Part shown: positions 1 through 64,000 of the stretch, in pieces
How positions within the stretch are numbered: the stretch's first letter is position 1
Layout of the letters: the number at the start of each line of letters is the position of its first letter
NCBI GenBank assembly: GCA_900319625.1
Contig: ONPD01000005.1
Span: 124,001-188,000 of the forward strand
Length of the DNA stretch: 64,000 bases
Origin: an uncultured Treponema sp.
GTDB taxonomy: Bacteria; Spirochaetota; Spirochaetia; Treponematales; Treponemataceae
Direction of reading: 5' to 3'
Translations under genes and position numbers: made by a program
The notes under the pieces: model-generated
The model's input: the letters and a program-made list of their open reading frames with translations, nothing else
Told to the model about the DNA's origin: nothing
The model's database searches: none

Positions 1-216
1 CAAAAGAGCGTCCAGGTTCTCTGTGTATTCAGGAACACTTGAGGTTTCATAACCACCGACACCTTTGCGCATTCCAAGCGACTTTACAGTTTTAACCACG
101 GTGGCAGTCAGCATAAAACTTGTAAAGAAGCAGGCTGCAGAAATTACAGCCAGTCTATATTTTCTGTTTGCAATCATTGTTAGAAATCTGTTTTTAATTT
201 TATTTAGTATCTTCAT
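1..216 (-). CDS. N-terminal part of an anchored membrane or exported protein, cut by the window edge
   Basis: An open minus-strand frame runs from an ATG at 214-216 to base 1 without a stop, giving 72 residues. The N-terminus is basic, followed by one hydrophobic segment (about residues 22-42, RLAVISAACFFTSFMLTATV), then a polar stretch rich in Ser, Glu and Pro. This is a signal-anchor or a long signal peptide; I do not recognise the family from this part. It starts 36 bases after the rlmE stop and is read in the same direction, so it may be co-transcribed with rlmE and the cyclase. Only a weak purine-rich ribosome binding site (AAAGGG) lies well upstream. Confidence 0.7.
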   Translation of the reverse strand, partial: MKILNKIKNRFLTMIANRKYRLAVISAACFFTSFMLTATVVKTVKSLGMRKGVGGYETSSVPEYTENLDALL

Positions 217-252
217 AAATTATATCCCAACCCTTTCGTATCCGCAATTAAT

Positions 253-855
253 TTATTTTTTCCCGATTCCAACAAGATAAGTTTCAAAGCTTTCTGCGCG
301 GCAGGCTTCGGGCTTAAATCCCTTAGCCGAAGTAAAGATTTCCCTCATGGATTTGAGGAATTTCTGCTGGTCACCGTTCTGAAAGATTTTTACAGTGAAG
401 TTTCCGCCCTGTTTGAGCATGGTCTGGGCATACCAGATTGCCATTTCAACAAGCTGTTCACTGCGGGCTGTATCTACAGTGCGGTTTCCGGTTGTTTTTG
501 GAGCCGCATCACAGACAACAAGGTCATAAGGGCCGTTTTCTTTAATCTGCTTACGGATTTCAGGAGCATTCAAATCTCCCTGGATAAAAAGAAGATTTTC
601 GCCCTTTACGATTTTTGAAAGAGGATTCAAATCGCAGGATACAACCTTGCCGCTGCCATCCATCTGACGCAAAAGGAAGGTAGTCCAGCTGCCAGGAGCT
701 GAACCTAAATCCAGAACAGTGTAGTTCTTCTTTATCATCCCGAATTTTTCATCGATTTCTTTTAATTTATAAACTGAACGTGCCGGATATCCTTCAGAAA
801 AGGCCTTCTGCGACCAGAAATCCGGCTTTTCATAACTATTTCCTGATTTTCCCAT
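253..855 (-). CDS. rlmE: 23S rRNA (uridine-2'-O-)-methyltransferase RlmE (FtsJ/RrmJ)
   Basis: The 200-residue product is a typical RlmE, the SAM-dependent enzyme that 2'-O-methylates a uridine in the 23S rRNA A-loop (U2552 in E. coli). The SAM-binding motif VLDLGSAPGSW is at residues 47-57 and the K-D-K-E catalytic tetrad can be assigned as K30, D116 (in CDAAPKT), K156 (in VKIF) and E188 (in RAESFE). Length is normal for the family. It lies 32 bases downstream of the cyclase gene and was probably transcribed with it. No clear Shine-Dalgarno sequence is present before the ATG. Identification is secure. Confidence 0.95.
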   Translation of the reverse strand: MGKSGNSYEKPDFWSQKAFSEGYPARSVYKLKEIDEKFGMIKKNYTVLDLGSAPGSWTTFLLRQMDGSGKVVSCDLNPLSKIVKGENLLFIQGDLNAPEIRKQIKENGPYDLVVCDAAPKTTGNRTVDTARSEQLVEMAIWYAQTMLKQGGNFTVKIFQNGDQQKFLKSMREIFTSAKGFKPEACRAESFETYLVGIGKK

Positions 856-887
856 ACTGTTATGTTCGGAATTCCAAAAGTCATTCT

Positions 888-3107
888 TTACTTAATTTTG
901 ATGTTGAAAACTCCGTCCCAGTTCTTTTCTGGCGGAGATTTTCGGAAATGACGGATGCGGTCAAGGAAGATTACCGACGGCATATCGTTATACAAATCAA
1001 CACACTGTTTGAAAGCTTCTTCTGCCTTATCCCAGTTCTGTCGGCGGTAGGCATTAAGACCTTTTTCAAAATGGTCACGGATTTCATAAATTTTTACCGA
1101 AGCGTCATCCTTTTTCTGCAGGATTTCGTAAATGCGGACAGGCTCGGTTTTTCCTTTCACGGTGATATAGTCGAGTTCGCGGCAGATAAAGGCCCCGTTG
1201 AGTTTTTCAAAAACTGCCTCGCTGATAATTGCTTTTGAACCGTAGGCCTTGTTTACGCCTTCAAGGCGGGCAGCAAGGTTAACGGTATCACCAATCGAAG
1301 TAAAATCCATACGATTTTTAGAACCGACTGAGCCGAAAATTACCTTGCCGCTGTTAATGCCGATTCCCATGGAAACGTAATCAGTTCCTTCTTTTAAGGA
1401 TGCATTCTGGGCCTCACGCATTGCGGCGCGGATTTCCATAGCGGCTTTACAGGCGTTGTATTCTTTTCGCGGGCCTGCAAAAAAAGCCATCACTTCATCA
1501 CCCACAAACTTATCTATATCCCCGTGATTTTTTATGATGATTTCTGATTCCAAATCCAGATAGTGATTTAGAAGAGAAACTACGTCTTTTGCAGGGCGGC
1601 CTTCGCACATGGAAGTAAAGCCACGGATATCGGTAAAGAGGAAGCAGAGTTCTTTGTTGACGCTGAGCTTTGAAGCTGCTTCCCGGTCGGCATATTTTAA
1701 GGTCGAATTTGAAAGATAAGGAATTACGCCGCGAATCAGGGAAACCAGGTCTTTGATTTCTACGGAAAGCTCCCCTATTTCATCATTTGATTTTATATCA
1801 TCATTAAAATCAAGAGATTCATAACCAATCTTTCCACCGCCAGATAATATAGAAGAAAGCTGATTTGTTGATTCGTGAACATTGGCACGCAGATAGATAA
1901 GAGGAGTTGCGATAAAATCACTTAGCAAAACGGTGATGATGATTACAATGTAAAGGAAAACTGCCGAAAGGGTAAAAACGAAAACCTGAGTCTGGAAGTA
2001 GGCTTTCATAAGGATTTCAGTTCTGTAACGAACAATAGAAAAGCCCTTGATTCTCTGACCGGCCTTGCGGGAAAAAGTAACCGGATGAATATAAAGGCAG
2101 GTCTTTTTTACCTTGTCATAAACCGGCTCCTTGCGGTAACTTCCGTTCTGGTAGCGTTTTACATATTCCAGAGCCTTGTCCGAAGAAATCGATTTTTCAT
2201 CTTCATCAACCTTTGAAGGATTGCCCGTGGTGTAGGCAAAAACTTCGTAATCAGGAAGCTTGGTCGAAGAATCAACAGTTTCTATATAATAGGGGTTAGA
2301 ATCATTTGTGATTATGATGTCGATGCGTTCGTAAGGGGTGTTGGAATATTTGTTGGATTCCCTCTGCTCATCAAAAAACTTGGCAATCTTTTCATTCATT
2401 CCGTCGGCAGAATCGTAAACTGCGGCGGCCTGTTCAGCCTGGGCGCGGCCTGTATTACTTACCGATTCTGTAATCATAGAATGATAGTCGCGCAGAATAA
2501 AAAATGTGAAGGCAGAAAGAATCACAATGATTGCAGAAAGGATTGTAAGAAGAACCTTTGTTCTGATTGAAATAAAAAGCTTCTTTTTTGAATTACGGCT
2601 TTTCTGAGTCTGACGGATTACGTCGTTCATGCGGGTGCTTCGGCGGCGGTAGGAATTGATTACAAAAGCTGTTATTCCCACGTGGAAGGCTACAGCAGTA
2701 AGGGCGCAAATATAAACTAGCAAAGGAAGTTTAAAAAACCATCTTGCTGTATTTGCAAACTCAACCATACAGGAAATTGAGCCGGCAATATAAATGGAAA
2801 TAAGAATATAGATTACTGAAAGGCAGATTTTTCGGCTGATTTTTTTAAGGAAAATCGAAAGGATAAGAAAAACGGCACCTGCCAGCAGCAGAACTAAAGA
2901 AGCCAGCAGGATTGTAAGGGGAAGGTTTTGAAAAAAAGGCTTCCCCTTAATCAGATTTACAAGGAATGTAAAAAGTGAAAAACTTTCTGACACCGAATTC
3001 TTTGAAGAAGGAAGTTTAAGTGCAAGGGCAGAAAAGGGTGCAAAAAATATGAATATAAAAAATAGAGCCGAAAATATTCTAAAAATTATATCTTTTAACT
3101 CTTTCAT
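888..3107 (-). CDS. membrane-bound class III adenylate/guanylate cyclase with HAMP-like linker
   Basis: A 739-residue protein. About five hydrophobic segments fill residues 1-165, another is near 183-205 (TKVLLTILSAIIVILSAF), and one near 375-400 ends an extracytoplasmic sensor region of about 170 residues. A HAMP-like linker follows, then a class III cyclase domain (roughly 480-660) with the first metal aspartate in FTDIRGFTSM, the second in KFVGDEVMAFF, and the late signature TSIGDTVNLAARLE. The C-terminal tail (about 680-725) looks like one TPR-type helical pair. It should make cAMP or cGMP in response to an external or membrane signal; substrate choice cannot be settled by eye. It sits 13 bases after the S1-like gene and is probably read through from it. 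Confidence 0.9.
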   Translation of the reverse strand: MKELKDIIFRIFSALFFIFIFFAPFSALALKLPSSKNSVSESFSLFTFLVNLIKGKPFFQNLPLTILLASLVLLLAGAVFLILSIFLKKISRKICLSVIYILISIYIAGSISCMVEFANTARWFFKLPLLVYICALTAVAFHVGITAFVINSYRRRSTRMNDVIRQTQKSRNSKKKLFISIRTKVLLTILSAIIVILSAFTFFILRDYHSMITESVSNTGRAQAEQAAAVYDSADGMNEKIAKFFDEQRESNKYSNTPYERIDIIITNDSNPYYIETVDSSTKLPDYEVFAYTTGNPSKVDEDEKSISSDKALEYVKRYQNGSYRKEPVYDKVKKTCLYIHPVTFSRKAGQRIKGFSIVRYRTEILMKAYFQTQVFVFTLSAVFLYIVIIITVLLSDFIATPLIYLRANVHESTNQLSSILSGGGKIGYESLDFNDDIKSNDEIGELSVEIKDLVSLIRGVIPYLSNSTLKYADREAASKLSVNKELCFLFTDIRGFTSMCEGRPAKDVVSLLNHYLDLESEIIIKNHGDIDKFVGDEVMAFFAGPRKEYNACKAAMEIRAAMREAQNASLKEGTDYVSMGIGINSGKVIFGSVGSKNRMDFTSIGDTVNLAARLEGVNKAYGSKAIISEAVFEKLNGAFICRELDYITVKGKTEPVRIYEILQKKDDASVKIYEIRDHFEKGLNAYRRQNWDKAEEAFKQCVDLYNDMPSVIFLDRIRHFRKSPPEKNWDGVFNIKIK

Positions 3108-3120
3108 TCCAATTTATTTT

Positions 3121-4215
3121 TTACTTCTTAAAGAAAGCTGCAAAAGGATTGTAAGTTTCTCCGTCGTCTTTCTGGCTTGAAAGATAGCTTGCGGCAGTTG
3201 TGTCCTGTTCAGCGCTCTGAGCCGGTTTCAGGCTGATGCGTTTTGCTTCTGCATCAACTTTTTCTACAACAACGCTCATGCTCTGACCCACAGAATAAAC
3301 CTTTTTCAGGTTTGTTCCGGCTTTTACGCCTTCAAGCTCGCTGATGTGAACAAGACCGTCAATTCCGCTTGCAAGATTTACGAATACACCGAAGTCCGCA
3401 ATGCGAACGATTTTTCCGTCGATTTTTGTTCCGAGAGGGAAAGCTTCTTCCGCATTTTCCCAAGGATCAGCAATCAAAGCCTTGAGGGAAACAGAAACGC
3501 GCTCGTTTTTCCAGTCAGTTTTCAAAACTTTAACTGTAATTTTGTCGCCTTCTTTTACGATTTCTGAAGGTTCGTTTACGCGGTCAAGTGACATTTCGCT
3601 GATTGGAAGCAGAGTTTTAAAGCCAAGAACGTTTACAAAAGCACCAAATTTTTCAATGCTTTCTACAGTACCTTCAAGAACTGCACCCTCTGTAATCTGA
3701 TTTGCAAGAGAACCAAGCTTGTTTGCATATTCGCTTTCGCCGATTTTACGGTTAGAAACGATGATGTTTTTTCCTTCATTTTTGAACTCGGTAATTACAA
3801 AGGTCATTGTGCGGCCGATGTAGTAAGCAGGCTCTTTCTTATCTTTGAATCCCATCTGAGAATATGGGCAGAAAGCACGGCTTGAACCGATTTTTACTTC
3901 AAATCCGCCTTTAATTTCGCCCTGAACGCTTCCTTCTACCGGAATCTGATTTTTGTATGCGTTTTCCAGCATTGATGTATCGGCTTTCTGGCCTGCAAGC
4001 TTTGCAGTAAAGTGCATTTCGCCGCGAACGTCGCCTGTAAAGTAAACGGTAACCTTATCGCCTTCTTTTACAGTGCAGTTTCCGTCTGCGTCGGTAAAAT
4101 CAGCCTTGTCTACAAGACCTTCCGACTTTGCACTCAAATCAATAAATACTGTATCGTTTGTTACGGCAACGACTGTTGTTTCAAATGGTTGTCCAACTTC
4201 AAATCTATTAATCAT
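3121..4215 (-). CDS. S1-domain RNA-binding protein (ribosomal protein S1-like, short form)
   Basis: The 364-residue protein consists of consecutive S1/OB RNA-binding repeats, with clear copies around residues 8-75, 180-250 and 262-330 and a degenerate one near 90-155. Conserved S1 features include GAFVNVLGFKTLLPISEMS and FGVFVNLASGIDGLVHISEL. Canonical S1 of E. coli has six repeats and about 557 residues, so this is a short form. It may be the ribosomal S1 of this organism or an accessory S1 protein; a longer S1 elsewhere cannot be excluded. An AAGGAA ribosome binding site at 4221-4226 fixes the ATG at 4215. The nested inverted-repeat element lies just upstream. Confidence 0.8.
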   Translation of the reverse strand: MINRFEVGQPFETTVVAVTNDTVFIDLSAKSEGLVDKADFTDADGNCTVKEGDKVTVYFTGDVRGEMHFTAKLAGQKADTSMLENAYKNQIPVEGSVQGEIKGGFEVKIGSSRAFCPYSQMGFKDKKEPAYYIGRTMTFVITEFKNEGKNIIVSNRKIGESEYANKLGSLANQITEGAVLEGTVESIEKFGAFVNVLGFKTLLPISEMSLDRVNEPSEIVKEGDKITVKVLKTDWKNERVSVSLKALIADPWENAEEAFPLGTKIDGKIVRIADFGVFVNLASGIDGLVHISELEGVKAGTNLKKVYSVGQSMSVVVEKVDAEAKRISLKPAQSAEQDTTAASYLSSQKDDGETYNPFAAFFKK

Positions 4216-4261
4216 AAATCTTCCTTAAATAATATCTACTTAAATCTTGGCTCCCGGTCGA

Positions 4262-4375
4262 AAAGGGTGTTGCAAAATCGCGCAATAATGCGCTACACGC
4301 TGATTGTTGCAAAGTAACTATAGAACTGACCGCTCTCGCGGTCACAACAATCAGAGTGTTTTTGCATCACCCTTT
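4262..4375. repeat. nested inverted-repeat element (possible MITE or structured RNA)
   Basis: Four inverted pairs are nested in the gatA/S1 gap. The outer arms are 4262-4277 and 4359-4375 (AAAGGGTG-TGCAAAA type, one mismatch). Inside are a hairpin with 5-base arms at 4280-4284/4289-4293 (GCGCA, loop ATAA), a 15-base stem with one mismatch at 4295-4309/4345-4359, and a perfect 6-base hairpin at 4328-4333/4338-4343 (GACCGC, loop TCTC). Weaker pairing may extend outward to about 4248 and 4390. No reading frame fits it. No clear target-site duplication is visible. Confidence 0.75.
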
Positions 4376-4411
4376 GCTCCCTCGCGCCAGTTTTAATTAC
4401 ATTCTTTCAAT

Positions 4412-5911
4412 TTATTTTACCTGAATGCCACAACCTTTGTGGTCATCTTCCCAGTTCTGTGCTACGCGCAGAATCTTTGCTTCATTAAACATTGCGCCGG
4501 CAAACTGGATACCGACCGGCATTCCGTCGGTATTTGTTTTTCCGGCCGGAACGTTAATAGAAGGGATTCGGGCAAGGTTTACAAAAACTGTGTACATATC
4601 GCTCAAATACATTTCAAGCGGATCATCAACCTTCTGTCCAAGCTTAAAAGCTGTTGTAGGACATGTCGGGCTGATAATCAGATCATAGTCTTCAAAAAGC
4701 TTTGCTACTTCACGCTGAATGCGGGCACGAACTGTCATACCTTTTTTGTATGTATCGCCTGAGAACTGCTCTGAAAGAACGTAGTTTCCGATGATAATAC
4801 GGCGTTTTACTTCAGGGCCGAAGCCTTCAGAACGGGTATCAACATAAAGCTCATCGTAGCCTTTAGAGTTATCAACGCGGCGTCCGTAACGGATTCCATC
4901 AAAACGGCTGAGGTTTGAAGCAGCTTCTGAAAGGGCAATTACATAGTAAGCGGCAATTGAAGCATCAAGAATCGGAAGATCAACTTCTGTAATTTTTACA
5001 CCCTTGCTTTCAAACCAGGCACGGGTTTCATTGAATACTCTGATAACTTCAGGGTCAGCACCTTCAGTTTTCATAAACTGCTTTGGAATGGCGATTTTAA
5101 GAGTCTTGAATTCATCATCACTCAAAGCATTAAGATTGCGGAGGCTTGTGGCATCAGGTAAATCTGCTGATGTATCATCATACATATCTACGCCGCTCAT
5201 TACAGAAAGAGGCTCTGCAATATCAGCCGGAGTATGACCAAGAATACCAACCTGATCCAGGGAAGAACCGTAAGCTACAACTCCCCAGCGGCTGAGAACG
5301 CCGTAAGTCGGTTTAAGTCCGTAAATTCCGCAATAAGAAGCAGGAAGGCGAACTGAACCACCAGTTTCTGTTCCAAGACCGAACAAAGCCTGATTTGCAG
5401 AAACAGCGGCAGCTGAACCACCCGAAGAACCTCCCGAAACATATTCGCGGTTAATAGGGTTACGGGTCGGGCCGTAGCATGAGTATTCGGTAGAAGAACC
5501 CATGGCAAATTCGTCCTGATTACAGCGGCCAAGAGGAATTGCTCCGGCAGCTTCAAGACGGTTGATTACTGTGGCACTGTATGGTGCAACATAGCCTTCA
5601 AGAATTTTTGAAGCACAGGTAAGGCGGTTTCCCTTGCAGGAAATATTATCCTTGTTTGCAAAAGGTATTCCCAGAAGAGGCTTCTTTTCATAAAGGGCAT
5701 CCAGAGTGCCGGCAGCCTTTGCTTCTGCAATTTCCTTATCAGCGGCTTCTGCCTTTGCTACAGCATCATCGTACATTTCGATGAAGGCATTCAAAGGAAT
5801 TGCAGCAGATTTATCTTTGTTAAAAGTTTCTACAGCGTTTTTTACAAGCTCAACGCTGCTTGTTTCGCCTTTTTTCAAGGCAGTTCTAGTTTCATCTATT
5901 GTATAATACAT
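4412..5911 (-). CDS. gatA: aspartyl/glutamyl-tRNA amidotransferase subunit A
   Basis: A 499-residue amidase-signature protein. It releases ammonia from glutamine so that GatCAB can convert misacylated Glu-tRNA(Gln) (and possibly Asp-tRNA(Asn)) to the amide. The Ser-cisSer-Lys triad can be assigned as K87 (PFANKDN), S162 (in SGGSSGGS) and S186 (in TETGGSVRLP). Length is normal for GatA. It begins 3 bases after the gatC stop, a two-gene unit driven by the promoter before gatC. The partner gatB is not in this window. No obvious T-rich terminator follows; the inverted-repeat element begins downstream of the stop. Confidence 0.96.
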   Translation of the reverse strand: MYYTIDETRTALKKGETSSVELVKNAVETFNKDKSAAIPLNAFIEMYDDAVAKAEAADKEIAEAKAAGTLDALYEKKPLLGIPFANKDNISCKGNRLTCASKILEGYVAPYSATVINRLEAAGAIPLGRCNQDEFAMGSSTEYSCYGPTRNPINREYVSGGSSGGSAAAVSANQALFGLGTETGGSVRLPASYCGIYGLKPTYGVLSRWGVVAYGSSLDQVGILGHTPADIAEPLSVMSGVDMYDDTSADLPDATSLRNLNALSDDEFKTLKIAIPKQFMKTEGADPEVIRVFNETRAWFESKGVKITEVDLPILDASIAAYYVIALSEAASNLSRFDGIRYGRRVDNSKGYDELYVDTRSEGFGPEVKRRIIIGNYVLSEQFSGDTYKKGMTVRARIQREVAKLFEDYDLIISPTCPTTAFKLGQKVDDPLEMYLSDMYTVFVNLARIPSINVPAGKTNTDGMPVGIQFAGAMFNEAKILRVAQNWEDDHKGCGIQVK

Positions 5912-5914
5912 AGT

Positions 5915-6226
5915 TTATGCTCCGGCTCCCAAAACTTTCGGAACCTGGAAATATCCGTCCATGAAGTCTTTTGATACTTTCTTTACATCTGTGATTTCAA
6001 GACCTTCCACAACCTCGTCACCGCGAAGCTTTTCAACCTGGGTAGAAGGATATGCGTCATAAGGATTTTCGCTGTCGTCGTATTTAGAAAGGATTTCAAA
6101 GTATCCTACGATATCGTCAACCTGTTTTTTAAGAGTTTCCATGTCTGTACTTTCCGGAGAAAGACGTGACAAATAAAGGAGATTTTCAAGAGTCTCCTGA
6201 TCAATCTTTTTATGAGTAGTAGCCAT
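5915..6226 (-). CDS. gatC: aspartyl/glutamyl-tRNA amidotransferase subunit C
   Basis: A 103-residue protein of the usual GatC size and pattern: an N-terminal helix (IDQETLENLLYLSRLS), a helical middle, and a C-terminal part that wraps between GatA and GatB (here ending KDFMDGYFQVPKVLG). It stabilises the GatCAB complex and lies immediately before gatA. The start codon is only 8 bases from a perfect TATAAT and has no Shine-Dalgarno sequence, so the transcript is predicted to be almost leaderless (about 2 untranslated bases). Confidence 0.93.
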   Translation of the reverse strand: MATTHKKIDQETLENLLYLSRLSPESTDMETLKKQVDDIVGYFEILSKYDDSENPYDAYPSTQVEKLRGDEVVEGLEITDVKKVSKDFMDGYFQVPKVLGAGA

Positions 6227-6234
6227 AGATAACT

Positions 6235-6263
6235 ATTATAATGAAAAGAATTAAAATGATAAA
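6235..6263 (-). promoter_or_regulatory. promoter of gatCA, near-leaderless
   Basis: On the minus strand a -35-like TTTATC (6258-6263), a 17-base spacer and a perfect TATAAT (6235-6240) precede the gatC start at 6226. The predicted first transcribed base is about 6228. No terminator was found between tonB and this promoter. Confidence 0.65.
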
Positions 6264-6282
6264 TATGTGACCAAACTACCTT

Positions 6283-6876
6283 CTAATTCAGGGTAAATTT
6301 AACAGGATAGCGATACTTAACAGCAACATTTTTTCCGTTGGCATTGGCAGGAATACAGGAAAGTCCTTGAAGTGCGCTAACGGCAGCCTTTGCAAATCCG
6401 TAACCTGGATCCTTGAGAACCTTAATTTTTTTGATTAATCCGGCTGAGTCTATGTAGAGTTCAAGATAAACTACCGCTTCGATTCCCTGTTTTAAAGCCA
6501 TAGGCGGATAAACAATTCTTGCAAGAACTTCCCTGGACGGAATTACCGGAACGGCAGAGATCTTATGCTGGGGAAGATATTCAATTTCCTCTTTTTCTTC
6601 CACCACCTCTTCCTTTGTTTCTACAATTTTTTCTGCGGCTTTCGGCTGATTTGAAACCTTAACTACAGGCTTTTCAAGAGGAAGCGGAGGGGGAGGCAGA
6701 ACTTCCTGAATATCGACAAGCTTAAAAACTTCGGCTTCACGAAAATCTACGGTTTCGGGCTCATTATGATTAGAAAAATTCAATAAATAAATTGCCGCGA
6801 CATGCAGAAAAAGCACAAAAACAAATAAAGCCGGCCGCGCATACATCGAAAATCTTGCTATTTTTTCATCACTCAT
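6283..6876 (-). CDS. TonB family energy-transducing protein
   Basis: A 197-residue TonB-like protein. One membrane anchor is at residues 11-30 (PALFVFVLFLHVAAIYLL), a proline-rich segment at about 57-68 (EVLPPPPLPLEKP), a Glu/Lys-rich linker, and a C-terminal TonB domain (about 110-197) with YPPMALKQGIEAVVYLELYID and YRYPVKFTLN. It should span the periplasm and pass ExbB/ExbD energy to the receptor encoded upstream in the same operon. It overlaps the second exbD gene by 4 bases and is the last gene of the operon. TonB systems are absent from some well-studied treponemes such as T. pallidum, so its presence here is informative. Confidence 0.9.
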   Translation of the reverse strand: MSDEKIARFSMYARPALFVFVLFLHVAAIYLLNFSNHNEPETVDFREAEVFKLVDIQEVLPPPPLPLEKPVVKVSNQPKAAEKIVETKEEVVEEKEEIEYLPQHKISAVPVIPSREVLARIVYPPMALKQGIEAVVYLELYIDSAGLIKKIKVLKDPGYGFAKAAVSALQGLSCIPANANGKNVAVKYRYPVKFTLN

Positions 6877-7286
6877 TTTAGACCTCTATTTTCTTTTACA
6901 ACAAAGCTGACTACGCGGTGCTGAAGGCTCTGCAAAACGCTGACAACTGAGTTCACGTATTTGTAGGGAGTTTCCTTATCCGCAATCAGGTGGATTCTCA
7001 CAGAAGGATTTTCTGCAATTGCCGCTACAATCGCACGTTCCACTTCCACGCCCTCCAGCTGAACTCCGTCGGCTGAAATAATTCCGTTTTTTTGAATCCA
7101 GATTTCAAAATTGCTGTCAGCCTGAGTTCGTTCCAAAACCGTGCTTTCCGAATAATTGATTTTTTCCTCATAGCGCTGGTTCATAAGCGAAATGAGCATG
7201 ATAAAAATCAAAAGCAAAAATCCTATGTCCGACATGGATGAGGTTGAGATTGCAGGATTTCTGCGCTTCTTTTTTATGTTTACCAT
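6873..7286 (-). CDS. ExbD/TolR-type biopolymer transport protein (second copy)
   Basis: A 137-residue protein with the ExbD layout: a short cytoplasmic N-terminus, one membrane helix (about residues 15-38, SSMSDIGFLLLIFIMLISLM) carrying the essential membrane aspartate in MSDIGFL (about D21), and a periplasmic domain with the VRIHLIADKETPYKYV pattern. It should form the proton channel with ExbB. It follows the other exbD by 10 bases and overlaps tonB by 4 bases. Having two different exbD genes next to one exbB, as here, suggests a hetero-oligomeric ExbD. Confidence 0.9.
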   Translation of the reverse strand: MVNIKKKRRNPAISTSSMSDIGFLLLIFIMLISLMNQRYEEKINYSESTVLERTQADSNFEIWIQKNGIISADGVQLEGVEVERAIVAAIAENPSVRIHLIADKETPYKYVNSVVSVLQSLQHRVVSFVVKENRGLK

Positions 7287-7296
7287 TTTCTGCCCC

Positions 7297-7713
7297 TTAT
7301 TGCCCGCCCGTACTGTCTTCCATACGGAAGGAAAAATTTTCGACTTTAAGCTGTCTGATTGTAGAAATTACGTCCACAACCCTCTGGTAGGGAGTTTCAG
7401 GATTGATGGTCAGAAGAAAGGTCATGTTAGGCCAGCTTTTCAGCTTTTTTTGAATCAGCTCTGAAAGTTCATCCGGCTCAATATGATTTCCTTCCATTAT
7501 TATTTCCCCTGCCCGGCTCAGACTGCATTTCAAAATATCTTCATTGTGAACTATCAGAGGCTTTTCTTTGGAAGGAAGATTGAGCAGAAAGCCCTTGTTC
7601 ACGTTAAAGCCCGCAATCACAATAAAAAATATAATCAGCAGGAAGGAGAGGTCGTTCAGAGAACCTGAGCTTCCTGCATCCTCTACATTATGTCTTACAA
7701 AACGCTTAATCAT
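7297..7713 (-). CDS. ExbD/TolR-type biopolymer transport protein (first copy)
   Basis: A 138-residue ExbD with one membrane helix at about residues 18-40 (SLNDLSFLLIIFFIVIAGF), the conserved aspartate in LNDLSFLL, and a periplasmic domain with MTFLLTINPETPYQRVVDVI. It is clearly related to, but different from, the ExbD encoded just downstream. It begins 28 bases after exbB. Function is inferred from family and operon context. Confidence 0.9.
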   Translation of the reverse strand: MIKRFVRHNVEDAGSSGSLNDLSFLLIIFFIVIAGFNVNKGFLLNLPSKEKPLIVHNEDILKCSLSRAGEIIMEGNHIEPDELSELIQKKLKSWPNMTFLLTINPETPYQRVVDVISTIRQLKVENFSFRMEDSTGGQ

Positions 7714-7741
7714 TTTGTCCGCCTTACCTGTAAAATTCGCC

Positions 7742-8368
7742 TTAGGAAGCCAGCAATTCCGGAACTAAATCATTAATCGCCTTAGACGCTTCGGCAGCAA
7801 AACGGTCTACCTTCTGAATCAGAAGATTGTAGGCAACAAGGGCGATGATTGCGATAATCAGGCCGAAAACTGTTGTGATAAGTGCTTCATAGATGCCGCC
7901 CGCAACAAGCTGGGCGTTTACGTCGGTGGCTTCGGCAATTGACTGGAAGGCTCCAATCATGCCGGAAACGGTTCCCAGAAAGCCTGTAAGGGGCGCAAGG
8001 GAAGAAAGGGCTGTAAGATAATTAAAGCCGTTTTCCATTCTGCGAAGTCTTTCCTGAGCCTCGGCTTCGGCAGCGCGTTCCATGCGGTTTTCACCGTATT
8101 TTGCATTCTGCAGGAGGGCCAGCAGAATTGTAGCTATAGTTTGCTTGTGGGTAAGTGACGCAAGAAATCCTTCCGCGCCCTCCTTATTTCCATCCCCCAG
8201 GAAAGCCTTCACCTTGTCGCGCACAGGGCTAACCTTGCAGTCGTGCCAGGAAAGATAAATAATTCTTTCTATTACAATAGCGATTGTCGCAACCGAAAAG
8301 GCCAGAAGCACCCACATAAAAGGGCCGCCAAGCTTAAAAAGTTCAATCAAACTGAATCCGTTTTCCAT
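7742..8368 (-). CDS. ExbB/TolQ/MotA-family proton channel protein
   Basis: A 208-residue protein with three membrane segments: about residues 12-35 (FMWVLLAFSVATIAIVIERII), 118-140 and 160-185. The family core LTALSSLAPLTGFLGTVSGM and the last helix TTVFGLIIAIIALVAYN are present. It is the stator-like component that couples proton flow through ExbD to TonB. An AAGGAG ribosome binding site sits before the ATG. The gene lies between the TonB-dependent receptor and the exbD pair, which argues for ExbB rather than MotA or TolQ. Confidence 0.92.
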   Translation of the reverse strand: MENGFSLIELFKLGGPFMWVLLAFSVATIAIVIERIIYLSWHDCKVSPVRDKVKAFLGDGNKEGAEGFLASLTHKQTIATILLALLQNAKYGENRMERAAEAEAQERLRRMENGFNYLTALSSLAPLTGFLGTVSGMIGAFQSIAEATDVNAQLVAGGIYEALITTVFGLIIAIIALVAYNLLIQKVDRFAAEASKAINDLVPELLAS

Positions 8369-8390
8369 AAAAATCTCCTTTTGTTAATTA

Positions 8391-8415
8391 GACACCCCAG
8401 ACGGGCCGGAGTGTC
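8391..8415 (-). other. intercistronic stem-loop between receptor gene and exbB
   Basis: On the minus strand GACACTCC (8408-8415) can pair with GGGGTGTC (8391-8398), 8 pairs including one G-U. It is not followed by a T run, so it looks more like an RNA-processing or stabilising stem than a terminator. Confidence 0.45.
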
Positions 8416-8423
8416 ACTTTTAA

Positions 8424-10940
8424 TTAAAATTTCACCTTCATTCCGAAAGAAGGAATTGGAATTCCAAGGTTGAAATCAACTGATTCTGGGCTACTGCTCA
8501 TTTCGCCTGTGTACTTGTTGAAAGACTTGTCTCCTTTTGGTGAATAAAGGTTTACAAAAATATCCTGAAGGGCAAAATACCATTCCCAGCTTGTCTTTCC
8601 CCCGTTTGTTTTCCATTCGCGGGCAATGCGAAGATCCACAGGGCAGGAAATATTTGTGCGCAGGGTGTCGCTGTAAACCGAGCTTCTTGTGTAGCGCTGG
8701 ATAATAGTGCCGTCATCCATTTTTGCGGCATAGCAGGTAACATCGCCGGTTTTATCTTTTGGAGCGCCGGTTGCAAGTGTTCCTTTTACTGTGAAAGTCC
8801 AGCCCTTTCCGAAATGCCAGTTACTTACAAGGTTTAGGGTGTGAAAGCGGTGGTAAGACGGGAAATACCATTCATCCAAAGGACTTTTTGAAGTAGACTG
8901 TGCAAATTCATCATTTTTAATTCCGGCAGGATTTTTCAGCTTGGAATAAACGAATGAATAAGAAAGGTAGCCGTCCCAGGCAGAACCGATTTTCTTTTCA
9001 ATCATAGAATCAATTCCGAATACATAGCCCTTGCCGTTACTTTTTACAACCATTTCTACATCATTGTAATTGCTGGAAGAATCCGTTTTCTGATATGAGT
9101 AGATTCTTGAAAGATAGTATTTGTAGTAAGTTTCAAGCTTGAATTTCCAGCCGCCATAAAGACTTGCATCTGCACCAAGTACGCCAAGAAGGGCGCGGTT
9201 TGTCTGCATGTCAAAATCCTTAAGTCCCATTTCTTTTGTAAAAATCATAGTTTCGCGCGGAATTGAAACAAAAAGTCCTGAGCCAGCTGTAAAAGAAGCT
9301 TTTTCAAGAAGGCCTGTGTTTCTCCACGGGGTTATGGTGATTGTTGCACGAGGGCAAAGGTCCGGCACAAAGTTTACGCTGTAATTTTTATCGAAATTCT
9401 GAAGGCTTACAAATTCTCCCCTAAGACCGATTTCCGACTGAAAAAAGTCATTGTCGTTTCCGAATTTCCAGGAAGCAAAAAGGGCGCTGTCAAAAATACA
9501 GTTGCCGGCTGTCGAAGTAGAAAAATTAAGATTCTTGAACAGATAACCTTCCGGAGTTTCTACGTCTGTAAAGCCGCTGAAGGTATTTTTTGTTTTTGCA
9601 GACTGGAAAATTTCTTCGCTGCCCAGACAAAGATGATTTTTTGGCGAAAGTTCAAGCTCACTTTCAAAACGGCCTGTTACAAGGTGACTTTTTATATCCT
9701 CAGTATTATTAATTCCTATGTCGTTAATGGAGTAAGAGGCTCCCTTTGTAACGCCGGGATAAACCGAACCATATTTATCAACAAACTCATCGTTATATTT
9801 TACCCTGCCATTTTCCTTCTGGCTTAATTCCAGATCCTCAAACATTCCGTTGTAGGAAAGCAGCCAGTGAAGCTGAAGATTTTCGTTTGCAAGGTATTTT
9901 AAATTTATGCCGACCAAAGTCTGATAAATATCATAGTCCATTTTTGTACGGCTTTTGATATTTTTCTTTTCTTCCTCCTGGTCAAGAGAAAGTCCATCGC
10001 TTCCAAAAAAGCCGAGAAGAGAAACATCAAGTTCCGGAGACGGATTAAAATTGGCCTTTAGGAAAAAGTCGCGGATGTAGGGGGCACGTTCAATCATTTT
10101 TATTTCATCTACGCCCAGAGCTTTTGCTCCCCATACAACCAGATCCAGATAAGAAAGGTGAGTTCCTATAAGCATTCCGCCAACCTTTTTTCCGAAAGGA
10201 ATCTGAAAAAAGGCGTCCGCACAGGTTGTGGAAGTTCCTATGTTTGCATGGAATTTTTCGAAGTCAGGTTTAAGGGTTGTTGCTTCAAGAATTCCTGAAG
10301 AAGCGCGGCCATATTTTGCAGAAAAAACGCCGTTAGAAAGGGTGATTGAATCTACCATTGCAGGATTAAAAATCGAAACGCCGCCGCCCCAGTGATAAGG
10401 AAATAGAAGATACATTCCGTCCAGAAGACAGCCAAGCTCGCGGGGTTCTCCACCGCGCACAGAAGGCTCGCTTCCCCAGGCTCCGCTGTAAGAAACACCT
10501 GGCAGAGTTCGGACAGAAGCCATGCAGTCTTCGACAATTCCAATGTTTGCGGTGGTTTTCATTTCTTCTTTTGTCATTACTGTAGAAACGCCGGTCTTTT
10601 CTTCAGCTTTTTCAGGAGCGGAAGGGTTTACGACAAGCTCTTTGCCTTCGATTACGCTGGAAAGTGAAAGTTCAACTTCAATTTCTTCGTCAGTTCCATT
10701 GAAATTTACAGAAGTCTGCTTATAGCCGGGAAAAGAAACTGTGATTGTACCTTCGCTTACAGAATCCGGCAGATGAAGAAGGGCTTTTCCATCCTCATCT
10801 GCTTCGACAGTATCTGTTCCGTAAGAGATTTTTGCACCTTCAAGTGGAAAATCCAGATCTTTATCTACAACAGAAACTCTTAAATCGCCTGCAAAAGAAA
10901 AGGCAGGCAAAAACAAAACTAAAAATAATAATTTTTTCAT
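8424..10940 (-). CDS. TonB-dependent outer membrane receptor with N-terminal carboxypeptidase-like domain
   Basis: An 838-residue protein. A signal peptide (MKKLLFLVLFLPAFSFA) is followed by a CarboxypepD_reg/transthyretin-like beta domain (about 20-100; DLRVSVVDKDLDFPLEGAKI), a plug domain (about 115-220; MTKEEMKTTANIGIVEDCMAS, SVRGGEPRELGCLLDGMYL) and a large beta-barrel ending in aromatic GMKVKF, consistent with BAM-dependent insertion. The domain before the plug is typical of receptors for larger or complex ligands, but the substrate cannot be named. It lies 65 bases after the caspase-like gene and 55 before exbB, so receptor and energy complex are co-encoded. The start has a GAGG site that falls beside or within an inverted repeat. 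Confidence 0.9.
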   Translation of the reverse strand: MKKLLFLVLFLPAFSFAGDLRVSVVDKDLDFPLEGAKISYGTDTVEADEDGKALLHLPDSVSEGTITVSFPGYKQTSVNFNGTDEEIEVELSLSSVIEGKELVVNPSAPEKAEEKTGVSTVMTKEEMKTTANIGIVEDCMASVRTLPGVSYSGAWGSEPSVRGGEPRELGCLLDGMYLLFPYHWGGGVSIFNPAMVDSITLSNGVFSAKYGRASSGILEATTLKPDFEKFHANIGTSTTCADAFFQIPFGKKVGGMLIGTHLSYLDLVVWGAKALGVDEIKMIERAPYIRDFFLKANFNPSPELDVSLLGFFGSDGLSLDQEEEKKNIKSRTKMDYDIYQTLVGINLKYLANENLQLHWLLSYNGMFEDLELSQKENGRVKYNDEFVDKYGSVYPGVTKGASYSINDIGINNTEDIKSHLVTGRFESELELSPKNHLCLGSEEIFQSAKTKNTFSGFTDVETPEGYLFKNLNFSTSTAGNCIFDSALFASWKFGNDNDFFQSEIGLRGEFVSLQNFDKNYSVNFVPDLCPRATITITPWRNTGLLEKASFTAGSGLFVSIPRETMIFTKEMGLKDFDMQTNRALLGVLGADASLYGGWKFKLETYYKYYLSRIYSYQKTDSSSNYNDVEMVVKSNGKGYVFGIDSMIEKKIGSAWDGYLSYSFVYSKLKNPAGIKNDEFAQSTSKSPLDEWYFPSYHRFHTLNLVSNWHFGKGWTFTVKGTLATGAPKDKTGDVTCYAAKMDDGTIIQRYTRSSVYSDTLRTNISCPVDLRIAREWKTNGGKTSWEWYFALQDIFVNLYSPKGDKSFNKYTGEMSSSPESVDFNLGIPIPSFGMKVKF

Positions 10941-10941
10941 T

Positions 10942-10985
10942 TTTTGAAATCCTCGTTATCTTTTAGACACCCAGGGATTTCAAAA
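10942..10985 (-). promoter_or_regulatory. inverted repeat overlapping the receptor's ribosome binding site
   Basis: TTTTGAAATCC (10942-10952) and its exact reverse complement GGATTTCAAAA (10975-10985) form a perfect 11-base inverted repeat with a 22-base loop. On the minus strand the 3' arm contains the end of the GAGGAT ribosome binding site and runs to the ATG at 10940. Folding would partly hide the site. Confidence 0.6.
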
Positions 10986-11005
10986 CTGTTACTAAAGATT
11001 AAAAA

Positions 11006-13309
11006 TTATTTGAAGCAGTATTTTACTCCCAGGTCAAATTCAGGGAATAATCTGAAATCATCGGTAATTTTGATTATCATGTTCTTTTCAAACTTTTTGT
11101 AAACATTGCTGGATTCAAGATAATCCATAGTGAAGGAAAGACCTGCAAAAATATTCAGCTGCTTGACAGGTGAGAAACCAACAGAGCCTCTGATGCTTGG
11201 AATAAAAAGCTTAAAGAAATTCACGCTGAAGGAAACATCACTGTCTGTTCCGTCATCATCATCTGCAATTCTGTAAGCCTCAAAATCAAAATTAAATTTA
11301 TCAACCCTTGCTCTGGTTCCGAAGCCGTAAAGGAAATTGAATTTTTTGCTGCCGTCATAGTTATTGAAAAGGTAGCCGCCGCTTAAAGCAAAGCCTACAA
11401 TTGCGTAAAATTTTTCTTTTCCGGATCTAAGCGTAGCATGAATGTTTCTGTTTGAGGTAAAGGACATACCAAGCTCAAGAATTCCGTCATTGCAAAGATT
11501 TATAAGACCAATCTGAAGACCGTCGACATTTTTCGCAACGTTTACAATACCAAGCTGAAGGCCCTTTACATCATCAGCTTTATTAACTATGGCTGTAATT
11601 TGAGTACCTTTTACGTCCTTTGCATTGTTAATAATTGCGGAAATCTGCGCACCTTTTACATCTTTTGCATTATTTAAAACTGCAGAAATTTGACCGCCAG
11701 ACACATCATTTGCTGTATTAGAAATTCCGGCAATCTGGAAACCCTGGAGATTTCTTGCAGCATTCGTAATGCCAGAAATTTGAGCACCCTTTACATCCTC
11801 TGCTCGATTATATAAAGCAGAAAGCTGTTTTCCGCCAAGAATATTATCAGCTTTGTTAAAAATACTACTTATTTGAAGACCTCTGAAATCATCAGCCTTA
11901 TTAAAAATTGCAGCCATTTGAAGACCATTTAATTCGTGAACTGAGTTGAAAACGCCTGCAACCTGAACGCCGCTAACATAGCCGGCTTCGTTTACACCGA
12001 TTCCAAACATAATTCCATTTACTTTGTAAGTATTTGAATGGAAAAGTGAAAGGGAAAGAGGAGTTTTTATTTTTTTATTAGAAGAACGGGAAAATTCATT
12101 CATCACAAAAGAAAACTCAACCGGAACAAATTTTATGTCTTCCGGCAAGGTACCTGAATCAAAAGCTTCTTTATCATCAGAATCTGATTCATTCTCAGCG
12201 TCGTCTGCCCCGTCCGCATCCCTATCCCCGCGCACGCGGTTTGAAGCTGTCGCAACCAGGTTAAAGGAGTTTTCCGAAAGCTCGTAAATGCGGCCCGAAG
12301 TTACGGTAAAAGTTCCCTGCAAAGTCGCGGTATCTTCTATAATTGTTGCTGAATAATCACCTTTTTCAAGCGCAAGAAAAACCTGACTTCCGCTCACCTT
12401 GTTGATTTCCGAAACAAGCTTTCCGTTTTTATAGCGGATTAAAACCCGCCCCTGAAGCTTTTCCGAAAGATGTACGATGCAGTCTGAACTTGAAATATCC
12501 GACAGAACAAGGTCGCCCGAACCTACAAGTGTAATATTGTAGTTTGGATGCTGGGGCCCCGCGCTGGAATTTTCAGTTTTAGAAAGAGTCTCGCTGAAGG
12601 CGTAGGAATAAAGCTCGTTCAGGGTAACTTTTTTATCGCCGGAAGAGTCGGCAGCTCCGCGCAGGCCTGTGAGCATGGCATTTGTAAAAAAGGAAGAGCC
12701 GATTTCATCAGATTCCTGAGAAAATTCCTGAGATGAACTTGAAGAAAGATAGGCATGTCCCTTTACTACCGTAGAATCGTCGAGCAAAAAGGGCTTTTTC
12801 CTCTGACCGCCCTTTGTTCTGATAAAGTTTCCCGAATAGCAGGAATCAAGAATTACAACGTGAACATCACTTGGAACACTGGAAATTGCGGCTTTCAGCT
12901 CTGAATAATCATAGCTTGTGCGACCCAAAAGCAGGGCATTTTCATCCGAATGACCGGAATAATAAAAAATGAACTCCGAGCGTTTGGAATGCTGGCGGTT
13001 CTGACTTATCATTTCAGAAACCATCTGCAAAGCTTCGTCCAAATCGGCCTTTGAAGGATCAAGAAGAAGCAGCCCGTTGGAAGTCGGGATTCCGCCGATT
13101 TCAGCCATCGTTTTTTGAAAGGAAATGGCATCGCTTCCAGCATACAAAAGCCGCTGGTTGTTTTTTCCGCCCACGTTGGAACCGACATAAATTGCATAGC
13201 GTTCAACGCCAAGCTCTGAATTGCCGTTACTTTCTGCCGCAAAAAGTGCGCCTGAAGGCAATAAAAAGGCTGTAAAAATCAGAAGAATTAAAAATCTGAA
13301 TTTTTTCAT
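11006..13309 (-). CDS. secreted caspase-like (peptidase C14) protein with tandem surface repeats
   Basis: A 767-residue exported protein. A signal peptide covers residues 1-24. A caspase-fold domain follows (about 35-265) with the catalytic dyad visible as H120 (FYYSGHSDE) and C157 (VVILDSCYSG). A Ser-rich linker and an acidic segment near 355-375 (RDADGADDAENESDSDD) separate it from about eleven copies of a roughly 15-residue repeat of pattern xGxQIsaIxNxAxDv (about 430-600). This resembles the LA_2272-type surface repeats of Leptospira as I recall them. The last 150 residues are beta-rich and could form a small outer membrane barrel. Substrate and role are unknown. It lies 15 bases after the candidate sigma-regulator gene and upstream of the receptor gene. 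A GGAGAG site supports the ATG. Confidence 0.85.
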   Translation of the reverse strand: MKKFRFLILLIFTAFLLPSGALFAAESNGNSELGVERYAIYVGSNVGGKNNQRLLYAGSDAISFQKTMAEIGGIPTSNGLLLLDPSKADLDEALQMVSEMISQNRQHSKRSEFIFYYSGHSDENALLLGRTSYDYSELKAAISSVPSDVHVVILDSCYSGNFIRTKGGQRKKPFLLDDSTVVKGHAYLSSSSSQEFSQESDEIGSSFFTNAMLTGLRGAADSSGDKKVTLNELYSYAFSETLSKTENSSAGPQHPNYNITLVGSGDLVLSDISSSDCIVHLSEKLQGRVLIRYKNGKLVSEINKVSGSQVFLALEKGDYSATIIEDTATLQGTFTVTSGRIYELSENSFNLVATASNRVRGDRDADGADDAENESDSDDKEAFDSGTLPEDIKFVPVEFSFVMNEFSRSSNKKIKTPLSLSLFHSNTYKVNGIMFGIGVNEAGYVSGVQVAGVFNSVHELNGLQMAAIFNKADDFRGLQISSIFNKADNILGGKQLSALYNRAEDVKGAQISGITNAARNLQGFQIAGISNTANDVSGGQISAVLNNAKDVKGAQISAIINNAKDVKGTQITAIVNKADDVKGLQLGIVNVAKNVDGLQIGLINLCNDGILELGMSFTSNRNIHATLRSGKEKFYAIVGFALSGGYLFNNYDGSKKFNFLYGFGTRARVDKFNFDFEAYRIADDDDGTDSDVSFSVNFFKLFIPSIRGSVGFSPVKQLNIFAGLSFTMDYLESSNVYKKFEKNMIIKITDDFRLFPEFDLGVKYCFK

Positions 13310-13324
13310 TTTGATTTCTCTCCA

Positions 13325-14116
13325 TTATTCTTTTTTCAAGACAAAAATTGAGCCGTCTGCATCTTTAGGGAGGTAGGAACCCTTTTTCAAAAACTCAATA
13401 TCAATATTTTCTTTGCTTAATTTTTCAATTCCATTTAAATCAAAAGCTTTTTTGGATGCTACAAAAATAAAACATTCATAGTCCGGAGCATCGTCCAGAG
13501 AATATGAAAAGGAAAGGGGAACTTCCCCGCCGGTTTTCTGCAGCTTTTCGGCTTTCCAGGAGTTTTCAGGGAAGTGGCGGGTAATGTTTTTGTTTCCATC
13601 CACGCTGAAAATTACGCCGTAAGAATAAGTTCCCGGAAGGTAGGTGATTTGAATAAGGTCGTTTTCGCGGGCAAGAGAGCCGTTCTTAAGAAGAACTGCC
13701 TCACTACCATTCTGGCGGTACAGTCTGATTTGATGATGATTTTCACCTTTCAGACGGATATTTTCTTCTGAGACAGGACTGGCAGAAAGACCGCTCATGC
13801 TTTTATAGCTTCTCAGGGTAAGGGGAATCAAAAATGCCATAGCAAGTGCGGCCGCAGCTGAATATCTTAAAAGCGAAAGTTTTACGTGGTAAGGTGATTT
13901 TTTTGAAGATGCCGCAAGCTCATTTTTCTGCATCATTACTTTTTTGATTATTTCGCCTTTCATTGCTTCTGCGGGATAAGCTGAAAGAATCTCTTCATTT
14001 GATTTTCTAAGCTCAGCCAAAGCCGCCTGCAATTCTTCTTTTCCGTATTTTGTGTAGAAGTCTTTTTCGTTTTTTTCGCCGTTCAGAATCTCTTCTAATA
14101 ATAACTGTGGAATCAT
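13325..14116 (-). CDS. single-span membrane protein, candidate regulator of the adjacent sigma factor
   Basis: A 263-residue protein. Residues 1-80 are charged and helical, one membrane span is at about 86-104 (LRYSAAAALAMAFLIPLTL), and the rest is outside. The outer part has the pattern SLARENDLIQITY...YGVIFSVDGNKNITRHFPE, which resembles ActD-like/DUF4384 modules as I recall them. The start overlaps the sigma stop by 4 bases (ATGA), the usual arrangement for an anti-sigma factor, and the topology fits. No zinc anti-sigma HxxxCxxC motif is present, so the anti-sigma role is inferred from position and topology only. Confidence 0.65.
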   Translation of the reverse strand: MIPQLLLEEILNGEKNEKDFYTKYGKEELQAALAELRKSNEEILSAYPAEAMKGEIIKKVMMQKNELAASSKKSPYHVKLSLLRYSAAAALAMAFLIPLTLRSYKSMSGLSASPVSEENIRLKGENHHQIRLYRQNGSEAVLLKNGSLARENDLIQITYLPGTYSYGVIFSVDGNKNITRHFPENSWKAEKLQKTGGEVPLSFSYSLDDAPDYECFIFVASKKAFDLNGIEKLSKENIDIEFLKKGSYLPKDADGSIFVLKKE

Positions 14117-14616
14117 ATCTGCCCCCTGCCTGCCAATTTGATGGAAAACTTTTTCAGTTCCGAAAGCCTTTTTCTTACCCCGGAAACCGACATTCCAACA
14201 AGTTCTGCCGTTTCTTCAAGGGTGTGGGCGTCAACAAAGTGAAGGGTCGCAATAAGACAATCCTTCGAATCACGCTTAGAAAAAATGCTTTCCAGAATGA
14301 TTCCAGCTTCTATTTTTTCACGTTCAAGCTCAGAAAAATCATCGGCCATAGTTTCTTCTATCACAGAAAAATCAGGGCCGGCTCTAAGCTTGTCAGAACG
14401 GATTTTGTTCAGGCAAACACGGGTCGCCGTCACATAAAAAAGGCTGGAACAGATTTCTTTGATTTTGTAACTGCTGTCAAGAATACGGACAAAAACATCC
14501 TGCATGGCGTCCAGAGCCTTATCCTCATCTTTGAGAATTGCCCTGCAGCGCCTTAAAACCATGGGGCCGAACTTCTGATACAAATCATTAAAATCATCTG
14601 GTTTCAAAGTTTTCAT
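14113..14616 (-). CDS. ECF-type sigma-70 family RNA polymerase sigma factor
   Basis: A 167-residue protein with sigma region 2 at about residues 10-70 (YQKFGPMVLRRCRAILKD, DAMQDVFVRIL) and a region 4 helix-turn-helix at about 125-160 (HTLEETAELVGMSVSGVRKR). Size and two-domain layout fit an extracytoplasmic-function sigma factor. It is the first gene of the operon and probably directs transcription of some or all of it, and perhaps of other loci. Translation start is supported by GGAG ten bases upstream. Confidence 0.9.
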   Translation of the reverse strand: MKTLKPDDFNDLYQKFGPMVLRRCRAILKDEDKALDAMQDVFVRILDSSYKIKEICSSLFYVTATRVCLNKIRSDKLRAGPDFSVIEETMADDFSELEREKIEAGIILESIFSKRDSKDCLIATLHFVDAHTLEETAELVGMSVSGVRKRLSELKKFSIKLAGRGQI

Positions 14617-14636
14617 TCTGGTATAACTCCGTCCAT

Positions 14637-14642
14637 ATTATA
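14637..14642 (-). promoter_or_regulatory. -10 hexamer of the sigma / caspase-like / TonB operon
   Basis: A perfect TATAAT on the minus strand lies 20 bases before the sigma factor start at 14616. The predicted first base is about 14630, giving a short leader that still contains GGAG. No good TTGACA-like -35 is seen at 16-18 bases, so the promoter may need an activator or the ECF sigma factor. Confidence 0.5.
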
Positions 14643-14673
14643 AGACACGTAAAACCGGAAAATGTGTTACTTT

Positions 14674-15297
14674 TTATTTGCAGAGAAGCAGAAGTCCTTC
14701 TACAATCGCCTTGTGTTCTTCAGGAGCAATGCGGGCATAGAGGGTGTCCGGGTCGTCGCCTGGCATAACAGGAACTTTTTTCTGAATCAGGATTTTTCCG
14801 CCGTCACATTCGCTGCTTACAAGGTGGATGGTACAGCCGCTTTCTTTTTCGCCTGCGGCTAAAACAGCTTCGTGAACGTGGTGTCCCCACATACCGACTC
14901 CACCGAACTTTGGAAGGAGAGCCGGATGCAGGTTTATAATTTTATCTTTATATTCTTCAAGGATTTTTCCGCTTAAAACAGTGAGCCAGCCGGCCTGAAC
15001 AATTGCCTGAGCGCCGAACTCGCGGCATTTTGCAAGTACGGCATCAGAAACTGCAAGTCGCTTTTCGTCGCGGCTGGCAGCCTTAGCAACATCAGCACCC
15101 ATAACGGCAAAAGGAGAACAGATTACGCCGGGAATTCCAGCCTTAGCGGCACGTTCCAGGGCAAAGGCCTTTTTTGTGTCTGAAATTACGCAGACAATTT
15201 CGTAAGGGCAAGCATCACCCTGTGCAATCTGGTAATCAATTAAAGCCTGTAAGTTTGTTCCGCCACCGCTGACGAGCACGGCTGTTTTAAGTTTCAT
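14674..15297 (-). CDS. purN: phosphoribosylglycinamide formyltransferase (GART 1)
   Basis: A 207-residue PurN that transfers a formyl group from 10-formyl-THF to GAR in purine synthesis. Family features include AVLVSGGGTNLQALID at the N-terminus, the IINLHPALLPKFGG motif with catalytic His, and HLVSSECDGGKIL with the catalytic aspartate. The usual Asn of the INIHPSLLP-type motif is conserved. It starts 3 bases after purM, so the two are translationally close. The formyl donor could be supplied by the Fhs encoded at 51743. Confidence 0.95.
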   Translation of the reverse strand: MKLKTAVLVSGGGTNLQALIDYQIAQGDACPYEIVCVISDTKKAFALERAAKAGIPGVICSPFAVMGADVAKAASRDEKRLAVSDAVLAKCREFGAQAIVQAGWLTVLSGKILEEYKDKIINLHPALLPKFGGVGMWGHHVHEAVLAAGEKESGCTIHLVSSECDGGKILIQKKVPVMPGDDPDTLYARIAPEEHKAIVEGLLLLCK

Positions 15298-15300
15298 AAA

Positions 15301-16395
15301 TTAGTCCTCAAAAATAACGCTATCTTTCTGACCTTTAACTTCGCCCTTGGCATACTCTACGCGGCCGATTTTGTAGGCTTTCATATCAGGGCAGTAGTCT
15401 TTGTGGTATTTAGAAGCATTTGCGTTGAACATTGCAAGAATATCATCAGCTTCTTTTGCGCTGACTGCAAGCACAAAACCGATTCCCATGTTGAAAGTAT
15501 TGTAAATAGAAGCAGTATCAGCGCCACGGCGGATAAGTTCGCCGAATACAGGAGGAATATCCCAGCTGCCGCGGTTAATAACAGAAATCAGCTGCTTTTT
15601 TCCTTCTTTAGCCTTTGGATACATACGTGGAATATTTTCGTAGAATCCGCCGCCTGTAACGTGAACCATACCGTGAACAGCCTTGCGGTATTTTTTCAAA
15701 ACTTCCATAACAGGCTTAACGTAAATGCGGGTAGGAGTGAGCAGAACTTGGCCAATAGTTTTACCGGTATCTTTTCCGTCAATCTGGAATGGATCATCAA
15801 AATTCTGAACAAGCTTGCGGACAAGGCTGAAACCATTAGAGTGCACACCTGTCGAGCTCAAACCAATCAAAACATCGCCTTCGCGGATATCCTGACCAGT
15901 TATCATTTCTTTCTTTTCGCCAACACCAACGCCAAAGCCGGCAAGGTCATATTTTCCGTCATCATAAAAATCAGGCATTTCAGCAGTTTCGCCGCCAAGA
16001 AGAGCACAGCCGGTATCAACACAACCGTCAGCAACGCCCTTTACAAGGTCAGCAGCAACATCAGCATCAAGCTTTCCGCAGGCAACATAATCAAGGAAGA
16101 AGGAAGTCTGAACACCTGAACAGAGAATGTCGTTTACGCTCATCGCAACACAGTCAATTCCCACAGTGTCATATTTTTTCATTTTGAAGGCAATGTCCAG
16201 TTTTGTACCAACGCCGTCAGTTCCACTAACAATTACAGGATTTTTATATCCCTTTGGAACCTCAAACATTCCGTTAAAACTTCCCAAACCAGTCAAAAGT
16301 CCCGGAATTGCAGTTCTCTTTGCGTGTTCCTTGTACTTATCAACTGCGCGATAACCTTCTTCTACGTCTACACCTGATTCTTTGTAAGATGCCAT
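15301..16395 (-). CDS. purM: phosphoribosylformylglycinamidine cyclo-ligase (AIR synthetase)
   Basis: A 364-residue PurM that closes the imidazole ring (FGAM to AIR with ATP). Clear motifs are the N-terminal YKESGVDVEEGYRAVDKYK, SGTDGVGTKLDIAF, MSVNDILCSGV and the ALLGGETAEMPDFY segment. A ribosome binding site AGGAGC lies 6 bases before the ATG. It probably belongs to a purE-purM-purN transcription unit, but a four-helix-bundle gene with flanking repeats now lies between purE and purM. Confidence 0.96.
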   Translation of the reverse strand: MASYKESGVDVEEGYRAVDKYKEHAKRTAIPGLLTGLGSFNGMFEVPKGYKNPVIVSGTDGVGTKLDIAFKMKKYDTVGIDCVAMSVNDILCSGVQTSFFLDYVACGKLDADVAADLVKGVADGCVDTGCALLGGETAEMPDFYDDGKYDLAGFGVGVGEKKEMITGQDIREGDVLIGLSSTGVHSNGFSLVRKLVQNFDDPFQIDGKDTGKTIGQVLLTPTRIYVKPVMEVLKKYRKAVHGMVHVTGGGFYENIPRMYPKAKEGKKQLISVINRGSWDIPPVFGELIRRGADTASIYNTFNMGIGFVLAVSAKEADDILAMFNANASKYHKDYCPDMKAYKIGRVEYAKGEVKGQKDSVIFED

Positions 16396-16413
16396 TTTTT
16401 GCTCCTGATTTTA

Positions 16414-16444
16414 GGAAATAGTTAATAGGGGATAGGAAATAGTT
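16414..16444 (+). repeat. left inverted arm, four heptamers
   Basis: Units at 16414 (GGAAATA), 16421 (GTTAATA), 16428 (GGGGATA) and 16435 (GGAAATA), then GTT. It lies in the purM upstream gap, ahead of the purM ribosome binding site in the direction of transcription. Confidence 0.75.
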
Positions 16445-16462
16445 TTTCTCATCCACATATTT

Positions 16463-16828
16463 CTAATTCCGAATTTTCAAATTCTGCTTTATTTTTGTAA
16501 GCATTTTTCGTATTTCAGTTATTAAATCAAATGTCTTTTTTAAATCATTTGATTCCATATATCCAATCCGTTCACACAATAATAATTGCGTTTCTAATTC
16601 AGCAATTGAACCTCGCGCAACAGAAAGAAAATAACTATATTCTTTTCTTGAATCTCTTGCATTTCCTTCGGCAATATTAGATGGAATAGAGACTGCAGAT
16701 CGACGTATCTGATCAGAAAGAGCATAAAACTCTTCTTTTGGAAGTTTTTTTACAAGTTGATAAACTTCAGAAACTAAATCCATTGATTTCTTCCAGACAA
16801 TCAACTCCTTATAATCTAAGACTTCCAT
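16463..16828 (-). CDS. four-helix-bundle protein of the S23 / 23S rRNA intervening-sequence family
   Basis: A 121-residue, all-helical protein with the family pattern: YKELIVWKKSMDLVSEVYQL, then DQIRRSAVSIPSNIAEGNAR, then YSYFLSVARGSIAELETQLL. Relatives are encoded in 23S rRNA intervening sequences of Leptospira and as orphan genes in many bacteria; the DGR accessory protein Avd has a similar fold. The function of the orphan forms is not established. Here it is inserted between purE and purM, is AT-rich relative to both, and is enclosed by inverted heptamer arms, one of which supplies its translation start region (AGGG about 9 bases upstream). Confidence 0.9.
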   Translation of the reverse strand: MEVLDYKELIVWKKSMDLVSEVYQLVKKLPKEEFYALSDQIRRSAVSIPSNIAEGNARDSRKEYSYFLSVARGSIAELETQLLLCERIGYMESNDLKKTFDLITEIRKMLTKIKQNLKIRN

Positions 16829-16859
16829 AACTATTCCCTATTTACTATCTCCTATTCCC
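16829..16859 (-). repeat. right inverted arm, four heptamers
   Basis: Read on the minus strand: GGGAATA, GGAGATA, GTAAATA, GGGAATA, then GTT, directly before the ATG of the four-helix-bundle gene. It touches the purE stop codon. Confidence 0.75.
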
Positions 16860-17353
16860 TAAAAAGAAATGTCCAGCCCGCTTTGTTCCGCATCCTTTGC
16901 TAATTTAGCACGGAAATCTTTCAGTTTTTTTGACAAATCTGCATCATTTAAAGCCAGAATCTGCACTGCAAGATAAGCCGCATTTTTTGCGCTGTTTATG
17001 CCGACTGTTGCAACCGGAATCTGAGGAGGCATCTGAACAATGCTCAAAAGAGCGTCCATTCCGCCAAGCCCGTTTGATTTTTCGCTTACACACTCAAGAG
17101 GAACGCCGATTACAGGGAGAGTTGTAATTCCTGCAATCACGCCAGGAAGGGCAGCGGCTAATCCGGCGCCGGCAATAATTACCTGGCAGCCCTCTTTTTC
17201 AACTTCTTCAACTGTCTTTTTGAGCAAAGCCCCGGCACGATGGGCAGAAATGATGTATGCCTTGTAGTCCACGCCGAATTCTGTAAGAACATCGGCAGCC
17301 TTTTTCATGGTGTCCTTGTCGGACTTAGAACCGAAAAAAATTGCAACTTTCAT
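16859..17353 (-). CDS. purE: N5-carboxyaminoimidazole ribonucleotide mutase / AIR carboxylase
   Basis: A 164-residue PurE-type protein with FFGSKSDKDTMKKAADVL (the SxSD phosphate-binding motif as GSKSD), the SAHRAG segment (residues about 41-46) and AGAGLAAALPGVIAG. In class I PurE the enzyme rearranges N5-CAIR; class II (in treponemes such as T. denticola, and animals) uses CO2 directly. The SAHRAG sequence with no purK in this window is compatible with the class II form described in T. denticola, but this is an inference. The gene starts immediately after a TATAAC -10 and has no leader. Confidence 0.93.
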   Translation of the reverse strand: MKVAIFFGSKSDKDTMKKAADVLTEFGVDYKAYIISAHRAGALLKKTVEEVEKEGCQVIIAGAGLAAALPGVIAGITTLPVIGVPLECVSEKSNGLGGMDALLSIVQMPPQIPVATVGINSAKNAAYLAVQILALNDADLSKKLKDFRAKLAKDAEQSGLDISF

Positions 17354-17359
17354 GGTAGA

Positions 17360-17365
17360 GTTATA
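17360..17365 (-). promoter_or_regulatory. extended -10 promoter of purE, leaderless
   Basis: TGC-TATAAC on the minus strand ends 6 bases before the ATG at 17353, so the predicted first transcribed base is the A of the start codon. No Shine-Dalgarno sequence is present. Confidence 0.6.
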
Positions 17366-17460
17366 GCATAAAAGGCCCTTCTGTTCAAATGAAAAGTTTC
17401 TTCAGTGAGAGTAAAAAATAATGCTATATAAAATCATAAATATGTGTTACACTTCCGCTT

Positions 17461-18450
17461 ATGGATACTAACGAAGTAAAATCGATTGTTGAAAATATTC
17501 GTACAGAAGCTGCAAAAAGACTTGTTGGTCAGGAGCAGCTTGTAACTGATATGTTTATGGCTTTTGTAGCCGGGGGGCACGTTCTTGTGGAAGGTGTTCC
17601 GGGGCTTGCAAAAACCCTGGCCGTAAAAACCCTTACTGAAATTCTTGGACTTGATTTTAAGCGCATTCAGTTCACTCCGGATTTACTTCCTGCCGACGTT
17701 ACAGGAACCCTGATTTATGAACAGAACAAGGGAATTTTTTCAGTCCGCAAAGGTCCTATTTTTGCAAACATCATTCTTGCCGATGAAGTGAACCGCGCAC
17801 CTGCTAAAGTTCAGTCGGCCATGCTTGAAGCAATGGAAGAAAAACAGGTTACAATCGGAGAGGAAACCTACAAGCTCCCTGAGCCTTTCTTTGTACTTGC
17901 AACCCAGAACCCGGTTGAGCAGGAAGGAACCTACAATCTTCCTGAAGCAGAGCTTGACCGCTTTATTATGAAACTTAACGTAACTTATCCGACCGCAGAA
18001 AATGAAGTTAATATAGTAAAAACCTGCGGAAAAGCGCCTTCTGTAAGCGTAAAAACAATTCTTAAAACCGGTGACATAGAAAATATCCGCCAGCTTTGCG
18101 ATAAAGTAACCTGCGACAACAAGCTGGTCGAATACATTGTTTCTATTCTGAACGTTACCCGCTCTGAATCAAACAAAAAAACTTCGGCCCGCCTTTCTGT
18201 AACAAAGAACAATGATATTACAAGATACATCAACTTTGGTGCCTCTCCCCGCGCCGGAATCGCCATCCTGCAGTGCGCAAAAGTAAACGCGCTTTTCAAC
18301 GGACGTGATTTTGTACTCCCGGAAGACATCAAGGCTGTAACACCAAACGTTCTGCGCCATCGCCTGGTCCTTTCTTACGAGGCCGCCGCAGACAGCGTAA
18401 CAAGTGATGAAATCATCCAGCGTATTCTGGATTTTATTCCGCTCCCGTAA
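17461..18450 (+). CDS. MoxR-family AAA+ ATPase
   Basis: A 329-residue MoxR ATPase. Walker A is GVPGLAKT (about residues 45-52), Walker B ILADEVNRA (about 108-116), sensor 1 lies in FVLATQNPVEQEGTY, and the C-terminal lid (AAA_lid) region has RHRLVLSYEA. MoxR proteins act as chaperone-like ATPases with DUF58 and VWA partners, which are encoded directly downstream. A TACACT at 17448-17453 sits 7 bases before the ATG and no Shine-Dalgarno is visible, so the message may be leaderless; a second AT-rich -10-like patch is at 17425-17434. Confidence 0.93.
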   Translation: MDTNEVKSIVENIRTEAAKRLVGQEQLVTDMFMAFVAGGHVLVEGVPGLAKTLAVKTLTEILGLDFKRIQFTPDLLPADVTGTLIYEQNKGIFSVRKGPIFANIILADEVNRAPAKVQSAMLEAMEEKQVTIGEETYKLPEPFFVLATQNPVEQEGTYNLPEAELDRFIMKLNVTYPTAENEVNIVKTCGKAPSVSVKTILKTGDIENIRQLCDKVTCDNKLVEYIVSILNVTRSESNKKTSARLSVTKNNDITRYINFGASPRAGIAILQCAKVNALFNGRDFVLPEDIKAVTPNVLRHRLVLSYEAAADSVTSDEIIQRILDFIPLP

Positions 18451-18474
18451 AGGCAAAACAGAATAAAGCCGCCT

Positions 18475-19389
18475 ATGAGCTATTTATCTGAATCCACCGA
18501 TTCTCTGGTAAAAAAAGCCTCTTATCTCAGAATTGCAGCCGCAGACCTGGCAGAAGGAATGAAAAGCGGAAATTTCCGTTCCCTCTACCGCGGCCAGGGC
18601 ATCGAATTCAGCGGTGTACGCGATTACATACGCGGAGACGACATCCGCTCGATTGACTGGAACGTTACAGCGCGCATGGGCCACCCTTACGTAAAAGTAT
18701 TCGAAGAAGAGCGCGAACTTCAGATTTTCATTGTTGTAGACACATCAGCTTCCATGCACGTTCAGACCTGGAGCCGTGACGGCGGCTTAAAGGATTTACG
18801 CCGCACAAAATATTCCCTTGCCGCAGAAACCGCAGCCCTGATTACAATCGCCGCTGAAATGAACAGCTGTCCGCTTGGAGCTGCCCTTTTTGACGGCCAG
18901 ATTCACTTCTCCTGCAAGCCTCAGCTGGGACGCGAGCAGACAATGCTTGTCCTCACCCATCTTGATAAAAAACCGGAAGTACTTACTCAGGGTTCTCTTT
19001 TGGGGAACGCCTTAACCGGAAGCGGCCAGCTTTTACGGAAACGCTCTTTGATTTTTGTAATTTCAGATTTCCGAAGCTCTGATTATGAAAAGCCTTTGAT
19101 TTCCCTTGCCCAGAAAAATGACGTAATTGCAATCAGAATGGAAGACGCCTTTGACATAGAACTCCCGTCAGTTGGTACAATTCCCTTCATCGATGCGGAA
19201 AGTGGCGTAAAAATGCGGCTTCCTACCAATTCTGAAAAGTTCAAAAAAGAATGGAAGGATTTTTACAATCAGAATGAAAGTCACTGGCAGAATCTCTGCG
19301 TAAAACACGGAATTATGAGCGTGATTATGCGCACAGGCGATTCACCTCTTCAGGTGCTCACATCTATTTTTGGACGGAAGGCTAAATGA
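18475..19389 (+). CDS. DUF58 domain protein (Bat/MoxR cluster)
   Basis: A 304-residue protein with the DUF58 signature (SGVRDYIRGDDIRSIDWNVTARM, residues about 42-64) and a VWA-like fold with IFIVVDTSASM (about 83-93), whose DxSxS residues can bind a metal ion. DUF58 proteins accompany MoxR ATPases and VWA membrane proteins in Bat-type operons. It begins 24 bases after moxR and overlaps the next gene by 4 bases (ATGA), which points to coupled translation. No membrane segment was seen. Confidence 0.9.
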   Translation: MSYLSESTDSLVKKASYLRIAAADLAEGMKSGNFRSLYRGQGIEFSGVRDYIRGDDIRSIDWNVTARMGHPYVKVFEEERELQIFIVVDTSASMHVQTWSRDGGLKDLRRTKYSLAAETAALITIAAEMNSCPLGAALFDGQIHFSCKPQLGREQTMLVLTHLDKKPEVLTQGSLLGNALTGSGQLLRKRSLIFVISDFRSSDYEKPLISLAQKNDVIAIRMEDAFDIELPSVGTIPFIDAESGVKMRLPTNSEKFKKEWKDFYNQNESHWQNLCVKHGIMSVIMRTGDSPLQVLTSIFGRKAK

Positions 19390-20339
19390 CAGAAAACGGA
19401 ACTCAGCAGATTCTTCTGCCAAAAAAAGTATATATCGGTGACAGTGCCGAATTACGCTGCACCTTCAACTCAAACTCACTGGACCTTAAAAATTTCTGCG
19501 GAAATGAAACAAAGACTCTCAGCCTCAATGCTTTTGAAGTTCCTGCAGATTCCCAGAATTACATTATTCAGAATATATCTCTTTCCTGTGTTGGAGTTGA
19601 TTATTATCAGCTTTCCATAACTTTTGTTCCCTGGAAAACCGGCAGCATTCATTTCCCGGTCTACAATGTTTCTTCAAATTTTGATTCAGCAAATGCCCTT
19701 ACAAGCTTTACCCCCGCAGACCAGATTGAAATTGCTTTTGAACCGGTTGAAATCGTTTCTATTGTTGAACAGAATCAGGTAACAGGCTTGAGTCCCAGCG
19801 CGCCGCCTATGCTGCTTCCGGGAACAACCTACAAGCTTTACACAGTCCTGATTCTTTTTGTAATCCTCATTCTGCTTTTAATCCGTTCAATTACAAAACG
19901 CGAGCAGATTGCCTTTTACATCAGAAATAAAAAGCTTTTGTGGAAATATAAAAAGAACCGCAGGCAAACCATTAGGGCCCTTGATGCACTTTTGAAGCCC
20001 GCTACAAAAAAGAATCCTGCAAAAAATGACAAGGAATTCGCAGAGGCTTTTCAGAAAATTCTCCGCAAGTATCTGGAAGTCCGCTTTGAATATCCTTTTA
20101 CGAAAACTGTAACCAGCGAATTTATGAAGGCCTTCCACACGATTTTTGGTGGCACAGAGGATTTTGCAAGCCTTATGTCTGAGCAGAAGGAAAACGCCTG
20201 CATAAAGATGACGGGGCTTTTTACCAGAAGTGACTACGTGCGTTATTCTTCAACAGCCCGGCTTTCTGATGCCAAGCGTGCAGATATAATAGAAGAATCT
20301 AAAGAATGTATCGGGGAACTGGAGGGTAACAATGTTTAG
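19386..20339 (+). CDS. single-span membrane protein of the Bat cluster, function unknown
   Basis: A 317-residue protein. Residues 1-150 look beta-rich and have no cleavable signal peptide, one membrane helix is at about 153-175 (TVLILFVILILLLIRSI), and the C-terminal 140 residues are basic and helical (WKYKKNRRQTIRALDALL). Position between DUF58 and the VWA gene is that of the DUF4381-like or BatD-like small membrane proteins found in other Bat operons, but I cannot place it firmly in either family. It overlaps its neighbours by 4 and 8 bases. Confidence 0.75.
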   Translation: MTENGTQQILLPKKVYIGDSAELRCTFNSNSLDLKNFCGNETKTLSLNAFEVPADSQNYIIQNISLSCVGVDYYQLSITFVPWKTGSIHFPVYNVSSNFDSANALTSFTPADQIEIAFEPVEIVSIVEQNQVTGLSPSAPPMLLPGTTYKLYTVLILFVILILLLIRSITKREQIAFYIRNKKLLWKYKKNRRQTIRALDALLKPATKKNPAKNDKEFAEAFQKILRKYLEVRFEYPFTKTVTSEFMKAFHTIFGGTEDFASLMSEQKENACIKMTGLFTRSDYVRYSSTARLSDAKRADIIEESKECIGELEGNNV

Positions 20340-22875
20340 CTTTCAAAATCCGGCAGGTTTTCTCCTGCTGCTTCTGCTTCCTCTCTTTTACATCTTAAGA
20401 AAGACAAAAATTCTTAAGCAGACTGTAATTTACGCAGTTCTTGGGGATTGGGAAGGAAAGACTTTTATATGGAAGGGAAAATTCCGTAAATTTCTTTCTG
20501 TACTCACAAAAATCATGCTGGCAATCGCCTTTATTCTGACTGTAGTGGCCTTTGCAGACCCGGTAATTTCAGTTCAGGAAAAGGTTTACACAAGCCTTGG
20601 AAACGACGTTATTTTTGTAGTTGATACAAGCCCTTCTATGGCAGCCAAGGATATTGACGGAGAACGCCGAATTGATTCAGCTAAAAACGCAATCAACACT
20701 CTGGTAAAAAGCTATGACGGTTACCGTTATGGAATCGTTACCCTGGGAAGCAACGCAAGCGTTTCTGTGCCCCCTACCGCCGACAGTTCTATCTTTACAA
20801 AAAAATTGGGCGAAATCCAGGTGGGAATGCTGGGAAACGGTTCTGCCATCGGAGACGGCCTCAGCACCGCTGTCTGCCACCTGGCCTCTTCCTCTGCCCC
20901 TAAAAAATGCATAATCCTCCTCACAGACGGCGAAAACAACGCCGGCGAAATCCATCCGGAAACTGCCGCAAAGCTTGCCGCCGACAATCAGATAAATGTC
21001 TACGTGCTTGGAATCGGTTCACGTGGCCGCGTTCCAATCGAATATACGGACTTACAGACCGGAAAACTTTATTCCGGCTATCTTGAATCAGATTTTAATG
21101 CCGCTTCCCTGAAAAAAATCTCGGAAATCGGAAACGGCCGTTACTTTGAAGTCCGCACCCTTGAAGAACTTTCAAGAACTCTTTCTTCCGTTGCAAAAAC
21201 AGAAACAGTTTCTCAAAGCTTTACCTACAAAACAATCACAACAAATTACTACCAGCAGGTGCTTTTTTACGCCCTCCTGCTTTTCATCCTTGCAGCCTTT
21301 TTCAAACGGGTTCTGCTTCAGGAAATCATTCCTTTCCGTTTTAAGAAAATCCTGATTTTACGAAGCGGACTTCAGCTGCTGGCCCTTCTTATGGTCTTTA
21401 TCGCAAGAACAGGAATCTCCTGGGGAACTTACCTGGCCCCTATTCAGAAAAATAATACAGCCGTAAGCTTTGTTTTTGATATTTCAAACTCTATGCTGGC
21501 AAAGGATGTTGCATCCGGCTATTCAGGAAAAAATAATCAGTACAGAACAAGACTTTCAGCAGCCAGTCTTTACGCAAAAAAGCTTCTTGAACGAATGGAC
21601 GGAACCAGCGTTTCTGTTGTTCTTGCCAAAGGTGACGGAATCAACGCAATACCTTTGACTGAAGACTACGCAATGATTGAATCCCTTCTGGAAGTTATGA
21701 ATCCTGCCCTTATGACAGTTCCGGGCTCAAGTCTTGGAAAGGGAATTTTATGCGCTAAGGATTCTTTTCCGCAGAACTTTTCAGCCGCCGGCCGCATCTG
21801 GCTTTTTACTGATGGTGAAGAAACTGACGGGGCTCTTTCCAGCGCAATCCTTGAATGTATGAGGGTTGGAATTCCTGTAAGCATTATCGGTTTTGGTGAT
21901 TTAAGTGAATCTGAAATTCTTGCGGGCGACGGCAAAACAAAAGTGAAAACTGCCTTCCGTAAGGAAAATCTTGAAAAAATCATTGATTCTGTGAGCGAAA
22001 AAGTGAGTTCCTATAAAAACCAGACTCCGATTCTCTTCATTGAAGCAGCAGAAATCGGGGCGGCATCAAAGCTGCTTTCTCAGATTTCAAATCATCAGGA
22101 AAATACTCAGATTGTTTCTTATGAAGCGCGGCCTGTACCACGTTACAAGCTCTTTTTGATTCTTGCCTTTATTTTCTTCGGCGCCAGCTTCTTTGCAACA
22201 GAATTTGATTTTTCAACCTTCAGAAATCAAAAATCACCTAAAGCCGCTTCCCTGCTTATGATTTTTTCTTTGTTTTCTATTTTAATGCTTTCGGGCTGTT
22301 CAAATAAAAAATCCGAAAACTCTTTTTCTGGAACAAAGGAATCAATAAAAATTCTTCAGGGCACCTGGGAATGGCACAAAAAAAATTACCGCAAGGCAGT
22401 TTCCTATTACCTGGATGTAGCCCAGAATACCGCGCCTGACAAACGCCAGAGCATCGACTATTCACTTTACGACCTGGCGCAGGCTTATTCGATGACAGGC
22501 GAAGACAAGGCGGCACTTGAACGCTATGCCCAGATTTCTTCAGATGCGCCCCAGGTTGTCCGCTACAAGGCCTACTACAATGCGGGAATCATTGCCTGCA
22601 ATAACGGCGATTTTGAAGGGGCAACTTCATATTTCAGAAAAGCCCTGGAAATCGACAGTTCCCGTATTGAAGCAAAAATCAATATGGAACTGTCCATTCA
22701 GATGACAGCGGCAGAATCAAAACAGAACGAAAGTCAGGCTCTTCCTGCAAATCAGGAAAACCAGCACAATCAGGATCTGGAAAATACCGTTTTTAATCAC
22801 ATAAAGGAGAACGATAAAAAACAATGGAAAAACAGCCAGTCAAACGAAGCTCAAAATCTTTCCGACGATTACTAA
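20332..22875 (+). CDS. fused BatA-BatB-BatC-like protein: two VWA domains plus TPR region
   Basis: An 847-residue membrane protein. The first Bat unit has two membrane helices near residues 8-22 and 58-78, then a VWA domain with MIDAS VVDTSPS (D98) and TDGENNAGE. A helix near 308-325 starts a second unit with a VWA domain, MIDAS VFDISNS (D383) and FTDGEETDGA. After a helix near 605-622 comes a third hydrophobic stretch ending in a lipobox-like LSGC (Cys656), followed by TPR-like repeats (about 665-800). In Leptospira and Bacteroides these are separate BatA, BatB and BatC genes. No Shine-Dalgarno sequence precedes the internal ATG before the lipobox, so a true fusion is likely. It probably docks substrates for the MoxR ATPase; Bat proteins have been linked to aerotolerance and stress survival. 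Confidence 0.85.
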   Translation: MFSFQNPAGFLLLLLLPLFYILRKTKILKQTVIYAVLGDWEGKTFIWKGKFRKFLSVLTKIMLAIAFILTVVAFADPVISVQEKVYTSLGNDVIFVVDTSPSMAAKDIDGERRIDSAKNAINTLVKSYDGYRYGIVTLGSNASVSVPPTADSSIFTKKLGEIQVGMLGNGSAIGDGLSTAVCHLASSSAPKKCIILLTDGENNAGEIHPETAAKLAADNQINVYVLGIGSRGRVPIEYTDLQTGKLYSGYLESDFNAASLKKISEIGNGRYFEVRTLEELSRTLSSVAKTETVSQSFTYKTITTNYYQQVLFYALLLFILAAFFKRVLLQEIIPFRFKKILILRSGLQLLALLMVFIARTGISWGTYLAPIQKNNTAVSFVFDISNSMLAKDVASGYSGKNNQYRTRLSAASLYAKKLLERMDGTSVSVVLAKGDGINAIPLTEDYAMIESLLEVMNPALMTVPGSSLGKGILCAKDSFPQNFSAAGRIWLFTDGEETDGALSSAILECMRVGIPVSIIGFGDLSESEILAGDGKTKVKTAFRKENLEKIIDSVSEKVSSYKNQTPILFIEAAEIGAASKLLSQISNHQENTQIVSYEARPVPRYKLFLILAFIFFGASFFATEFDFSTFRNQKSPKAASLLMIFSLFSILMLSGCSNKKSENSFSGTKESIKILQGTWEWHKKNYRKAVSYYLDVAQNTAPDKRQSIDYSLYDLAQAYSMTGEDKAALERYAQISSDAPQVVRYKAYYNAGIIACNNGDFEGATSYFRKALEIDSSRIEAKINMELSIQMTAAESKQNESQALPANQENQHNQDLENTVFNHIKENDKKQWKNSQSNEAQNLSDDY

Positions 22876-24284
22876 AAAGCGGATTTTTGTCGCTCCTCTT
22901 ACTGCCAGCCGCAAAATACTACCTTGCCGCCCAGCCGGTCATAAGTCAGGCTCAGGCCAACGCGCTGAGTATAGCTCCTGCAGAAAATCAGAGTCTCTAT
23001 ACAAAATCTGATATCAAATTTGAAGTTCTTATTCCAAATGCAAAGGCTGATTCTATAATCCTGCAAAATGCCAGCACACCCGCAAACGTAACAATGCGAA
23101 CAATGCGCAAAAGTCAGGAATTCGGCGAAAACGAAGGAACAAAAATCGAACTCTGGTTCAACTTTGAAAAAAAAGGCGACTACAAGCTTGCCCCGCTTTC
23201 ACTTCTCATAAGTAACCGCCGCCGTACAATTCCCTTTGCCCCGGTAACAATCGCTGATAATCCGGAATTTCTTTCTCCCCGCGTTGTAATTCTTTTCCCG
23301 GACGGAAATACTTTTTACTCCGACGAAGCTCCTGACCCTAAGGACAAAAATTACGGAAAGCCTTTTTTGAACTGGGAAACAGGCAAAACTATTGCATTTT
23401 CTGTCTGCCTGCAATATGCGGTTCAGCTGGTTCAGTTCAACTGGGAAATTCCTACTGAATCAATTTTTACCCAGACCAAAACCTATGACATTCTGGAAAT
23501 CAAATACCGGGAAAAACGCTATTCTGATGAGCTGATTCCTGTTGCTGATTTTGAGTGGACATCACTTGCCCAGGGAGAAAAATCATTCCCAAAAATCAAA
23601 CTGACTGCCACTGCCTACAACGGCTACAGAAATGATATTTATATCCCCGATTTCAAAATCAATTTTTCTGAAAAAACAGAAGAAGGTGCAAAAACGGCAG
23701 AAGCAGACCTTTTTGACCAGAGCTTTAATTCTTTTGACGATGAAGTGAAAAGAGCTGAGTACGAAATGGCCGTAAAGGAAGCTGAATATTTGGATTCAGC
23801 AATTTCAAAAAGTGACTGTCAGACTCTTGCAGAACTGCGCCACAAGGAAAGAAATGAGATTTTCGGATGGAAAAAAAATGTGGCAGCACGGGCTGATTTT
23901 GAAGCTAAACTTGGAATAAATACATCAATCAGCGAATTTTATATGGGCAGCTTTTACTTTTTTGCCCTGATTGTTTTGATTTCTGCCTCACTTTTTATTA
24001 TCTTTTTAAAGAAGCGTATGGTTCTTCCTGCCTGTTTAAGCTCGGCCGCCCTCTTTTTTGGACTTATTTTCTTCATCTTTGTTTCCGTACAGAAGGTCAA
24101 AAAATACGGAATCTCTACCGGCTGCAAAATCAGCTCGATTCCGGAAGAAAGTGCAAAGGCAGAATCAAGCATTGGAGCCGGAAACCGGGTTCAGATTACA
24201 GAAGAAGCCGGCCAGTGGATTTATATTCAGCTGGGCGAAAGCGGCGGCTGGTGCAGACGCGACGAAGTTATTTTTATAAACTAA
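22824..24284 (+). CDS. BatD-like membrane protein with C-terminal SH3-like domain
   Basis: A 486-residue protein. A signal peptide or anchor lies near residues 18-36, then a beta-rich BatD-like region with PAENQSLYTKSDIKFEVLIP, then two membrane helices near 374-395 and 401-420, and a bacterial SH3-like tail (GNRVQITEEAGQWIYIQL). It overlaps the VWA/TPR gene by 52 bases; the start is fixed by AAGGAG at 22804-22809 and by the signal sequence immediately after it. It completes the MoxR/DUF58/VWA/TPR/BatD set. Exact role unknown. Confidence 0.78.
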   Translation: MEKQPVKRSSKSFRRLLKSGFLSLLLLPAAKYYLAAQPVISQAQANALSIAPAENQSLYTKSDIKFEVLIPNAKADSIILQNASTPANVTMRTMRKSQEFGENEGTKIELWFNFEKKGDYKLAPLSLLISNRRRTIPFAPVTIADNPEFLSPRVVILFPDGNTFYSDEAPDPKDKNYGKPFLNWETGKTIAFSVCLQYAVQLVQFNWEIPTESIFTQTKTYDILEIKYREKRYSDELIPVADFEWTSLAQGEKSFPKIKLTATAYNGYRNDIYIPDFKINFSEKTEEGAKTAEADLFDQSFNSFDDEVKRAEYEMAVKEAEYLDSAISKSDCQTLAELRHKERNEIFGWKKNVAARADFEAKLGINTSISEFYMGSFYFFALIVLISASLFIIFLKKRMVLPACLSSAALFFGLIFFIFVSVQKVKKYGISTGCKISSIPEESAKAESSIGAGNRVQITEEAGQWIYIQLGESGGWCRRDEVIFIN

Positions 24285-24312
24285 AATTTTAGTGCAAGTA
24301 AGGGGGCTCAAA

Positions 24313-24876
24313 ATGGATATGGGCGATATTTTAAATCAGTGGGATTCATATCAGGCTGATAAGGTAAAGAAACAGAAGGAAAGCGGAAAAAATCAGGTTT
24401 CTCACAAAAAGGCAAACGCTCCTACCCCGGAAGAAAAGGCCCGAGCCGCAGAAAAGGATTTTGAAGCGCAGATGAGGCGCGATAACGAAAAACAAATAAA
24501 TCCTATGGAACTCTGGCTGCGACGCTATGGAACAATCGATAAGGATAAAATTGCAGAAGAAAACGAGCTTAAAAACCGCGAGACTGACAGAAATTATCTG
24601 ATTTCTATGGCGCCGGAAGCAAGAATTGATTTGCACGGGCTTCATCAGGATGAAGCTTATGAGCGCCTCAACAATTTTATTGCTGACTGCAAGCTGCGCG
24701 GTCTTAAAAAGGTTCTGATTGTGCACGGAAAAGGAATCCACACCCACGGAAGCGACCCGGTTTTAGGTGAGCTGGTACGAAAGTTCATTGAACGCGACAA
24801 GCGCTGCGGAACTTCAGGACATCCAAAGATGAAATCTGAAGGCGGAACTGGCGCAACTTGGGTAATCCTTAAATAA
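24313..24876 (+). CDS. Smr (MutS2 C-terminal-like) domain protein
   Basis: A 187-residue protein with a charged, probably disordered N-terminal half and a C-terminal Smr domain (about residues 105-187) with IDLHGLHQDEAYERL and VLIVHGKGIHTHG. Stand-alone Smr proteins are nucleases or RNA/DNA-binding proteins; some rescue stalled or collided ribosomes. I chose the ATG at 24313 because AGGGGG at 24301-24306 sits just before it; a GTG at 24292 would place that site inside the gene. It follows the BatD-like gene by 28 bases. Confidence 0.85.
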   Translation: MDMGDILNQWDSYQADKVKKQKESGKNQVSHKKANAPTPEEKARAAEKDFEAQMRRDNEKQINPMELWLRRYGTIDKDKIAEENELKNRETDRNYLISMAPEARIDLHGLHQDEAYERLNNFIADCKLRGLKKVLIVHGKGIHTHGSDPVLGELVRKFIERDKRCGTSGHPKMKSEGGTGATWVILK

Positions 24877-24944
24877 TTTCCAGATTTTCCAATTTTTTTC
24901 TCAAAACATTGCCGGATTTTGCATTTTTTTGCCTATATTAAGGT

Positions 24945-25967
24945 ATGAAACGAATGATTTTTATTTTCTGGCTGATAATAAGCTTGGCAGCCTGCAGTCT
25001 TAATGAATGTGATTCTGACACTTCTTCACAAAACGGTTCATCTCCTTCCCGCTCCTGCTCTTTCTCCATTGCAAACTGGAATGTCCAGACCTTTTTTGAC
25101 GGCGTCACCGAAGGCAGCGAATACAGTGATTTTAAGTCAGCCGCAAAGTGGTCAAACAGCAAATATTACACAAGATTAAAAAGACTCTGTGAAGTTTTAG
25201 CCCGTCTGAATGCGGACGTTTTTGTTCTTGAAGAAATTGAAAACGAAGGCATAATCAATGATATTGCAAATCAGTTTGCGGGAAACTCCTGGGATTCTTC
25301 AAAAAACTGGACTTACAGTTGCTTTGCAAAGGAAAAAAACTCTTCAATCGGCTGTGCGGTTCTTTCAAAATATCCCCTTTTTGGAATTAAAACTCATTCT
25401 CTTGATATAAGGACACAGAAAGACAGCCAGCCTTCTATGCGGCCCATTATGGAAGTGAATCTTGATGTTGGAGGCCGCAACGTAATTCTTTTTGTAAATC
25501 ACTGGAAGTCAAAATCCGGCGGAGAAGAAGAAAGCGAAATCTGGCGGGACTGGCAGGAGACTCTTCTGGCAGGAAGATTGGCTGAAATATCATCAGCGTC
25601 GGCGTCGGCCCCCTGCATAATCTGCGGCGATTTCAACCGGGATATAAGGGAATTCTGCGTGCTGGAAGGCGGCTCACGCACAGAAGGCAACATAAGCCTG
25701 CGGGGAGCAAAACCTGTAAAGGTATATTCTCCCTGGCTTACAGAAAGCGGCAGTCTTTCTTCCGAAACCGGAAGCTACTACTACAAGGGCAGCTGGGAAC
25801 GCATCGACCACATCTTCAGCTTCGGCAAAGCCCGCATTTCCGCCTTCTCCCCCCGCGCCGAATCACCCTGGGCCAAAGAAGACAAAACTCCCTTCGCCTA
25901 CAAAATCTATTCCGGCGAAGGCTATTCCGACCATCTGCCTGTAATGGCAAGTGTGGTGGTGGAGTAA
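24945..25967 (+). CDS. exported lipoprotein of the endonuclease/exonuclease/phosphatase fold
   Basis: A 340-residue protein with a lipoprotein signal (SLAAC, Cys17) and an EEP domain: the N-terminal FSIANWNVQTFFDG, the catalytic Glu in VLEEIENEG, ICGDFNRD and the C-terminal YSDHLPVMASV. These are the metal and catalytic residues shared by exonuclease III, DNase I and sphingomyelinase families, so it could cleave extracellular DNA, RNA or a phosphoester. A TATATT lies 5 bases before the ATG. The gene ends exactly where the convergent methyltransferase ends, with no terminator between them. Confidence 0.87.
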   Translation: MKRMIFIFWLIISLAACSLNECDSDTSSQNGSSPSRSCSFSIANWNVQTFFDGVTEGSEYSDFKSAAKWSNSKYYTRLKRLCEVLARLNADVFVLEEIENEGIINDIANQFAGNSWDSSKNWTYSCFAKEKNSSIGCAVLSKYPLFGIKTHSLDIRTQKDSQPSMRPIMEVNLDVGGRNVILFVNHWKSKSGGEEESEIWRDWQETLLAGRLAEISSASASAPCIICGDFNRDIREFCVLEGGSRTEGNISLRGAKPVKVYSPWLTESGSLSSETGSYYYKGSWERIDHIFSFGKARISAFSPRAESPWAKEDKTPFAYKIYSGEGYSDHLPVMASVVVE

Positions 25968-27182
25968 TTAAAACTTCCTTACCAGGAACAAATATTCCTT
26001 TACATGGATTTCACGGTCTTTGAGGTTGCGGCTACCGCGGAAGGTGTTGTACTTGGATTCGAGAACCTGGACTGAGCCTACCTGAGACAAAAGGGCGATC
26101 ATGTCGTCTTTGGGGATGAAGCCTTCGGAATTGAAGGAAACCAGGACGTAGCGGGCGCGAACGTTTTTTACAAGGTCTAAGAAGGCGTCGGCGACCTGGC
26201 GTTTTTTGTTGTAGGCTGAGCGGTTCCAGTTGCGGGGGATGCCGGAAACTCGGCTGATGGCTTCTTCGTCGGGGGCCTTGTAATTGGCAACCAGGTTGAG
26301 CATAAAGTAGTTTGAACCGTATGGATGCTGATTGTAAGGCGGATCGAAATAAGCAAGGTCGTAAATCGGATCGGAGGAGGCACTGGCATTTGTAGCTGCA
26401 CATTTTGCAAGCCCCTCCAACGGCGCATACAATTCTTCCGAAGTTACAAGCTCGTTGGCGTTGCAGTTGAAAACCTGACTCTGACATGAATAATTACTGA
26501 AAACCGGAAGTTTGAGCTCGATTTTGCCTAAAATGCGGCTGAGGGCGTCTTTGCCGTTTCCGCCGAACTGGCCGACTCCGGTTTTTGAGTTCTTGTAAAA
26601 GCCTTTGAAAATGCCGGCGGTGTTTGCGTGAATGCTGGCTTCGGAAAGCAGGGGCGCTATAAAAAAGTGACGAAGCTCTTCCGGCACAATTTCGTCTATG
26701 AGCTGACGGGCAAAGTCCAGGTAGGCGGCATTGTAAGTGGTGTAAAAACAGCGGTCTGATTTTTGTATGTTATTTTCGTCGTGCGGAGCGTAGAGGCGGC
26801 TTATAAATCCAGGCTCGGAGGATGCAGCTCCTGACGCCCGCCTGCCTTGCAACGTATCCAGTCGCTCTGCCACTGCCCTGACTAAGCTTTCGTGTAACCG
26901 GGAGATGCGGGCGGCAGGAAGGTCATCTTTGTTGGAAAGATAACAGCGGTTGATTAAAACCGAGTAGGCTTCCATATCGTTTGCGGCAATAAATGTCGAA
27001 AACTGTTTGAGATAACGGGAAACGATGCCGCTGCCGGAGAAGATGTCCAGGCAGGTAAGTTTTTCCCTGCCAAGCTCGCGGCGGACTATTTCCACGCCCT
27101 GACCGATAAAGGGCAGGAGGGCACGCTTGTTTCCTATGTAGGTGATGAGCTGCTCTGTGAGAAAGGCCGGATTTTCTGTCAT
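25968..27182 (-). CDS. orphan D12-class DNA adenine methyltransferase
   Basis: A 404-residue protein with the D12 (Dam-type) order: motif X LITYIGNKRALLPFI (about residues 12-26), SAM-binding DIFSGSGIVSRYL (46-58) and catalytic DPPYNQHPYG (280-289). It should methylate adenine N6 in a short DNA sequence that cannot be predicted here. Dam itself is about 280 residues, so this one has a larger target-recognition region between motifs. No restriction endonuclease is adjacent. It overlaps the end of aroA by 4 bases and was probably transcribed with it. Confidence 0.87.
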   Translation of the reverse strand: MTENPAFLTEQLITYIGNKRALLPFIGQGVEIVRRELGREKLTCLDIFSGSGIVSRYLKQFSTFIAANDMEAYSVLINRCYLSNKDDLPAARISRLHESLVRAVAERLDTLQGRRASGAASSEPGFISRLYAPHDENNIQKSDRCFYTTYNAAYLDFARQLIDEIVPEELRHFFIAPLLSEASIHANTAGIFKGFYKNSKTGVGQFGGNGKDALSRILGKIELKLPVFSNYSCQSQVFNCNANELVTSEELYAPLEGLAKCAATNASASSDPIYDLAYFDPPYNQHPYGSNYFMLNLVANYKAPDEEAISRVSGIPRNWNRSAYNKKRQVADAFLDLVKNVRARYVLVSFNSEGFIPKDDMIALLSQVGSVQVLESKYNTFRGSRNLKDREIHVKEYLFLVRKF

Positions 27183-28552
27183 ACTTCTTTGAAGCCTGCG
27201 CCAATGGAATTCATCACTTCAAAAAAGTGCGGGAAGGAGACGCTGCAGCTTTCGGCGTCGTTGATAATGACGCTTTCGCCGGCTGGAAGGCCAAGTCCCA
27301 GGCAGGCAAGGCTCATGGCAATGCGATGGTCCTTGTATGATTCAACCTCGCCACCATGGAGGCCGGCTCCACCTTCGTGTCCGTGGATAATCAGGCAGTC
27401 GTCGCCTTCTTCTATGTCGGCGCCAAGCTTACGCAGTTCTGTTTTCATGGCCCAGATGCGGTCGGTTTCCTTTTTGCGGCAGATTTCTACGTCTGTGATG
27501 ACTGTTGTGCCTTCGACAAAGCAGGCTGCCACCGCAAGCGCACAAATTGCGTCCGGGAAAGGAGAAATCGTAACGCGGAAGACGCCGTCCGGGAGATTTT
27601 TTGCGGAAAGGCCTTTGACTCCCTCGCGACCGCGCACAGTAAGAGTGCAGTCTTCCTTGTTCCAGTTGATGTCAGCTCCAACGCGCTGCAAAACTTCTAC
27701 GATTTTGTCGTCGCCCTGGCTGCCAGAACCGTCAATTCCTTCGATTACGATTTCGCTGCCGCTGATAAGAGCGGCTACCAGAGGAAATGCTACGGCTTCC
27801 CAGTCGGAAGGAACTGTTTTATCAAAAGCTTTGATTGCGACAGGCCCCGTAACTGTGATTTTTTTGAAGTCTTCGCTGATTGTACAGGGAACGCCCACGC
27901 TTTCAAGCCAGATTTTTGTCATTGTAAGATACGGCGTTTCTTTTGGGTCTGTAAGGTTTATATGAAGGGTTCCGTTGAGTCGGCTTGTTGCCATCATAAA
28001 ACCGCTGATGTACTGGGAAAGCTTTCCGTCAGTGGTCAAAGTCTTATTTACATCGATGGGGCCGCAGAACTTAAATGGAGGTGTTACGCCCCCTTCCGCA
28101 AGTGACGAGGCCTTACCCCCCAGTTGATTAAGGGCGTCAATCAGATGATTTACAGGGCGCTTGCAGATTGATTCGTCACCTGTGAAGGTACATTCGCCTG
28201 CAAAAGTAGACAAAACCGGACAGAGAAAATACATGAGGGAGCCGGAGTTTCCGACATCAATCAAGCTGTCTGGTAAGTGAAGATTTTTTCCCGCACCGCG
28301 AACGGTCCAGACCGCCGGGGAGGAGGCAGCGGTACCTGAGGTGGCACTCTGGCCTTCCGGCAGGCTCACCTCCGCTCCAATCTGCTTTACCGCCTGCACG
28401 GTGGAAAGGCAGTCGTTACTTGGAAGGGGATTTTTTATATGAGAAGTACCCTCGGCAAGGCTTGCCAGAATCAGGGCACGGATTGTATGACTTTTAGAAC
28501 CGGGAACGCTCACGCGGCCGGAAAGCTTACTTTTTTGTGAACTTATTTTCAT
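27179..28552 (-). CDS. aroA: 3-phosphoshikimate 1-carboxyvinyltransferase (EPSP synthase), divergent form
   Basis: A 457-residue EPSP synthase that joins PEP to shikimate-3-phosphate. Family features: VPGSKSHTIRALILASLAEG at residues 16-35, DGKLSQYISGFMMAT, the mid-protein DWEAVAFPLVAALISG and the C-terminal SYKDHRIAMSLACLGLGLPAG. It is unusual at the NSG motif, where DVGNSGSLMYFL has Tyr108 at the place usually held by a substrate-contacting Arg. A TATACT ends 7 bases before the ATG, so the message is nearly leaderless. The gene is divergent from the PurH-like gene. Confidence 0.88.
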   Translation of the reverse strand: MKISSQKSKLSGRVSVPGSKSHTIRALILASLAEGTSHIKNPLPSNDCLSTVQAVKQIGAEVSLPEGQSATSGTAASSPAVWTVRGAGKNLHLPDSLIDVGNSGSLMYFLCPVLSTFAGECTFTGDESICKRPVNHLIDALNQLGGKASSLAEGGVTPPFKFCGPIDVNKTLTTDGKLSQYISGFMMATSRLNGTLHINLTDPKETPYLTMTKIWLESVGVPCTISEDFKKITVTGPVAIKAFDKTVPSDWEAVAFPLVAALISGSEIVIEGIDGSGSQGDDKIVEVLQRVGADINWNKEDCTLTVRGREGVKGLSAKNLPDGVFRVTISPFPDAICALAVAACFVEGTTVITDVEICRKKETDRIWAMKTELRKLGADIEEGDDCLIIHGHEGGAGLHGGEVESYKDHRIAMSLACLGLGLPAGESVIINDAESCSVSFPHFFEVMNSIGAGFKEV

Positions 28553-28559
28553 AGGCGAA

Positions 28560-28602
28560 AGTATAACAAAAACGTGACGAATTTTCTATTATTTGGTACA
28601 AT
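28560..28602. promoter_or_regulatory. divergent overlapping leaderless promoters of aroA and the PurH-like gene
   Basis: For the plus strand, GTGACG (28574-28579), a 17-base spacer and TACAAT (28597-28602) put the first transcribed base on the A of the ATG at 28609. For the minus strand, TATACT (28560-28565) puts the start within one base of the aroA ATG at 28552. The whole intergenic region is only 56 bases, so the two -35 regions overlap. Confidence 0.65.
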
Positions 28603-28608
28603 TAAAGA

Positions 28609-30234
28609 ATGACAAAAAGAGCGCTGATACATGTTGACGACAGCGAAAATATTGTAGAATTCGCACAATTTTTAGCTTCAACAGGCTGGACAATTCTTTC
28701 GGCAAACAAAACAGAAGAATTGCTTAGAAAAAATCATATTCCGGTCACCAGAAATATGGCTCTTTCTTCGGATATGGCATACGCCCATGATATTTCACGA
28801 GTCATAACCGATGTAGTCAGCACAAAGATTCCGGATTACGAATATCACACATCCCTCCAGCAGGAAGAGCAGACAAACAATATTTTTATTGTCTGCATAA
28901 ACATCCAGCCTTTTTATTATATGGCTAATTCGAGTTTTGATTTGAAATCTGTAGATTACAGAATTTCTTCCATTCTCCGTTATGCCTTTTACAATTATGA
29001 AAACGTTCTGGTCATAACAGATCCTCAGGATTACAAGGAAGTCATTCTCCAGTTAAGAACAGAAAATATTTCCGATGACTTCAGAACCTATCTTGCCTCA
29101 AAAGCCCTGAACCTGATTTCTGCTTATGATGCCGGAATTGCAGGAACACTGGCAAAAAAAACACCTCTTTCAAAAAACTTTCCTCTTTTTGCCACCTACC
29201 CGCTTAAAATGCAGGCTCTTCTAAAACATGGAAGCAACGTTCAGCAGGCAGCCGGTTTTTACAGCCTTCCGGATGTAAACAGTCCCTCTGATTTTGCAAA
29301 CTGTTCTGCAAGCGACCTGGATTATCTGACCTTATGCGATATTACAATGTGCTGGGAGATTCTTAACACCACCTACTCGCTGTTAAAAACCCAGTTCACC
29401 GTAAAATCAACAAATGCTGATAATTACGACTTTACAACCCAGTTTACGCCATTAACAGGAAAAGTTTTTACCTTCGCAGTAAAGTTCAATAACCTCTTAA
29501 GTGCAGCTCTGGGAGCAAATATTCAGGAATCCTTTGCTAAAACATACTCATACGATATAAAACACATTCGTGACGCAGTTCTTGGAAGTACGGCCGTAAT
29601 TGACGGACGGGCCGCCGAAGAAATCATTAAAGGAAGCTTTATCGCCATTGTTGCACCGGATTTTACCAGCGAAGCGAAAAAAGTTTTTGCCCAGCGTCCA
29701 GGAATAAAACTGATTTATTCTACCAAGCAGTCTAAAACCATTTTCGAGGCATGTTTCGTTTACGGCGGATTTTTGATTCAGCAGCAGGATAAAACGATTT
29801 TTGACCACTGGTACATTAAAACAAGAAACCGCCCGTCACAAATCAAATCTGACCAGCTCGCCTTTGGTATGCTTTTCACCCTCAAAACCCGTTCCTACAG
29901 TGTAATTTTGATTAAGGATAATTCGATTGCGGGTATTGCACAGGGCTGCGTTTCAATGGCAAAAGCTTTGGGAGAAGTTCAGTATTCTGCCATCGAGCAC
30001 GCAATCACAACAGGAAGAAGCACAGATTTCAACTCGTCAGACAATCCTATTGCTGACGTCCTTGTATGTGATGAAAAAATTTACTTTGGTGAAGAAATTA
30101 AAAGGATAATAGATCTGGGAGTTTCAACAATTATTGAAACTGGTGGAACTCTTGAAGATAATGAGTTTATCAACTATTGTGAAGAAAGAAACGTTTCTTT
30201 AATATTCACAGGCATTACGCATATTTCAATATAA
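28609..30234 (+). CDS. PurH-like protein (AICAR transformylase/IMP cyclohydrolase fold) lacking catalytic signatures
   Basis: A 541-residue protein with PurH domain order and length. The N-terminal MGS-like part begins KRALIHVDDSENIVEFAQFL, and the C-terminus has DNPIADVLVCDEKI, IIETGGTLEDNEFI and FTGITHISI in their usual places. Key motifs are missing: the LRYGENPHQ substrate motif reads LKHGSNVQQ (residues 205-213), the catalytic Lys-His pair reads Lys266-Ser267, the GxVKTLHPxxHGG cyclohydrolase motif is absent, and SAFGG-type sequence is absent. It may be a PurH paralogue with a new or regulatory function, or a very divergent enzyme. It is predicted leaderless and ends 9 bases before mraY. 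Confidence 0.78.
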   Translation: MTKRALIHVDDSENIVEFAQFLASTGWTILSANKTEELLRKNHIPVTRNMALSSDMAYAHDISRVITDVVSTKIPDYEYHTSLQQEEQTNNIFIVCINIQPFYYMANSSFDLKSVDYRISSILRYAFYNYENVLVITDPQDYKEVILQLRTENISDDFRTYLASKALNLISAYDAGIAGTLAKKTPLSKNFPLFATYPLKMQALLKHGSNVQQAAGFYSLPDVNSPSDFANCSASDLDYLTLCDITMCWEILNTTYSLLKTQFTVKSTNADNYDFTTQFTPLTGKVFTFAVKFNNLLSAALGANIQESFAKTYSYDIKHIRDAVLGSTAVIDGRAAEEIIKGSFIAIVAPDFTSEAKKVFAQRPGIKLIYSTKQSKTIFEACFVYGGFLIQQQDKTIFDHWYIKTRNRPSQIKSDQLAFGMLFTLKTRSYSVILIKDNSIAGIAQGCVSMAKALGEVQYSAIEHAITTGRSTDFNSSDNPIADVLVCDEKIYFGEEIKRIIDLGVSTIIETGGTLEDNEFINYCEERNVSLIFTGITHISI

Positions 30235-30243
30235 GGACTTTTT

Positions 30244-31320
30244 ATGCTTTTTTATCTGGGCCAGTATTTAAAAGAATTTTTCGGACCGGCACGACTCTTT
30301 ACATCATTTACAGTTCTGATTGTTGTTGCCCTTTATCTTGGATTTTTTCTTGCCATAAACCTGATTCCGAAGTTTTATGACAAGCTTCCACATGACCGCG
30401 GACGTGAATTTACACTCAAAGATAATGCAGAAGCGGCTAAGGGAAAACCTACCGGAGCAGGAAGCGTATTCATCACAATCTTTGTGCTTTTGTGTTTTAT
30501 CCTTATTCCAATGTCTTTTGCACAGACTGCAGTTCTGGTTCTTACCTGGATTACAATGCTGACAGGTTTTCTTGATGACAGAAGTACAACATCCTGGGGC
30601 GAATACCTCAAGGGCTTCCTTGATTTAGTGATTGGAATTACAGTCTCCCTGATTCTATATAATCAACTTTCAAAGATTTCTCCGGACGGCCTTGTAAGAT
30701 TCTGGCTGCCTTTCTTTACAAGTCAGGTTGTAGTTAATAAAATCGTTTACGTTATTATCTGTACTGTGATGGTATGGGCTTCTATAAATACAACAAACTG
30801 TACAGACGGAGTTGATGGTCTTTCCGGAACTCTTGTTCTAATAGCCCTTCTTACACTTGGCTGTATTTTCTACTTTGTATTCGGTCACAAGGATATTGCA
30901 GAGTATCTTCTGGTTCCTCATTTTACAGCCGGTGCAAACTGGGCAGTTATGATTTTTGCCCTTGCCGGTGTTGTAATGGGATATTTGTGGCACAATGCCT
31001 TTCCAAGTCAGTGTCTTATGGGGGATGCAGGAAGCCGGGCCCTGGGATTTTTTATCGGTGTCTGCGTAATGGCAACAGGAAACCCTTTCATCATTCTGGC
31101 AACTTCATCAATCATCTTTATAAACGGAGGAATGGGCCTTCTCAAGGTTTTCCTTCTCCGCTTCTTTAAGATTAAGATTTTCTCGACTATCAGATTTCCG
31201 CTTCATGACCACATGAGAAAGAACCACGGCTGGTCACCAACCCAGGTTCTTCTCAAGTTCATGATGATGCAGATTTTAGTTTCTATTATTCTGCTGGGAC
31301 TCTTCTTTAAGGTACGCTAA
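30244..31320 (+). CDS. mraY: phospho-N-acetylmuramoyl-pentapeptide transferase (MraY family)
   Basis: A 358-residue polytopic membrane enzyme with about ten helices. Conserved cytoplasmic motifs are present: FLDDRS (aspartate pair), NTTNCTDGVDGLSG, NAFPSQCLMGDAGSRALG and the His-rich PLHDHMRKNHGWS. It transfers phospho-MurNAc-pentapeptide to undecaprenyl phosphate to make lipid I. WecA-type enzymes share part of this, but the late histidine-rich loop fits MraY. It lies outside a visible mur/fts cluster, next to the PurH-like gene, and ends 6 bases before the convergent M20 gene. Confidence 0.9.
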   Translation: MLFYLGQYLKEFFGPARLFTSFTVLIVVALYLGFFLAINLIPKFYDKLPHDRGREFTLKDNAEAAKGKPTGAGSVFITIFVLLCFILIPMSFAQTAVLVLTWITMLTGFLDDRSTTSWGEYLKGFLDLVIGITVSLILYNQLSKISPDGLVRFWLPFFTSQVVVNKIVYVIICTVMVWASINTTNCTDGVDGLSGTLVLIALLTLGCIFYFVFGHKDIAEYLLVPHFTAGANWAVMIFALAGVVMGYLWHNAFPSQCLMGDAGSRALGFFIGVCVMATGNPFIILATSSIIFINGGMGLLKVFLLRFFKIKIFSTIRFPLHDHMRKNHGWSPTQVLLKFMMMQILVSIILLGLFFKVR

Positions 31321-31326
31321 AGCCTC

Positions 31327-32538
31327 TTATCGGAAGAGCTCTACTAAAGTCATAGCATCAGCAAGAAGATTATCTACCTTACAGTATTCATTCGGCTGAT
31401 GCGCCTGATCATCAAGTGTACTCCATACTGCGGCATCAATTCCTTCACGACGTAATTCCGCCGCAACTGTACCACCGCCGATTCCAATACACTTTGCATC
31501 AATTCCGTGAACCTTCTTAAGGGCCTCGGCAAGCTTCTGAACTACAGGGGCGTCCTTAGGGCTGGCCGGAGATTCTGATTTCTGTGGAATTTCATATTCA
31601 ACTTTTACGCCGTATTTCTTTGCAATCTCATCACAAATCTCGTCAACCTTTTCTGTAACCTCTTTGAGGGTATAACATGGCAGGATTCGGCAGTCGAAGC
31701 AGGATACGTCCTCTCCAGGGATAATGTTGAGTCCGTCTACGTTCTTGAGGCGCATTGTCGGCTGGAAGGTTGAATATGGAGGTTCAAAGAGGAAGTCGCG
31801 TTTATCAAAAACCTTTTCAAGGCCATTGATTTTGAGGGCAAGTTCACTTGCGGCAAGGCAGGCATTAGCGCCGTTATCAGGGCGGGAACCATGAGTCTGC
31901 TTTCCGATTACATGAACTCTAAGCCACATAAGATTTTTTTCTGCAATTTCAATTGTTTCGCCTTTTGGGTCACCACCGTCAGGAATCAAAATCAAATCCT
32001 GCTTTCTGAAAAGCTTTGTGTTTTTCAAAAGCCAGACCATTCCCATATCGCTTCCGCACTCTTCATCAGCGGCAAAAAGAAGCTTAATTGTATGCTCCGG
32101 TGTGATTTTATTCTGAATGTAATAGAGGGCTGCCATAACGCCGGAAACAAGGCCCTGCTGATTATCCTCAACTCCGCGTCCGTACAAAACGCCGTCCTTT
32201 TCTACACACTCCCAGGGATTTGTATTCCAGAGCTTGAGGTCGCCGGTTGGAACAACGTCCAGGTGGGCAATTGACCATACGCTGTAGTCATCACTTTTTC
32301 CCTTAATTGTTGCAACAAGATTTGGGCGGACTCCCGAAGTTACGCGGCTGTCAGGTGCATCATACTGTTCAAGTTTTTCAAATCCGTGATTAGAAAGCCA
32401 TTCCTTAAGAACTGCACATTTTTTGCTTTCACCGTCGCCGCCGTTCTGTGGAGCCATAGCAATCGTCGAAGTTAAAAGTTTTTCAAGCTCAATTGCAAGC
32501 GCACGGTTTTCGTTCATAAATTTTTTAATGTCAGTCAT
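31327..32538 (-). CDS. M20 family metallopeptidase (ArgE/DapE/carnosinase-like)
   Basis: A 403-residue protein with the M20 metal ligands: first His in IAHLDVVPTGD, the bridging aspartate in GVEDNQQG, the Glu pair in AADEECGSD, and a downstream dimerisation insert. The relatives remove acyl or amino-acid groups (acetylornithine, succinyl-diaminopimelate, dipeptides). The gene could serve diaminopimelate or peptide recycling, but substrate cannot be read from the sequence. It overlaps the GH3 gene by 8 bases, a link to cell wall recycling worth noting. No signal peptide. Confidence 0.88.
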   Translation of the reverse strand: MTDIKKFMNENRALAIELEKLLTSTIAMAPQNGGDGESKKCAVLKEWLSNHGFEKLEQYDAPDSRVTSGVRPNLVATIKGKSDDYSVWSIAHLDVVPTGDLKLWNTNPWECVEKDGVLYGRGVEDNQQGLVSGVMAALYYIQNKITPEHTIKLLFAADEECGSDMGMVWLLKNTKLFRKQDLILIPDGGDPKGETIEIAEKNLMWLRVHVIGKQTHGSRPDNGANACLAASELALKINGLEKVFDKRDFLFEPPYSTFQPTMRLKNVDGLNIIPGEDVSCFDCRILPCYTLKEVTEKVDEICDEIAKKYGVKVEYEIPQKSESPASPKDAPVVQKLAEALKKVHGIDAKCIGIGGGTVAAELRREGIDAAVWSTLDDQAHQPNEYCKVDNLLADAMTLVELFR

Positions 32539-33679
32539 ACATAAATCCTTTGAATTTTAATATTCTCAAAACACTCTCATCCAGTCTTTTCTGTGTTATT
32601 CTACCATTTTTTACAGCTTTCAGCACGCCATCATAAGCCTTAAAAAATTCTGCCGGCATAAGGATGATGTCATTTCCGGCATTAAAGGCCATAACAGCTG
32701 CATCGCCAGGACTGTAATGCTTTTTGATTGCACCCATTCCAAGAGAATCAGTAAGTATCAAGCCTTTATATCCAAGTTCCCTGCGGAGCTTTCCGGTGAC
32801 AAGCTCCTTAGAAAGCGAAGCCGGAAGACCATCGCCGGTAACATTATTTACTGTAACGTGAGCAATCATAACGCTGTCTGCCTTTGCAAAATTTTCTGTA
32901 AAAGGAATAAGTTCGCAGGCTTTAAGCTGACTCCAGTCTTTATAAACCGCTACAAAATCATCGTGAGTATCATCCTTTGTGTCGCCGTGCCCCGGAAAAT
33001 GCTTTATGCAGCCCTTCACTCCGTTTTCATGAAGTCCGTCAAGGAAGGCTCCTGCCATATCCGAAACAAGACTGGGCTCGCTGCCAAAGGCCCGGTCCCC
33101 GATTACAATATTTTCAGGATTTGTATTTACGTCCATTACAGGAGCAAAGTCCCAGTTGATTCCATATTCAGAAAGATAAGAAGCAATATAGATTCCCGCG
33201 TCAAAGGCCTGATTTATATCTCCGCTGTCACCGATTTCTTCCATACTGGGAATATTTTTAAGTTCAAGCGCTTTTGTTTTCGCAAGTCTTGTTACACGAC
33301 CACCCTCTTCGTCTGTAGCAATAAGAAGGGGAATATTACTCAGGCTCTGGGCTGTAGAATTGAACTTTTTAAGCTGATTTTTATCCTTGATGTTTCCGCC
33401 AAAAAGGATGATTCCGCCTACCTGGTATTTTTTCTGATTTTTTGCAAGGACGCCTGCAAAAGTTTTGTGATATTTAAATCCCTTGCGTCCGAAAGCAGGA
33501 TCAAGCTGGTCAGGCTGAATTACAAAAAGCTGGCCAACCTTTTCTTCAAGGGACATCTGGGAAAGAATCTGAGAGGCAGACTTTCCTTCATATTTATTTA
33601 CAGGCTGAATATTTTTTGTTGTTGTACAGGCTGATAATAAAAAAAGAGTCGCCAGGGGCAAAATATAAGTTTTTTTCAT
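32531..33679 (-). CDS. glycoside hydrolase family 3 lipoprotein (beta-N-acetylhexosaminidase, NagZ-like)
   Basis: A 382-residue lipoprotein (signal LLSAC, Cys18) with a GH3 TIM barrel. NagZ-type motifs are EEKVGQLFVIQPDQ, ATDEEGGRVTRL, the KHFPGHGDTKDDTHDD loop with the catalytic His/Asp pair, and ILTDSLGMGAI with the nucleophile aspartate. It should remove GlcNAc from peptidoglycan or chitin fragments outside the inner membrane. Most NagZ are cytoplasmic, so an anchored form suggests periplasmic or surface use. The ATG follows TATAAT by 6 bases, with no ribosome binding site. Confidence 0.92.
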   Translation of the reverse strand: MKKTYILPLATLFLLSACTTTKNIQPVNKYEGKSASQILSQMSLEEKVGQLFVIQPDQLDPAFGRKGFKYHKTFAGVLAKNQKKYQVGGIILFGGNIKDKNQLKKFNSTAQSLSNIPLLIATDEEGGRVTRLAKTKALELKNIPSMEEIGDSGDINQAFDAGIYIASYLSEYGINWDFAPVMDVNTNPENIVIGDRAFGSEPSLVSDMAGAFLDGLHENGVKGCIKHFPGHGDTKDDTHDDFVAVYKDWSQLKACELIPFTENFAKADSVMIAHVTVNNVTGDGLPASLSKELVTGKLRRELGYKGLILTDSLGMGAIKKHYSPGDAAVMAFNAGNDIILMPAEFFKAYDGVLKAVKNGRITQKRLDESVLRILKFKGFMYD

Positions 33680-33685
33680 ACTTAT

Positions 33686-33691
33686 ATTATA
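33686..33691 (-). promoter_or_regulatory. -10 hexamer of the GH3/M20 unit, leaderless
   Basis: A perfect TATAAT on the minus strand ends 6 bases before the ATG at 33679, so the predicted first base is the A of the start codon. The -35 region would lie inside the galE stop region and is weak. Confidence 0.6.
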
Positions 33692-33712
33692 ACCGCTGAC
33701 GGCCCTTTTTAT

Positions 33713-34672
33713 CTAGCGATATACTTCCCAAGTTGTTTTAACCAGAGTATCTACATCAGAATACTTTGGTTCCCAGCCGAGGAGCTCTTTGGCAAGCTTT
33801 GATGTTGCGTAAAGACTTGCCGGGTCACCTGGGCGGCGAGGAGCGTCTTCTGCAGGAATAGGCTTTCCTGTGATGCGGCGGGCAGCATCAAGAAGCTCTT
33901 TTACAGTTGTTCCCTTTTCTGTTCCCAGATTCAGTTTAATGCTCTTGTCATTCTTTGCAATGTAATCCAAAGCCATTACGTGAGCGCGGGCAAGGTCTGT
34001 TACGTGAACATAGTCGCGGATACAGGTTCCATCACGGGTGTCGTAGTCGGTTCCGAAAACTTTAAGTTCACGCTGGCCAAGAGCTACTTCCATAATACGT
34101 GGAAGAAGGTTTTCAGGCTTCTGCTCAAGACCACGGATTTTTCCTTCAGGATCATAACCGGCAGCGTTGAAGTAGCGGAGGGCTGCAAAGCGCATTCCCT
34201 TAAGCTGATCGTACCAGCCCATAAAGCGTTCAATTTCAAGCTTTGTGAATCCGTAGTAGTTGATTGGATTCTGAGGATGATTTTCATCCATTGGAAGATA
34301 CTGTGGTTCACCGAATGTCGCGGCAGAAGAAGAGAAAATCATCTTTTTACAGTTGTGGGCAACAGCGGCATTCATGATGTTCAAAGTTCCTGTGATGTTG
34401 TTTACACTGTATTTTTCAGGAGCAATCATAGATTCACCGGCTGCCTTAAATGCGGCAAGGTGAACAAAAGCGTCAAATCCGCGGGCAAATGCCGCATCAA
34501 GATCTGACGGAATCAAAATGTTTCCATAAATAAAGTCATTCTCAGGGAAAAGGTTCACTCTCAAGCCTGAAGAAAGGTTATCAAATACAGTTACCTTGTG
34601 GCCTGCAGCCATCAATTCTTTTACAACATGGCTTCCGATATATCCGGCACCACCAATTACTAATACTTTCAT
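33713..34672 (-). CDS. galE: UDP-glucose 4-epimerase
   Basis: A 319-residue short-chain dehydrogenase-fold epimerase. The NAD-binding GGAGYIGSH is at residues 7-15, FSSSAATFGEP holds the catalytic Ser region, and NYYGFTKLEIER holds the YxxxK pair. The C-terminal GTEKGTTVKELL and APRRPGDPASLYA patterns are typical GalE. It interconverts UDP-glucose and UDP-galactose for surface glycans or galactose use. I chose the ATG at 34672 because AGGAGG lies 11 bases upstream; a TTG at 34681 would be only 2 bases from that site. Confidence 0.94.
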   Translation of the reverse strand: MKVLVIGGAGYIGSHVVKELMAAGHKVTVFDNLSSGLRVNLFPENDFIYGNILIPSDLDAAFARGFDAFVHLAAFKAAGESMIAPEKYSVNNITGTLNIMNAAVAHNCKKMIFSSSAATFGEPQYLPMDENHPQNPINYYGFTKLEIERFMGWYDQLKGMRFAALRYFNAAGYDPEGKIRGLEQKPENLLPRIMEVALGQRELKVFGTDYDTRDGTCIRDYVHVTDLARAHVMALDYIAKNDKSIKLNLGTEKGTTVKELLDAARRITGKPIPAEDAPRRPGDPASLYATSKLAKELLGWEPKYSDVDTLVKTTWEVYR

Positions 34673-34698
34673 ATGTATCAAATCCTCCTGTGTTAGGT

Positions 34699-35136
34699 TT
34701 ATTTTTCGTAAATCAAAACCGTAATATACGGCTCTTCTATTTTCTGATTCTGCGTATTCAGACGAACCCAGAATCCGTCAATTAAAACCCGCTCAGAATC
34801 AATGCTGATTTTATTTTCTGACTGATCAACGTTTATCCCACGACCGGTAATAATTTCGATGTTTTCTGCTGAATATCCCGAAAAAGCCTTTGCAACCTTA
34901 TCAATTTTTCCATCGATGGCCGGTTCAACCCAGTCCGGAAGAGCCATTCCAAAGCCCTTATACTTCCAGTCTTCAAAACGCTCATTGTTTTTTACGGCTT
35001 TTGCTTTAGGTGATGAAAGAGATGCAGCAGTTGATTCTGAAGCAGCAGAGCCTTTAGGAGCCGAAGCACAGCCAAGAGAAATTGAAAGAACTAAAAGCGG
35101 TAATACACAAACAAGCAGATTTTTATTTTTCATCAT
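34699..35136 (-). CDS. small lipoprotein of unknown function
   Basis: A 145-residue product with a lipoprotein signal (SISLGC, Cys23 from the first Met). After a Ser/Ala-rich stretch the mature part has RFEDWKYKGFGMALPDWVEPA and a basic C-terminus. I do not recognise a named domain. There are two adjacent possible ATG codons (35136 and 35133); a TATTAT at 35141-35146 lies 4 or 7 bases before them. It lies upstream of galE (gap 26 bases to its ATG) and could be in the same unit. Confidence 0.75.
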   Translation of the reverse strand: MMKNKNLLVCVLPLLVLSISLGCASAPKGSAASESTAASLSSPKAKAVKNNERFEDWKYKGFGMALPDWVEPAIDGKIDKVAKAFSGYSAENIEIITGRGINVDQSENKISIDSERVLIDGFWVRLNTQNQKIEEPYITVLIYEK

Positions 35137-35266
35137 TTATATAATATCATACTGGAAATCAGTTGTTAATTAAAGAAGAAGCAAAACTCAAGATTATACG
35201 AATCTATTATCAAAACTGTAACTTTTTCAGTTTAAAAAACTTTTTGTTTAAGGTAGACTAAGCAAT

Positions 35267-35656
35267 ATGAAAAAAATATTTATTATCAGTGTAATTGCGG
35301 CTGCAATCAGCCTGCTTTCTTGTGCAACAATTAAAGAACTTCCAGAAGACTTAACTTCGGCACAAATCATACAGAAGGGACAAAACGCTCTTGTTGCCGG
35401 TGACTATAAATCCGCAGAGTTCTGTTATGAAACTGTAATTCAGAGATTCGGAACAAATCCTGCTACCTTTGTCGAGGCCAAATACGAGCTGGGAAATGCT
35501 TATTACAAGGCAAAAAAATACCAGCAGGCCTATGATACCTTCACAGAACTCCTGGACATTTACGGATATTCTCAGGGAAACCTTCCGGGCGCTTACAAAA
35601 AGCTTGCTCAGATAGGTCTTGATAAAATCCCTGAAAACAAAATTACTAAAAAATAA
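35267..35656 (+). CDS. small TPR-repeat lipoprotein
   Basis: A 129-residue lipoprotein (signal ISLLSC, Cys19) with about two TPR units: KGQNALVAGDYKSAEFCYE and KYELGNAYYKAKKYQQAYDTF. It looks like a short relative of outer-membrane assembly or coordination lipoproteins (BamD/YbgF-like), probably acting as a scaffold in the periplasm. A TAGACT 7 bases before the ATG suggests a near-leaderless message, although AAGG 13 bases upstream could serve as a distant ribosome binding site. The gene ends one base before the convergent VWA gene. Confidence 0.8.
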   Translation: MKKIFIISVIAAAISLLSCATIKELPEDLTSAQIIQKGQNALVAGDYKSAEFCYETVIQRFGTNPATFVEAKYELGNAYYKAKKYQQAYDTFTELLDIYGYSQGNLPGAYKKLAQIGLDKIPENKITKK

Positions 35657-35657
35657 A

Positions 35658-36908
35658 TTATTTGTTTGGAAGGAGGATTGCGTGGGTTTTAATCCCCTTC
35701 TCTTTTGCAACTCCCATAACATATTCCTTTGAATATTTTCCTGAACCACGCGGGAAGGGATGAGGCTCAGCGTCACCTATAAGAATTACGTGTCTGTCAG
35801 CTTCCGGACGCCAGGTGTAAAATGCGCAGCTGGCGTAAAGAGCTTCGTAAACAGCTTCAGGGACATCTCCGCCTTCCGTACCGCGGATATAAATCGAATC
35901 AAGATTCTGCTGGAAGTTATTGTAGCTCTGAGTGAATACAAAAAGTTTTACAGGGAGGCCCATATACTTGTAGGTGTCGCCGTAATCGCGGTAGAAAAGC
36001 AGACCAAAGCGGGCATCGTGACTTTCACCAAAAAGCTTTCTAAGGGCAGGCTTCAGGCGGGCCTTAAGCTCATCAATATCATCCTTCATACTTCCGGTTG
36101 CGTCGATTGCAAGAACAAAATCAAGCGGCTTAGTCTTATCAAATCCATCAATAATTCCAAGGATATCCTCGACAATTGTTTCAGGTCCCTTTGAATAAAT
36201 CATTTCATCATCAGTGATTTCCTTGAATTTTTCACTGGCAACCGGGTTATATTCATCAGTCAAAACAAGTAAAGGCTCCGGTTCCGGCGCAATAGGGGCC
36301 GGCTTTGGAATCTTTCTTTTGATAAGGTCAAACATAAAAGGATTATCAAGATAATCACCAGAATAATCGGCATAAGGCTTTGAGTAGGCACGAATGCTGA
36401 TAAAGGTTCCCTTACCAATTTTTATTTCACCGTGACGGCTCCACTCATATCCGTAAACAAGAGTATCGGGAATATAAATATGGAAGGCAGGCCCGAAGAA
36501 ATCTGTATCTTCAACAGTTGAATCAACAAGACTGTACTGGGCATATTTTGATTCCAGCTTCTTTCCGTCAAGAATGCGGATTTCATCACCGTTTATCGGA
36601 TTGTATTCCTTTGCCCGGTAAGCATAATTATCGATTTTTCCATAAGGGTCTTTTGTTGTTTCTGTAAGAAGGATGGATTCAATGCCCTCTGTTTTTTTTA
36701 CATAAAGGTGAAAACCGCCCTTGCTTTCATCTTCTTCGCGGATAATCTTTATATTTTCTGCGGGAATAAGAAGCTTCTGCTGTGCAGGAGTGTAAACAAG
36801 CTGCTGACCTCTCTGATCAATTCCATCTGTTCGTTCCTGAGAAATAAGAGGAGCCGCAAAGAGTCCTCCCAAAATCAAAAAAATAAATAAATTTTTCTTT
36901 ACTGTCAT
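35658..36908 (-). CDS. exported protein with C-terminal von Willebrand factor A domain
   Basis: A 416-residue protein. It has a signal peptide (NLFIFLILGGLFAAPLIS), a beta-rich middle with the pattern FHIYIPDTLVYGYEWSRHGE, and a VWA domain from about residue 260 with the metal-binding MIDAS sequence AIDATGSM. The very end (HPFPRGSGKYSKEYV) matches VWA proteins that act as extracytoplasmic binding or scaffold proteins. No partner gene is next to it; it is convergent with the TPR lipoprotein gene. Function unknown beyond domain assignment. Confidence 0.85.
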   Translation of the reverse strand: MTVKKNLFIFLILGGLFAAPLISQERTDGIDQRGQQLVYTPAQQKLLIPAENIKIIREEDESKGGFHLYVKKTEGIESILLTETTKDPYGKIDNYAYRAKEYNPINGDEIRILDGKKLESKYAQYSLVDSTVEDTDFFGPAFHIYIPDTLVYGYEWSRHGEIKIGKGTFISIRAYSKPYADYSGDYLDNPFMFDLIKRKIPKPAPIAPEPEPLLVLTDEYNPVASEKFKEITDDEMIYSKGPETIVEDILGIIDGFDKTKPLDFVLAIDATGSMKDDIDELKARLKPALRKLFGESHDARFGLLFYRDYGDTYKYMGLPVKLFVFTQSYNNFQQNLDSIYIRGTEGGDVPEAVYEALYASCAFYTWRPEADRHVILIGDAEPHPFPRGSGKYSKEYVMGVAKEKGIKTHAILLPNK

Positions 36909-37054
36909 ACTTCTTTATCGGTTGAAAATCCAAAAAAATGATTTATAATTAAAGAAATTAAATAAAGAATTTATAAATACTTTATTTTTTTAATTCTACT
37001 TTAAATTACATCAAATTTGCTTTATTATATTTGCTCCGGTGTAACGATAAAATT

Positions 37055-38125
37055 ATGGAAAACGAGAATACGAATAATTTCGAAAAGGTAGACATTAACT
37101 CATTTTTCGACGTTCAGGAAGAACAGGAAACCAGTAAGGTTGTCATTTTTACAACCAAGCAGCAGATTCTGGTTAATGAAATTATGCCTATCATCCAGAA
37201 GCACGACAGCGACACCGGTGAAAATTTCCGTAACAGAATTTCTGATTTGCAGGCTCTTGCTTCTGCAATTAACCGATTTCCTTCCCTGCTTGAGCGTCAT
37301 TCAATCATTGGTGATGTAAGAACTCCAACTTCCTTAATTGACTCTTTGATTGAACACCTGGACAGCGGCGATTCGACTCTGCAGCTTCCTTCAAAGGCAA
37401 ACCTGGGTAAGGGACTTTTGATTGCAAAAATGCATACTCTTTCAAGCCTCAGCCGCCAGGCCAATCACCTTGGCGAAGAAAAGCTTTATAAGGAACTTGA
37501 AACTGAAACAATTTCTTCTATGTTCTCCCTGCTGGTAGAGGACGTATATCTGAACCTTATCCGCGATGCATCACAACCTATGGAATTCCGCCGCGAATGG
37601 GCAATGTCCCTGCTTCTTTTGTGGGAGCACTGGAGTGATCAGAACATTGAAGATGTTGCACCCGTTCTTCAGTCGGTATGGACTGCCCGCCGAAAGCTGG
37701 CACCAGCCTTTGGTACAATGATGGGAACTTCAGAACTTATGATGATTTCCATGCAGATGGACGAGCAGTGGATTCAGTTCATAAAAGAAAAATTAGGCGA
37801 ACCTGGCGTTACTCAGGCAATGGAAGAATTCCTCTTTGGAATTTCTTACGAGCAGATTCAGACGCTTAAAAATACGCTGAGAACAAAGGGAATTGCTTCT
37901 ATCGGCCGTGACGAGGTTTCAAAATTCTTAGGCGAACACGTAAAGGCCGATGCCGGACTGGACTACCGCGACTTCTACTCCCTTTACACCGTAAGACGGG
38001 ATAATGCGCGCTCAAGGGGCCGCTTTAAGGCCGAAGGACCTTATAAAACACTTGAAGACTACTTTATTCAGTTTGTAACTGAACAGAACAAGGAGAAACA
38101 GAAAAATGACACCTTCGCAAAATAA
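37055..38125 (+). CDS. uncharacterised soluble protein, about 356 residues
   Basis: I do not recognise a family. The product is acidic to neutral, almost wholly helical, with no signal peptide or membrane segment. Long amphipathic helices include LIDSLIEHLDSGDSTLQL and FREEWAMSLLLLWEHW-like sequence. Its last 20 bases overlap the start of the cupin regulator gene, so the two are co-translated. I chose the ATG at 37055 because the alternative upstream TTG at 37031 has no ribosome binding site; the ATG has none either. The leader before it (36909-37054) is AT-rich with several TATTAT-like patches but no firm promoter. Confidence 0.72.
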   Translation: MENENTNNFEKVDINSFFDVQEEQETSKVVIFTTKQQILVNEIMPIIQKHDSDTGENFRNRISDLQALASAINRFPSLLERHSIIGDVRTPTSLIDSLIEHLDSGDSTLQLPSKANLGKGLLIAKMHTLSSLSRQANHLGEEKLYKELETETISSMFSLLVEDVYLNLIRDASQPMEFRREWAMSLLLLWEHWSDQNIEDVAPVLQSVWTARRKLAPAFGTMMGTSELMMISMQMDEQWIQFIKEKLGEPGVTQAMEEFLFGISYEQIQTLKNTLRTKGIASIGRDEVSKFLGEHVKADAGLDYRDFYSLYTVRRDNARSRGRFKAEGPYKTLEDYFIQFVTEQNKEKQKNDTFAK

Positions 38126-38729
38126 CAACGAAGCAGAAAATACCAGCGGACAGACAAAAAAGGTGCCTTACCACTTTGGCGAAAAGCTCCGTCAGGTGCG
38201 TGAACACAAGGGCTACACCCTCAAGGTTGTTGCACAGCAGGCCGGAGTAAGCGAAAGCCTTGTTTCTCAGATTGAACGCAACCATGTTTCCCCTGCCATC
38301 GACACCCTTCTTGCCCTGGCAGACGTGCTGGACATAAATCTCGAATTCCTCTTTGAAGAATACCGCAAGGAGCGCCCCGTAAAAATCATTCGTGCAGGCG
38401 AGCGCCCGACTCTGGAAGAAGAAGAAATTATTTACGAGGAAATCTCAAAACCGGAAGATACAGACAAGCAGAATGCCTTTGAATCTTATATGGTAAGAAT
38501 TCCGGCTCATTCTCATACTCACCGGGGTTCTTACGGCCATATCGGAAAGGAAATGGGTTACATCATTCACGGAAAAGCTAAGCTTACCTACGAAAGCAAG
38601 GAATACATTCTGGAGGAAGGAGACAGCGCAACCTTCTCTTCCGGCGTACCACACATCCTGGAAAACGTCGGCGAAGACGAACTCAGCGCCATCTGGATTG
38701 TTACGCCCCCTCAACGTTTTGTAAACTAA
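38106..38729 (+). CDS. XRE-family transcriptional regulator with C-terminal cupin domain
   Basis: A 207-residue protein. A helix-turn-helix DNA-binding domain is at about residues 20-80 (GYTLKVVAQQAGVSESLVSQIERN) and a cupin barrel at about 125-205 (HSHTHRGSYGHIGKEMGYIIHG, EEGDSATFSSGVPHILEN). Such proteins bind a small ligand in the cupin and repress or activate metabolic genes. Its targets are unknown. Ribosome binding site AAGGAG at 38092-38097 lies inside the preceding gene. It overlaps the convergent response regulator gene by 4 bases. Confidence 0.92.
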   Translation: MTPSQNNNEAENTSGQTKKVPYHFGEKLRQVREHKGYTLKVVAQQAGVSESLVSQIERNHVSPAIDTLLALADVLDINLEFLFEEYRKERPVKIIRAGERPTLEEEEIIYEEISKPEDTDKQNAFESYMVRIPAHSHTHRGSYGHIGKEMGYIIHGKAKLTYESKEYILEEGDSATFSSGVPHILENVGEDELSAIWIVTPPQRFVN

Positions 38730-40297
38730 TTTCTGTATTCCCGCGGGCTTATGCCCGTGGTCTTCTTAAAAATAAAGCTGAAATAGTGAGGGTCGCCAAA
38801 GCCGCACTCGTAGGCAATATCACTGCCTTTCATATCAGTTTCTTTAAGCAGTTTTTTTGCCGCCTCAACGCGTACATTTGTCAGAAATTCAATAAAGGTA
38901 ATTCCACATTCCTGGCTGAAAATCGTAGAAAAGTGGTTAGGGCTCAGGTGAACCTCTTCCGCAACAGTAGTAAGACAGGTATCCTGGCTGGCATAATTCT
39001 TTTCAATATAATCCTTTGCCTTGATGATAACGTCTCCATATCGGCCCTGGATACGGGAATCCCGGTAATCAAGCAGGCGGCTGAGAATATTTCGGACATT
39101 TTTAACAAATATTTCTTCGTTCTGGACAGATTCTTCGATAAAGCTGTGCTGCAAAATCTCAGGCATGATTTCATTAACCTTACCATCCAGCTCTTCAATC
39201 AGCTTGGAAACCGCCATAATTACGTCCACAAGAAGATAGGAAGCAATTACCGTAAAGCTCTGGGAGTTATCATTCAAAATCTCAATATAGTGATTTATGA
39301 TTGTATCAATTTCGTTTTTGCCGGCATATTTGAGGTTATCAACAAGAGGGTCCTTATCCTGCAGGGAAAGCTGACCGTCAGAAGAATTTTTTACGTCGTC
39401 TGAGCTCAGGATACGGCTCTTATTCCAGATTCTTGTCATCTGAAGGATTTTATCCGCATCATTGTAGCATTCGCCAATCTGAGAAAAGTGGTCTACAGTC
39501 TTACTTATAGAAGAAATTACGTTGCAGTCAAGACGCTGGGTTACAATATGTTCGATGGCTTCCGCATAATCAAAGCTGGAATTTTCGATATCTTCTTTCG
39601 AATTTCCCTTCAAAATGCAGACACAGCGTTCCGGCCCTATAAAAAATGAAATTACATCCGGCCAGTTTTTCACAAGCGAGTTCAGGCGAACCTTAGCTTC
39701 CTGAATGGCATTGTGATTCTGCTTTTCATTGCGCAGGTCATTGATGATGATTTTATAATAGCGGGAAATAAAATCCAGATTTAGGGTAGAAGCCTTCTGC
39801 ATTGCCTCTGCGTGGTCAATATTTCCAAAAACCAGGTCAGAAAGAAATTTATTCCTCATCAGGGTCGAATTAGATTCCAGTTCTTCCCGCAGCTGAGTCA
39901 TATCAGAAAGCTGCTTTTTTTCTTTATCCAGGTTTGCGGCCACCTTATTAAGGCTTTTCAATAAATCATCATGGGTAAAAGGCTTGAGGATATAATCTTC
40001 AACACCGATAGAAATTGCCGCCTTAGCGTATTCAAACTCATCATGACCGGAAAGAATAATTATGCGGATCCAGGGCTGGATTTTTTTCAGGATTCTGGCA
40101 AGCTCAAGTCCGTCCATAAAGGGCATTTTTATGTCAGTAATCAGGATGTCCGGCTTCATTTCGTGAATCATGGAAAGGGCAAGCTCACCATCGCTGGCTT
40201 CACCCGCAAAGGTAAACTGAGAATTTTCCCAGTCGATTGTATTTCTGATTCCTTCGAGAACGATATGCTCATCATCAACAATAAAAACGCTGTACAT
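38726..40297 (-). CDS. AraC-type response regulator, YesN-like
   Basis: A 523-residue regulator with a receiver domain (residues 1-120; acidic pocket VDDE, phosphoacceptor D55 in LITDIKMP, Lys in ILKPF) and a C-terminal AraC helix-turn-helix pair (last 100 residues, SPNHFSTIFSQECGITFIEFL). A long linker of unknown fold lies between. It is the likely partner of the kinase encoded 24 bases upstream and should control carbohydrate uptake genes, possibly the YtfQRT-YjfF transporter 5 kb away. ATG at 40297 was chosen because GGAG lies 6 bases before it. Confidence 0.92.
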   Translation of the reverse strand: MYSVFIVDDEHIVLEGIRNTIDWENSQFTFAGEASDGELALSMIHEMKPDILITDIKMPFMDGLELARILKKIQPWIRIIILSGHDEFEYAKAAISIGVEDYILKPFTHDDLLKSLNKVAANLDKEKKQLSDMTQLREELESNSTLMRNKFLSDLVFGNIDHAEAMQKASTLNLDFISRYYKIIINDLRNEKQNHNAIQEAKVRLNSLVKNWPDVISFFIGPERCVCILKGNSKEDIENSSFDYAEAIEHIVTQRLDCNVISSISKTVDHFSQIGECYNDADKILQMTRIWNKSRILSSDDVKNSSDGQLSLQDKDPLVDNLKYAGKNEIDTIINHYIEILNDNSQSFTVIASYLLVDVIMAVSKLIEELDGKVNEIMPEILQHSFIEESVQNEEIFVKNVRNILSRLLDYRDSRIQGRYGDVIIKAKDYIEKNYASQDTCLTTVAEEVHLSPNHFSTIFSQECGITFIEFLTNVRVEAAKKLLKETDMKGSDIAYECGFGDPHYFSFIFKKTTGISPREYRN

Positions 40298-40321
40298 AAA
40301 AAGCTCCAAATTTCCTATGAA

Positions 40322-41806
40322 TTAATTTTCCTTTGCGTCCACAATGCAGGGAATTGTAAAAGAAACGTTCGTACCCTTCATTTTTTCGCTGGAAATATTA
40401 AGTCCGCAAGCCTTATCATTATAATACAGAATCAATCTTTTATTAACATTATAAAGGCCATAAACCGAAGCAAGATTTTTTCCATCCTCTGTATCAAGCT
40501 CCTTCCTGACCTCTTCAAGCCGTTCAGCAGTAAAGCCCGCCCCGTCATCAATTACACAGATTTTAATTTTGTCGTGCTTTTCATCAGTAAACTGGGCTGT
40601 AATATTTATATGTCCCCTGCCCCTCTTATTCTTAATTCCATGATAAATAGCATTTTCTATAAGCGGCTGCAGGCTCAGCTTGAGAATCATAAAATTATTC
40701 AGGCGCTCGTCCACAAAAAACTCGTAATTCAAAATGTCGCCGTAACGCACCTTTTGAATCGTAAGGTAATTCTTAACGTGCTCAATTTCCTGTTCAATCG
40801 TAATCCAGTCGTGACCGCGGCTGAGGGAAATGCGCATAAAGTTAGAAAAAGCCCTGGTAATTTCAACAACCTCGTCCTTTTTTCCCGCCTCCGCAAGCCA
40901 GATGATTGTATCAAAGGTATTATAGAGAAAGTGTGGAGTAATCTGGGCCTGAAGCTTTGCCAGCTCCTCCTTCTGCAGGTTTGTCTGCTCCTCAATATTC
41001 TGCTTCATCAGGAGGTCAATCTGACGGGCCATAGAGTTGAGGTTTTCAACAAGATGTGAAAATTCCGTAATATTTGGAGTATCAATCTGAGCCTGAAGGT
41101 TTCCCGCCGCAAGCTGGGTAGAAAATTTTTCCATTTTGGAAATAGGCCCTTTTATTTTTTTAGAAAGCGTTTTAAATGTAACGATAATCAGAACTCCTAC
41201 TGTCAGAACAATCATAATCTGAATCAATAAAAGAAAATACGAAGAATTCTGAATATTATTGTTTGCTTTTTCTGCCGACTCAATTTCAGAAACAATAAAA
41301 TCCCGCATAATCTGAGCAAAAAGATTTGAAATACTTCTGATTTCATCAAGCATAAGCTCGCTCTGCTCAACACTGGCATTCTGTTCCAGCTGACTTTCAA
41401 ACAAATCAATATTGCGGTTCAAAGTCTGATAAGTTCGGAAGGCAAGTTGAAGATTACGGTTTACTGTCTGGGCATTTTTTTCCGCCATCATTTCCTTAAG
41501 GCCTGTTTCCAGCACCCGCAGCAAATTACTCTGATTTCCCTGGCGCACATTTATACGTCCGCAGACAATATTCCACAGCTCCTCAGGAATATCCTCGCTG
41601 CCCACCTTGAGAATCGTATTGGCCTTACCAACATTTTTAATGATTTTGTCATAACTTGACCGGTTATACTGCCAGATTGCCATAGAATATATGGTAGGAA
41701 TAACCATAATAAGAATAATCAGAACATAAGAGCCGAAAATATACTGATAAAGACTGTTTTTGGCAAATGATTTTTTCAGTCTTTTCCTGAAATCTCTGAA
41801 AAACAT
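40322..41806 (-). CDS. sensor histidine kinase, YesM-like
   Basis: A 494-residue kinase. Membrane helices are at about residues 23-46 (GSYVLIILIMVIPTIYSM) and 190-212, bracketing an extracytoplasmic sensor of about 140 residues. A HAMP domain follows, then the His_kinase family domain with phosphorylated histidine H292 in ITPHFLYNTFD and a C-terminal ATPase domain with PLIENAIYHGI and DDGAGF. The start at 41806 has AAGGA 8 bases upstream and abuts the binding-lipoprotein stop. Gene order suggests it senses the state of that lipoprotein. Confidence 0.92.
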   Translation of the reverse strand: MFFRDFRKRLKKSFAKNSLYQYIFGSYVLIILIMVIPTIYSMAIWQYNRSSYDKIIKNVGKANTILKVGSEDIPEELWNIVCGRINVRQGNQSNLLRVLETGLKEMMAEKNAQTVNRNLQLAFRTYQTLNRNIDLFESQLEQNASVEQSELMLDEIRSISNLFAQIMRDFIVSEIESAEKANNNIQNSSYFLLLIQIMIVLTVGVLIIVTFKTLSKKIKGPISKMEKFSTQLAAGNLQAQIDTPNITEFSHLVENLNSMARQIDLLMKQNIEEQTNLQKEELAKLQAQITPHFLYNTFDTIIWLAEAGKKDEVVEITRAFSNFMRISLSRGHDWITIEQEIEHVKNYLTIQKVRYGDILNYEFFVDERLNNFMILKLSLQPLIENAIYHGIKNKRGRGHINITAQFTDEKHDKIKICVIDDGAGFTAERLEEVRKELDTEDGKNLASVYGLYNVNKRLILYYNDKACGLNISSEKMKGTNVSFTIPCIVDAKEN

Positions 41807-41807
41807 C

Positions 41808-42818
41808 TTAGAATCCTTTGCCCTCAAGCTTTTCAGGCGGGTCAAATTCAGAAAAGAATTTTTCGTTTACATAAGTAATGCGGGGAATAGGCTCGCCGTT
41901 AGCAAGTTTTTTTACAAGATAGCAGAGATCGTGCCCCAGGTTGGGATTACATTCAATTACGCAGTTTACACTTCCGTCCCTGATTTTAGAAACCATTTCT
42001 TTTTCGCCGTCAAAAGTGACAATCGTATAATCAACAGGGTTAATGCCGCTTTCTTCCATTGCATCAAGGATTCCCCAGGTCATTGCATCGTTGTGAGACA
42101 GGATGATATCAACAGTCTTCTGCCCGATTTTAAGCCCGCCGTTATAAGCTATGATTTTTCTTGCAATTTCATTTGCCCGCGACCTCATAAAATCACCGCT
42201 TTCCGAATGTATTATCTGAAATTTAGGATGATTTTTCATAACAAAACGAAAGCCCGAAGCCCGCTCATAAGCCGCAGAAGAATTTTCCGTGCCGGAAATT
42301 TCAAGTACATTTAATGGCCCCGGAACGTCCTTGTATTTCTTTAAAAGATAATAAGCCGCCTTGCGTCCCTCTTCATTGGTATCCTCACCAAGCAGGCCCG
42401 CATAAAGCGAAGGATCTGAAGTCTGAATATTACGGTCAACAATAAGAACCGGAATTCCCGCTTCCTTAGCCTCACGCAGAACGTTGTCCCAGCCGGTTTC
42501 TACAACAGGAGCAAAGGCAATAACATCAACCTGATAAATAATAAAAGAATGAATTGCCTGAAGCTGATTTTCCTGCTTCTGCTGGGCGTTATCATAAAGA
42601 ATCTGAATGCCCTCGTTAGCCGCCGCTTCCAGAATTGATTCCGTATTTCGGATTCTCCATTCACTTTCAGCACCAATCTGAGAAAACCCCAGAAGAATCT
42701 GATTGCGTTCAGCAGGCGCTTCTACAATAGCCAGGGACTTTTTTTTGCAGCTGATTACCGTCGCCGCAAGTAAAGACAGGATTAAAAACTTATTTAAATA
42801 GCGTGCTCGGACACTCAT
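41808..42818 (-). CDS. periplasmic sugar-binding lipoprotein, YtfQ-like, probable sensor subunit
   Basis: A 336-residue lipoprotein (signal ATVISC, Cys24) of the LacI/GalR-type substrate-binding fold. It shares with YtfQ the segments GFSQIGAESEWR, DNAQQKQENQLQAI and FAPVVETGWDNVL. It is encoded just before a YesM-type kinase and not beside transporter genes, so it probably presents sugar (galactofuranose-like) to the kinase. It is homologous to the transporter's own binding protein at 49246. The ATG follows TATAAT by 6 bases. Confidence 0.9.
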   Translation of the reverse strand: MSVRARYLNKFLILSLLAATVISCKKKSLAIVEAPAERNQILLGFSQIGAESEWRIRNTESILEAAANEGIQILYDNAQQKQENQLQAIHSFIIYQVDVIAFAPVVETGWDNVLREAKEAGIPVLIVDRNIQTSDPSLYAGLLGEDTNEEGRKAAYYLLKKYKDVPGPLNVLEISGTENSSAAYERASGFRFVMKNHPKFQIIHSESGDFMRSRANEIARKIIAYNGGLKIGQKTVDIILSHNDAMTWGILDAMEESGINPVDYTIVTFDGEKEMVSKIRDGSVNCVIECNPNLGHDLCYLVKKLANGEPIPRITYVNEKFFSEFDPPEKLEGKGF

Positions 42819-42824
42819 AAGTTA

Positions 42825-42830
42825 ATTATA
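42825..42830 (-). promoter_or_regulatory. -10 hexamer of the sensor operon, leaderless
   Basis: A perfect TATAAT on the minus strand lies 6 bases before the ATG at 42818, placing the first transcribed base on the A of the start codon. No good -35 was seen, which may mean an activator is needed. Confidence 0.6.
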
Positions 42831-42931
42831 AACTAGGTAATCAAAATAAAAAAATAATTCTTTGTTAAGAAAATCAAAAAAAATGTAAAAAAATGAAAAT
42901 TTTATTAGCCTTTTTGATAATGAAGAAGAAC

Positions 42932-43852
42932 TTACCTTAAAAGGGCAAGCTCTCCTTCGTTTAACGGCCTGTAGTCGCCGGGCTTAAGAGTCCCGTCCAG
43001 GGCAAGACCGCCCATACTAAGCCGCTTCAAAAAAACAACCTTATTTCCGGCCGCCGTAAACATTCTTTTTACCTGATGGTATTTTCCTTCCGTAATAGTA
43101 AGGAGTGCAAAGCGGGCAGGACGAAGAAGCCCTTCTATCCCCCCTCCCTCTTGCCTGACTGCGTCCGCTCCTTTCCCCGTCTCTGCTCCCGCAAAGCCGG
43201 CGTCGCGGCCGCCCTTACACTCTGCAAGGCCCTGGAATCTCTGCAAAATGTCATCAACGCTGGCATTTTCTAAAGCCGCCTTAATTTCCCCTTCCCCCGG
43301 GAAGCGCACATTGGCGGGCTGGCAGGTAAAACCAGGATCATTGTCATCCGGTCCTACGGCAATGCCTTCTTCAAAGCGGCGGGTCACGTCAGCCTGCTCT
43401 TCTTCCGTAAATTCCCGCTCCAGCATTACAAAATAAGTTTTATCGATATGAGATTTTGGCGAAATAAGGCGGTGAGTAAGGGCTCCGTCAGTCGTAAAAA
43501 GCAGCAGGCCTTCGGTATCCATATCCAGGCGGCCTACCAGGTGCAGCTTTTCCTGCAGGTAAGGAGTGCGGTATTCTGGCGCAAGAAGGTCAAATACAGT
43601 CTGGTGTTCGCCGTCCTTGTTGGCGCTGACCGTGTGTGCAATCTTATTCATCATAAGATATATTTCGCGCTGGAAGGTCACCGCTTGACCGTCAACGCTC
43701 AGTTCGTCAGTATCAAGGTCAATTCCCAGCGAAGGGTCAAAAATCTGCTTTCCGTTAAGCAAAACCTCGTGACTGCGCAGAAGTCTCTTAATATCCTTGC
43801 GGGAACCAAAGCCCTGGTGAGAAAGCAGTTTGTCTATACGTTCCTTTGCCAT
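42932..43852 (-). CDS. pseudouridine synthase, RsuA/RluB/RluE family
   Basis: A 306-residue protein with an S4 RNA-binding domain (residues 3-60, RIDKLLSHQGFGSRKDIKRL) and a pseudouridine synthase core. The catalytic aspartate is in the GRLDMDTEGLLLFT motif, with KYHQVKRMFTAAGN near the C-terminus. Target is one uridine of 16S or 23S rRNA. About 45 Gly/Ala-rich residues (AECKGGRDAGFAGAETGKG region) are inserted before the last strand. It begins 6 bases after the citrate synthase stop and has no Shine-Dalgarno sequence, so it is probably translationally coupled. Confidence 0.9.
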   Translation of the reverse strand: MAKERIDKLLSHQGFGSRKDIKRLLRSHEVLLNGKQIFDPSLGIDLDTDELSVDGQAVTFQREIYLMMNKIAHTVSANKDGEHQTVFDLLAPEYRTPYLQEKLHLVGRLDMDTEGLLLFTTDGALTHRLISPKSHIDKTYFVMLEREFTEEEQADVTRRFEEGIAVGPDDNDPGFTCQPANVRFPGEGEIKAALENASVDDILQRFQGLAECKGGRDAGFAGAETGKGADAVRQEGGGIEGLLRPARFALLTITEGKYHQVKRMFTAAGNKVVFLKRLSMGGLALDGTLKPGDYRPLNEGELALLR

Positions 43853-43858
43853 GAAAAA

Positions 43859-45220
43859 CTAAACGCGGTCTGCAATCGGAATAAAAGAACGCTCTTCTGA
43901 AACGTTTTTGTAAGCCGGACGGTAAATACGGCCGCCGCTTACTACTTCCTCAATTCTGTGTGCCGACCAGCCCGCAATTCGCGAAATTGCAAAAATCGGA
44001 GTAAATAGTTCGCGAGGAATATTAAGCATTGAATATACAAAACCAGAATACAAGTCAACGTTAGCGCAAACCTTCTTGTCTGAATGGTGAACATCACAGA
44101 TAATGCCGGGAGCCAGGCGTTCGATAGTGTCGTATAGTCCGAACTCTTCCATACAGCCCTTTTCTTTAGCAAGTTCTCTTGCCTTTGCCTTCAAAAGCTT
44201 TTCACGAGGGTCGCTGATTGTATAAACAGCGTGTCCCATACCGTAAATCAAACCGCTGTGGTCAAAAGCGTCTTTCTGAGCAATCTTTCTAAGATAATCG
44301 CCGACTTCTTTTTCGCTGGACCAGTCTTTTACGTTTGCCTTGATTTCATCCATCATTTCTACTACGCGGATGTTGGCACCACCATGGCGGCTTCCCTTCA
44401 GCGAACCGATTGCGGCTGCCATAGAAGAATAAGTATCTGTATCGGCAGAAGAAACAACGTGAACTGTCAAAGACGAGTTGTTACCACCACCGTGCTCTGC
44501 GTGAATGATAAGGGCAAGGTCAAGAACCTGAGCTTCAAGCGGGCTGAATTCCTTATTTGAGCGGATAAGACGGAGGAAGTTTTCTGCGGTAGAAAGCTCC
44601 GGCTTTGGATTGTGAATGTACATACTTTCACCGTCATAATAGCGGCGCTTTGCCTGATAACCGTAAGCGGCAAAAGTAGAAAAGCGTGCAATCAGCTGAA
44701 CGCTCTGCTTGATGATATTTCCAAGGCTGCGGTTTTCAGGATCTTCGTCATAAGAATAGCTTGCGAGTACACAACGAGCCATCTTGTTCATGATGTCCTT
44801 AGAAGGCGCCTTCATAATCATGTCTTCTGTAAAGCTTGGAGGAAGATTTCGGATTTCTCCAATGTAGTTTGCAAAACGGTCAAGCTGCTCCTGACTTGGA
44901 AGCTCTCCAAAAAGCAGAAGATAAGCGCACTGCTCATAACCAAACTGATGATTTTTTTCTGCATCGGCAATCAAATCTTCTACGTTGTAACCGCGGTAAA
45001 CAAGGCGGCCAGGAACTGCAACCTTTTCTCCGTTCTGCATTTCGTAACCAACTACATCACCAATTCTGGTAAGACCTACAAGTACACCGGTTCCGTTTGC
45101 ATTACGAAGGCCGCGTTTGACATCAAACTTGTTATACAAATCAGGATTGATAGGGTCGTTATGAACAGCAAGGCTTTCAAACTTCTTAAGGATTTCAGAC
45201 TCGTCTTTATAATCAATCAT
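43859..45220 (-). CDS. gltA: citrate synthase
   Basis: A 453-residue protein of the citrate synthase fold with the catalytic residues recognisable: His in LIIHAEHGGGNNSSL, His in GMGHAVYTISDPR and the Asp region of the C-terminal half. It condenses acetyl-CoA and oxaloacetate. In a treponeme with an incomplete TCA cycle it would feed glutamate synthesis. A long form starting at 45250 is possible, but I chose the ATG at 45220 because the 45250 ATG has no ribosome binding site and 45220 has GGGGG upstream. Together with the pseudouridine synthase gene it forms a two-gene unit. Confidence 0.92.
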   Translation of the reverse strand: MIDYKDESEILKKFESLAVHNDPINPDLYNKFDVKRGLRNANGTGVLVGLTRIGDVVGYEMQNGEKVAVPGRLVYRGYNVEDLIADAEKNHQFGYEQCAYLLLFGELPSQEQLDRFANYIGEIRNLPPSFTEDMIMKAPSKDIMNKMARCVLASYSYDEDPENRSLGNIIKQSVQLIARFSTFAAYGYQAKRRYYDGESMYIHNPKPELSTAENFLRLIRSNKEFSPLEAQVLDLALIIHAEHGGGNNSSLTVHVVSSADTDTYSSMAAAIGSLKGSRHGGANIRVVEMMDEIKANVKDWSSEKEVGDYLRKIAQKDAFDHSGLIYGMGHAVYTISDPREKLLKAKARELAKEKGCMEEFGLYDTIERLAPGIICDVHHSDKKVCANVDLYSGFVYSMLNIPRELFTPIFAISRIAGWSAHRIEEVVSGGRIYRPAYKNVSEERSFIPIADRV

Positions 45221-45293
45221 ATTAAGGCCCCCATCAGCTTTTTTATACATTTATTTGCATAAATATGCAATTTTTTCAAAATGAAATTACATA

Positions 45294-45299
45294 ATTATA
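45294..45299 (-). promoter_or_regulatory. -10 hexamer of the citrate synthase gene
   Basis: A perfect TATAAT on the minus strand about 75 bases before the chosen start gives an ordinary leader. The -35 is not clear. Confidence 0.45.
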
Positions 45300-45372
45300 C
45301 GAATTTGAGCTGGCAAATTCAATAAGATTTAAGAAATTTAAGTCACAGTAAATTTTTACACTGACATTAAAA

Positions 45373-45403
45373 AAGCGGGCAGATGAAACTCACCTGCCCG
45401 CTT
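45373..45403 (-). terminator. rho-independent terminator of the sugar ABC transporter operon
   Basis: AAGCGGGCAG and its exact complement (45373-45382 / 45394-45403) form a 10-base stem with an 11-base loop. On the minus strand it is followed by a run of T, 44 bases beyond the yjfF-like stop. Confidence 0.9.
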
Positions 45404-45446
45404 AAGGAGTATTTATGATTTTGAAAAGATTTTCGTTTTACTACGC

Positions 45447-46535
45447 CTATTTACGGCTTCTGTTCTTCACAATTACGAATACACTCTGCAATACGATGAA
45501 GAAACAAAGGATTGCAGAAAGTACGATTCTTGCCCACCAGCTGGAAAGCGTTCCCTGGAAGCGGATCAAGCTTTCGATTGTTGCCTTAATCAAAACACCA
45601 AAGAAGGTTCCCACTACAGTACCAACACCACCGGTAAGCATAGTTCCACCAATTACGGCAGACGAAATTGCTTCCATTTCAAATCCTCGAGCCTGTTCTA
45701 CGAAGCCCGAAGTTGTGTTCAGACAGAATACAAGTCCACCAAGCGATGCCAAAAATCCTTCCAGCATATAAGCCATGAACTTAGTCTTCTTTACGTTGAT
45801 ACCCATAAGGAGGGCGCTCTGTTCGTTTCCACCGATAGCGAACAAGTTACGGCCGAAGCGTGTATATTTAAGCATCCACCAGATGATTACAACAGTAATC
45901 AAAGCGATGATTACACTTGGATGAACAAACGGGAACATCAGTTTTCCTCTTCTGTTCAAATAGGCTCCAATTAAAACTAAGTAATCTTCACCAGATTTAT
46001 CTGGAATTGCCAGGCCGACATTTATGTTCTTATTTGCAAGACCAAGGAAGAAAGCACTCTTTGTAATTGCAATCTGCTGTGAACTGATAATAGCTGTCAA
46101 ACCACGGCAGAAGAAGAGTCCCGCAAGGGTGATTACGAAAGGCTGCAATTCCATATAAGAAATCAGCCATCCCTGGAAAGCACCAAAAAGAACTCCAAAA
46201 GCAAGGACAATCAGAATCGCAATACCGGCAGGCATTCCCATTTTTTCCATATAAAAGGCCAGAATCATACAATCAAGGCCGACTACAGAACCAACAGAAA
46301 TATCAATACCGCCGGTAATCATTACGACTGTCATACCAGACGCAACAATCAAAAGACCTGCGTTATCAATCAGCATATTAAGGAAGGTCTGGGTTTTTCC
46401 AAAACCCTGTTCATGGAAAACAATCAGACCAACAATATACATAAGGGCAAAGAGACCAACAGTAACCATAAGAAGGAAGTTGCTGGAATCAATCTTTTTC
46501 TTCTGTTTACTAAGTAAACTTCTAACACTCAACAT
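45447..46535 (-). CDS. yjfF: sugar ABC transporter permease, YjfF-like
   Basis: A 362-residue polytopic permease of the BPD_transp_2 family (about 9-10 helices). Typical motifs are VVMITGGIDISVGSVVGL, where the family EAA-like loop would be, and GVGTVVGTFFGVLIKATIESL near the C-terminus. Order binding protein, ATPase, permease, permease matches E. coli ytfQ-ytfR-ytfT-yjfF for galactofuranose. GGGAGG ribosome binding site precedes the ATG. It ends the operon, followed by a strong terminator. Confidence 0.87.
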   Translation of the reverse strand: MLSVRSLLSKQKKKIDSSNFLLMVTVGLFALMYIVGLIVFHEQGFGKTQTFLNMLIDNAGLLIVASGMTVVMITGGIDISVGSVVGLDCMILAFYMEKMGMPAGIAILIVLAFGVLFGAFQGWLISYMELQPFVITLAGLFFCRGLTAIISSQQIAITKSAFFLGLANKNINVGLAIPDKSGEDYLVLIGAYLNRRGKLMFPFVHPSVIIALITVVIIWWMLKYTRFGRNLFAIGGNEQSALLMGINVKKTKFMAYMLEGFLASLGGLVFCLNTTSGFVEQARGFEMEAISSAVIGGTMLTGGVGTVVGTFFGVLIKATIESLIRFQGTLSSWWARIVLSAILCFFIVLQSVFVIVKNRSRK

Positions 46536-46546
46536 TTCTTTCCTCC

Positions 46547-47626
46547 CTATTTAGCCAAATTCAAAGCGTTTGCGCGGTTGAGTTTTCTCTGAGCAATCCA
46601 CTTTTTGAAAGCAGGTGACTGGAAAACTACAATCAGAATTACAACGACAGCCTTGTAAACCGGCAGCTGGTCAGCGCTTACACCAACGGCATACAAACTT
46701 GTTGTAAGAGCCTGAATTGTGATGGCACCGATTACAGAACCTGCAAGGTTGAACTTACCGCCGCCAAGGCTGTTTCCGCCAAGGGCAACTGCAAGAATGG
46801 CATCAAGTTCCATATTCAAGCCGATGTTGTTAGCATCGCAGGAATAGATACGGCTTGAAGCGATAAGACCTGTAACACCTGAACAAAATCCACTGAATAC
46901 ATAACAGAAGAAAATTACCAGAACAGAGTTGATACCAACAAGGCGTCCTGCCTTAGGGTTGATTCCGACTGTCTGAATGTAAGTGTTCATTGCTGTTTTT
47001 GTTGTAACAAGGTAAGTGATTGCAACAAAGGCAAGGGCAATAAAGATCGGGGTCGGTACAATACAGCCCGGTATAAATCCACCGATATATTTGTATGATT
47101 CCATACGAACATAAAGGATTACACCAGTTGCAACTTCACCGTTTTCCAGAATCTTAGAACTGATAAGCTGGGCAATTCCGCGTCCGGCTGTATACATAAT
47201 CAATGTAGCAACCATAGGCTGAATGTTAAGACCTGCAACTAAGAAGCCGTTTACAGCACCACAAAGCACGCCCAAAAGCAAACCAAAGAAGATTGCAAGG
47301 GCTGGAGCAGTTGCGTAGCCGTCGTAACTTGAACCAAGCAGGCGGACAATCAAGGCGGCAGAAACCGCAGCAATCGTACCAACCGAAATATCAGTACCGC
47401 GCGAAGAAGCCGCAACAAAGGTCATACCTACTGCAAGAATAATAAGTTCACTTGAACGGTTCAAAATATCGATTAAGAAGCCGTAAAGAACTCCGTTATT
47501 AATAGAAATTCTGAAAAAGCCCGGAGTGATGATTGCGTTTACAATCAGCATTACAATCAAAGCTGTAATTGGCAGCATAAGCTGGCTTTTTCGGGCTTTA
47601 TTCCACATTGCATAAAAATTAGCCAT
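46547..47626 (-). CDS. ytfT: sugar ABC transporter permease, YtfT-like
   Basis: A 359-residue permease of the same family as its neighbour, with GMTFVAASSRGTDISVGTIAAV and DAILAVALGGNSLGGGKFNLAG. The start at 47626 is supported by GGGAGG 9 bases upstream and falls 8 bases inside the preceding ATPase gene, so the two are coupled. The earlier ATG at 47650 is weaker. It forms a heterodimeric channel with the YjfF-like subunit. Confidence 0.87.
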   Translation of the reverse strand: MANFYAMWNKARKSQLMLPITALIVMLIVNAIITPGFFRISINNGVLYGFLIDILNRSSELIILAVGMTFVAASSRGTDISVGTIAAVSAALIVRLLGSSYDGYATAPALAIFFGLLLGVLCGAVNGFLVAGLNIQPMVATLIMYTAGRGIAQLISSKILENGEVATGVILYVRMESYKYIGGFIPGCIVPTPIFIALAFVAITYLVTTKTAMNTYIQTVGINPKAGRLVGINSVLVIFFCYVFSGFCSGVTGLIASSRIYSCDANNIGLNMELDAILAVALGGNSLGGGKFNLAGSVIGAITIQALTTSLYAVGVSADQLPVYKAVVVILIVVFQSPAFKKWIAQRKLNRANALNLAK

Positions 47627-49139
47627 TCTGTTTTCCTCCCGCAATTGCAACCATTACATCCTGCTGAGTAAGATTGTCGTTCTTAAGCTCTCCAACCTTT
47701 TCACCATCGCGCATTACGCAGAGGCGGTTTACAGTACGGAGCATTTCATCAATTTCAGAAGAGATGAAGACTACAGTCAAACCTTCTTTTGCAAGCTGAA
47801 TTACCAGCTTCTGGATTTCTGTTTTTGTACCAACGTCAATACCGCGGGTAGGTTCATCCAGAATCAGGAATTCAGGGTTGGTTACCAGCCAGCGTCCGAT
47901 AATTACCTTCTGCTGGTTACCACCCGAAAGGGCTTTAATAGGAGTTTCCATAGAAACAGTTTTTACGTTCAATGCCTTTACGTATTTTTCTGTCAATTCA
48001 ATCTGCTTGCTCATAGGAAGCTTTTTGAAAACGCCGGTTTTTGCCTGCAAAGCAATCATCATGTTTTCACGGATTGAAAGGTCAGCAATAATACTTTCAG
48101 CCTTGCGGTCTTCCGGCAGATAAGCCATACCGCGTTTAATTGCATCAAGAGGAGTATTTACCGTCAAAGGCTTTCCGTTGAACTCAAGGCTACCTGCATC
48201 CGGGCGGTCAGCACCATAAAGTGTGCGGACAAGCTCAGAACGGCCGGAACCAAGAAGTCCTGTCAAACCGATAACTTCACCTTTCTTAATAGTAAGTTCA
48301 AACGGCTTAATTGTTCCCTTGTGGGTAAGACCAACAGCCTTCAAAATTACAGGAACATCATCGCGCTCTTCAACAGAATTATCTGCGTGCAAGTTATCAA
48401 GTTCTGCAACTTCGTGACCAAGCATTGCCTGAACCAGTTCAAGACGAGGAAGTTCTTTTACAGTGTACTGACCTTCAAGTTCACCGTTTCTCAAAACAGT
48501 AATCTTATCGCAGACAGCATAAACCTGCTCAAGGAAGTGAGTTACGAAGATAATTCCAACTCCACGGCTCTTCAGGCGGTTCATAACCTTAAAGAGCTCC
48601 TCTACTTCCTTATCATCAAGAGAAGAAGTAGGTTCATCAAGAATCAGAACCTTACAGTCAAAATTGATAGCACGGGCAATAGCAACCATCTGCTGAATAG
48701 CAACAGAATAATCGCCAAGACTCTTAGTTACATCTATATCAACAAGGCCTACTTCAGTCAAAACTTTTTTAGCCTGTTCATTCATTAATTTCCAGTCAAT
48801 TGCAAAATGTTTTTTTGGTTCATGTCCCGCAAAAATATTTTCTGCTACAGAAATATTAGGACAAAGGTTAACTTCCTGATATACAGTACTGATACCGTTC
48901 TGCTGTGACTCTTCCGGAGAGTGGTTATTTATTTTATTTCCTTCAAGGAAGATTTCTCCCGAGTCTCTGGTGTGAATACCAGTTAAAACTTTAATCAATG
49001 TAGATTTTCCGGCACCGTTTTCACCCATAAGAGCGTGAATTTCACCCTTACAGAGAGTAAAATCAACATTCTGAAGAGCTTTTACACCCGGAAAAGTCAT
49101 TGTTATGTTTTTCATTTGAAGTAAAACTTCATTTGCCAT
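47619..49139 (-). CDS. ytfR: sugar ABC transporter ATPase with two nucleotide-binding domains, YtfR-like
   Basis: A 506-residue protein made of two ABC domains. The first has Walker A GENGAGKST, signature YSVAIQQM and Walker B LILDEPTSSL; the second has LLGSGRSEL, SGGNQQKV and Walker B LILDEPTRGI. Degeneracy of one Walker A is normal in this subfamily. The ATG at 49139 with AGGGAAAAG upstream is preferred to the 49211 ATG, which lies in or next to the terminator after the binding protein gene. Confidence 0.9.
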   Translation of the reverse strand: MANEVLLQMKNITMTFPGVKALQNVDFTLCKGEIHALMGENGAGKSTLIKVLTGIHTRDSGEIFLEGNKINNHSPEESQQNGISTVYQEVNLCPNISVAENIFAGHEPKKHFAIDWKLMNEQAKKVLTEVGLVDIDVTKSLGDYSVAIQQMVAIARAINFDCKVLILDEPTSSLDDKEVEELFKVMNRLKSRGVGIIFVTHFLEQVYAVCDKITVLRNGELEGQYTVKELPRLELVQAMLGHEVAELDNLHADNSVEERDDVPVILKAVGLTHKGTIKPFELTIKKGEVIGLTGLLGSGRSELVRTLYGADRPDAGSLEFNGKPLTVNTPLDAIKRGMAYLPEDRKAESIIADLSIRENMMIALQAKTGVFKKLPMSKQIELTEKYVKALNVKTVSMETPIKALSGGNQQKVIIGRWLVTNPEFLILDEPTRGIDVGTKTEIQKLVIQLAKEGLTVVFISSEIDEMLRTVNRLCVMRDGEKVGELKNDNLTQQDVMVAIAGGKQNG

Positions 49140-49171
49140 TTTTCTTTTCCCTAAGTTTTTTTTCTTAAAAA

Positions 49172-49222
49172 AAAGGCTGGAGAGTGCAGGTTTATAAATC
49201 CCCCTGTGCAACTCCAGCCTTT
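49172..49222 (-). terminator. partial terminator between binding-protein and ATPase genes
   Basis: Arms AAAGGCTGGAG... (49172-49190) and its near complement (49202-49222) form a long stem followed on the minus strand by T residues. It lies 23 bases after the ytfQ-like stop. Since the operon must continue, it probably lets only part of the transcripts through, raising binding-protein yield. Confidence 0.85.
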
Positions 49223-49245
49223 CCAGCTAAATTACTAACTTATTA

Positions 49246-50235
49246 TTAGTATTTACGTGTTGGAAGTTTTGCAGCAGCATTTCCCTGATCAAATACTTCT
49301 TCAACTACGTACTGGATCTTGCTCTTGATTCCTTTAGGACCTTTAGCTTCCAAAGTCTTGATGATTTCATCAACACGTGGACCGTGAAGTGGGTTACATT
49401 CTACAGCACAGTTGATTTCACCAGCGATCATCTTGTTGAATGTTTCGTGTACAGCATCGAAACATATGATGATGATGTCTTTTCCAGGAACTTTACCAGC
49501 AGCCTTGATAGCGTCGATTGCACCCCAAGCCATATTATCGTTTTCTGCGAATACTACATCAATTTTTGGAGTAGATTTGAGGATAGACTCCATAACTTCC
49601 TGTCCCTTAGACTGTGTGAATTCACCTGTCTGCTGAGCAACAAGTTTCCAGTTTTTGTGAGCAGCAATACCCTCTTCGATACCCTGTGTACGTCCGATCT
49701 GAGCAGAAGCACCAATTGTACCCTGAAGGTCTACGATATTGATAGTTTCCTTATCGCGGCCTGTCTTCTTGAGGTAGCCTTCGAGCCATTTAACGCCGTC
49801 GCGTCCTTCCTGAAGGAAGTTTCCGCCTACCCAGCAAACATAAAGATCATCTACACCAGTCATCTGACGGTCAGAAAGAATTACAGGGATTCCAGCATCC
49901 TGAGCTTCCTGAAGAACTGTAGCCCAACCAGTTTCTACTACTGGAGCAACTACGATGTAGTCAACATCCTGCTGGATGAAACTTCGGATAGCCTTAATCT
50001 GGTTTTCCTGTTTCTGCTGAGCATCATCAAAAATCAATTTGTAGCCATTAGCTTCTGTGAATGTCTCTTTGAAAGAAGTTGTGTTTGCAAGGCGCCAGTC
50101 TGATTCAGCACCAACCTGAGCATAACCAACTGTGATGAGTTTTTTAGCAGGAGCCTTCTTCTTTGCAGCAAACATACTGCCGGCAGCTGCTACCATAAGA
50201 CCTGCAGCAATCAAAGTCTTAACTGTTTTTTTCAT
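49246..50235 (-). CDS. ytfQ: periplasmic sugar-binding protein, YtfQ-like
   Basis: A 329-residue exported protein (signal MKKTVKTLIAAGLMVAAAGS) with the YtfQ pattern GYAQVGAESDWR, DDAQQKQENQIKAI and VVAPVVETGWATVL. E. coli YtfQ binds galactofuranose; the same or a related furanose is likely here, not proven. I chose the ATG at 50235 (8 bases after AGGAGG) rather than 50241 (2 bases after it). It heads the operon and shares a fold and motifs with the sensor lipoprotein at 41808. Confidence 0.92.
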   Translation of the reverse strand: MKKTVKTLIAAGLMVAAAGSMFAAKKKAPAKKLITVGYAQVGAESDWRLANTTSFKETFTEANGYKLIFDDAQQKQENQIKAIRSFIQQDVDYIVVAPVVETGWATVLQEAQDAGIPVILSDRQMTGVDDLYVCWVGGNFLQEGRDGVKWLEGYLKKTGRDKETINIVDLQGTIGASAQIGRTQGIEEGIAAHKNWKLVAQQTGEFTQSKGQEVMESILKSTPKIDVVFAENDNMAWGAIDAIKAAGKVPGKDIIIICFDAVHETFNKMIAGEINCAVECNPLHGPRVDEIIKTLEAKGPKGIKSKIQYVVEEVFDQGNAAAKLPTRKY

Positions 50236-50268
50236 ATCCATTTCCTCCTAACGATTTGGACTGTTTTT

Positions 50269-50274
50269 ATTATA
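50269..50274 (-). promoter_or_regulatory. -10 hexamer of the ytfQRT-yjfF operon
   Basis: A perfect TATAAT on the minus strand about 33 bases before the chosen ATG leaves an ordinary leader with AGGAGG. The -35 (around 50291-50297) is weak. Confidence 0.6.
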
Positions 50275-50425
50275 CTTTTATGGTAAATCGCAAAAGGTCA
50301 GAAGTACATACAGATTTTTACGGATTTATTTCAATTTTTTGGGATTTTTTTCAGAAAAATTTGTTAGAATTTATAAAAAGTTAAGATTTTTTTGGAAAAA
50401 GTTATGTTTTTTTTTGATAAAAAAA

Positions 50426-50445
50426 AGGGGGCTTACTCACCCCCT
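50426..50445 (-). terminator. terminator after the beta-barrel protein gene
   Basis: AGGGGG / CCCCCT (50426-50431 / 50440-50445) with an 8-base loop, followed on the minus strand by a T run. It starts 7 bases beyond the end of the gene at 50452. The rest of the 50236-50451 gap is AT-rich with nothing else seen. Confidence 0.85.
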
Positions 50446-50451
50446 CATATT

Positions 50452-51603
50452 CTACAGGCTGAATCTCAAGCTGAAAGCGCCACCAAAGACATTAGAAGGA
50501 ATGTCATAGCTTGCACTGAATGTAAGATCGATTACAGCGAAGTCAAAGGCAAATCCACCCTGAATTACAGGACGGAATTTAAATCCGCTTGCACCGCCTT
50601 CAAAGTTTGAAGGAAGAAGACCGTTATCAATAGCTTCAATAATCTGACGATTATCTGCCTTCAGGATATTATTCCATTTAATTCCCTTAGCATACCAGTC
50701 TGTGCTTGAATTTGTGAACATAAAGCGTGTTCCAAAGAATGGTCTGAAGAACAAAAGCTTTGTAGAAATCTGTGCATTCAAAGTAAAGTTTGTAGACTTG
50801 AAGTTCAAACCGGCACTGGCATCATCACTATTAACGTCTACCTTACCCTTTGTGTAATAGAATCCGGCACCAACAGAAACTTTAGTATCAAGAACCTTAG
50901 GTTCCCATACACAGTAGCGGATATCAAAACCAATAGCAAAGTAGTCAAATGTTACGTGCTTCAACAAACTGTCAAGACCAAGCTTTGATGAATTAAGAGT
51001 TGTCAGTGTAAAGCCAAAGTCAAAAGGAAGGGCAAAATCACCAACCTTTACACCACCAAGGCGCAAATCTGCTGTAACAGTAGGCATAGCAAGAAGATCC
51101 GGTAAGCCACCCAAATCCATTTTGAAGGCACTGCTTGTAGATTTAATAGGCTTCATATCCATTGAAGCTGCACCAACATTTACACCAAGACCAAAGCGGG
51201 GACAGAACTTTCCATTTCCAACCTGAACTAAATATCCAATCCAGGAATTTGCCCATACGTTCTGCTGAATCTGTGAATTAGGAATTGCATTGCTCAGAAC
51301 CTCTGAAAAATCATTAAGTCCGTTTCTGGCAGTTGTATAAGGAGTTGTTGTACCAAGGCTGCTTCCAATATCTTTATAAGCATCTGTAACCTTGCTGGCA
51401 ATATTTTCCAGTTCAGATTTATTAATATTATTTTCCTTAAGCTTCTCTTCAATTAATGCTCTGTTTGAATTAACAATATTTACAAGATCATCTGGAACAG
51501 AAACTGTAACAGGACCATCACTGGCAGTAATCTCAATATCAACTGCAAACATAGGAAGTGCCATCATAGCAGCTATTCCTAAAACCACGAAAATTTTCTT
51601 CAT
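50452..51603 (-). CDS. treponemal beta-barrel outer membrane protein of unknown function
   Basis: A 383-residue exported protein (signal MKKIFVVLGIAAMMALPMFA). Residues 25-110 are hydrophilic and partly helical, and the rest shows alternating beta strands with aromatic girdles, ending GGAFSLRFSL with a C-terminal aromatic pattern like BAM substrates. I do not recognise a named porin. GGAGGAA ribosome binding site and a good promoter precede it, which fits an abundant envelope protein. Confidence 0.75.
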   Translation of the reverse strand: MKKIFVVLGIAAMMALPMFAVDIEITASDGPVTVSVPDDLVNIVNSNRALIEEKLKENNINKSELENIASKVTDAYKDIGSSLGTTTPYTTARNGLNDFSEVLSNAIPNSQIQQNVWANSWIGYLVQVGNGKFCPRFGLGVNVGAASMDMKPIKSTSSAFKMDLGGLPDLLAMPTVTADLRLGGVKVGDFALPFDFGFTLTTLNSSKLGLDSLLKHVTFDYFAIGFDIRYCVWEPKVLDTKVSVGAGFYYTKGKVDVNSDDASAGLNFKSTNFTLNAQISTKLLFFRPFFGTRFMFTNSSTDWYAKGIKWNNILKADNRQIIEAIDNGLLPSNFEGGASGFKFRPVIQGGFAFDFAVIDLTFSASYDIPSNVFGGAFSLRFSL

Positions 51604-51636
51604 AATTTCCTCCGAAACATTTATAAAACCTTCATT

Positions 51637-51665
51637 ATTCTACCTTTCGACACCATTTTTGCCAA
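51637..51665 (-). promoter_or_regulatory. promoter of the beta-barrel protein gene
   Basis: TTGGCA (51660-51665), a 17-base spacer and TAGAAT (51637-51642) on the minus strand. The predicted leader is about 27 bases and contains GGAGGAA. Confidence 0.7.
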
Positions 51666-51707
51666 TATTTATGCAACAAATTGTTTTTTATCTTCCATCA
51701 AATTTAA

Positions 51708-51736
51708 TTGAAACAGAAGGCAATTTCTTATAAAAT
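51708..51736 (+). promoter_or_regulatory. leaderless promoter of fhs
   Basis: TTGAAA (51708-51713), 17 bases, TAAAAT (51731-51736). Seven bases further is 51743, the A of the fhs ATG. The only purine-rich sequence that could be a ribosome binding site (AGAAGG) lies inside the promoter spacer and so would not be transcribed. Confidence 0.7.
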
Positions 51737-51742
51737 CACAAC

Positions 51743-53419
51743 ATGACAGATATCGAAATCGCCCAGAAAAACCTAATGGTTCCTGTTAAGGACGTAGCCG
51801 CAAAAATCGGCATCACAGAAGATAAACTCGAACTCTATGGTCCTTACAAGGCAAAAATCACTTTTGAAGAACTTAAAACCCTGCAGAAAAAGGCCTGCCA
51901 AAAGCCAGGAAAGCTTATTCTTGTAACCGCAATTACCCCTACCCCGGCAGGCGAAGGAAAATCAACAGTAAGCATCGGACTTGCCGATGGTCTTAATAAA
52001 ATCGGAAAGAAGACCGTAGTAGCCCTGCGCGAGCCTAGTCTTGGCCCCTGTTTCGGCGTAAAAGGCGGTGCCTGCGGCGGCGGATATGCCCAGATTGTTC
52101 CAATGGAAGACATAAACCTGCACTTTACAGGCGACATTCACGCAATTTCAATCGCAAACAATTTGATTGCAACATTAATCGATAACCACATACAGCAGGG
52201 TAACCAGCTTGGAATTGATCCGCGAACTATCAGCTGGAAACGCTGTATGGATTTGAACGACCGTTCACTCCGCAACATCATTGTTGGACTTGGCGGCCGC
52301 TTACAGGGTGTTCCCCGCGAAGACCACTTTACAATCGCTGTTGCCTCAGAAATCATGGCAATCATCTGTCTTTCAAAAACTATCAGCGAACTTAAAGAGC
52401 GCATCGACCGCATCGTAATCGGTCAGAACTACAACCGCGAAAACGTTACCTTCGGCCAGCTTAAATGCACCGGCGCCGTTGCAGCCCTCCTTAAAGACGT
52501 AATCAAGCCTAACCTTGTTCAGACTCTGGAAAAAAATCCGGCCTTTGTTCACGGAGGCCCTTTTGCAAACATCGCCCACGGCTGTAACAGTGTAAACGCT
52601 ACAATGTGCGCCCTGGCAACCGGTGACTATGTTGTAACTGAAGCAGGTTTTGCCGCAGACCTGGGCGCAGAAAAATTCCTGGATATCAAATGCCGCTCGG
52701 CAGGCTTAAAACCTAGTGCCGTTGTAATTGTTGCAACAATCCGAGCCCTTAAAATGCACGGAGGAGTTGCTAAAACTGATTTAGCACAACCAAATACTGC
52801 TGCCCTGGAAAAAGGCTTTGAAAACCTCAAGACTCATATAGAAAACATCGCAAAATTCGGTTTGCCTTCAGTTGTTGCCGTAAACAAATTCATCACAGAC
52901 AGCGACGAAGAAATCAAACTTCTTGAATCTCTCTGCGAAAAATTCGGGGCAAAAGCCGTACTTAGCGAAGGCTGGGAAAAAGGCGGAAACGGAACTACAG
53001 AACTTGCTAAAGCCGTGGCAGAAATCGCTGACAGCGGTAAGGCAGACTTCCACCATCTTTACGAGGACGAACTTCCTCTTACTCAGAAAATCGAAAAAAT
53101 TGCTACAGAGATTTACCGTGCAGAAAGAGTCGATTTTGACTCCGCAGCTCTCAAGAAACTCAAGGATTTTGAAGAAAAAGGCTACGGAAAGCTTCCAGTC
53201 TGCATTGCAAAAACCCAGAATTCAATCAGCCATGACCCGAAACTTATCGGAGCTCCAAAAGGCTTTGTATTCCCGGTTCGCGATGTTCAGCTTTATGCCG
53301 GTGCAGGTTTTGTAGTAGCACTCGCAGGTGACATAATGACAATGCCAGGCTTACCAAAAGCCCCGGCTGCTCTCAACATCGACGTTGATGATGACGGAAA
53401 AATTACAGGATTGTTCTAA
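51743..53419 (+). CDS. fhs: formate--tetrahydrofolate ligase
   Basis: A 558-residue protein of normal Fhs length with the ATP-binding [18 protein letters not shown] (residues about 65-82), [20 protein letters not shown] and the C-terminal [21 protein letters not shown]. It makes 10-formyl-THF from formate, ATP and THF, feeding purine formylation (purN here) or acetogenic/one-carbon metabolism known in some gut treponemes. It is alone in its unit, with a leaderless promoter and a strong terminator. Confidence 0.97.
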
Positions 53420-53442
53420 TTAAATAAGATTGGTTTAAAATC

Positions 53443-53480
53443 AAAAAAACAGCTTTCAGTCAACTGAAAGCTGTTTTTTT
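53443..53480. terminator. bidirectional terminator between fhs and adk
   Basis: Arms 53443-53460 and 53463-53480 are exact complements (AACAGCTTTCAGT core) with a 2-base loop and A/T runs on both sides, so it serves both convergent genes. Confidence 0.92.
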
Positions 53481-53495
53481 AATCGAAATGCTGTT

Positions 53496-54128
53496 TTATT
53501 TCTTAAAAATCTCTTCAAATTTTCCAAGAAGCACATCTGTTTCAATAGAAGCATCCAAATCTGTAATTGCTCCCTTGTCACGGTAGAACTTGATGAGAGG
53601 TTCTGTCTGCTCGCGGTAAACATCCATACGGTGAAGGATTGATTCCTGTTTGTCGTCATCGCGCTGGTAGAGTTCGCCGCCACATTTGTCGCAAACGCCT
53701 TCTACTTTTGGTGGAAGAGTAAGAACGTTGAAGTTAGCACCGCAAGCCTTACATACACGGCGTGTAGAAAGACGGCGGATTACGATTTCGTCCTTGATTT
53801 CAAAGTTTACAACCTTTACATCGTCACAAATCTTTGTGAACATTTCTGCCTGAGGAATTGTGCGTGGGAAACCATCAAGAATGTATCCGTTCTTGCAGTC
53901 TGGCTGAGAAAGGCGGTCTTTTACAAGTTCGCAAGTCAAATCATCGCTTACAAGTGAACCTGAATCGATGATAGCCTTAACCTTAACTCCAAGCGGAGTC
54001 TGATTCTTAATATTTGCACGGAAAATATCACCTGTTGAAATATGAGGAATTTTGTACTCTTCAGCTACTTTTACTGCGAGAGAACCTTTACCAGCTCCCG
54101 GTGGTCCTAAAAAAATAAAATTGTTCAT
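53496..54128 (-). CDS. adk: adenylate kinase with zinc-type lid
   Basis: A 210-residue AMP kinase (ATP + AMP to 2 ADP). The P-loop GPPGAGKGS is at residues 8-16, the AMP-binding DGFPRT at 85-90, and four cysteines C126, C129, C146 and C149 form a zinc-binding lid, as in Gram-positive and many other bacterial enzymes. A GGAG ribosome binding site and a TATAAT at 54157-54162 precede the gene, giving an ordinary leader. Confidence 0.96.
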   Translation of the reverse strand: MNNFIFLGPPGAGKGSLAVKVAEEYKIPHISTGDIFRANIKNQTPLGVKVKAIIDSGSLVSDDLTCELVKDRLSQPDCKNGYILDGFPRTIPQAEMFTKICDDVKVVNFEIKDEIVIRRLSTRRVCKACGANFNVLTLPPKVEGVCDKCGGELYQRDDDKQESILHRMDVYREQTEPLIKFYRDKGAITDLDASIETDVLLGKFEEIFKK

Positions 54129-54166
54129 TTATAGCTCCTAAAATTTTAATTGTCTTATTATATATG

Positions 54167-56239
54167 TTAAACCTTAAACTGGTCTACCTGCTGGCCAATC
54201 TGATTGATTGATTCTCCAATCTGATCAGAAACCTCGCGTAGGGCACTTCCGGTTTCGTTGATTTTCTTTGCACCAATGCTCATTTCTTCCATACTCTGAG
54301 TCATTGCCATAGCGGCATTCTGAAGAGTCTGAACTTCATTAAGAATCATCTTGTTACCTTCTTCCATTTCTGAAGAGGCATTCTTTACTTCAAGGGTGCT
54401 GTCCTGCATATTATGAAGGGCTTCTGTAATCTGCTTAGAACCTTCATTCTGTTCTTCCATTGCCGACTTAATCTGCATTACAAGGGCATCAGTTTCCTCA
54501 AGCTTTTTAGAAACCGATTCAAAGGCAACGCTTGCTTCCGAACTTGCAGAAACAACTTCACCAATTGATTCCTTGATGTTTGTCAGCTGATTTCCGATTG
54601 TCTTAGACTGGGCTGATGAAGTTTCAGAAAGCTTACGGATTTCATCAGCAACAACGGCAAATCCCTTACCGGCTTCACCGGCATGAGCAGCTTCGATTGC
54701 GGCGTTCATAGCAAGAAGGTTTGTCTGGCTTGCAATATTTGCAATTGCAACGTTAGCTTCCTGCAGCATCTGAGACTGAGTTTCAATCTGTTCAATGCGG
54801 TCATTTACAGCCTTCTGCTTATCAATTCCCACCTGAGAGTTTGAACGCAGGTCTGCGAAGGAATGTGCCATCTTATCCATAGAAAGATTTACAGAAGAGA
54901 TATTTCCAATCATCTGCTCTACAGCGGCAGAAGCCTGGGTAACTCCGCTGGACTGAGTCTGAACCATACGGCCAAGTGATTCAATATTAGAAGCAATCTC
55001 GGTAACAGCACCGGCAGTCTGATTAACGCTCTGGTTCTGTCCTTCAATCTGGCGCTTCATACTGTCAATATTTGCAATAATCTCTGTGATTGAGCTTGCT
55101 GTATCCTGAGTTGAAGTATTAAGGTTTTCACCGGCAACCATAAGTTCATCCTTAGAAGACTTAACATCACCAATGATTGTCTGAAGCTTTTCACTGAATT
55201 TATTAAAGCCGTTTACAACTTCACCAATTTCATCATTTGCAGTTGCATTAAGACGACGGGTCAAATCAGCATCACCAGAAGCAATTCCGTTGATTGCGTC
55301 ACTTACATTCTTAAGTGGTTTTATAGAAATACGAACAACCATTACTCCAACAATAACCGCAACAACCAGCGAAAGCACAGTAATGATAATCATTGCTATA
55401 AGAAGTTCTGTGATTCCAAAATAGAAGTCTTTATAAGGAGCAATACAAACTGCAGACCAGTCACTTCCTTCAATAGGCTGGAAAGAAACTGCAAATTTCA
55501 TCTTGTTAATTTCGTCATAATAAACTTCTGCAGCTGTTTCTCCCTTCATAATCTGATCAAGAATCGGGAGGAAGCCCTGGCATGAAGCATCCTTTGCAAG
55601 AGTATTTTCTTCAACCAGCTTCTGATTCTGATGAGCAACATATCGTCCGCTGGTACGGCTTATTACAAAAGGATGAGAATCCTTTCCTACCGTAAGAGTA
55701 GTCATTGTATGACACAAATCTTCAGCAACAACAACAGCTGTAAGTTCACCAATCTGGCGTCCATTATTTCCTTTTACAGGCACTGCATAATAGATACACA
55801 AGTGTCCGTTTGTCTTAGACCAGTCAGGATCCATTATCGCATTTTTTCCCCGCATAGCCTCGGCAATATATCCACGGGAACTCATATCATGATAAGCACC
55901 GGTTGTAGAATAGCCGAAACCTTTTTCATCGTAATAACCGAAACCCATATATCTGCTCTGACCTTCGGTTACAGTATTGGCAAGAATCCATTTTTCTTTA
56001 TCATCAACTGTTGGATCTTCTATAATAGAAAGGCCCGCAATAGATTCAAGCATTTTAAATTCACGGTCATTTATGAGCTGAATTTTGGCAGCAACTGTAT
56101 GAGCAAGATTAAGGTTTCCGGCTTCAACAGCCTCAGTCAATTCCTCTTTTGATTTGTTATAGCTAAAGGAAACAATTACTCCTGCAGTTAAAAAAATCAA
56201 ACAAAGTAAAGCAAGCGAAATTTTAGTTTTTATTCCCAT
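54167..56239 (-). CDS. methyl-accepting chemotaxis protein with dCache-type sensor
   Basis: A 690-residue chemoreceptor. A membrane helix near residues 7-28, a large extracytoplasmic sensor (about 30-280) of Cache type with [20 protein letters not shown] and [13 protein letters not shown] segments, a second helix near 282-308, a HAMP domain and a long coiled-coil cytoplasmic domain. The kinase-control tip [20 protein letters not shown] is exact. It directs motility toward a small ligand, possibly an amino acid or organic acid; ligand unknown. Confidence 0.95.
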
Positions 56240-56277
56240 GTACTTCTCCTGAAAATCATTAAAAGAGTATGGTAATG

Positions 56278-56306
56278 ATTATAACACGACTTTATTTTCT
56301 TGTAAA
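56278..56306 (-). promoter_or_regulatory. promoter of the chemoreceptor gene
   Basis: TTTACA (56301-56306), a 17-base spacer and TATAAT (56278-56283) on the minus strand. The leader is about 32 bases and carries GGAG before the ATG at 56239. Confidence 0.75.
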
Positions 56307-56371
56307 AATTTTTGTTTTTTCTTGCCCAATCAATTTTTTTTTATTATTTTTAGTGGTAAAGAAAAAATAAC

Positions 56372-56391
56372 GCGGGTTCACATAAACCCGC
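56372..56391 (+). other. stem-loop in the groES leader
   Basis: GCGGGTT (56372-56378) and AACCCGC (56385-56391) form a perfect 7-base stem with a 6-base loop, ending 7 bases before the AGGAGA ribosome binding site. No CIRCE (TTAGCACTC-type) operator is present. A weak TTGCCC / TATTTT pair (56322-56327 / 56345-56350, 17 bases apart) could be the promoter. Confidence 0.5.
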
Positions 56392-56409
56392 TTTGACAGG
56401 AGATAAAAA

Positions 56410-56682
56410 ATGAAAGTTAAACCATTAGCAGACAGAGTTCTTGTAAAAAATGACAAGGCAGAGACAAAAACAGCAAGCGGACTCATCATTCCGGAAGCTG
56501 CTCAGGAAAAAACTCAGACTGCATGTGTCGTAGAAGTAGGACCTGGAACTGATGATGTAAAAATCACAGTAAAAAAAGGCGACCGCATTATGTACGACAA
56601 ATATTCTGGAACACAGATAAAAATTGACGGCGAAGACCACCTCATTCTTAAGATGAGCGACATCATCGCAGTTATTGAATAA
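56410..56682 (+). CDS. groES: co-chaperonin GroES
   Basis: A 90-residue GroES, normal size, with KVKPLADRVLVKNDKAETKTASG, the mobile loop SGLIIPEAAQEK and the C-terminal VGDR-like KKGDRIMYDKYSG. It caps GroEL and helps folding. groEL is not next to it; instead a convergent TPR gene follows and overlaps the last 11 bases. AGGAGA 7 bases before the ATG is a good ribosome binding site. Confidence 0.96.
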   Translation: MKVKPLADRVLVKNDKAETKTASGLIIPEAAQEKTQTACVVEVGPGTDDVKITVKKGDRIMYDKYSGTQIKIDGEDHLILKMSDIIAVIE

Positions 56683-58519
56683 CACGTATTTTCGTTCTAA
56701 GTAAGAACGCCTTTTCGTTTTCGTTATCTATACTGTAGGCATAGTCAGCGGAACGGAGGGCGTTTTTTGTATCCCCTGACGCAGCATAAATATTTGCCAG
56801 TCTGTAAAAAATCTGACTTCTAAGCTTATAATTCACTTCCCTTCCGCCAGCCTTTCCATACAATTCCATAGACTTCTGCTTATTTCCGTCGGCAAAATAC
56901 ATATCTGCAAGATTCATACAGGAAGCTGTTCCGACACGGGTTGAAACCTGACCATCTGAAGTAAGAGCGCCGCTTTCATAAACACAGAATTCATAAATTC
57001 TGAAGGCTTCTGTCTGTTTTTTCTGCATACAGGCAAAATAAGCACCGAATTCCGCCATAGGAAGATTGATTTCCTTTACACGCTCAGCAAACTGAACAAA
57101 AAAATCATCTTTATCATTAAAGTGATATTTGTCATAAATATATTTGTAGAAAAGTCCCCAGGCATCATCATTCTGTTTTGTAGATAAAAGGAAATTAAGG
57201 GCATACTGAACCAGCAGCTCCTTATATTTTTCGCCGTCCTGATAATTATTTTCAAGAATTGTCCAAAGGTCACGGGTTTTCTCTTTTATAGTGATATTTT
57301 TATCTGCCTTGTAGTTCAAATCAAGCTTTTCCATTTCCAGGTAAGGCTCCTTCCCCCTTGCAAGGCACTGATTAATTCTGTAAAGAGCGTCACTTAAAGG
57401 AATCTTGCGGCGGTTATCGTATTTTTCCATGCTGAGACTTGAAATTCCAGCCCGCCTCAAAGCCTTGATTTCATCATCTTCTTCGCGTTCCAGACTTGAT
57501 TCATAAGCAAAATCTGCATACAAAATCAGAGCCGGAACAAAATCAGGATAAGTATTTACGATATCAAAAAGGAGATCTGCTGTAGTATTTTCGTCCTTCT
57601 GATTCTGAGCCCAGATTGCGCTGTTCACCATAATTACAGGAACAAGATTTTCATCCCCCTTCTTTTTTGGAAGGGAAAGTATTTCATCAAGGATTTCCTG
57701 ACGGATATTTTCGGCGCCCTCAAAATCGGAAAGAGACATATACGCATCAGATTCAAGGGCAATCTGAGCGATTTTCGTAGTTTTGAACAGATTTGTATTC
57801 TGATAGTCTTTTAGATAAGACTTTGAAATTTCTACCGCACTGATTGAATCAAAATATTCCCCACCGTCATAAAGCACGATTGCCCAGAAAAAGGCATCAT
57901 CAGCGTCAGAATAAGCTTCCGGTTTAAGGGCAGCGGCAGCCTTAAAGTCACCCTTGCACAAGAGATTTACGGCACAGTTTTTCAGCCAGATAGAATTATG
58001 ACTTCCTGTATAAGCATCAAAGAAAACAGAAAAATACTGGTCCTGCCTGAAAAAATCAAATTTTTCCCGGACATTTTCCGGACTGTCTGCCTTGCGCAAA
58101 GCAAGTTCAGAAAAAATTGAACCGTATTTTGTTCCTTTTAGCTTCTGAGCATATTTTTCAGCCTCATCAAAACTCTGCTTGCCAATAAGGTATTTTGAAT
58201 AAACTGCAAGCAGCTCAGGATTTGACGAATGTTTTGAAAGCGCTTTTTTTATAAGTTTTTCGGCGGCCGAAGACTCAGAAAGCTGAACATAGCGTCGGTA
58301 AATACCAAGATAAGACCAGGAATCTACAGCCTTTTTTTGCAGCTTTTTCAGCTCTTTTACAGCCTGTTTTTTCTGGTTCTGTAAAATCAGGGAATCAATA
58401 ATTTCAAGACGATTTGTTAAAGACTTTTGCTCCGCCTTCATCCTGCAGGAAGAAAGGCAGAGCAAAGAAAGAAATGAAAGGATTAATAATAAAAAACTAC
58501 TCTTTTTTACCAGCTTCAT
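56672..58519 (-). CDS. large TPR-repeat lipoprotein
   Basis: A 615-residue lipoprotein (signal LCLSSC, Cys25) made of helical TPR-like pairs, for example AEKLIKKALSKHSSNPELLAVY, GKQSFDEAEKYAQKL and ANIYAASGDTKNALRSADYAYSI. Such proteins scaffold envelope complexes. It overlaps nusB by 23 bases and probably belongs to the same unit as nusB and the SurA-like gene. It overlaps groES (opposite strand) by 11 bases with no terminator. Confidence 0.85.
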   Translation of the reverse strand: MKLVKKSSFLLLILSFLSLLCLSSCRMKAEQKSLTNRLEIIDSLILQNQKKQAVKELKKLQKKAVDSWSYLGIYRRYVQLSESSAAEKLIKKALSKHSSNPELLAVYSKYLIGKQSFDEAEKYAQKLKGTKYGSIFSELALRKADSPENVREKFDFFRQDQYFSVFFDAYTGSHNSIWLKNCAVNLLCKGDFKAAAALKPEAYSDADDAFFWAIVLYDGGEYFDSISAVEISKSYLKDYQNTNLFKTTKIAQIALESDAYMSLSDFEGAENIRQEILDEILSLPKKKGDENLVPVIMVNSAIWAQNQKDENTTADLLFDIVNTYPDFVPALILYADFAYESSLEREEDDEIKALRRAGISSLSMEKYDNRRKIPLSDALYRINQCLARGKEPYLEMEKLDLNYKADKNITIKEKTRDLWTILENNYQDGEKYKELLVQYALNFLLSTKQNDDAWGLFYKYIYDKYHFNDKDDFFVQFAERVKEINLPMAEFGAYFACMQKKQTEAFRIYEFCVYESGALTSDGQVSTRVGTASCMNLADMYFADGNKQKSMELYGKAGGREVNYKLRSQIFYRLANIYAASGDTKNALRSADYAYSIDNENEKAFLLRTKIRVIQ

Positions 58520-58961
58520 CTTTTCCTATTTTATCAAGCACGGCATTAATAAATTTATAGGAATCATCGGTACCAAAATCCTTGGAAATCTTAACAGCCT
58601 CATCAATAATAATCTGAGGTGAAGTTCCGCTCTGGTACTTCATTTCATAAATACTTGTTCGGAGTATTGCGAGGGTAACTTTATTAATGCGTTCAAGAGA
58701 CCAGTCTTTAGTAAGATGAGATTTAATCAATCCATCAATTTCTGAGATGTGGTCTACAGTTCCAGAAGCGATCAGACTGGCAAAAGTCTGCTCTTCTTTT
58801 GAACTTTCCTTTACTACATTAACAACATTTTCCTCAGCCCCAGTAAATTCTGAATCCTTCTGGAGCCATGAGAATGTAAGCAAATCTTCGAGCGAAGCCT
58901 TTGTTGCTTCCCAGGAAAACAAAACCTGGAATGCAAGAATTCTACCTTTTCTTCTGGACAC
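58497..58961 (-). CDS. nusB: transcription antitermination factor NusB
   Basis: A 154-residue all-helical NusB with RRKGRILAFQVLFSWE at the start, RINKVTLAILRTSIYEMKYQ in the middle and INAVLDKIGKDEAGK at the end. It binds boxA RNA with NusE to aid rRNA transcription. It starts 1 base after the SurA-like gene and its end overlaps the TPR gene. Normal length. Confidence 0.93.
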   Translation of the reverse strand: MSRRKGRILAFQVLFSWEATKASLEDLLTFSWLQKDSEFTGAEENVVNVVKESSKEEQTFASLIASGTVDHISEIDGLIKSHLTKDWSLERINKVTLAILRTSIYEMKYQSGTSPQIIIDEAVKISKDFGTDDSYKFINAVLDKIGKDEAGKKE

Positions 58962-58962
58962 T

Positions 58963-60048
58963 CTAGTTCTCCCAGCTTAAAAGCTTATCAAGTGCAGCAT
59001 CTTTTTTCTTCATCTCAACATTGTCAGGAGTATTTAACGAATCTGCAAGCTGCTGAGCGGCGTACTGAACGTACTGCATCTGTTTCTGCTGAGCAAGATT
59101 ACCGCGGATGTAGTCGTAAACAGTTACAGTTGTGTCAGGCTGAACTACATCACCGATTGCAAGCATTTTAGCCTCATATTTTTTACCAAACTTCAAGAAT
59201 CTGAAATCCTGTGAAGTTTCCTTAATATCTGTTACAAAGCCTTCTTTCTGATTGAAGAGGTTTCTCAAATCTTCAAAAGAATATCCAAGTCTCTGAGCAT
59301 TTGGTTCAGTTTTAGAAATAAGAATTTCTCCAGCCTGGAAGCCTGAGTTTTCCTGCTGTGACTGAGCAATAAGCTGGTCTTTTGTAATTTTGTTATCAAT
59401 AAGCTGATTTCTGAAACCATTAACCTTGTTACGTGCTGCGTCAGCATTGTCGCCCTTTGATACGATAACAACAAAAGCCTTCATCATATCATTCCATACA
59501 AAGGAAGCCTTGTTACTGTCGTAGAAAGCACGGATTTCATCATCAGTTGGAGCAACACCCTGAATTTCAGCCTGCTTTGCCTTTACAACATACTGCTGAA
59601 GCATAAGCTGATTCTTCAAGGTCTGCTTATATTCAGTTTTGTTCATTCCAACCTGCTTCTGCAGAAGCTCATCAAGAGTTACACCCTGAGTCTGTTTTAC
59701 AATGTCATCAAGTTCTTTTTCTGAAACATTAACGCCAAGCTGCTGGCTCATTCCCTGAATAAAATACTGATCAACTGCAGAGTCAGGAATTGAAATTCCA
59801 TCTTTCTGGGCAGCCTGAATCATCAATTTTTCCTTAATGATTGTATCAAGCACTTCTTTTCTTTCTGCAACTGTAAGCTTACGTCCCAGCTGCTTTTCAT
59901 AAGGTAAAACGCGAGCCTTTACCTGCTTAACTGTTACGGTCTCGCTTTTATTAAGTTTTACGATTGCAAGAGGCTGCAAATCTGACTGGGCAAAAGCAGC
60001 TCCAAAAGCAGCAAAAATCATAAAACAAACAAGGGCTAATTTTTTCAT
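58963..60048 (-). CDS. SurA/PpiC-like periplasmic chaperone (foldase)
   Basis: A 361-residue exported protein (signal MKKLALVCFMIFAAFGAAFA) with a SurA N-terminal chaperone-like region (LTVAERKEVLDTIIKEKLMIQAA, DELLQKQVGMNKTEYKQTLKN) and a weak parvulin-like middle without a clear catalytic signature. It matches the position and type of the T. pallidum protein named Tpn39b as I recall it. It probably helps outer membrane proteins fold. An ordinary operon start was not found; the alaS gene lies 79 bases upstream. Confidence 0.85.
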   Translation of the reverse strand: MKKLALVCFMIFAAFGAAFAQSDLQPLAIVKLNKSETVTVKQVKARVLPYEKQLGRKLTVAERKEVLDTIIKEKLMIQAAQKDGISIPDSAVDQYFIQGMSQQLGVNVSEKELDDIVKQTQGVTLDELLQKQVGMNKTEYKQTLKNQLMLQQYVVKAKQAEIQGVAPTDDEIRAFYDSNKASFVWNDMMKAFVVIVSKGDNADAARNKVNGFRNQLIDNKITKDQLIAQSQQENSGFQAGEILISKTEPNAQRLGYSFEDLRNLFNQKEGFVTDIKETSQDFRFLKFGKKYEAKMLAIGDVVQPDTTVTVYDYIRGNLAQQKQMQYVQYAAQQLADSLNTPDNVEMKKKDAALDKLLSWEN

Positions 60049-60127
60049 TTATATTTCCTTTTTATAGTTTTCTACTTTATTAAATAACAAATTCAGCCAT
60101 TAATGGTTACAGGCTGTGTCTGCCGAT

Positions 60128-61957
60128 TTACTTATCTAACGGAAGACCTGTTCCTGCAACAATTACAGCGCGGATTCGGCGTACACCAGCAGAAGAAGAC
60201 TGTTCCTTCTGAATCTTGAACTGGCCAATCTGAGCTGTGTGCTGAACGTGAGGTCCACCGCAAACTTCCTTGCTGAACCAGTCGTTTTTAGGGTCACGGC
60301 CGATTGTGTAAACCTTTACATCTTCACCATACTTGTTGGTAAAGAGGGCTCGGGCACCTTCAGCCTTAGCCTTATCAAGAGGCATAACTTCCATTGTAAC
60401 AGGAAGATCTTCCTCAATCTTCTTATTTACAATGTCTTCTACCATCTGAATCTCATCCTTAGTCATCGGACGTTCAAATGTAAAGTCAAAGCGCATACGC
60501 TCGTTGTTGATATTTGAACCTTTCTGAGCAACCTGGTCACCGAGAACGTTTACCAGAGCCTGCTGCAAAAGGTGTGTTGCAGTGTGATATTTTGTTGTGA
60601 TTTCTGACTGCTCAGCAAGACCACCCTTAGCGGCACCTGCATCAACAGTTTTCGATGCTTCCTGATGCTTGCGTTCAGCTTCCTTAAAGCCTTCTACGTC
60701 AACTGTAAAACCGTTTTCAGCACCAAGCTCCTGAGTAAGCTCAAGAGGATAGCCGTATGTTTCGTAAAGATTGTAAGCAACCTTTCCGCTGATGATTTTC
60801 TTAGGATTTTTCATCAGGTTTGGAAGAAGCTTCTGGAATTCTGCCTCACCCTTCTTAAGTGTAAGACGGAATTTAGCTTCCTCAGCTGTAAGCTCGTGAT
60901 AAACTTTTTCACTGTTGGCTTCAAGCTCAGGATAAGGGCCTTTGAAATTTTCTACGACAGTTTTTGCAACCTCTGCCATAAAGTCTTTTTCGATACCGAG
61001 CTTCATTCCGTGGCGGACTGCACGGCGGATAAGGCGGCGAAGAACGTAACCTGCACCTACGCGGTCCGGAGTAACTCCACGCTGATCGCCGAGAATAAAT
61101 ACAGAAGAACGTGTGTGGTCAGCGATAATGCGGACAGACTTATCTTTTTCTTCGTCACTGCCGTATGTATAGCCTGAAAGATTTTCGATAGTTTTAATAA
61201 TCGGCTGGAAAACTTCTGTAAGGTAAACAGATGTTTTTCCCTGCAGGATACAGTTTGTACGTTCAAGTCCCATACCTGTATCAACGTTTTTCTTCTCGAG
61301 TGGGAGAAGAGTTTTTTCATCTACGCGGTTGTACTGCATGAAAACGTTGTTCCAGATTTCCATCCAGTTAGCGGAATCTGTTCCCTTGTTTGAACCTACA
61401 GGAGGAAGACCTTCGCCAACCCAGTAGAAAATTTCTGTATCAGGACCACAAGGGCCGGTAGGACCTGCTGCCCACCAGTTATCGCTTGCAGGAAGATATG
61501 CGATTTTGTCTTCCGGCATTCCGTTATCCTTCCAATAACCTGCGGCTTCTTCATCGCGAGGGGCATTTTCGTCACCGGCAAAAACAGTTACCGAAATCTT
61601 TTTCGGATCAAGACCAAGCCAGTCCTTGCTTGTAAGGAATTCATATGAAAATGCGATTGATTCTTTTTTGAAGTAGTCTCCCAGAGACCAGTTACCGAGC
61701 ATTTCAAAACAGGTAAGATGAGAAGGGTCACCTACCTCTTCAATATCGCCGGTACGAATACATTTCTGATAGTCAGTAAGACGAGTGCCCGCAGGGTGCT
61801 TTTCACCAAGAAGATAAGGAACTAGAGGGTGCATACCTGCCATTGTAAACAAAACAGAAGGGTCGTTTTCTGGAATTAAAGACTGACCCGAAATTTCAAC
61901 ATGATTTTTACTCTTAAAAAACTCAATATATTTTGAGCGAAGTTCATTAGCGTTCAT
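60128..61957 (-). CDS. alaS: alanyl-tRNA synthetase, short form without C-Ala domain
   Basis: A 609-residue enzyme. The class II catalytic core (GNWSLGDYFKKESI, MGLERTNCILQGK), tRNA-recognition region and editing domain (HTATHLLQQAL and CGGPHV, HxxxH...CxxxH zinc ligands) are all present, but the protein ends about 35 residues after CGGPHV, with no C-terminal dimerising domain. E. coli AlaRS has about 876 residues; short forms near 590-610 are known in spirochaetes. The ATG is 8 bases after TATAAT and without a ribosome binding site. Confidence 0.95.
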   Translation of the reverse strand: MNANELRSKYIEFFKSKNHVEISGQSLIPENDPSVLFTMAGMHPLVPYLLGEKHPAGTRLTDYQKCIRTGDIEEVGDPSHLTCFEMLGNWSLGDYFKKESIAFSYEFLTSKDWLGLDPKKISVTVFAGDENAPRDEEAAGYWKDNGMPEDKIAYLPASDNWWAAGPTGPCGPDTEIFYWVGEGLPPVGSNKGTDSANWMEIWNNVFMQYNRVDEKTLLPLEKKNVDTGMGLERTNCILQGKTSVYLTEVFQPIIKTIENLSGYTYGSDEEKDKSVRIIADHTRSSVFILGDQRGVTPDRVGAGYVLRRLIRRAVRHGMKLGIEKDFMAEVAKTVVENFKGPYPELEANSEKVYHELTAEEAKFRLTLKKGEAEFQKLLPNLMKNPKKIISGKVAYNLYETYGYPLELTQELGAENGFTVDVEGFKEAERKHQEASKTVDAGAAKGGLAEQSEITTKYHTATHLLQQALVNVLGDQVAQKGSNINNERMRFDFTFERPMTKDEIQMVEDIVNKKIEEDLPVTMEVMPLDKAKAEGARALFTNKYGEDVKVYTIGRDPKNDWFSKEVCGGPHVQHTAQIGQFKIQKEQSSSAGVRRIRAVIVAGTGLPLDK

Positions 61958-61965
61958 AAATTGAA

Positions 61966-61971
61966 ATTATA
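61966..61971 (-). promoter_or_regulatory. -10 hexamer of alaS, near-leaderless
   Basis: A perfect TATAAT on the minus strand with 8 bases to the ATG at 61957, and TTCCCA (61989-61994) 17 bases upstream as a possible -35. The predicted leader is 2 bases. Confidence 0.6.
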
Positions 61972-61997
61972 TTGAAAATACAAAAGTTTGGGAATAT

Positions 61998-62068
61998 ACG
62001 ATGGCCGCAATGCCATTCACCAACTTCCAGACATACCGAGCCATCGTTTAACATTTTGCAAGGCAAAA
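61998..62068 (-). other. alternative-pairing hairpin region between the 62081 gene and alaS
   Basis: ACGATGGC (61998-62005 on plus) can pair with GCCATCGT (62040-62047), or its ATGGC part with GCCAT at 62012-62016. A separate small hairpin TTTTGC-AAG-GCAAAA lies at 62054-62068. All lie upstream of the alaS promoter and downstream of the next gene's stop, so they are more likely a 3' structure or repeat remnant than an alaS leader. Confidence 0.45.
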
Positions 62069-62080
62069 AGTTGTTTGGGA

Positions 62081-63646
62081 CTACTTCACCCGTGAAAGCT
62101 GATAGCTTCTACCTTCCGTGGCAAAGCAGTCGGTTGGGGAGATTTTTACCGGGGTAAGGGTCAGAGAATCGTAGTCTGTGACTGTTTTTTCTACGGTTTT
62201 CTTCTTTATTACTTCGGTAATCTGCTTTACTCCGAATTTAACGGCATAGCAGTCATTAAGATAGGAATCTTCGGCATCAGGGCGGAACTGAATTACAATG
62301 TCGTTTCCGGTCTGTATAATAGAATAAACTCCTGCCTGCTCGGAATTGATTGCGGCATTATCCTTAAGAAGGTAGCTGTAATCCTTGAAGGTAAAGGAAA
62401 TTTCTGAATCGGCTGTTGTCCAGGCTTTTGCAGATTTTAATTCCTTAAGAAGCTCTTCGCGGGGAGCCGCTTTTTTATCGTAATCAAAAGTATTCTGCTG
62501 GCTGAGTTTTTTGTAGTTTCCATCCCACATTGTACTTTCTTTAATAATCAGGTTGATGTCATCGCGGATTGTAAGCTTGATTTCATCAGCTTTAACCAGG
62601 GAAATATCAAAGCGGCGATGAAGGGTCAGAATATCGGCATTGACGGTTGTAAGGTAAATTCCGTTATGACGCAGCTTTGAATTATCCCACTGATAAACTT
62701 CCTGAGAATCATCATAAAGGTGAATGATTTCCTTATTATTGTAATCAAAATAAAGGTAGCGGATTTTTCCGTCAGTATTTGAAGTTTTGTACCAGAGTCC
62801 GTTCAGGAAGGCCGCAAAAGATTCAACTGTTCCGTCAAGGATTCTGGAAAGCTCTTTTGCCATAAGGTGACTTGCGGTTACCTTAATCTGCTGGGCAAGC
62901 TCATAACGCTGGGTAAAAGGATTCCATTTATATTCCTGCTGAATCTGATTTGAATCATTCTTTTTACCGGCACTTTCCTCTGTAACAGGTTCTGAACTGT
63001 AAACCCAGACAGAAAAGCTTTCGCCTTTTGAAATTCCAAGCTCGTAATTTTCTGAACGCTCAGTCTGCTGAACAAAAACTGTTCCGTCAGAGCAGAAATC
63101 TCCTATATTAACAACTGTGGGCTGGCCTAGAGGATTTTTCTTGCAGTTGAAAATCTGCATTACATAGTTACCGTCATCATCAACACCCTGATAGATGATT
63201 GAATTATGATGGTCACCGATCAAGTCCATTGCACTGAAGGAGAAAGTTCTTGTTCTGGTAAATTTTGTCTGGATTTCATCGAAGCGGTCGTATTCGTGAG
63301 AAACTGAGTTATAAATACCAGGCACAATCCACAAAAATTTTGAAGTATTTTTGCGCACAACGATGATTTCGTCGTCATAACCGTCATTATTGATATCTAT
63401 TGTAAGAGTTCCGATTAAGGTTTCGCCAGGAAGAAGAGGGACAAAAGTTTCGTATTTTTCGTTTTCGCTGGTAGCAGGGATTTTTACGTTTTCCTGCTCG
63501 TTATTGCGTTCAGCTTCGGTTGTGATTACTTTGGCACGGGTAAAGGATTTTTCTGATTGAGAAATAAAGCGCTTTGAATAGAAGAAAAAGCCTGCGAGAA
63601 AGATTGCAATCAGAGTAAAAATCAGCGGTATCGCTTTTGTTTTCAT
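62081..63646 (-). CDS. anchored extracytoplasmic protein, unknown function (possibly pallilysin-related family)
   Basis: A 521-residue protein with an N-terminal anchor (IPLIFTLIAIFLAGFFF, residues about 7-23) and an otherwise exported beta-rich sequence. One EF-hand-like calcium loop is visible (DINNDGYDDE). It loosely recalls treponemal proteins annotated as pallilysin-related adhesins, but no HExxH protease motif is present, so that link is weak. A TATAGT lies 8 bases before the ATG. Confidence 0.7.
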   Translation of the reverse strand: MKTKAIPLIFTLIAIFLAGFFFYSKRFISQSEKSFTRAKVITTEAERNNEQENVKIPATSENEKYETFVPLLPGETLIGTLTIDINNDGYDDEIIVVRKNTSKFLWIVPGIYNSVSHEYDRFDEIQTKFTRTRTFSFSAMDLIGDHHNSIIYQGVDDDGNYVMQIFNCKKNPLGQPTVVNIGDFCSDGTVFVQQTERSENYELGISKGESFSVWVYSSEPVTEESAGKKNDSNQIQQEYKWNPFTQRYELAQQIKVTASHLMAKELSRILDGTVESFAAFLNGLWYKTSNTDGKIRYLYFDYNNKEIIHLYDDSQEVYQWDNSKLRHNGIYLTTVNADILTLHRRFDISLVKADEIKLTIRDDINLIIKESTMWDGNYKKLSQQNTFDYDKKAAPREELLKELKSAKAWTTADSEISFTFKDYSYLLKDNAAINSEQAGVYSIIQTGNDIVIQFRPDAEDSYLNDCYAVKFGVKQITEVIKKKTVEKTVTDYDSLTLTPVKISPTDCFATEGRSYQLSRVK

Positions 63647-63654
63647 ATATAAAC

Positions 63655-63660
63655 ACTATA
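63655..63660 (-). promoter_or_regulatory. -10 hexamer of the 62081 gene, near-leaderless
   Basis: TATAGT on the minus strand with 8 bases to the ATG at 63646, leaving about 2 untranslated bases and no ribosome binding site. No clear -35. Confidence 0.5.
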
Positions 63661-63728
63661 GCGGATAAGTTCTGATTAAAAAAGCCTAAATTTTTTAAGA
63701 AAAAGTTAAAAATTCGCTTAAAAAATAA

Positions 63729-63767
63729 TTGACAAGAGAGAGAGAGAGAGAGAGAATTAATTTATCT
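63729..63767 (+). promoter_or_regulatory. repeat-containing, likely phase-variable promoter of the 63799 lipoprotein gene
   Basis: A perfect -35 TTGACA is at 63729-63734. It is followed directly by ten AG units (63735-63754). A -10 candidate GAGAAT (63752-63757) is 17 bases from the -35 at the present repeat number; others are TAATTT (63758-63763, 23 bases) and TTATCT (63762-63767, 27 bases). Each gain or loss of one AG changes the spacing by two bases. Confidence 0.7.
63735..63754 (+). repeat. (AG)10 dinucleotide microsatellite
   Basis: Ten perfect AG units with no interruption, lying outside any gene and inside the promoter spacer. No other dinucleotide tract of this length was noticed in the window. 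Confidence 0.98.
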
Positions 63768-63798
63768 TAAAAAAATCATAAAAATAAGGAGACGATTT

Positions 63799-64000
63799 AT
63801 GAAAAAAATCTTAGTTATGCTTGCCGCTGCGCTTGCATTGGGTCTTTTTGCTTCATGTGAAAATGGTGCAAAGGATGTAAACATTGTTGATGATTCTAGT
63901 TGGGGTTCGTACTACGAATACAATATCACAGGTACATTCACAGAGTACAAAACAACATTAAATCAAACAACTGGTAAATATGATTTGACAAAAACAGATT
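63799..64000 (+). CDS. start of a surface or periplasmic lipoprotein gene, cut by the window edge
   Basis: An open frame from an ATG at 63799 runs off the end of the window; 67 codons are visible. Signal peptide MKKILVMLAAALALGLFASC has a lipobox FASC with Cys20. The mature start is acidic, then Tyr- and Thr-rich (SSWGSYYEYNITGTFTEY). I do not recognise the family. AAGGAG at 63786-63791 gives an ordinary start. The repeat-bearing promoter makes it a candidate for on/off or graded expression. Confidence 0.85.
   Translation, partial: MKKILVMLAAALALGLFASCENGAKDVNIVDDSSWGSYYEYNITGTFTEYKTTLNQTTGKYDLTKTD

Follow-up and report, generated by a model that had tools for sequence, protein, structure and literature searches.

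A candidate caspase-dependent sigma factor switch encoded beside a TonB transport block in an uncultured Treponema

Genes and features of the locus

All eight open reading frames of the locus were found on the minus strand between positions 6283 and 14616 of the window, by which we mean the whole 64,000-nucleotide stretch that was analysed. Four-base overlaps join the sigma and anti-sigma genes as well as exbD2 and tonB, and the remaining intergenic gaps, in the order from sigma to tonB, measure 15, 65, 55, 28 and 10 bases. The eight-gene arrangement described in the original prediction is borne out by the reading frames, the gaps and the domain matches. The features are as follows:

14643..14670, minus strand: promoter-like site GTAACA-N16-GTGTCT, exact match, 26 bases upstream of the sigma gene
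14113..14616, minus strand: ECF sigma factor, 167 aa; Sigma70_r2 and TIGR02937 over cut-off, region 4 below
13325..14116, minus strand: predicted single-pass anti-sigma factor, 263 aa; AlphaFold2 model, zf-HC2 in two distant homologues
13745..13756, minus strand: stalk motif R121-L-K123-G124, predicted cut between K and G; R-x-K-G in 88/98 anchored clusters
11006..13309, minus strand: exported caspase, 767 aa; Peptidase_C14, LA_2272_repeat, model and fold matches
12950..12952, minus strand: codon of catalytic H120, 68/68 clusters
12839..12841, minus strand: codon of catalytic C157, 68/68 clusters
12809..12820, minus strand: loop motif R164-T-K166-G167, predicted self-cut between K and G; R-x-K-G in 62/68 clusters
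12227..12238, minus strand: linker motif R358-V-R360-G361, predicted self-cut between R and G; G361 in 68/68 clusters
10965..10992, minus strand: promoter-like site GTAACA-N16-GTGTCT, exact match, 24 bases upstream of the receptor gene
8424..10940, minus strand: TonB-dependent receptor, 838 aa, without STN match; Plug over cut-off, weak CarboxypepD_reg
8390..8417, minus strand: promoter-like site GTGACA-N16-GTGTCT, exact match, 21 bases upstream of exbB
7742..8368, minus strand: ExbB, 208 aa; MotA_ExbB over cut-off
7297..7713, minus strand: ExbD, first copy, 138 aa; ExbD over cut-off
6873..7286, minus strand: ExbD, second copy, 137 aa; ExbD over cut-off
6283..6876, minus strand: TonB, 197 aa; TonB_C over cut-off

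The sigma factor matches Sigma70_r2 and TIGR02937 above their curated cut-offs and Sigma70_r4_2 with 22.3 bits, below its cut-off of 25.7; regions 2 and 4, which are expected of an ECF sigma factor, are both recognised, region 4 at a sub-threshold score. In its membrane partner, no Pfam family exceeds the cut-off. The AlphaFold2 model of this protein (mean pLDDT 85.2) has helices at residues 4–11, 17–24, 26–46 and 49–72 followed by a membrane helix (78–105), a low-confidence stalk (106–124), and a β-domain that resembles DUF4384. The DUF4384 profile (PF14326) matches residues 152–221 with 13.3 bits (cut-off 27), and relatives are sub-threshold as well; the homologues P0110, P0303 and P0338 carry DUF4384 in precomputed annotation. 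Class I anti-sigma factors, as described in a section of PMC7406223, place a four-helix anti-sigma domain ahead of the membrane helix. The modelled protein has this layout, in agreement with two distant homologues (L169 and L173) whose N-termini match zf-HC2 above its cut-off, and we predict that it is a class I anti-sigma factor that inhibits the sigma factor.

The caspase has a signal peptide-like start, a caspase domain (about residues 34–273), a small β-domain, a linker, and a barrel-like repeat domain (397–765). Peptidase_C14 exceeds its curated cut-off, and LA_2272 surface repeats reach 48.6 bits against an NCBIfam cut-off of 25. H120 and C157, located as originally predicted, are conserved together with D155 in all 68 clusters of the alignment, and D60 in 67. 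The caspase fold with its His/Cys dyad corresponds to C14B metacaspases and orthocaspases, the acidic S1 residues D60 and D155 fall at the equivalent metacaspase positions of the profile, and metacaspases are the closest relatives by sequence in the PDB. Metacaspases cut after Arg or Lys, according to a passage in PMC4357240, and since the dyad and the S1 aspartates are conserved, cleavage after Arg or Lys is predicted for the caspase.

The receptor plug, MotA_ExbB, both ExbD copies, and TonB_C are all recognised above curated cut-offs. The receptor was expected to lack an obvious signalling domain, and at a Pfam E-value of 0.1 it indeed has no STN match, only weak matches to CarboxypepD_reg.

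Conservation of the triad and the promoter motif

Comparison of gene order across genomes indicates that the arrangement is conserved more than chance would allow. As judged from these sequences, the conserved core is a triad composed of the ECF sigma factor, the single-pass anti-sigma factor with a DUF4384-like domain, and the exported caspase. The three genes are adjacent in 52 of 55 loci of the host family (Treponemataceae), in 37/40 loci from other families of the host phylum, and in 70/80 loci kept from a GTDB scan, the latter spanning Myxococcota, Aminicenantes, Fibrobacteria and others. The triad family is present under at least nine phylum-level names, and Breznakiella homolactica (L223) and Anaeromyxobacter terrae (L290) are among its named environmental carriers; within the host family, the anti-sigma factor was not found in 140 of 195 genomes. 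The TonB block follows the triad in 23 of the 36 host-family loci with sufficient sequence and is rare elsewhere, most triads outside the family having no TonB genes behind the caspase. Unlinked homologues in most relatives had been named as evidence against the proposed operon: the sigma, anti-sigma and caspase genes remain linked in the counts given above, but the TonB block does not.

The sequence GTRACA-N16-GTGTCT occurs at three exact sites in the window, upstream of the sigma, receptor and exbB genes. A relaxed form of the motif is found upstream of sigma in 42/53 host-family loci (2/298 control genes), 14/39 loci in the rest of the phylum (4/240), and 28/72 loci from the GTDB scan (1/462); it is absent in 11/53, 25/39 and 44/72, respectively, where some starts may be miscalled. 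Because the motif recurs upstream of sigma, the sigma factor is likely autoregulated through GTRACA-N16-GTGTCT. The receptor and exbB look like members of the same regulon since each has its own copy, and for this reason the eight genes need not form one transcript. A uniform eight-gene operon was rejected as the conserved unit, both because of these separate motifs and because triads outside the family mostly lack the TonB block, which is an addition with promoter motifs of its own and not part of the core. In two genomes (G136 and G159; loci L211 and L209), regulation of the receptor from a distance was considered and set aside, as in both the contig with the caspase breaks off at this point and the two genes may be neighbours.

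The co-occurrence of an ECF sigma factor, a membrane anti-sigma factor and a TonB-dependent receptor is known from FecA-FecR-FecI, and the presence of all three genes in the window would fit classical cell-surface signalling, with the receptor sensing a ligand and triggering the anti-sigma factor. Unlike Fec-type systems, however, the receptor in the window has no STN and the anti-sigma factor no FecR match in Pfam at E 0.1; what is conserved here is a caspase, and the receptor is absent from most triads outside the host family, which makes this reading scarcely plausible. Alternatively, the receptor could export or serve the caspase, as Oar with ExbB/ExbD/TonB does in PopC secretion in Myxococcus according to part of PMC6434023. 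The linkage in the window and in host-family loci agrees with such a role, but the caspase ends in a barrel-like domain of its own and most triads outside the family do without TonB genes behind it, so we regard it as very unlikely. Given such triads and the separate motifs of receptor and exbB, the locus can be accounted for without the earlier proposal that the uptake system delivers the protease or is acted upon by it.

A motif common to the caspase and the anti-sigma stalk

Behind the catalytic cysteine, the caspase has a loop with R-x-K-G in 62/68 clusters and K-G in all 68. G168 is present in 66/68, such that K166-G167-G168 is nearly invariant, and Thr or Ile precedes the motif in 54/68, the window caspase having Ile and not Thr. 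Among 98 anchored anti-sigma clusters at 50% identity, 88 carry the same R-x-K-G in the variable stalk and 94 carry K-G (2 of 100 were dropped because they had no anchor). The stalk motif lies 9–34 residues from the membrane helix and 32–62 from the S-x-D strand, and with such variable distances it floats between the folded parts. Four clusters lack K-G: L176, which has K-R-G instead, L178 and L295, whose reading frames are odd or short, and L275, where the caspase carries the linker motif yet the stalk is without one, and where no sigma gene was recognised alongside.

A third site is located in the caspase linker, where position 360 is Arg in 63 clusters, Lys in 4 and His in 1, followed by G361 in 68/68; [RK]-G is present in 67/68. 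The predicted P1 residue is mostly Arg in the linker and Lys in the stalk. In another alignment, of 80 caspases, L260, L283 and L291 had been left out beforehand for want of SGHS, and L251, which ends at a contig edge, has a gap at 360/361. Outside the host family, stalk and linker have further features in common: P6 is acidic in 60% and 70%, respectively, and P4 is Thr in 44% and 51%. An RGD adhesion motif, R360-G361-D362 in the window caspase, was rejected, as D362 occurs in only 19/68 clusters. The pLDDT falls below 50 in the caspase loop and in linker residues 354–388, and it is low at the anti-sigma stalk, stalk and loop both being predicted cut regions.

Among 12 scanned proteins of the window, R-x-[RK]-G occurs solely at the stalk, loop and linker sites. 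In controls, K-G is found in the stalk of 0/20 other membrane zf-HC2 anti-sigma factors, and eight zf-HC2 controls without a clear membrane helix have R-x-K-G in one and K-G in five cases within the stretch examined. R-x-K-G occurs anywhere in 3/30 other DUF4384 frames and in the loop of 0/10 other caspases, two of which have K-G near the cysteine; in the other 20 of the 30 control caspases the pattern used detected no dyad. Among the zf-HC2 and DUF4384 controls, L328, a 63-residue frame, was left out and 1/29 was not found.

The suggestion that the exported protease may cleave the membrane regulator is strongly, if indirectly, supported in that the stalk carries the R-x-K-G of the caspase loop across phyla; the cleavage as such is a prediction, made because the two motifs match. 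On balance, we consider it probable that the triad is a unit in which the caspase cuts the periplasmic stalk of the anti-sigma factor at R-x-K-G, between K and G, leading to release of the sigma factor. Points that speak against it are the case of L275, the difference at P1 between linker and stalk, the low pLDDT of stalk and loop, Ile in place of Thr in the window loop, the loci without the relaxed promoter motif, the controls that have R-x-K-G or K-G, and the host-family genomes without the anti-sigma factor. The main rival, in our estimate an unlikely one, is that the stalk sits uncut in the caspase pocket as a pseudosubstrate and locks protease and anti-sigma factor into an inhibited complex that comes apart upon a signal. 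It draws on the same motif evidence, and the near-invariance of K166-G167-G168 would equally fit a structural or pseudosubstrate role; in addition, a passage of PMC4357240 describes how the gingipain prodomain puts an Arg into the S1 pocket. The linker [RK]-G ahead of the C-terminal domain is, on the other hand, better explained as a processing site, and proteolysis commonly inactivates anti-sigma factors. Somewhat less credible still is that the caspase is a mere regulon effector, for instance one that remodels or degrades proteins of the envelope or targets outside. The anti-sigma factor would in that case do the sensing itself and be broken down in some other way, and the shared motif would need a different explanation. 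The position of the caspase gene downstream of the sigma promoter is in line with this, the motif being directly upstream of the caspase in only 2/54, 0/38 and 0/79 loci, as is the predicted nature of the cleavage, but the motif common to stalk, loop and linker would then be left unexplained.

Predicted mechanism and comparison with known systems

In the stalk-cleavage mechanism that we favour, an envelope signal, perhaps sensed via the variable C-terminal domain (barrel-like in the window), would activate the caspase, which would process itself between K166 and G167, and leave its C-terminal anchor by a cut between R360 and G361. The caspase would then make the initial cut in the anti-sigma stalk, between Lys and Gly, and further proteases would complete the breakdown. 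The targets of the freed sigma factor would be the operon that encodes it, the TonB-dependent receptor gene, the ExbB-ExbD-TonB block, and genes for small exported proteins, and in this manner the caspase likely switches on cell-envelope genes. More tentatively, and with about as much reason for doubt as for belief, the switch may be an old, phylum-spanning envelope signalling device, in which a caspase tethered to the envelope undergoes self-activation and the copy of its loop in the stalk of the inner-membrane anti-sigma factor passes activation straight into transcription, with TonB transport and small envelope proteins as regulon members added lineage by lineage.

To our knowledge, substrates are known for only a few bacterial caspase homologues. 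For the triad family, sequence analysis offers predictions of the substrate and where it is cut, of the self-processing sites, and of the transcriptional output. If these are correct, the caspase would take the place of DegS-type proteases in envelope signalling, the triad would parallel the Csx29-Csx30-sigma pathway outside CRISPR systems, and bacterial caspases would gain a signalling role apart from cell death.

We found no description of the triad including its anti-sigma factor in the open-licence literature, where two papers touching on both metacaspases and anti-sigma factors look unrelated, but metacaspase-sigma operons as such were noted already in 2012. The relevant section of PMC3501461 lists operons in which a metacaspase accompanies a sigma-70 factor, from Myxococcus, Anaeromyxobacter, Haliangium, Sorangium, Ralstonia and Fibrobacter. 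These share with the triad a caspase homologue and a sigma factor in one operon, and the loci compared here include a triad from Anaeromyxobacter (L290); the section mentions neither an anti-sigma factor nor a motif, promoter or mechanism, and its operons may belong to the triad family. A similar neighbourhood link of caspase fold and ECF sigma factor is described, in the parts cited here, for EACC2-caspase systems (PMC8195603) and for CHAT proteins with ECF54 (PMC8999054), both without a stalk motif, and ECF54 without an anti-sigma factor.

With respect to mechanism, the orthocaspase MaOC1 is a bacterial caspase homologue reported, in the portion of PMC7935541 considered, to cleave a neighbouring inhibitor protein, but there the target is an antitoxin and not an anti-sigma factor, and a membrane link is absent. 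In DegS-RseA-RpoE, as outlined in part of PMC10028731, a membrane anti-sigma factor is first cut in its periplasmic portion, as predicted for the triad, but DegS is a serine protease, whereas the triad protease is a caspase encoded next to the anti-sigma factor. A parallel to the proposed cleavage of a sigma inhibitor by a caspase-like protease, with the sigma motif in promoters of its own locus, is Craspase (Csx29-Csx30-CASP-sigma), as presented in the same part of PMC10028731. PADLOC gave no match for the sigma factor, anti-sigma factor or caspase, and Pfam listed neither CHAT nor TPR in the caspase. Craspase is a cytoplasmic, RNA-activated TPR-CHAT protease, whereas the triad pairs a Peptidase_C14 protein that has a signal peptide-like start with a predicted membrane anti-sigma factor.

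The operon and its promoter

The original prediction of eight tightly packed genes, running from a sigma factor and its membrane partner through a caspase-like protein and a TonB-dependent receptor to ExbB, two ExbD and TonB, is confirmed, with all eight on the minus strand between 14616 and 6283. Sigma region 2, Peptidase_C14, the receptor plug, ExbB, both ExbD proteins and TonB_C exceed curated cut-offs, and the named relatives of the window proteins are mostly Treponema among the matches listed. No family reaches its cut-off in the second gene. Elsewhere in the window, 16463-16828 encodes a 121-residue protein resembling a four-helix bundle, away from any rRNA seen; we take it to be of the 23S intervening-sequence kind, and its neighbors to be purM and purE.

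The motif GTRACA-N16-GTGTCT lies 21–26 bases ahead of the start codons of the sigma, receptor and exbB genes. The window has no further exact match; a tolerance of two mismatches brings the total to 5, vs 4.8 expected. The exact form with a final W occurs 7 times in the window's own genome (a 2.56 Mb draft, 83.75% complete) vs 0 for the reversed control, and 53 vs 11 times in 14 genomes. Allowing one mismatch drowns the signal (26 vs 23). A relaxed motif precedes the sigma gene in 42/53 family loci (2/298 control genes), 14/39 loci elsewhere in the phylum (4/240) and 28/72 GTDB loci (1/462). Before the caspase it is rare or absent (2/54, 0/38 and 0/79, respectively), and the triad is therefore probably transcribed from the sigma promoter, with autoregulation likely. 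In the family, the motif also precedes the receptor in 13/23 loci and exbB in 9/23.

Beyond the three operon sites, the seven exact sites in the own genome comprise two inside genes (L087, L091), one 54 bases upstream of a TraX-like membrane protein gene (L086, C6:105219), and one before a small exported protein (L096/L214):

L214 (C9:36500-43000), locus positions 1665-1692, outside the window: motif site 33 bases before the ATG of a 224-residue protein with a signal peptide-like start

Close homologues of this protein in genomes G104 (L215) and G103 (L216) also have the motif upstream, and altogether small proteins of 218–231 residues with such starts follow it in 5 of the 14 genomes, among them that of the window (L214, L215, L216, L207, L210). 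Two genes that appear lipoprotein-like are likewise preceded by the motif (L212, 94 bases; L213, 24 bases). In one relative, a 1001-residue peptidase gene, M16-like in appearance, stands between caspase and receptor with its own promoter motif (L042:7513-10518).

The triad and its distribution

The AlphaFold2 model of the second protein, based on an alignment (mean pLDDT 85.2), has four helices, a membrane helix (78–105), a stalk and a beta domain; stalk residues 106–124 fall under pLDDT 50. Because a zf-HC2 zinc finger scores above the Pfam cut-off at the matching N-terminal place in the distant homologues L169 and L173, and class I anti-sigma domains have a four-helix layout (PMC7406223), homology and layout identify the protein as a predicted anti-sigma factor. 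The triad caspases adjoining these zinc-finger anti-sigmas (L169:5151-7526, L173:4991-7360) have a CsgG-like C-terminal part with Kelch repeats.

The anti-sigma is present in 55/195 genomes and 6/20 genera in the family search, and in 59/392 genomes and 38/166 genera in the phylum search. The sigma, anti-sigma and caspase genes sit side by side on the same strand in 52/55 family loci and 37/40 from elsewhere in the phylum; adjacency is broken at contig ends (L047, L146), by stops (L055), and in L076, L166 and L178. In L055 (genome G114) the stops interrupt anti-sigma and caspase, and part of the exbD-tonB end is left, as in a decaying copy. In three relatives (L083, L084, L085), repeated CTGACCTTATAT-like units lie between anti-sigma and caspase. 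A GTDB scan with the caspase alignment A5 found 367 relatives, 80 of which were retained; all three genes are adjacent in 70/80, and anti-sigma and caspase in 76/80. Pyxidicoccus L271 has anti-sigma and caspase with no recognized adjacent sigma, and Archangium L273 is not a triad.

Triad carriers include (by record title)
L222, Aminicenantes
L223, Breznakiella homolactica (Spirochaetes)
L225, Myxococcota
L237, FCPU426
L249, Goldiibacteriota
L256, Fermentibacteria
L260, Gemmatimonadetes
L283, Fibrobacteria
L290, Anaeromyxobacter terrae (Myxococcota)
L291, Acidobacteria

Among loci with 6 kb of sequence behind the caspase, ExbB or TonB is found there in 23/36 of the family, 1/28 from elsewhere in the phylum (L176, ExbB-ExbD) and 0/13 of the GTDB set; GTDB loci with less than 6 kb give 2/67 (L249; L262, Deltaproteobacteria). 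ExbB/ExbD-like genes lie divergently upstream in L238 and L290. The TonB block is a recurrent addition outside the triad core.

A motif shared by anti-sigma and caspase

The anti-sigma stalk is variable apart from R-x-K-G, which forms conserved columns first in the family, next in the phylum and finally across phyla. Among 76 anti-sigmas of the GTDB scan, 70 have R-x-K-G, 5 KG and 1 neither. Two protein searches gave R-x-K-G in 104 and KG in 10 of 115 anchored proteins (among 120 matches listed), and 106 and 13 of 120 (among the matches listed). After clustering at 50% identity, R-x-K-G is found in 88/98 anchored clusters and KG in 6 more, located 9–34 residues from the membrane helix and 32–62 before the S-x-D strand. 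The caspase carries R-x-K-G just after its catalytic cysteine in 62/68 clusters, 54 of which have a preceding T or I (T in 40), and in 118/120 proteins among the matches listed in a caspase search; this loop is modeled with pLDDT under 50. A second basic-Gly pair occupies the linker before the caspase C-terminal domain (R 63, K 4, H 1; G in 68/68 clusters). Beyond the family, an acidic P6 is common to stalk and linker (0.60 and 0.70), as is Thr at P4 (0.44 and 0.51); the window's own stalk and linker have neither. A scan of 12 window proteins finds R-x-[RK]-G at the stalk, loop and linker sites and nowhere else.

As for controls, KG is absent from the stalk of 20 membrane zf-HC2 anti-sigmas of the phylum (0/20), and eight zf-HC2 proteins with no clear membrane helix include one R-x-K-G and five KG. 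R-x-K-G occurs anywhere in 3/30 other DUF4384 ORFs and behind the cysteine in 0/10 control caspases (KG 2/10); the background in other ORFs is 0.213 per 1000 residues.

The simplest reading of these sequences is that R-x-K-G would be the recognition sequence of the triad caspase. The chief alternative is a pseudosubstrate complex, and the strict K-G invariance in the caspase loop (68/68 clusters) suits a pseudosubstrate, or a structural role, equally well. L275 is a counter-case: its caspase has the linker motif, but the stalk motif is missing and no adjoining sigma is recognized. Under the simplest reading, whose observed part is gene order, motif, residues and promoter sites, a presumed signal would activate the caspase to process itself in loop and linker and to make the first cut in the anti-sigma, probably on the periplasmic side, after which other, later proteases would finish and the sigma factor would be released.

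Comparison with known systems

In the literature searched, we found no account of this triad that includes the anti-sigma, the stalk motif or the promoter. Operons pairing a metacaspase with a sigma-70 factor were described for myxobacteria, Ralstonia and Fibrobacter in a 2012 survey (PMC3501461), in a section that includes neither an anti-sigma nor a mechanism. DUF4384 has been reported in caspase homologues (PMC6426788, PMC7475262), ECF sigma factors in the neighborhood of EACC2-caspase systems (PMC8195603), CHAT proteins with ECF54 (PMC8999054), and TonB-dependent secretion, via Oar, for the protease PopC (PMC6434023). The nearest worked-out analogue is Csx29, which cuts the sigma inhibitor Csx30 (PMC10028731).
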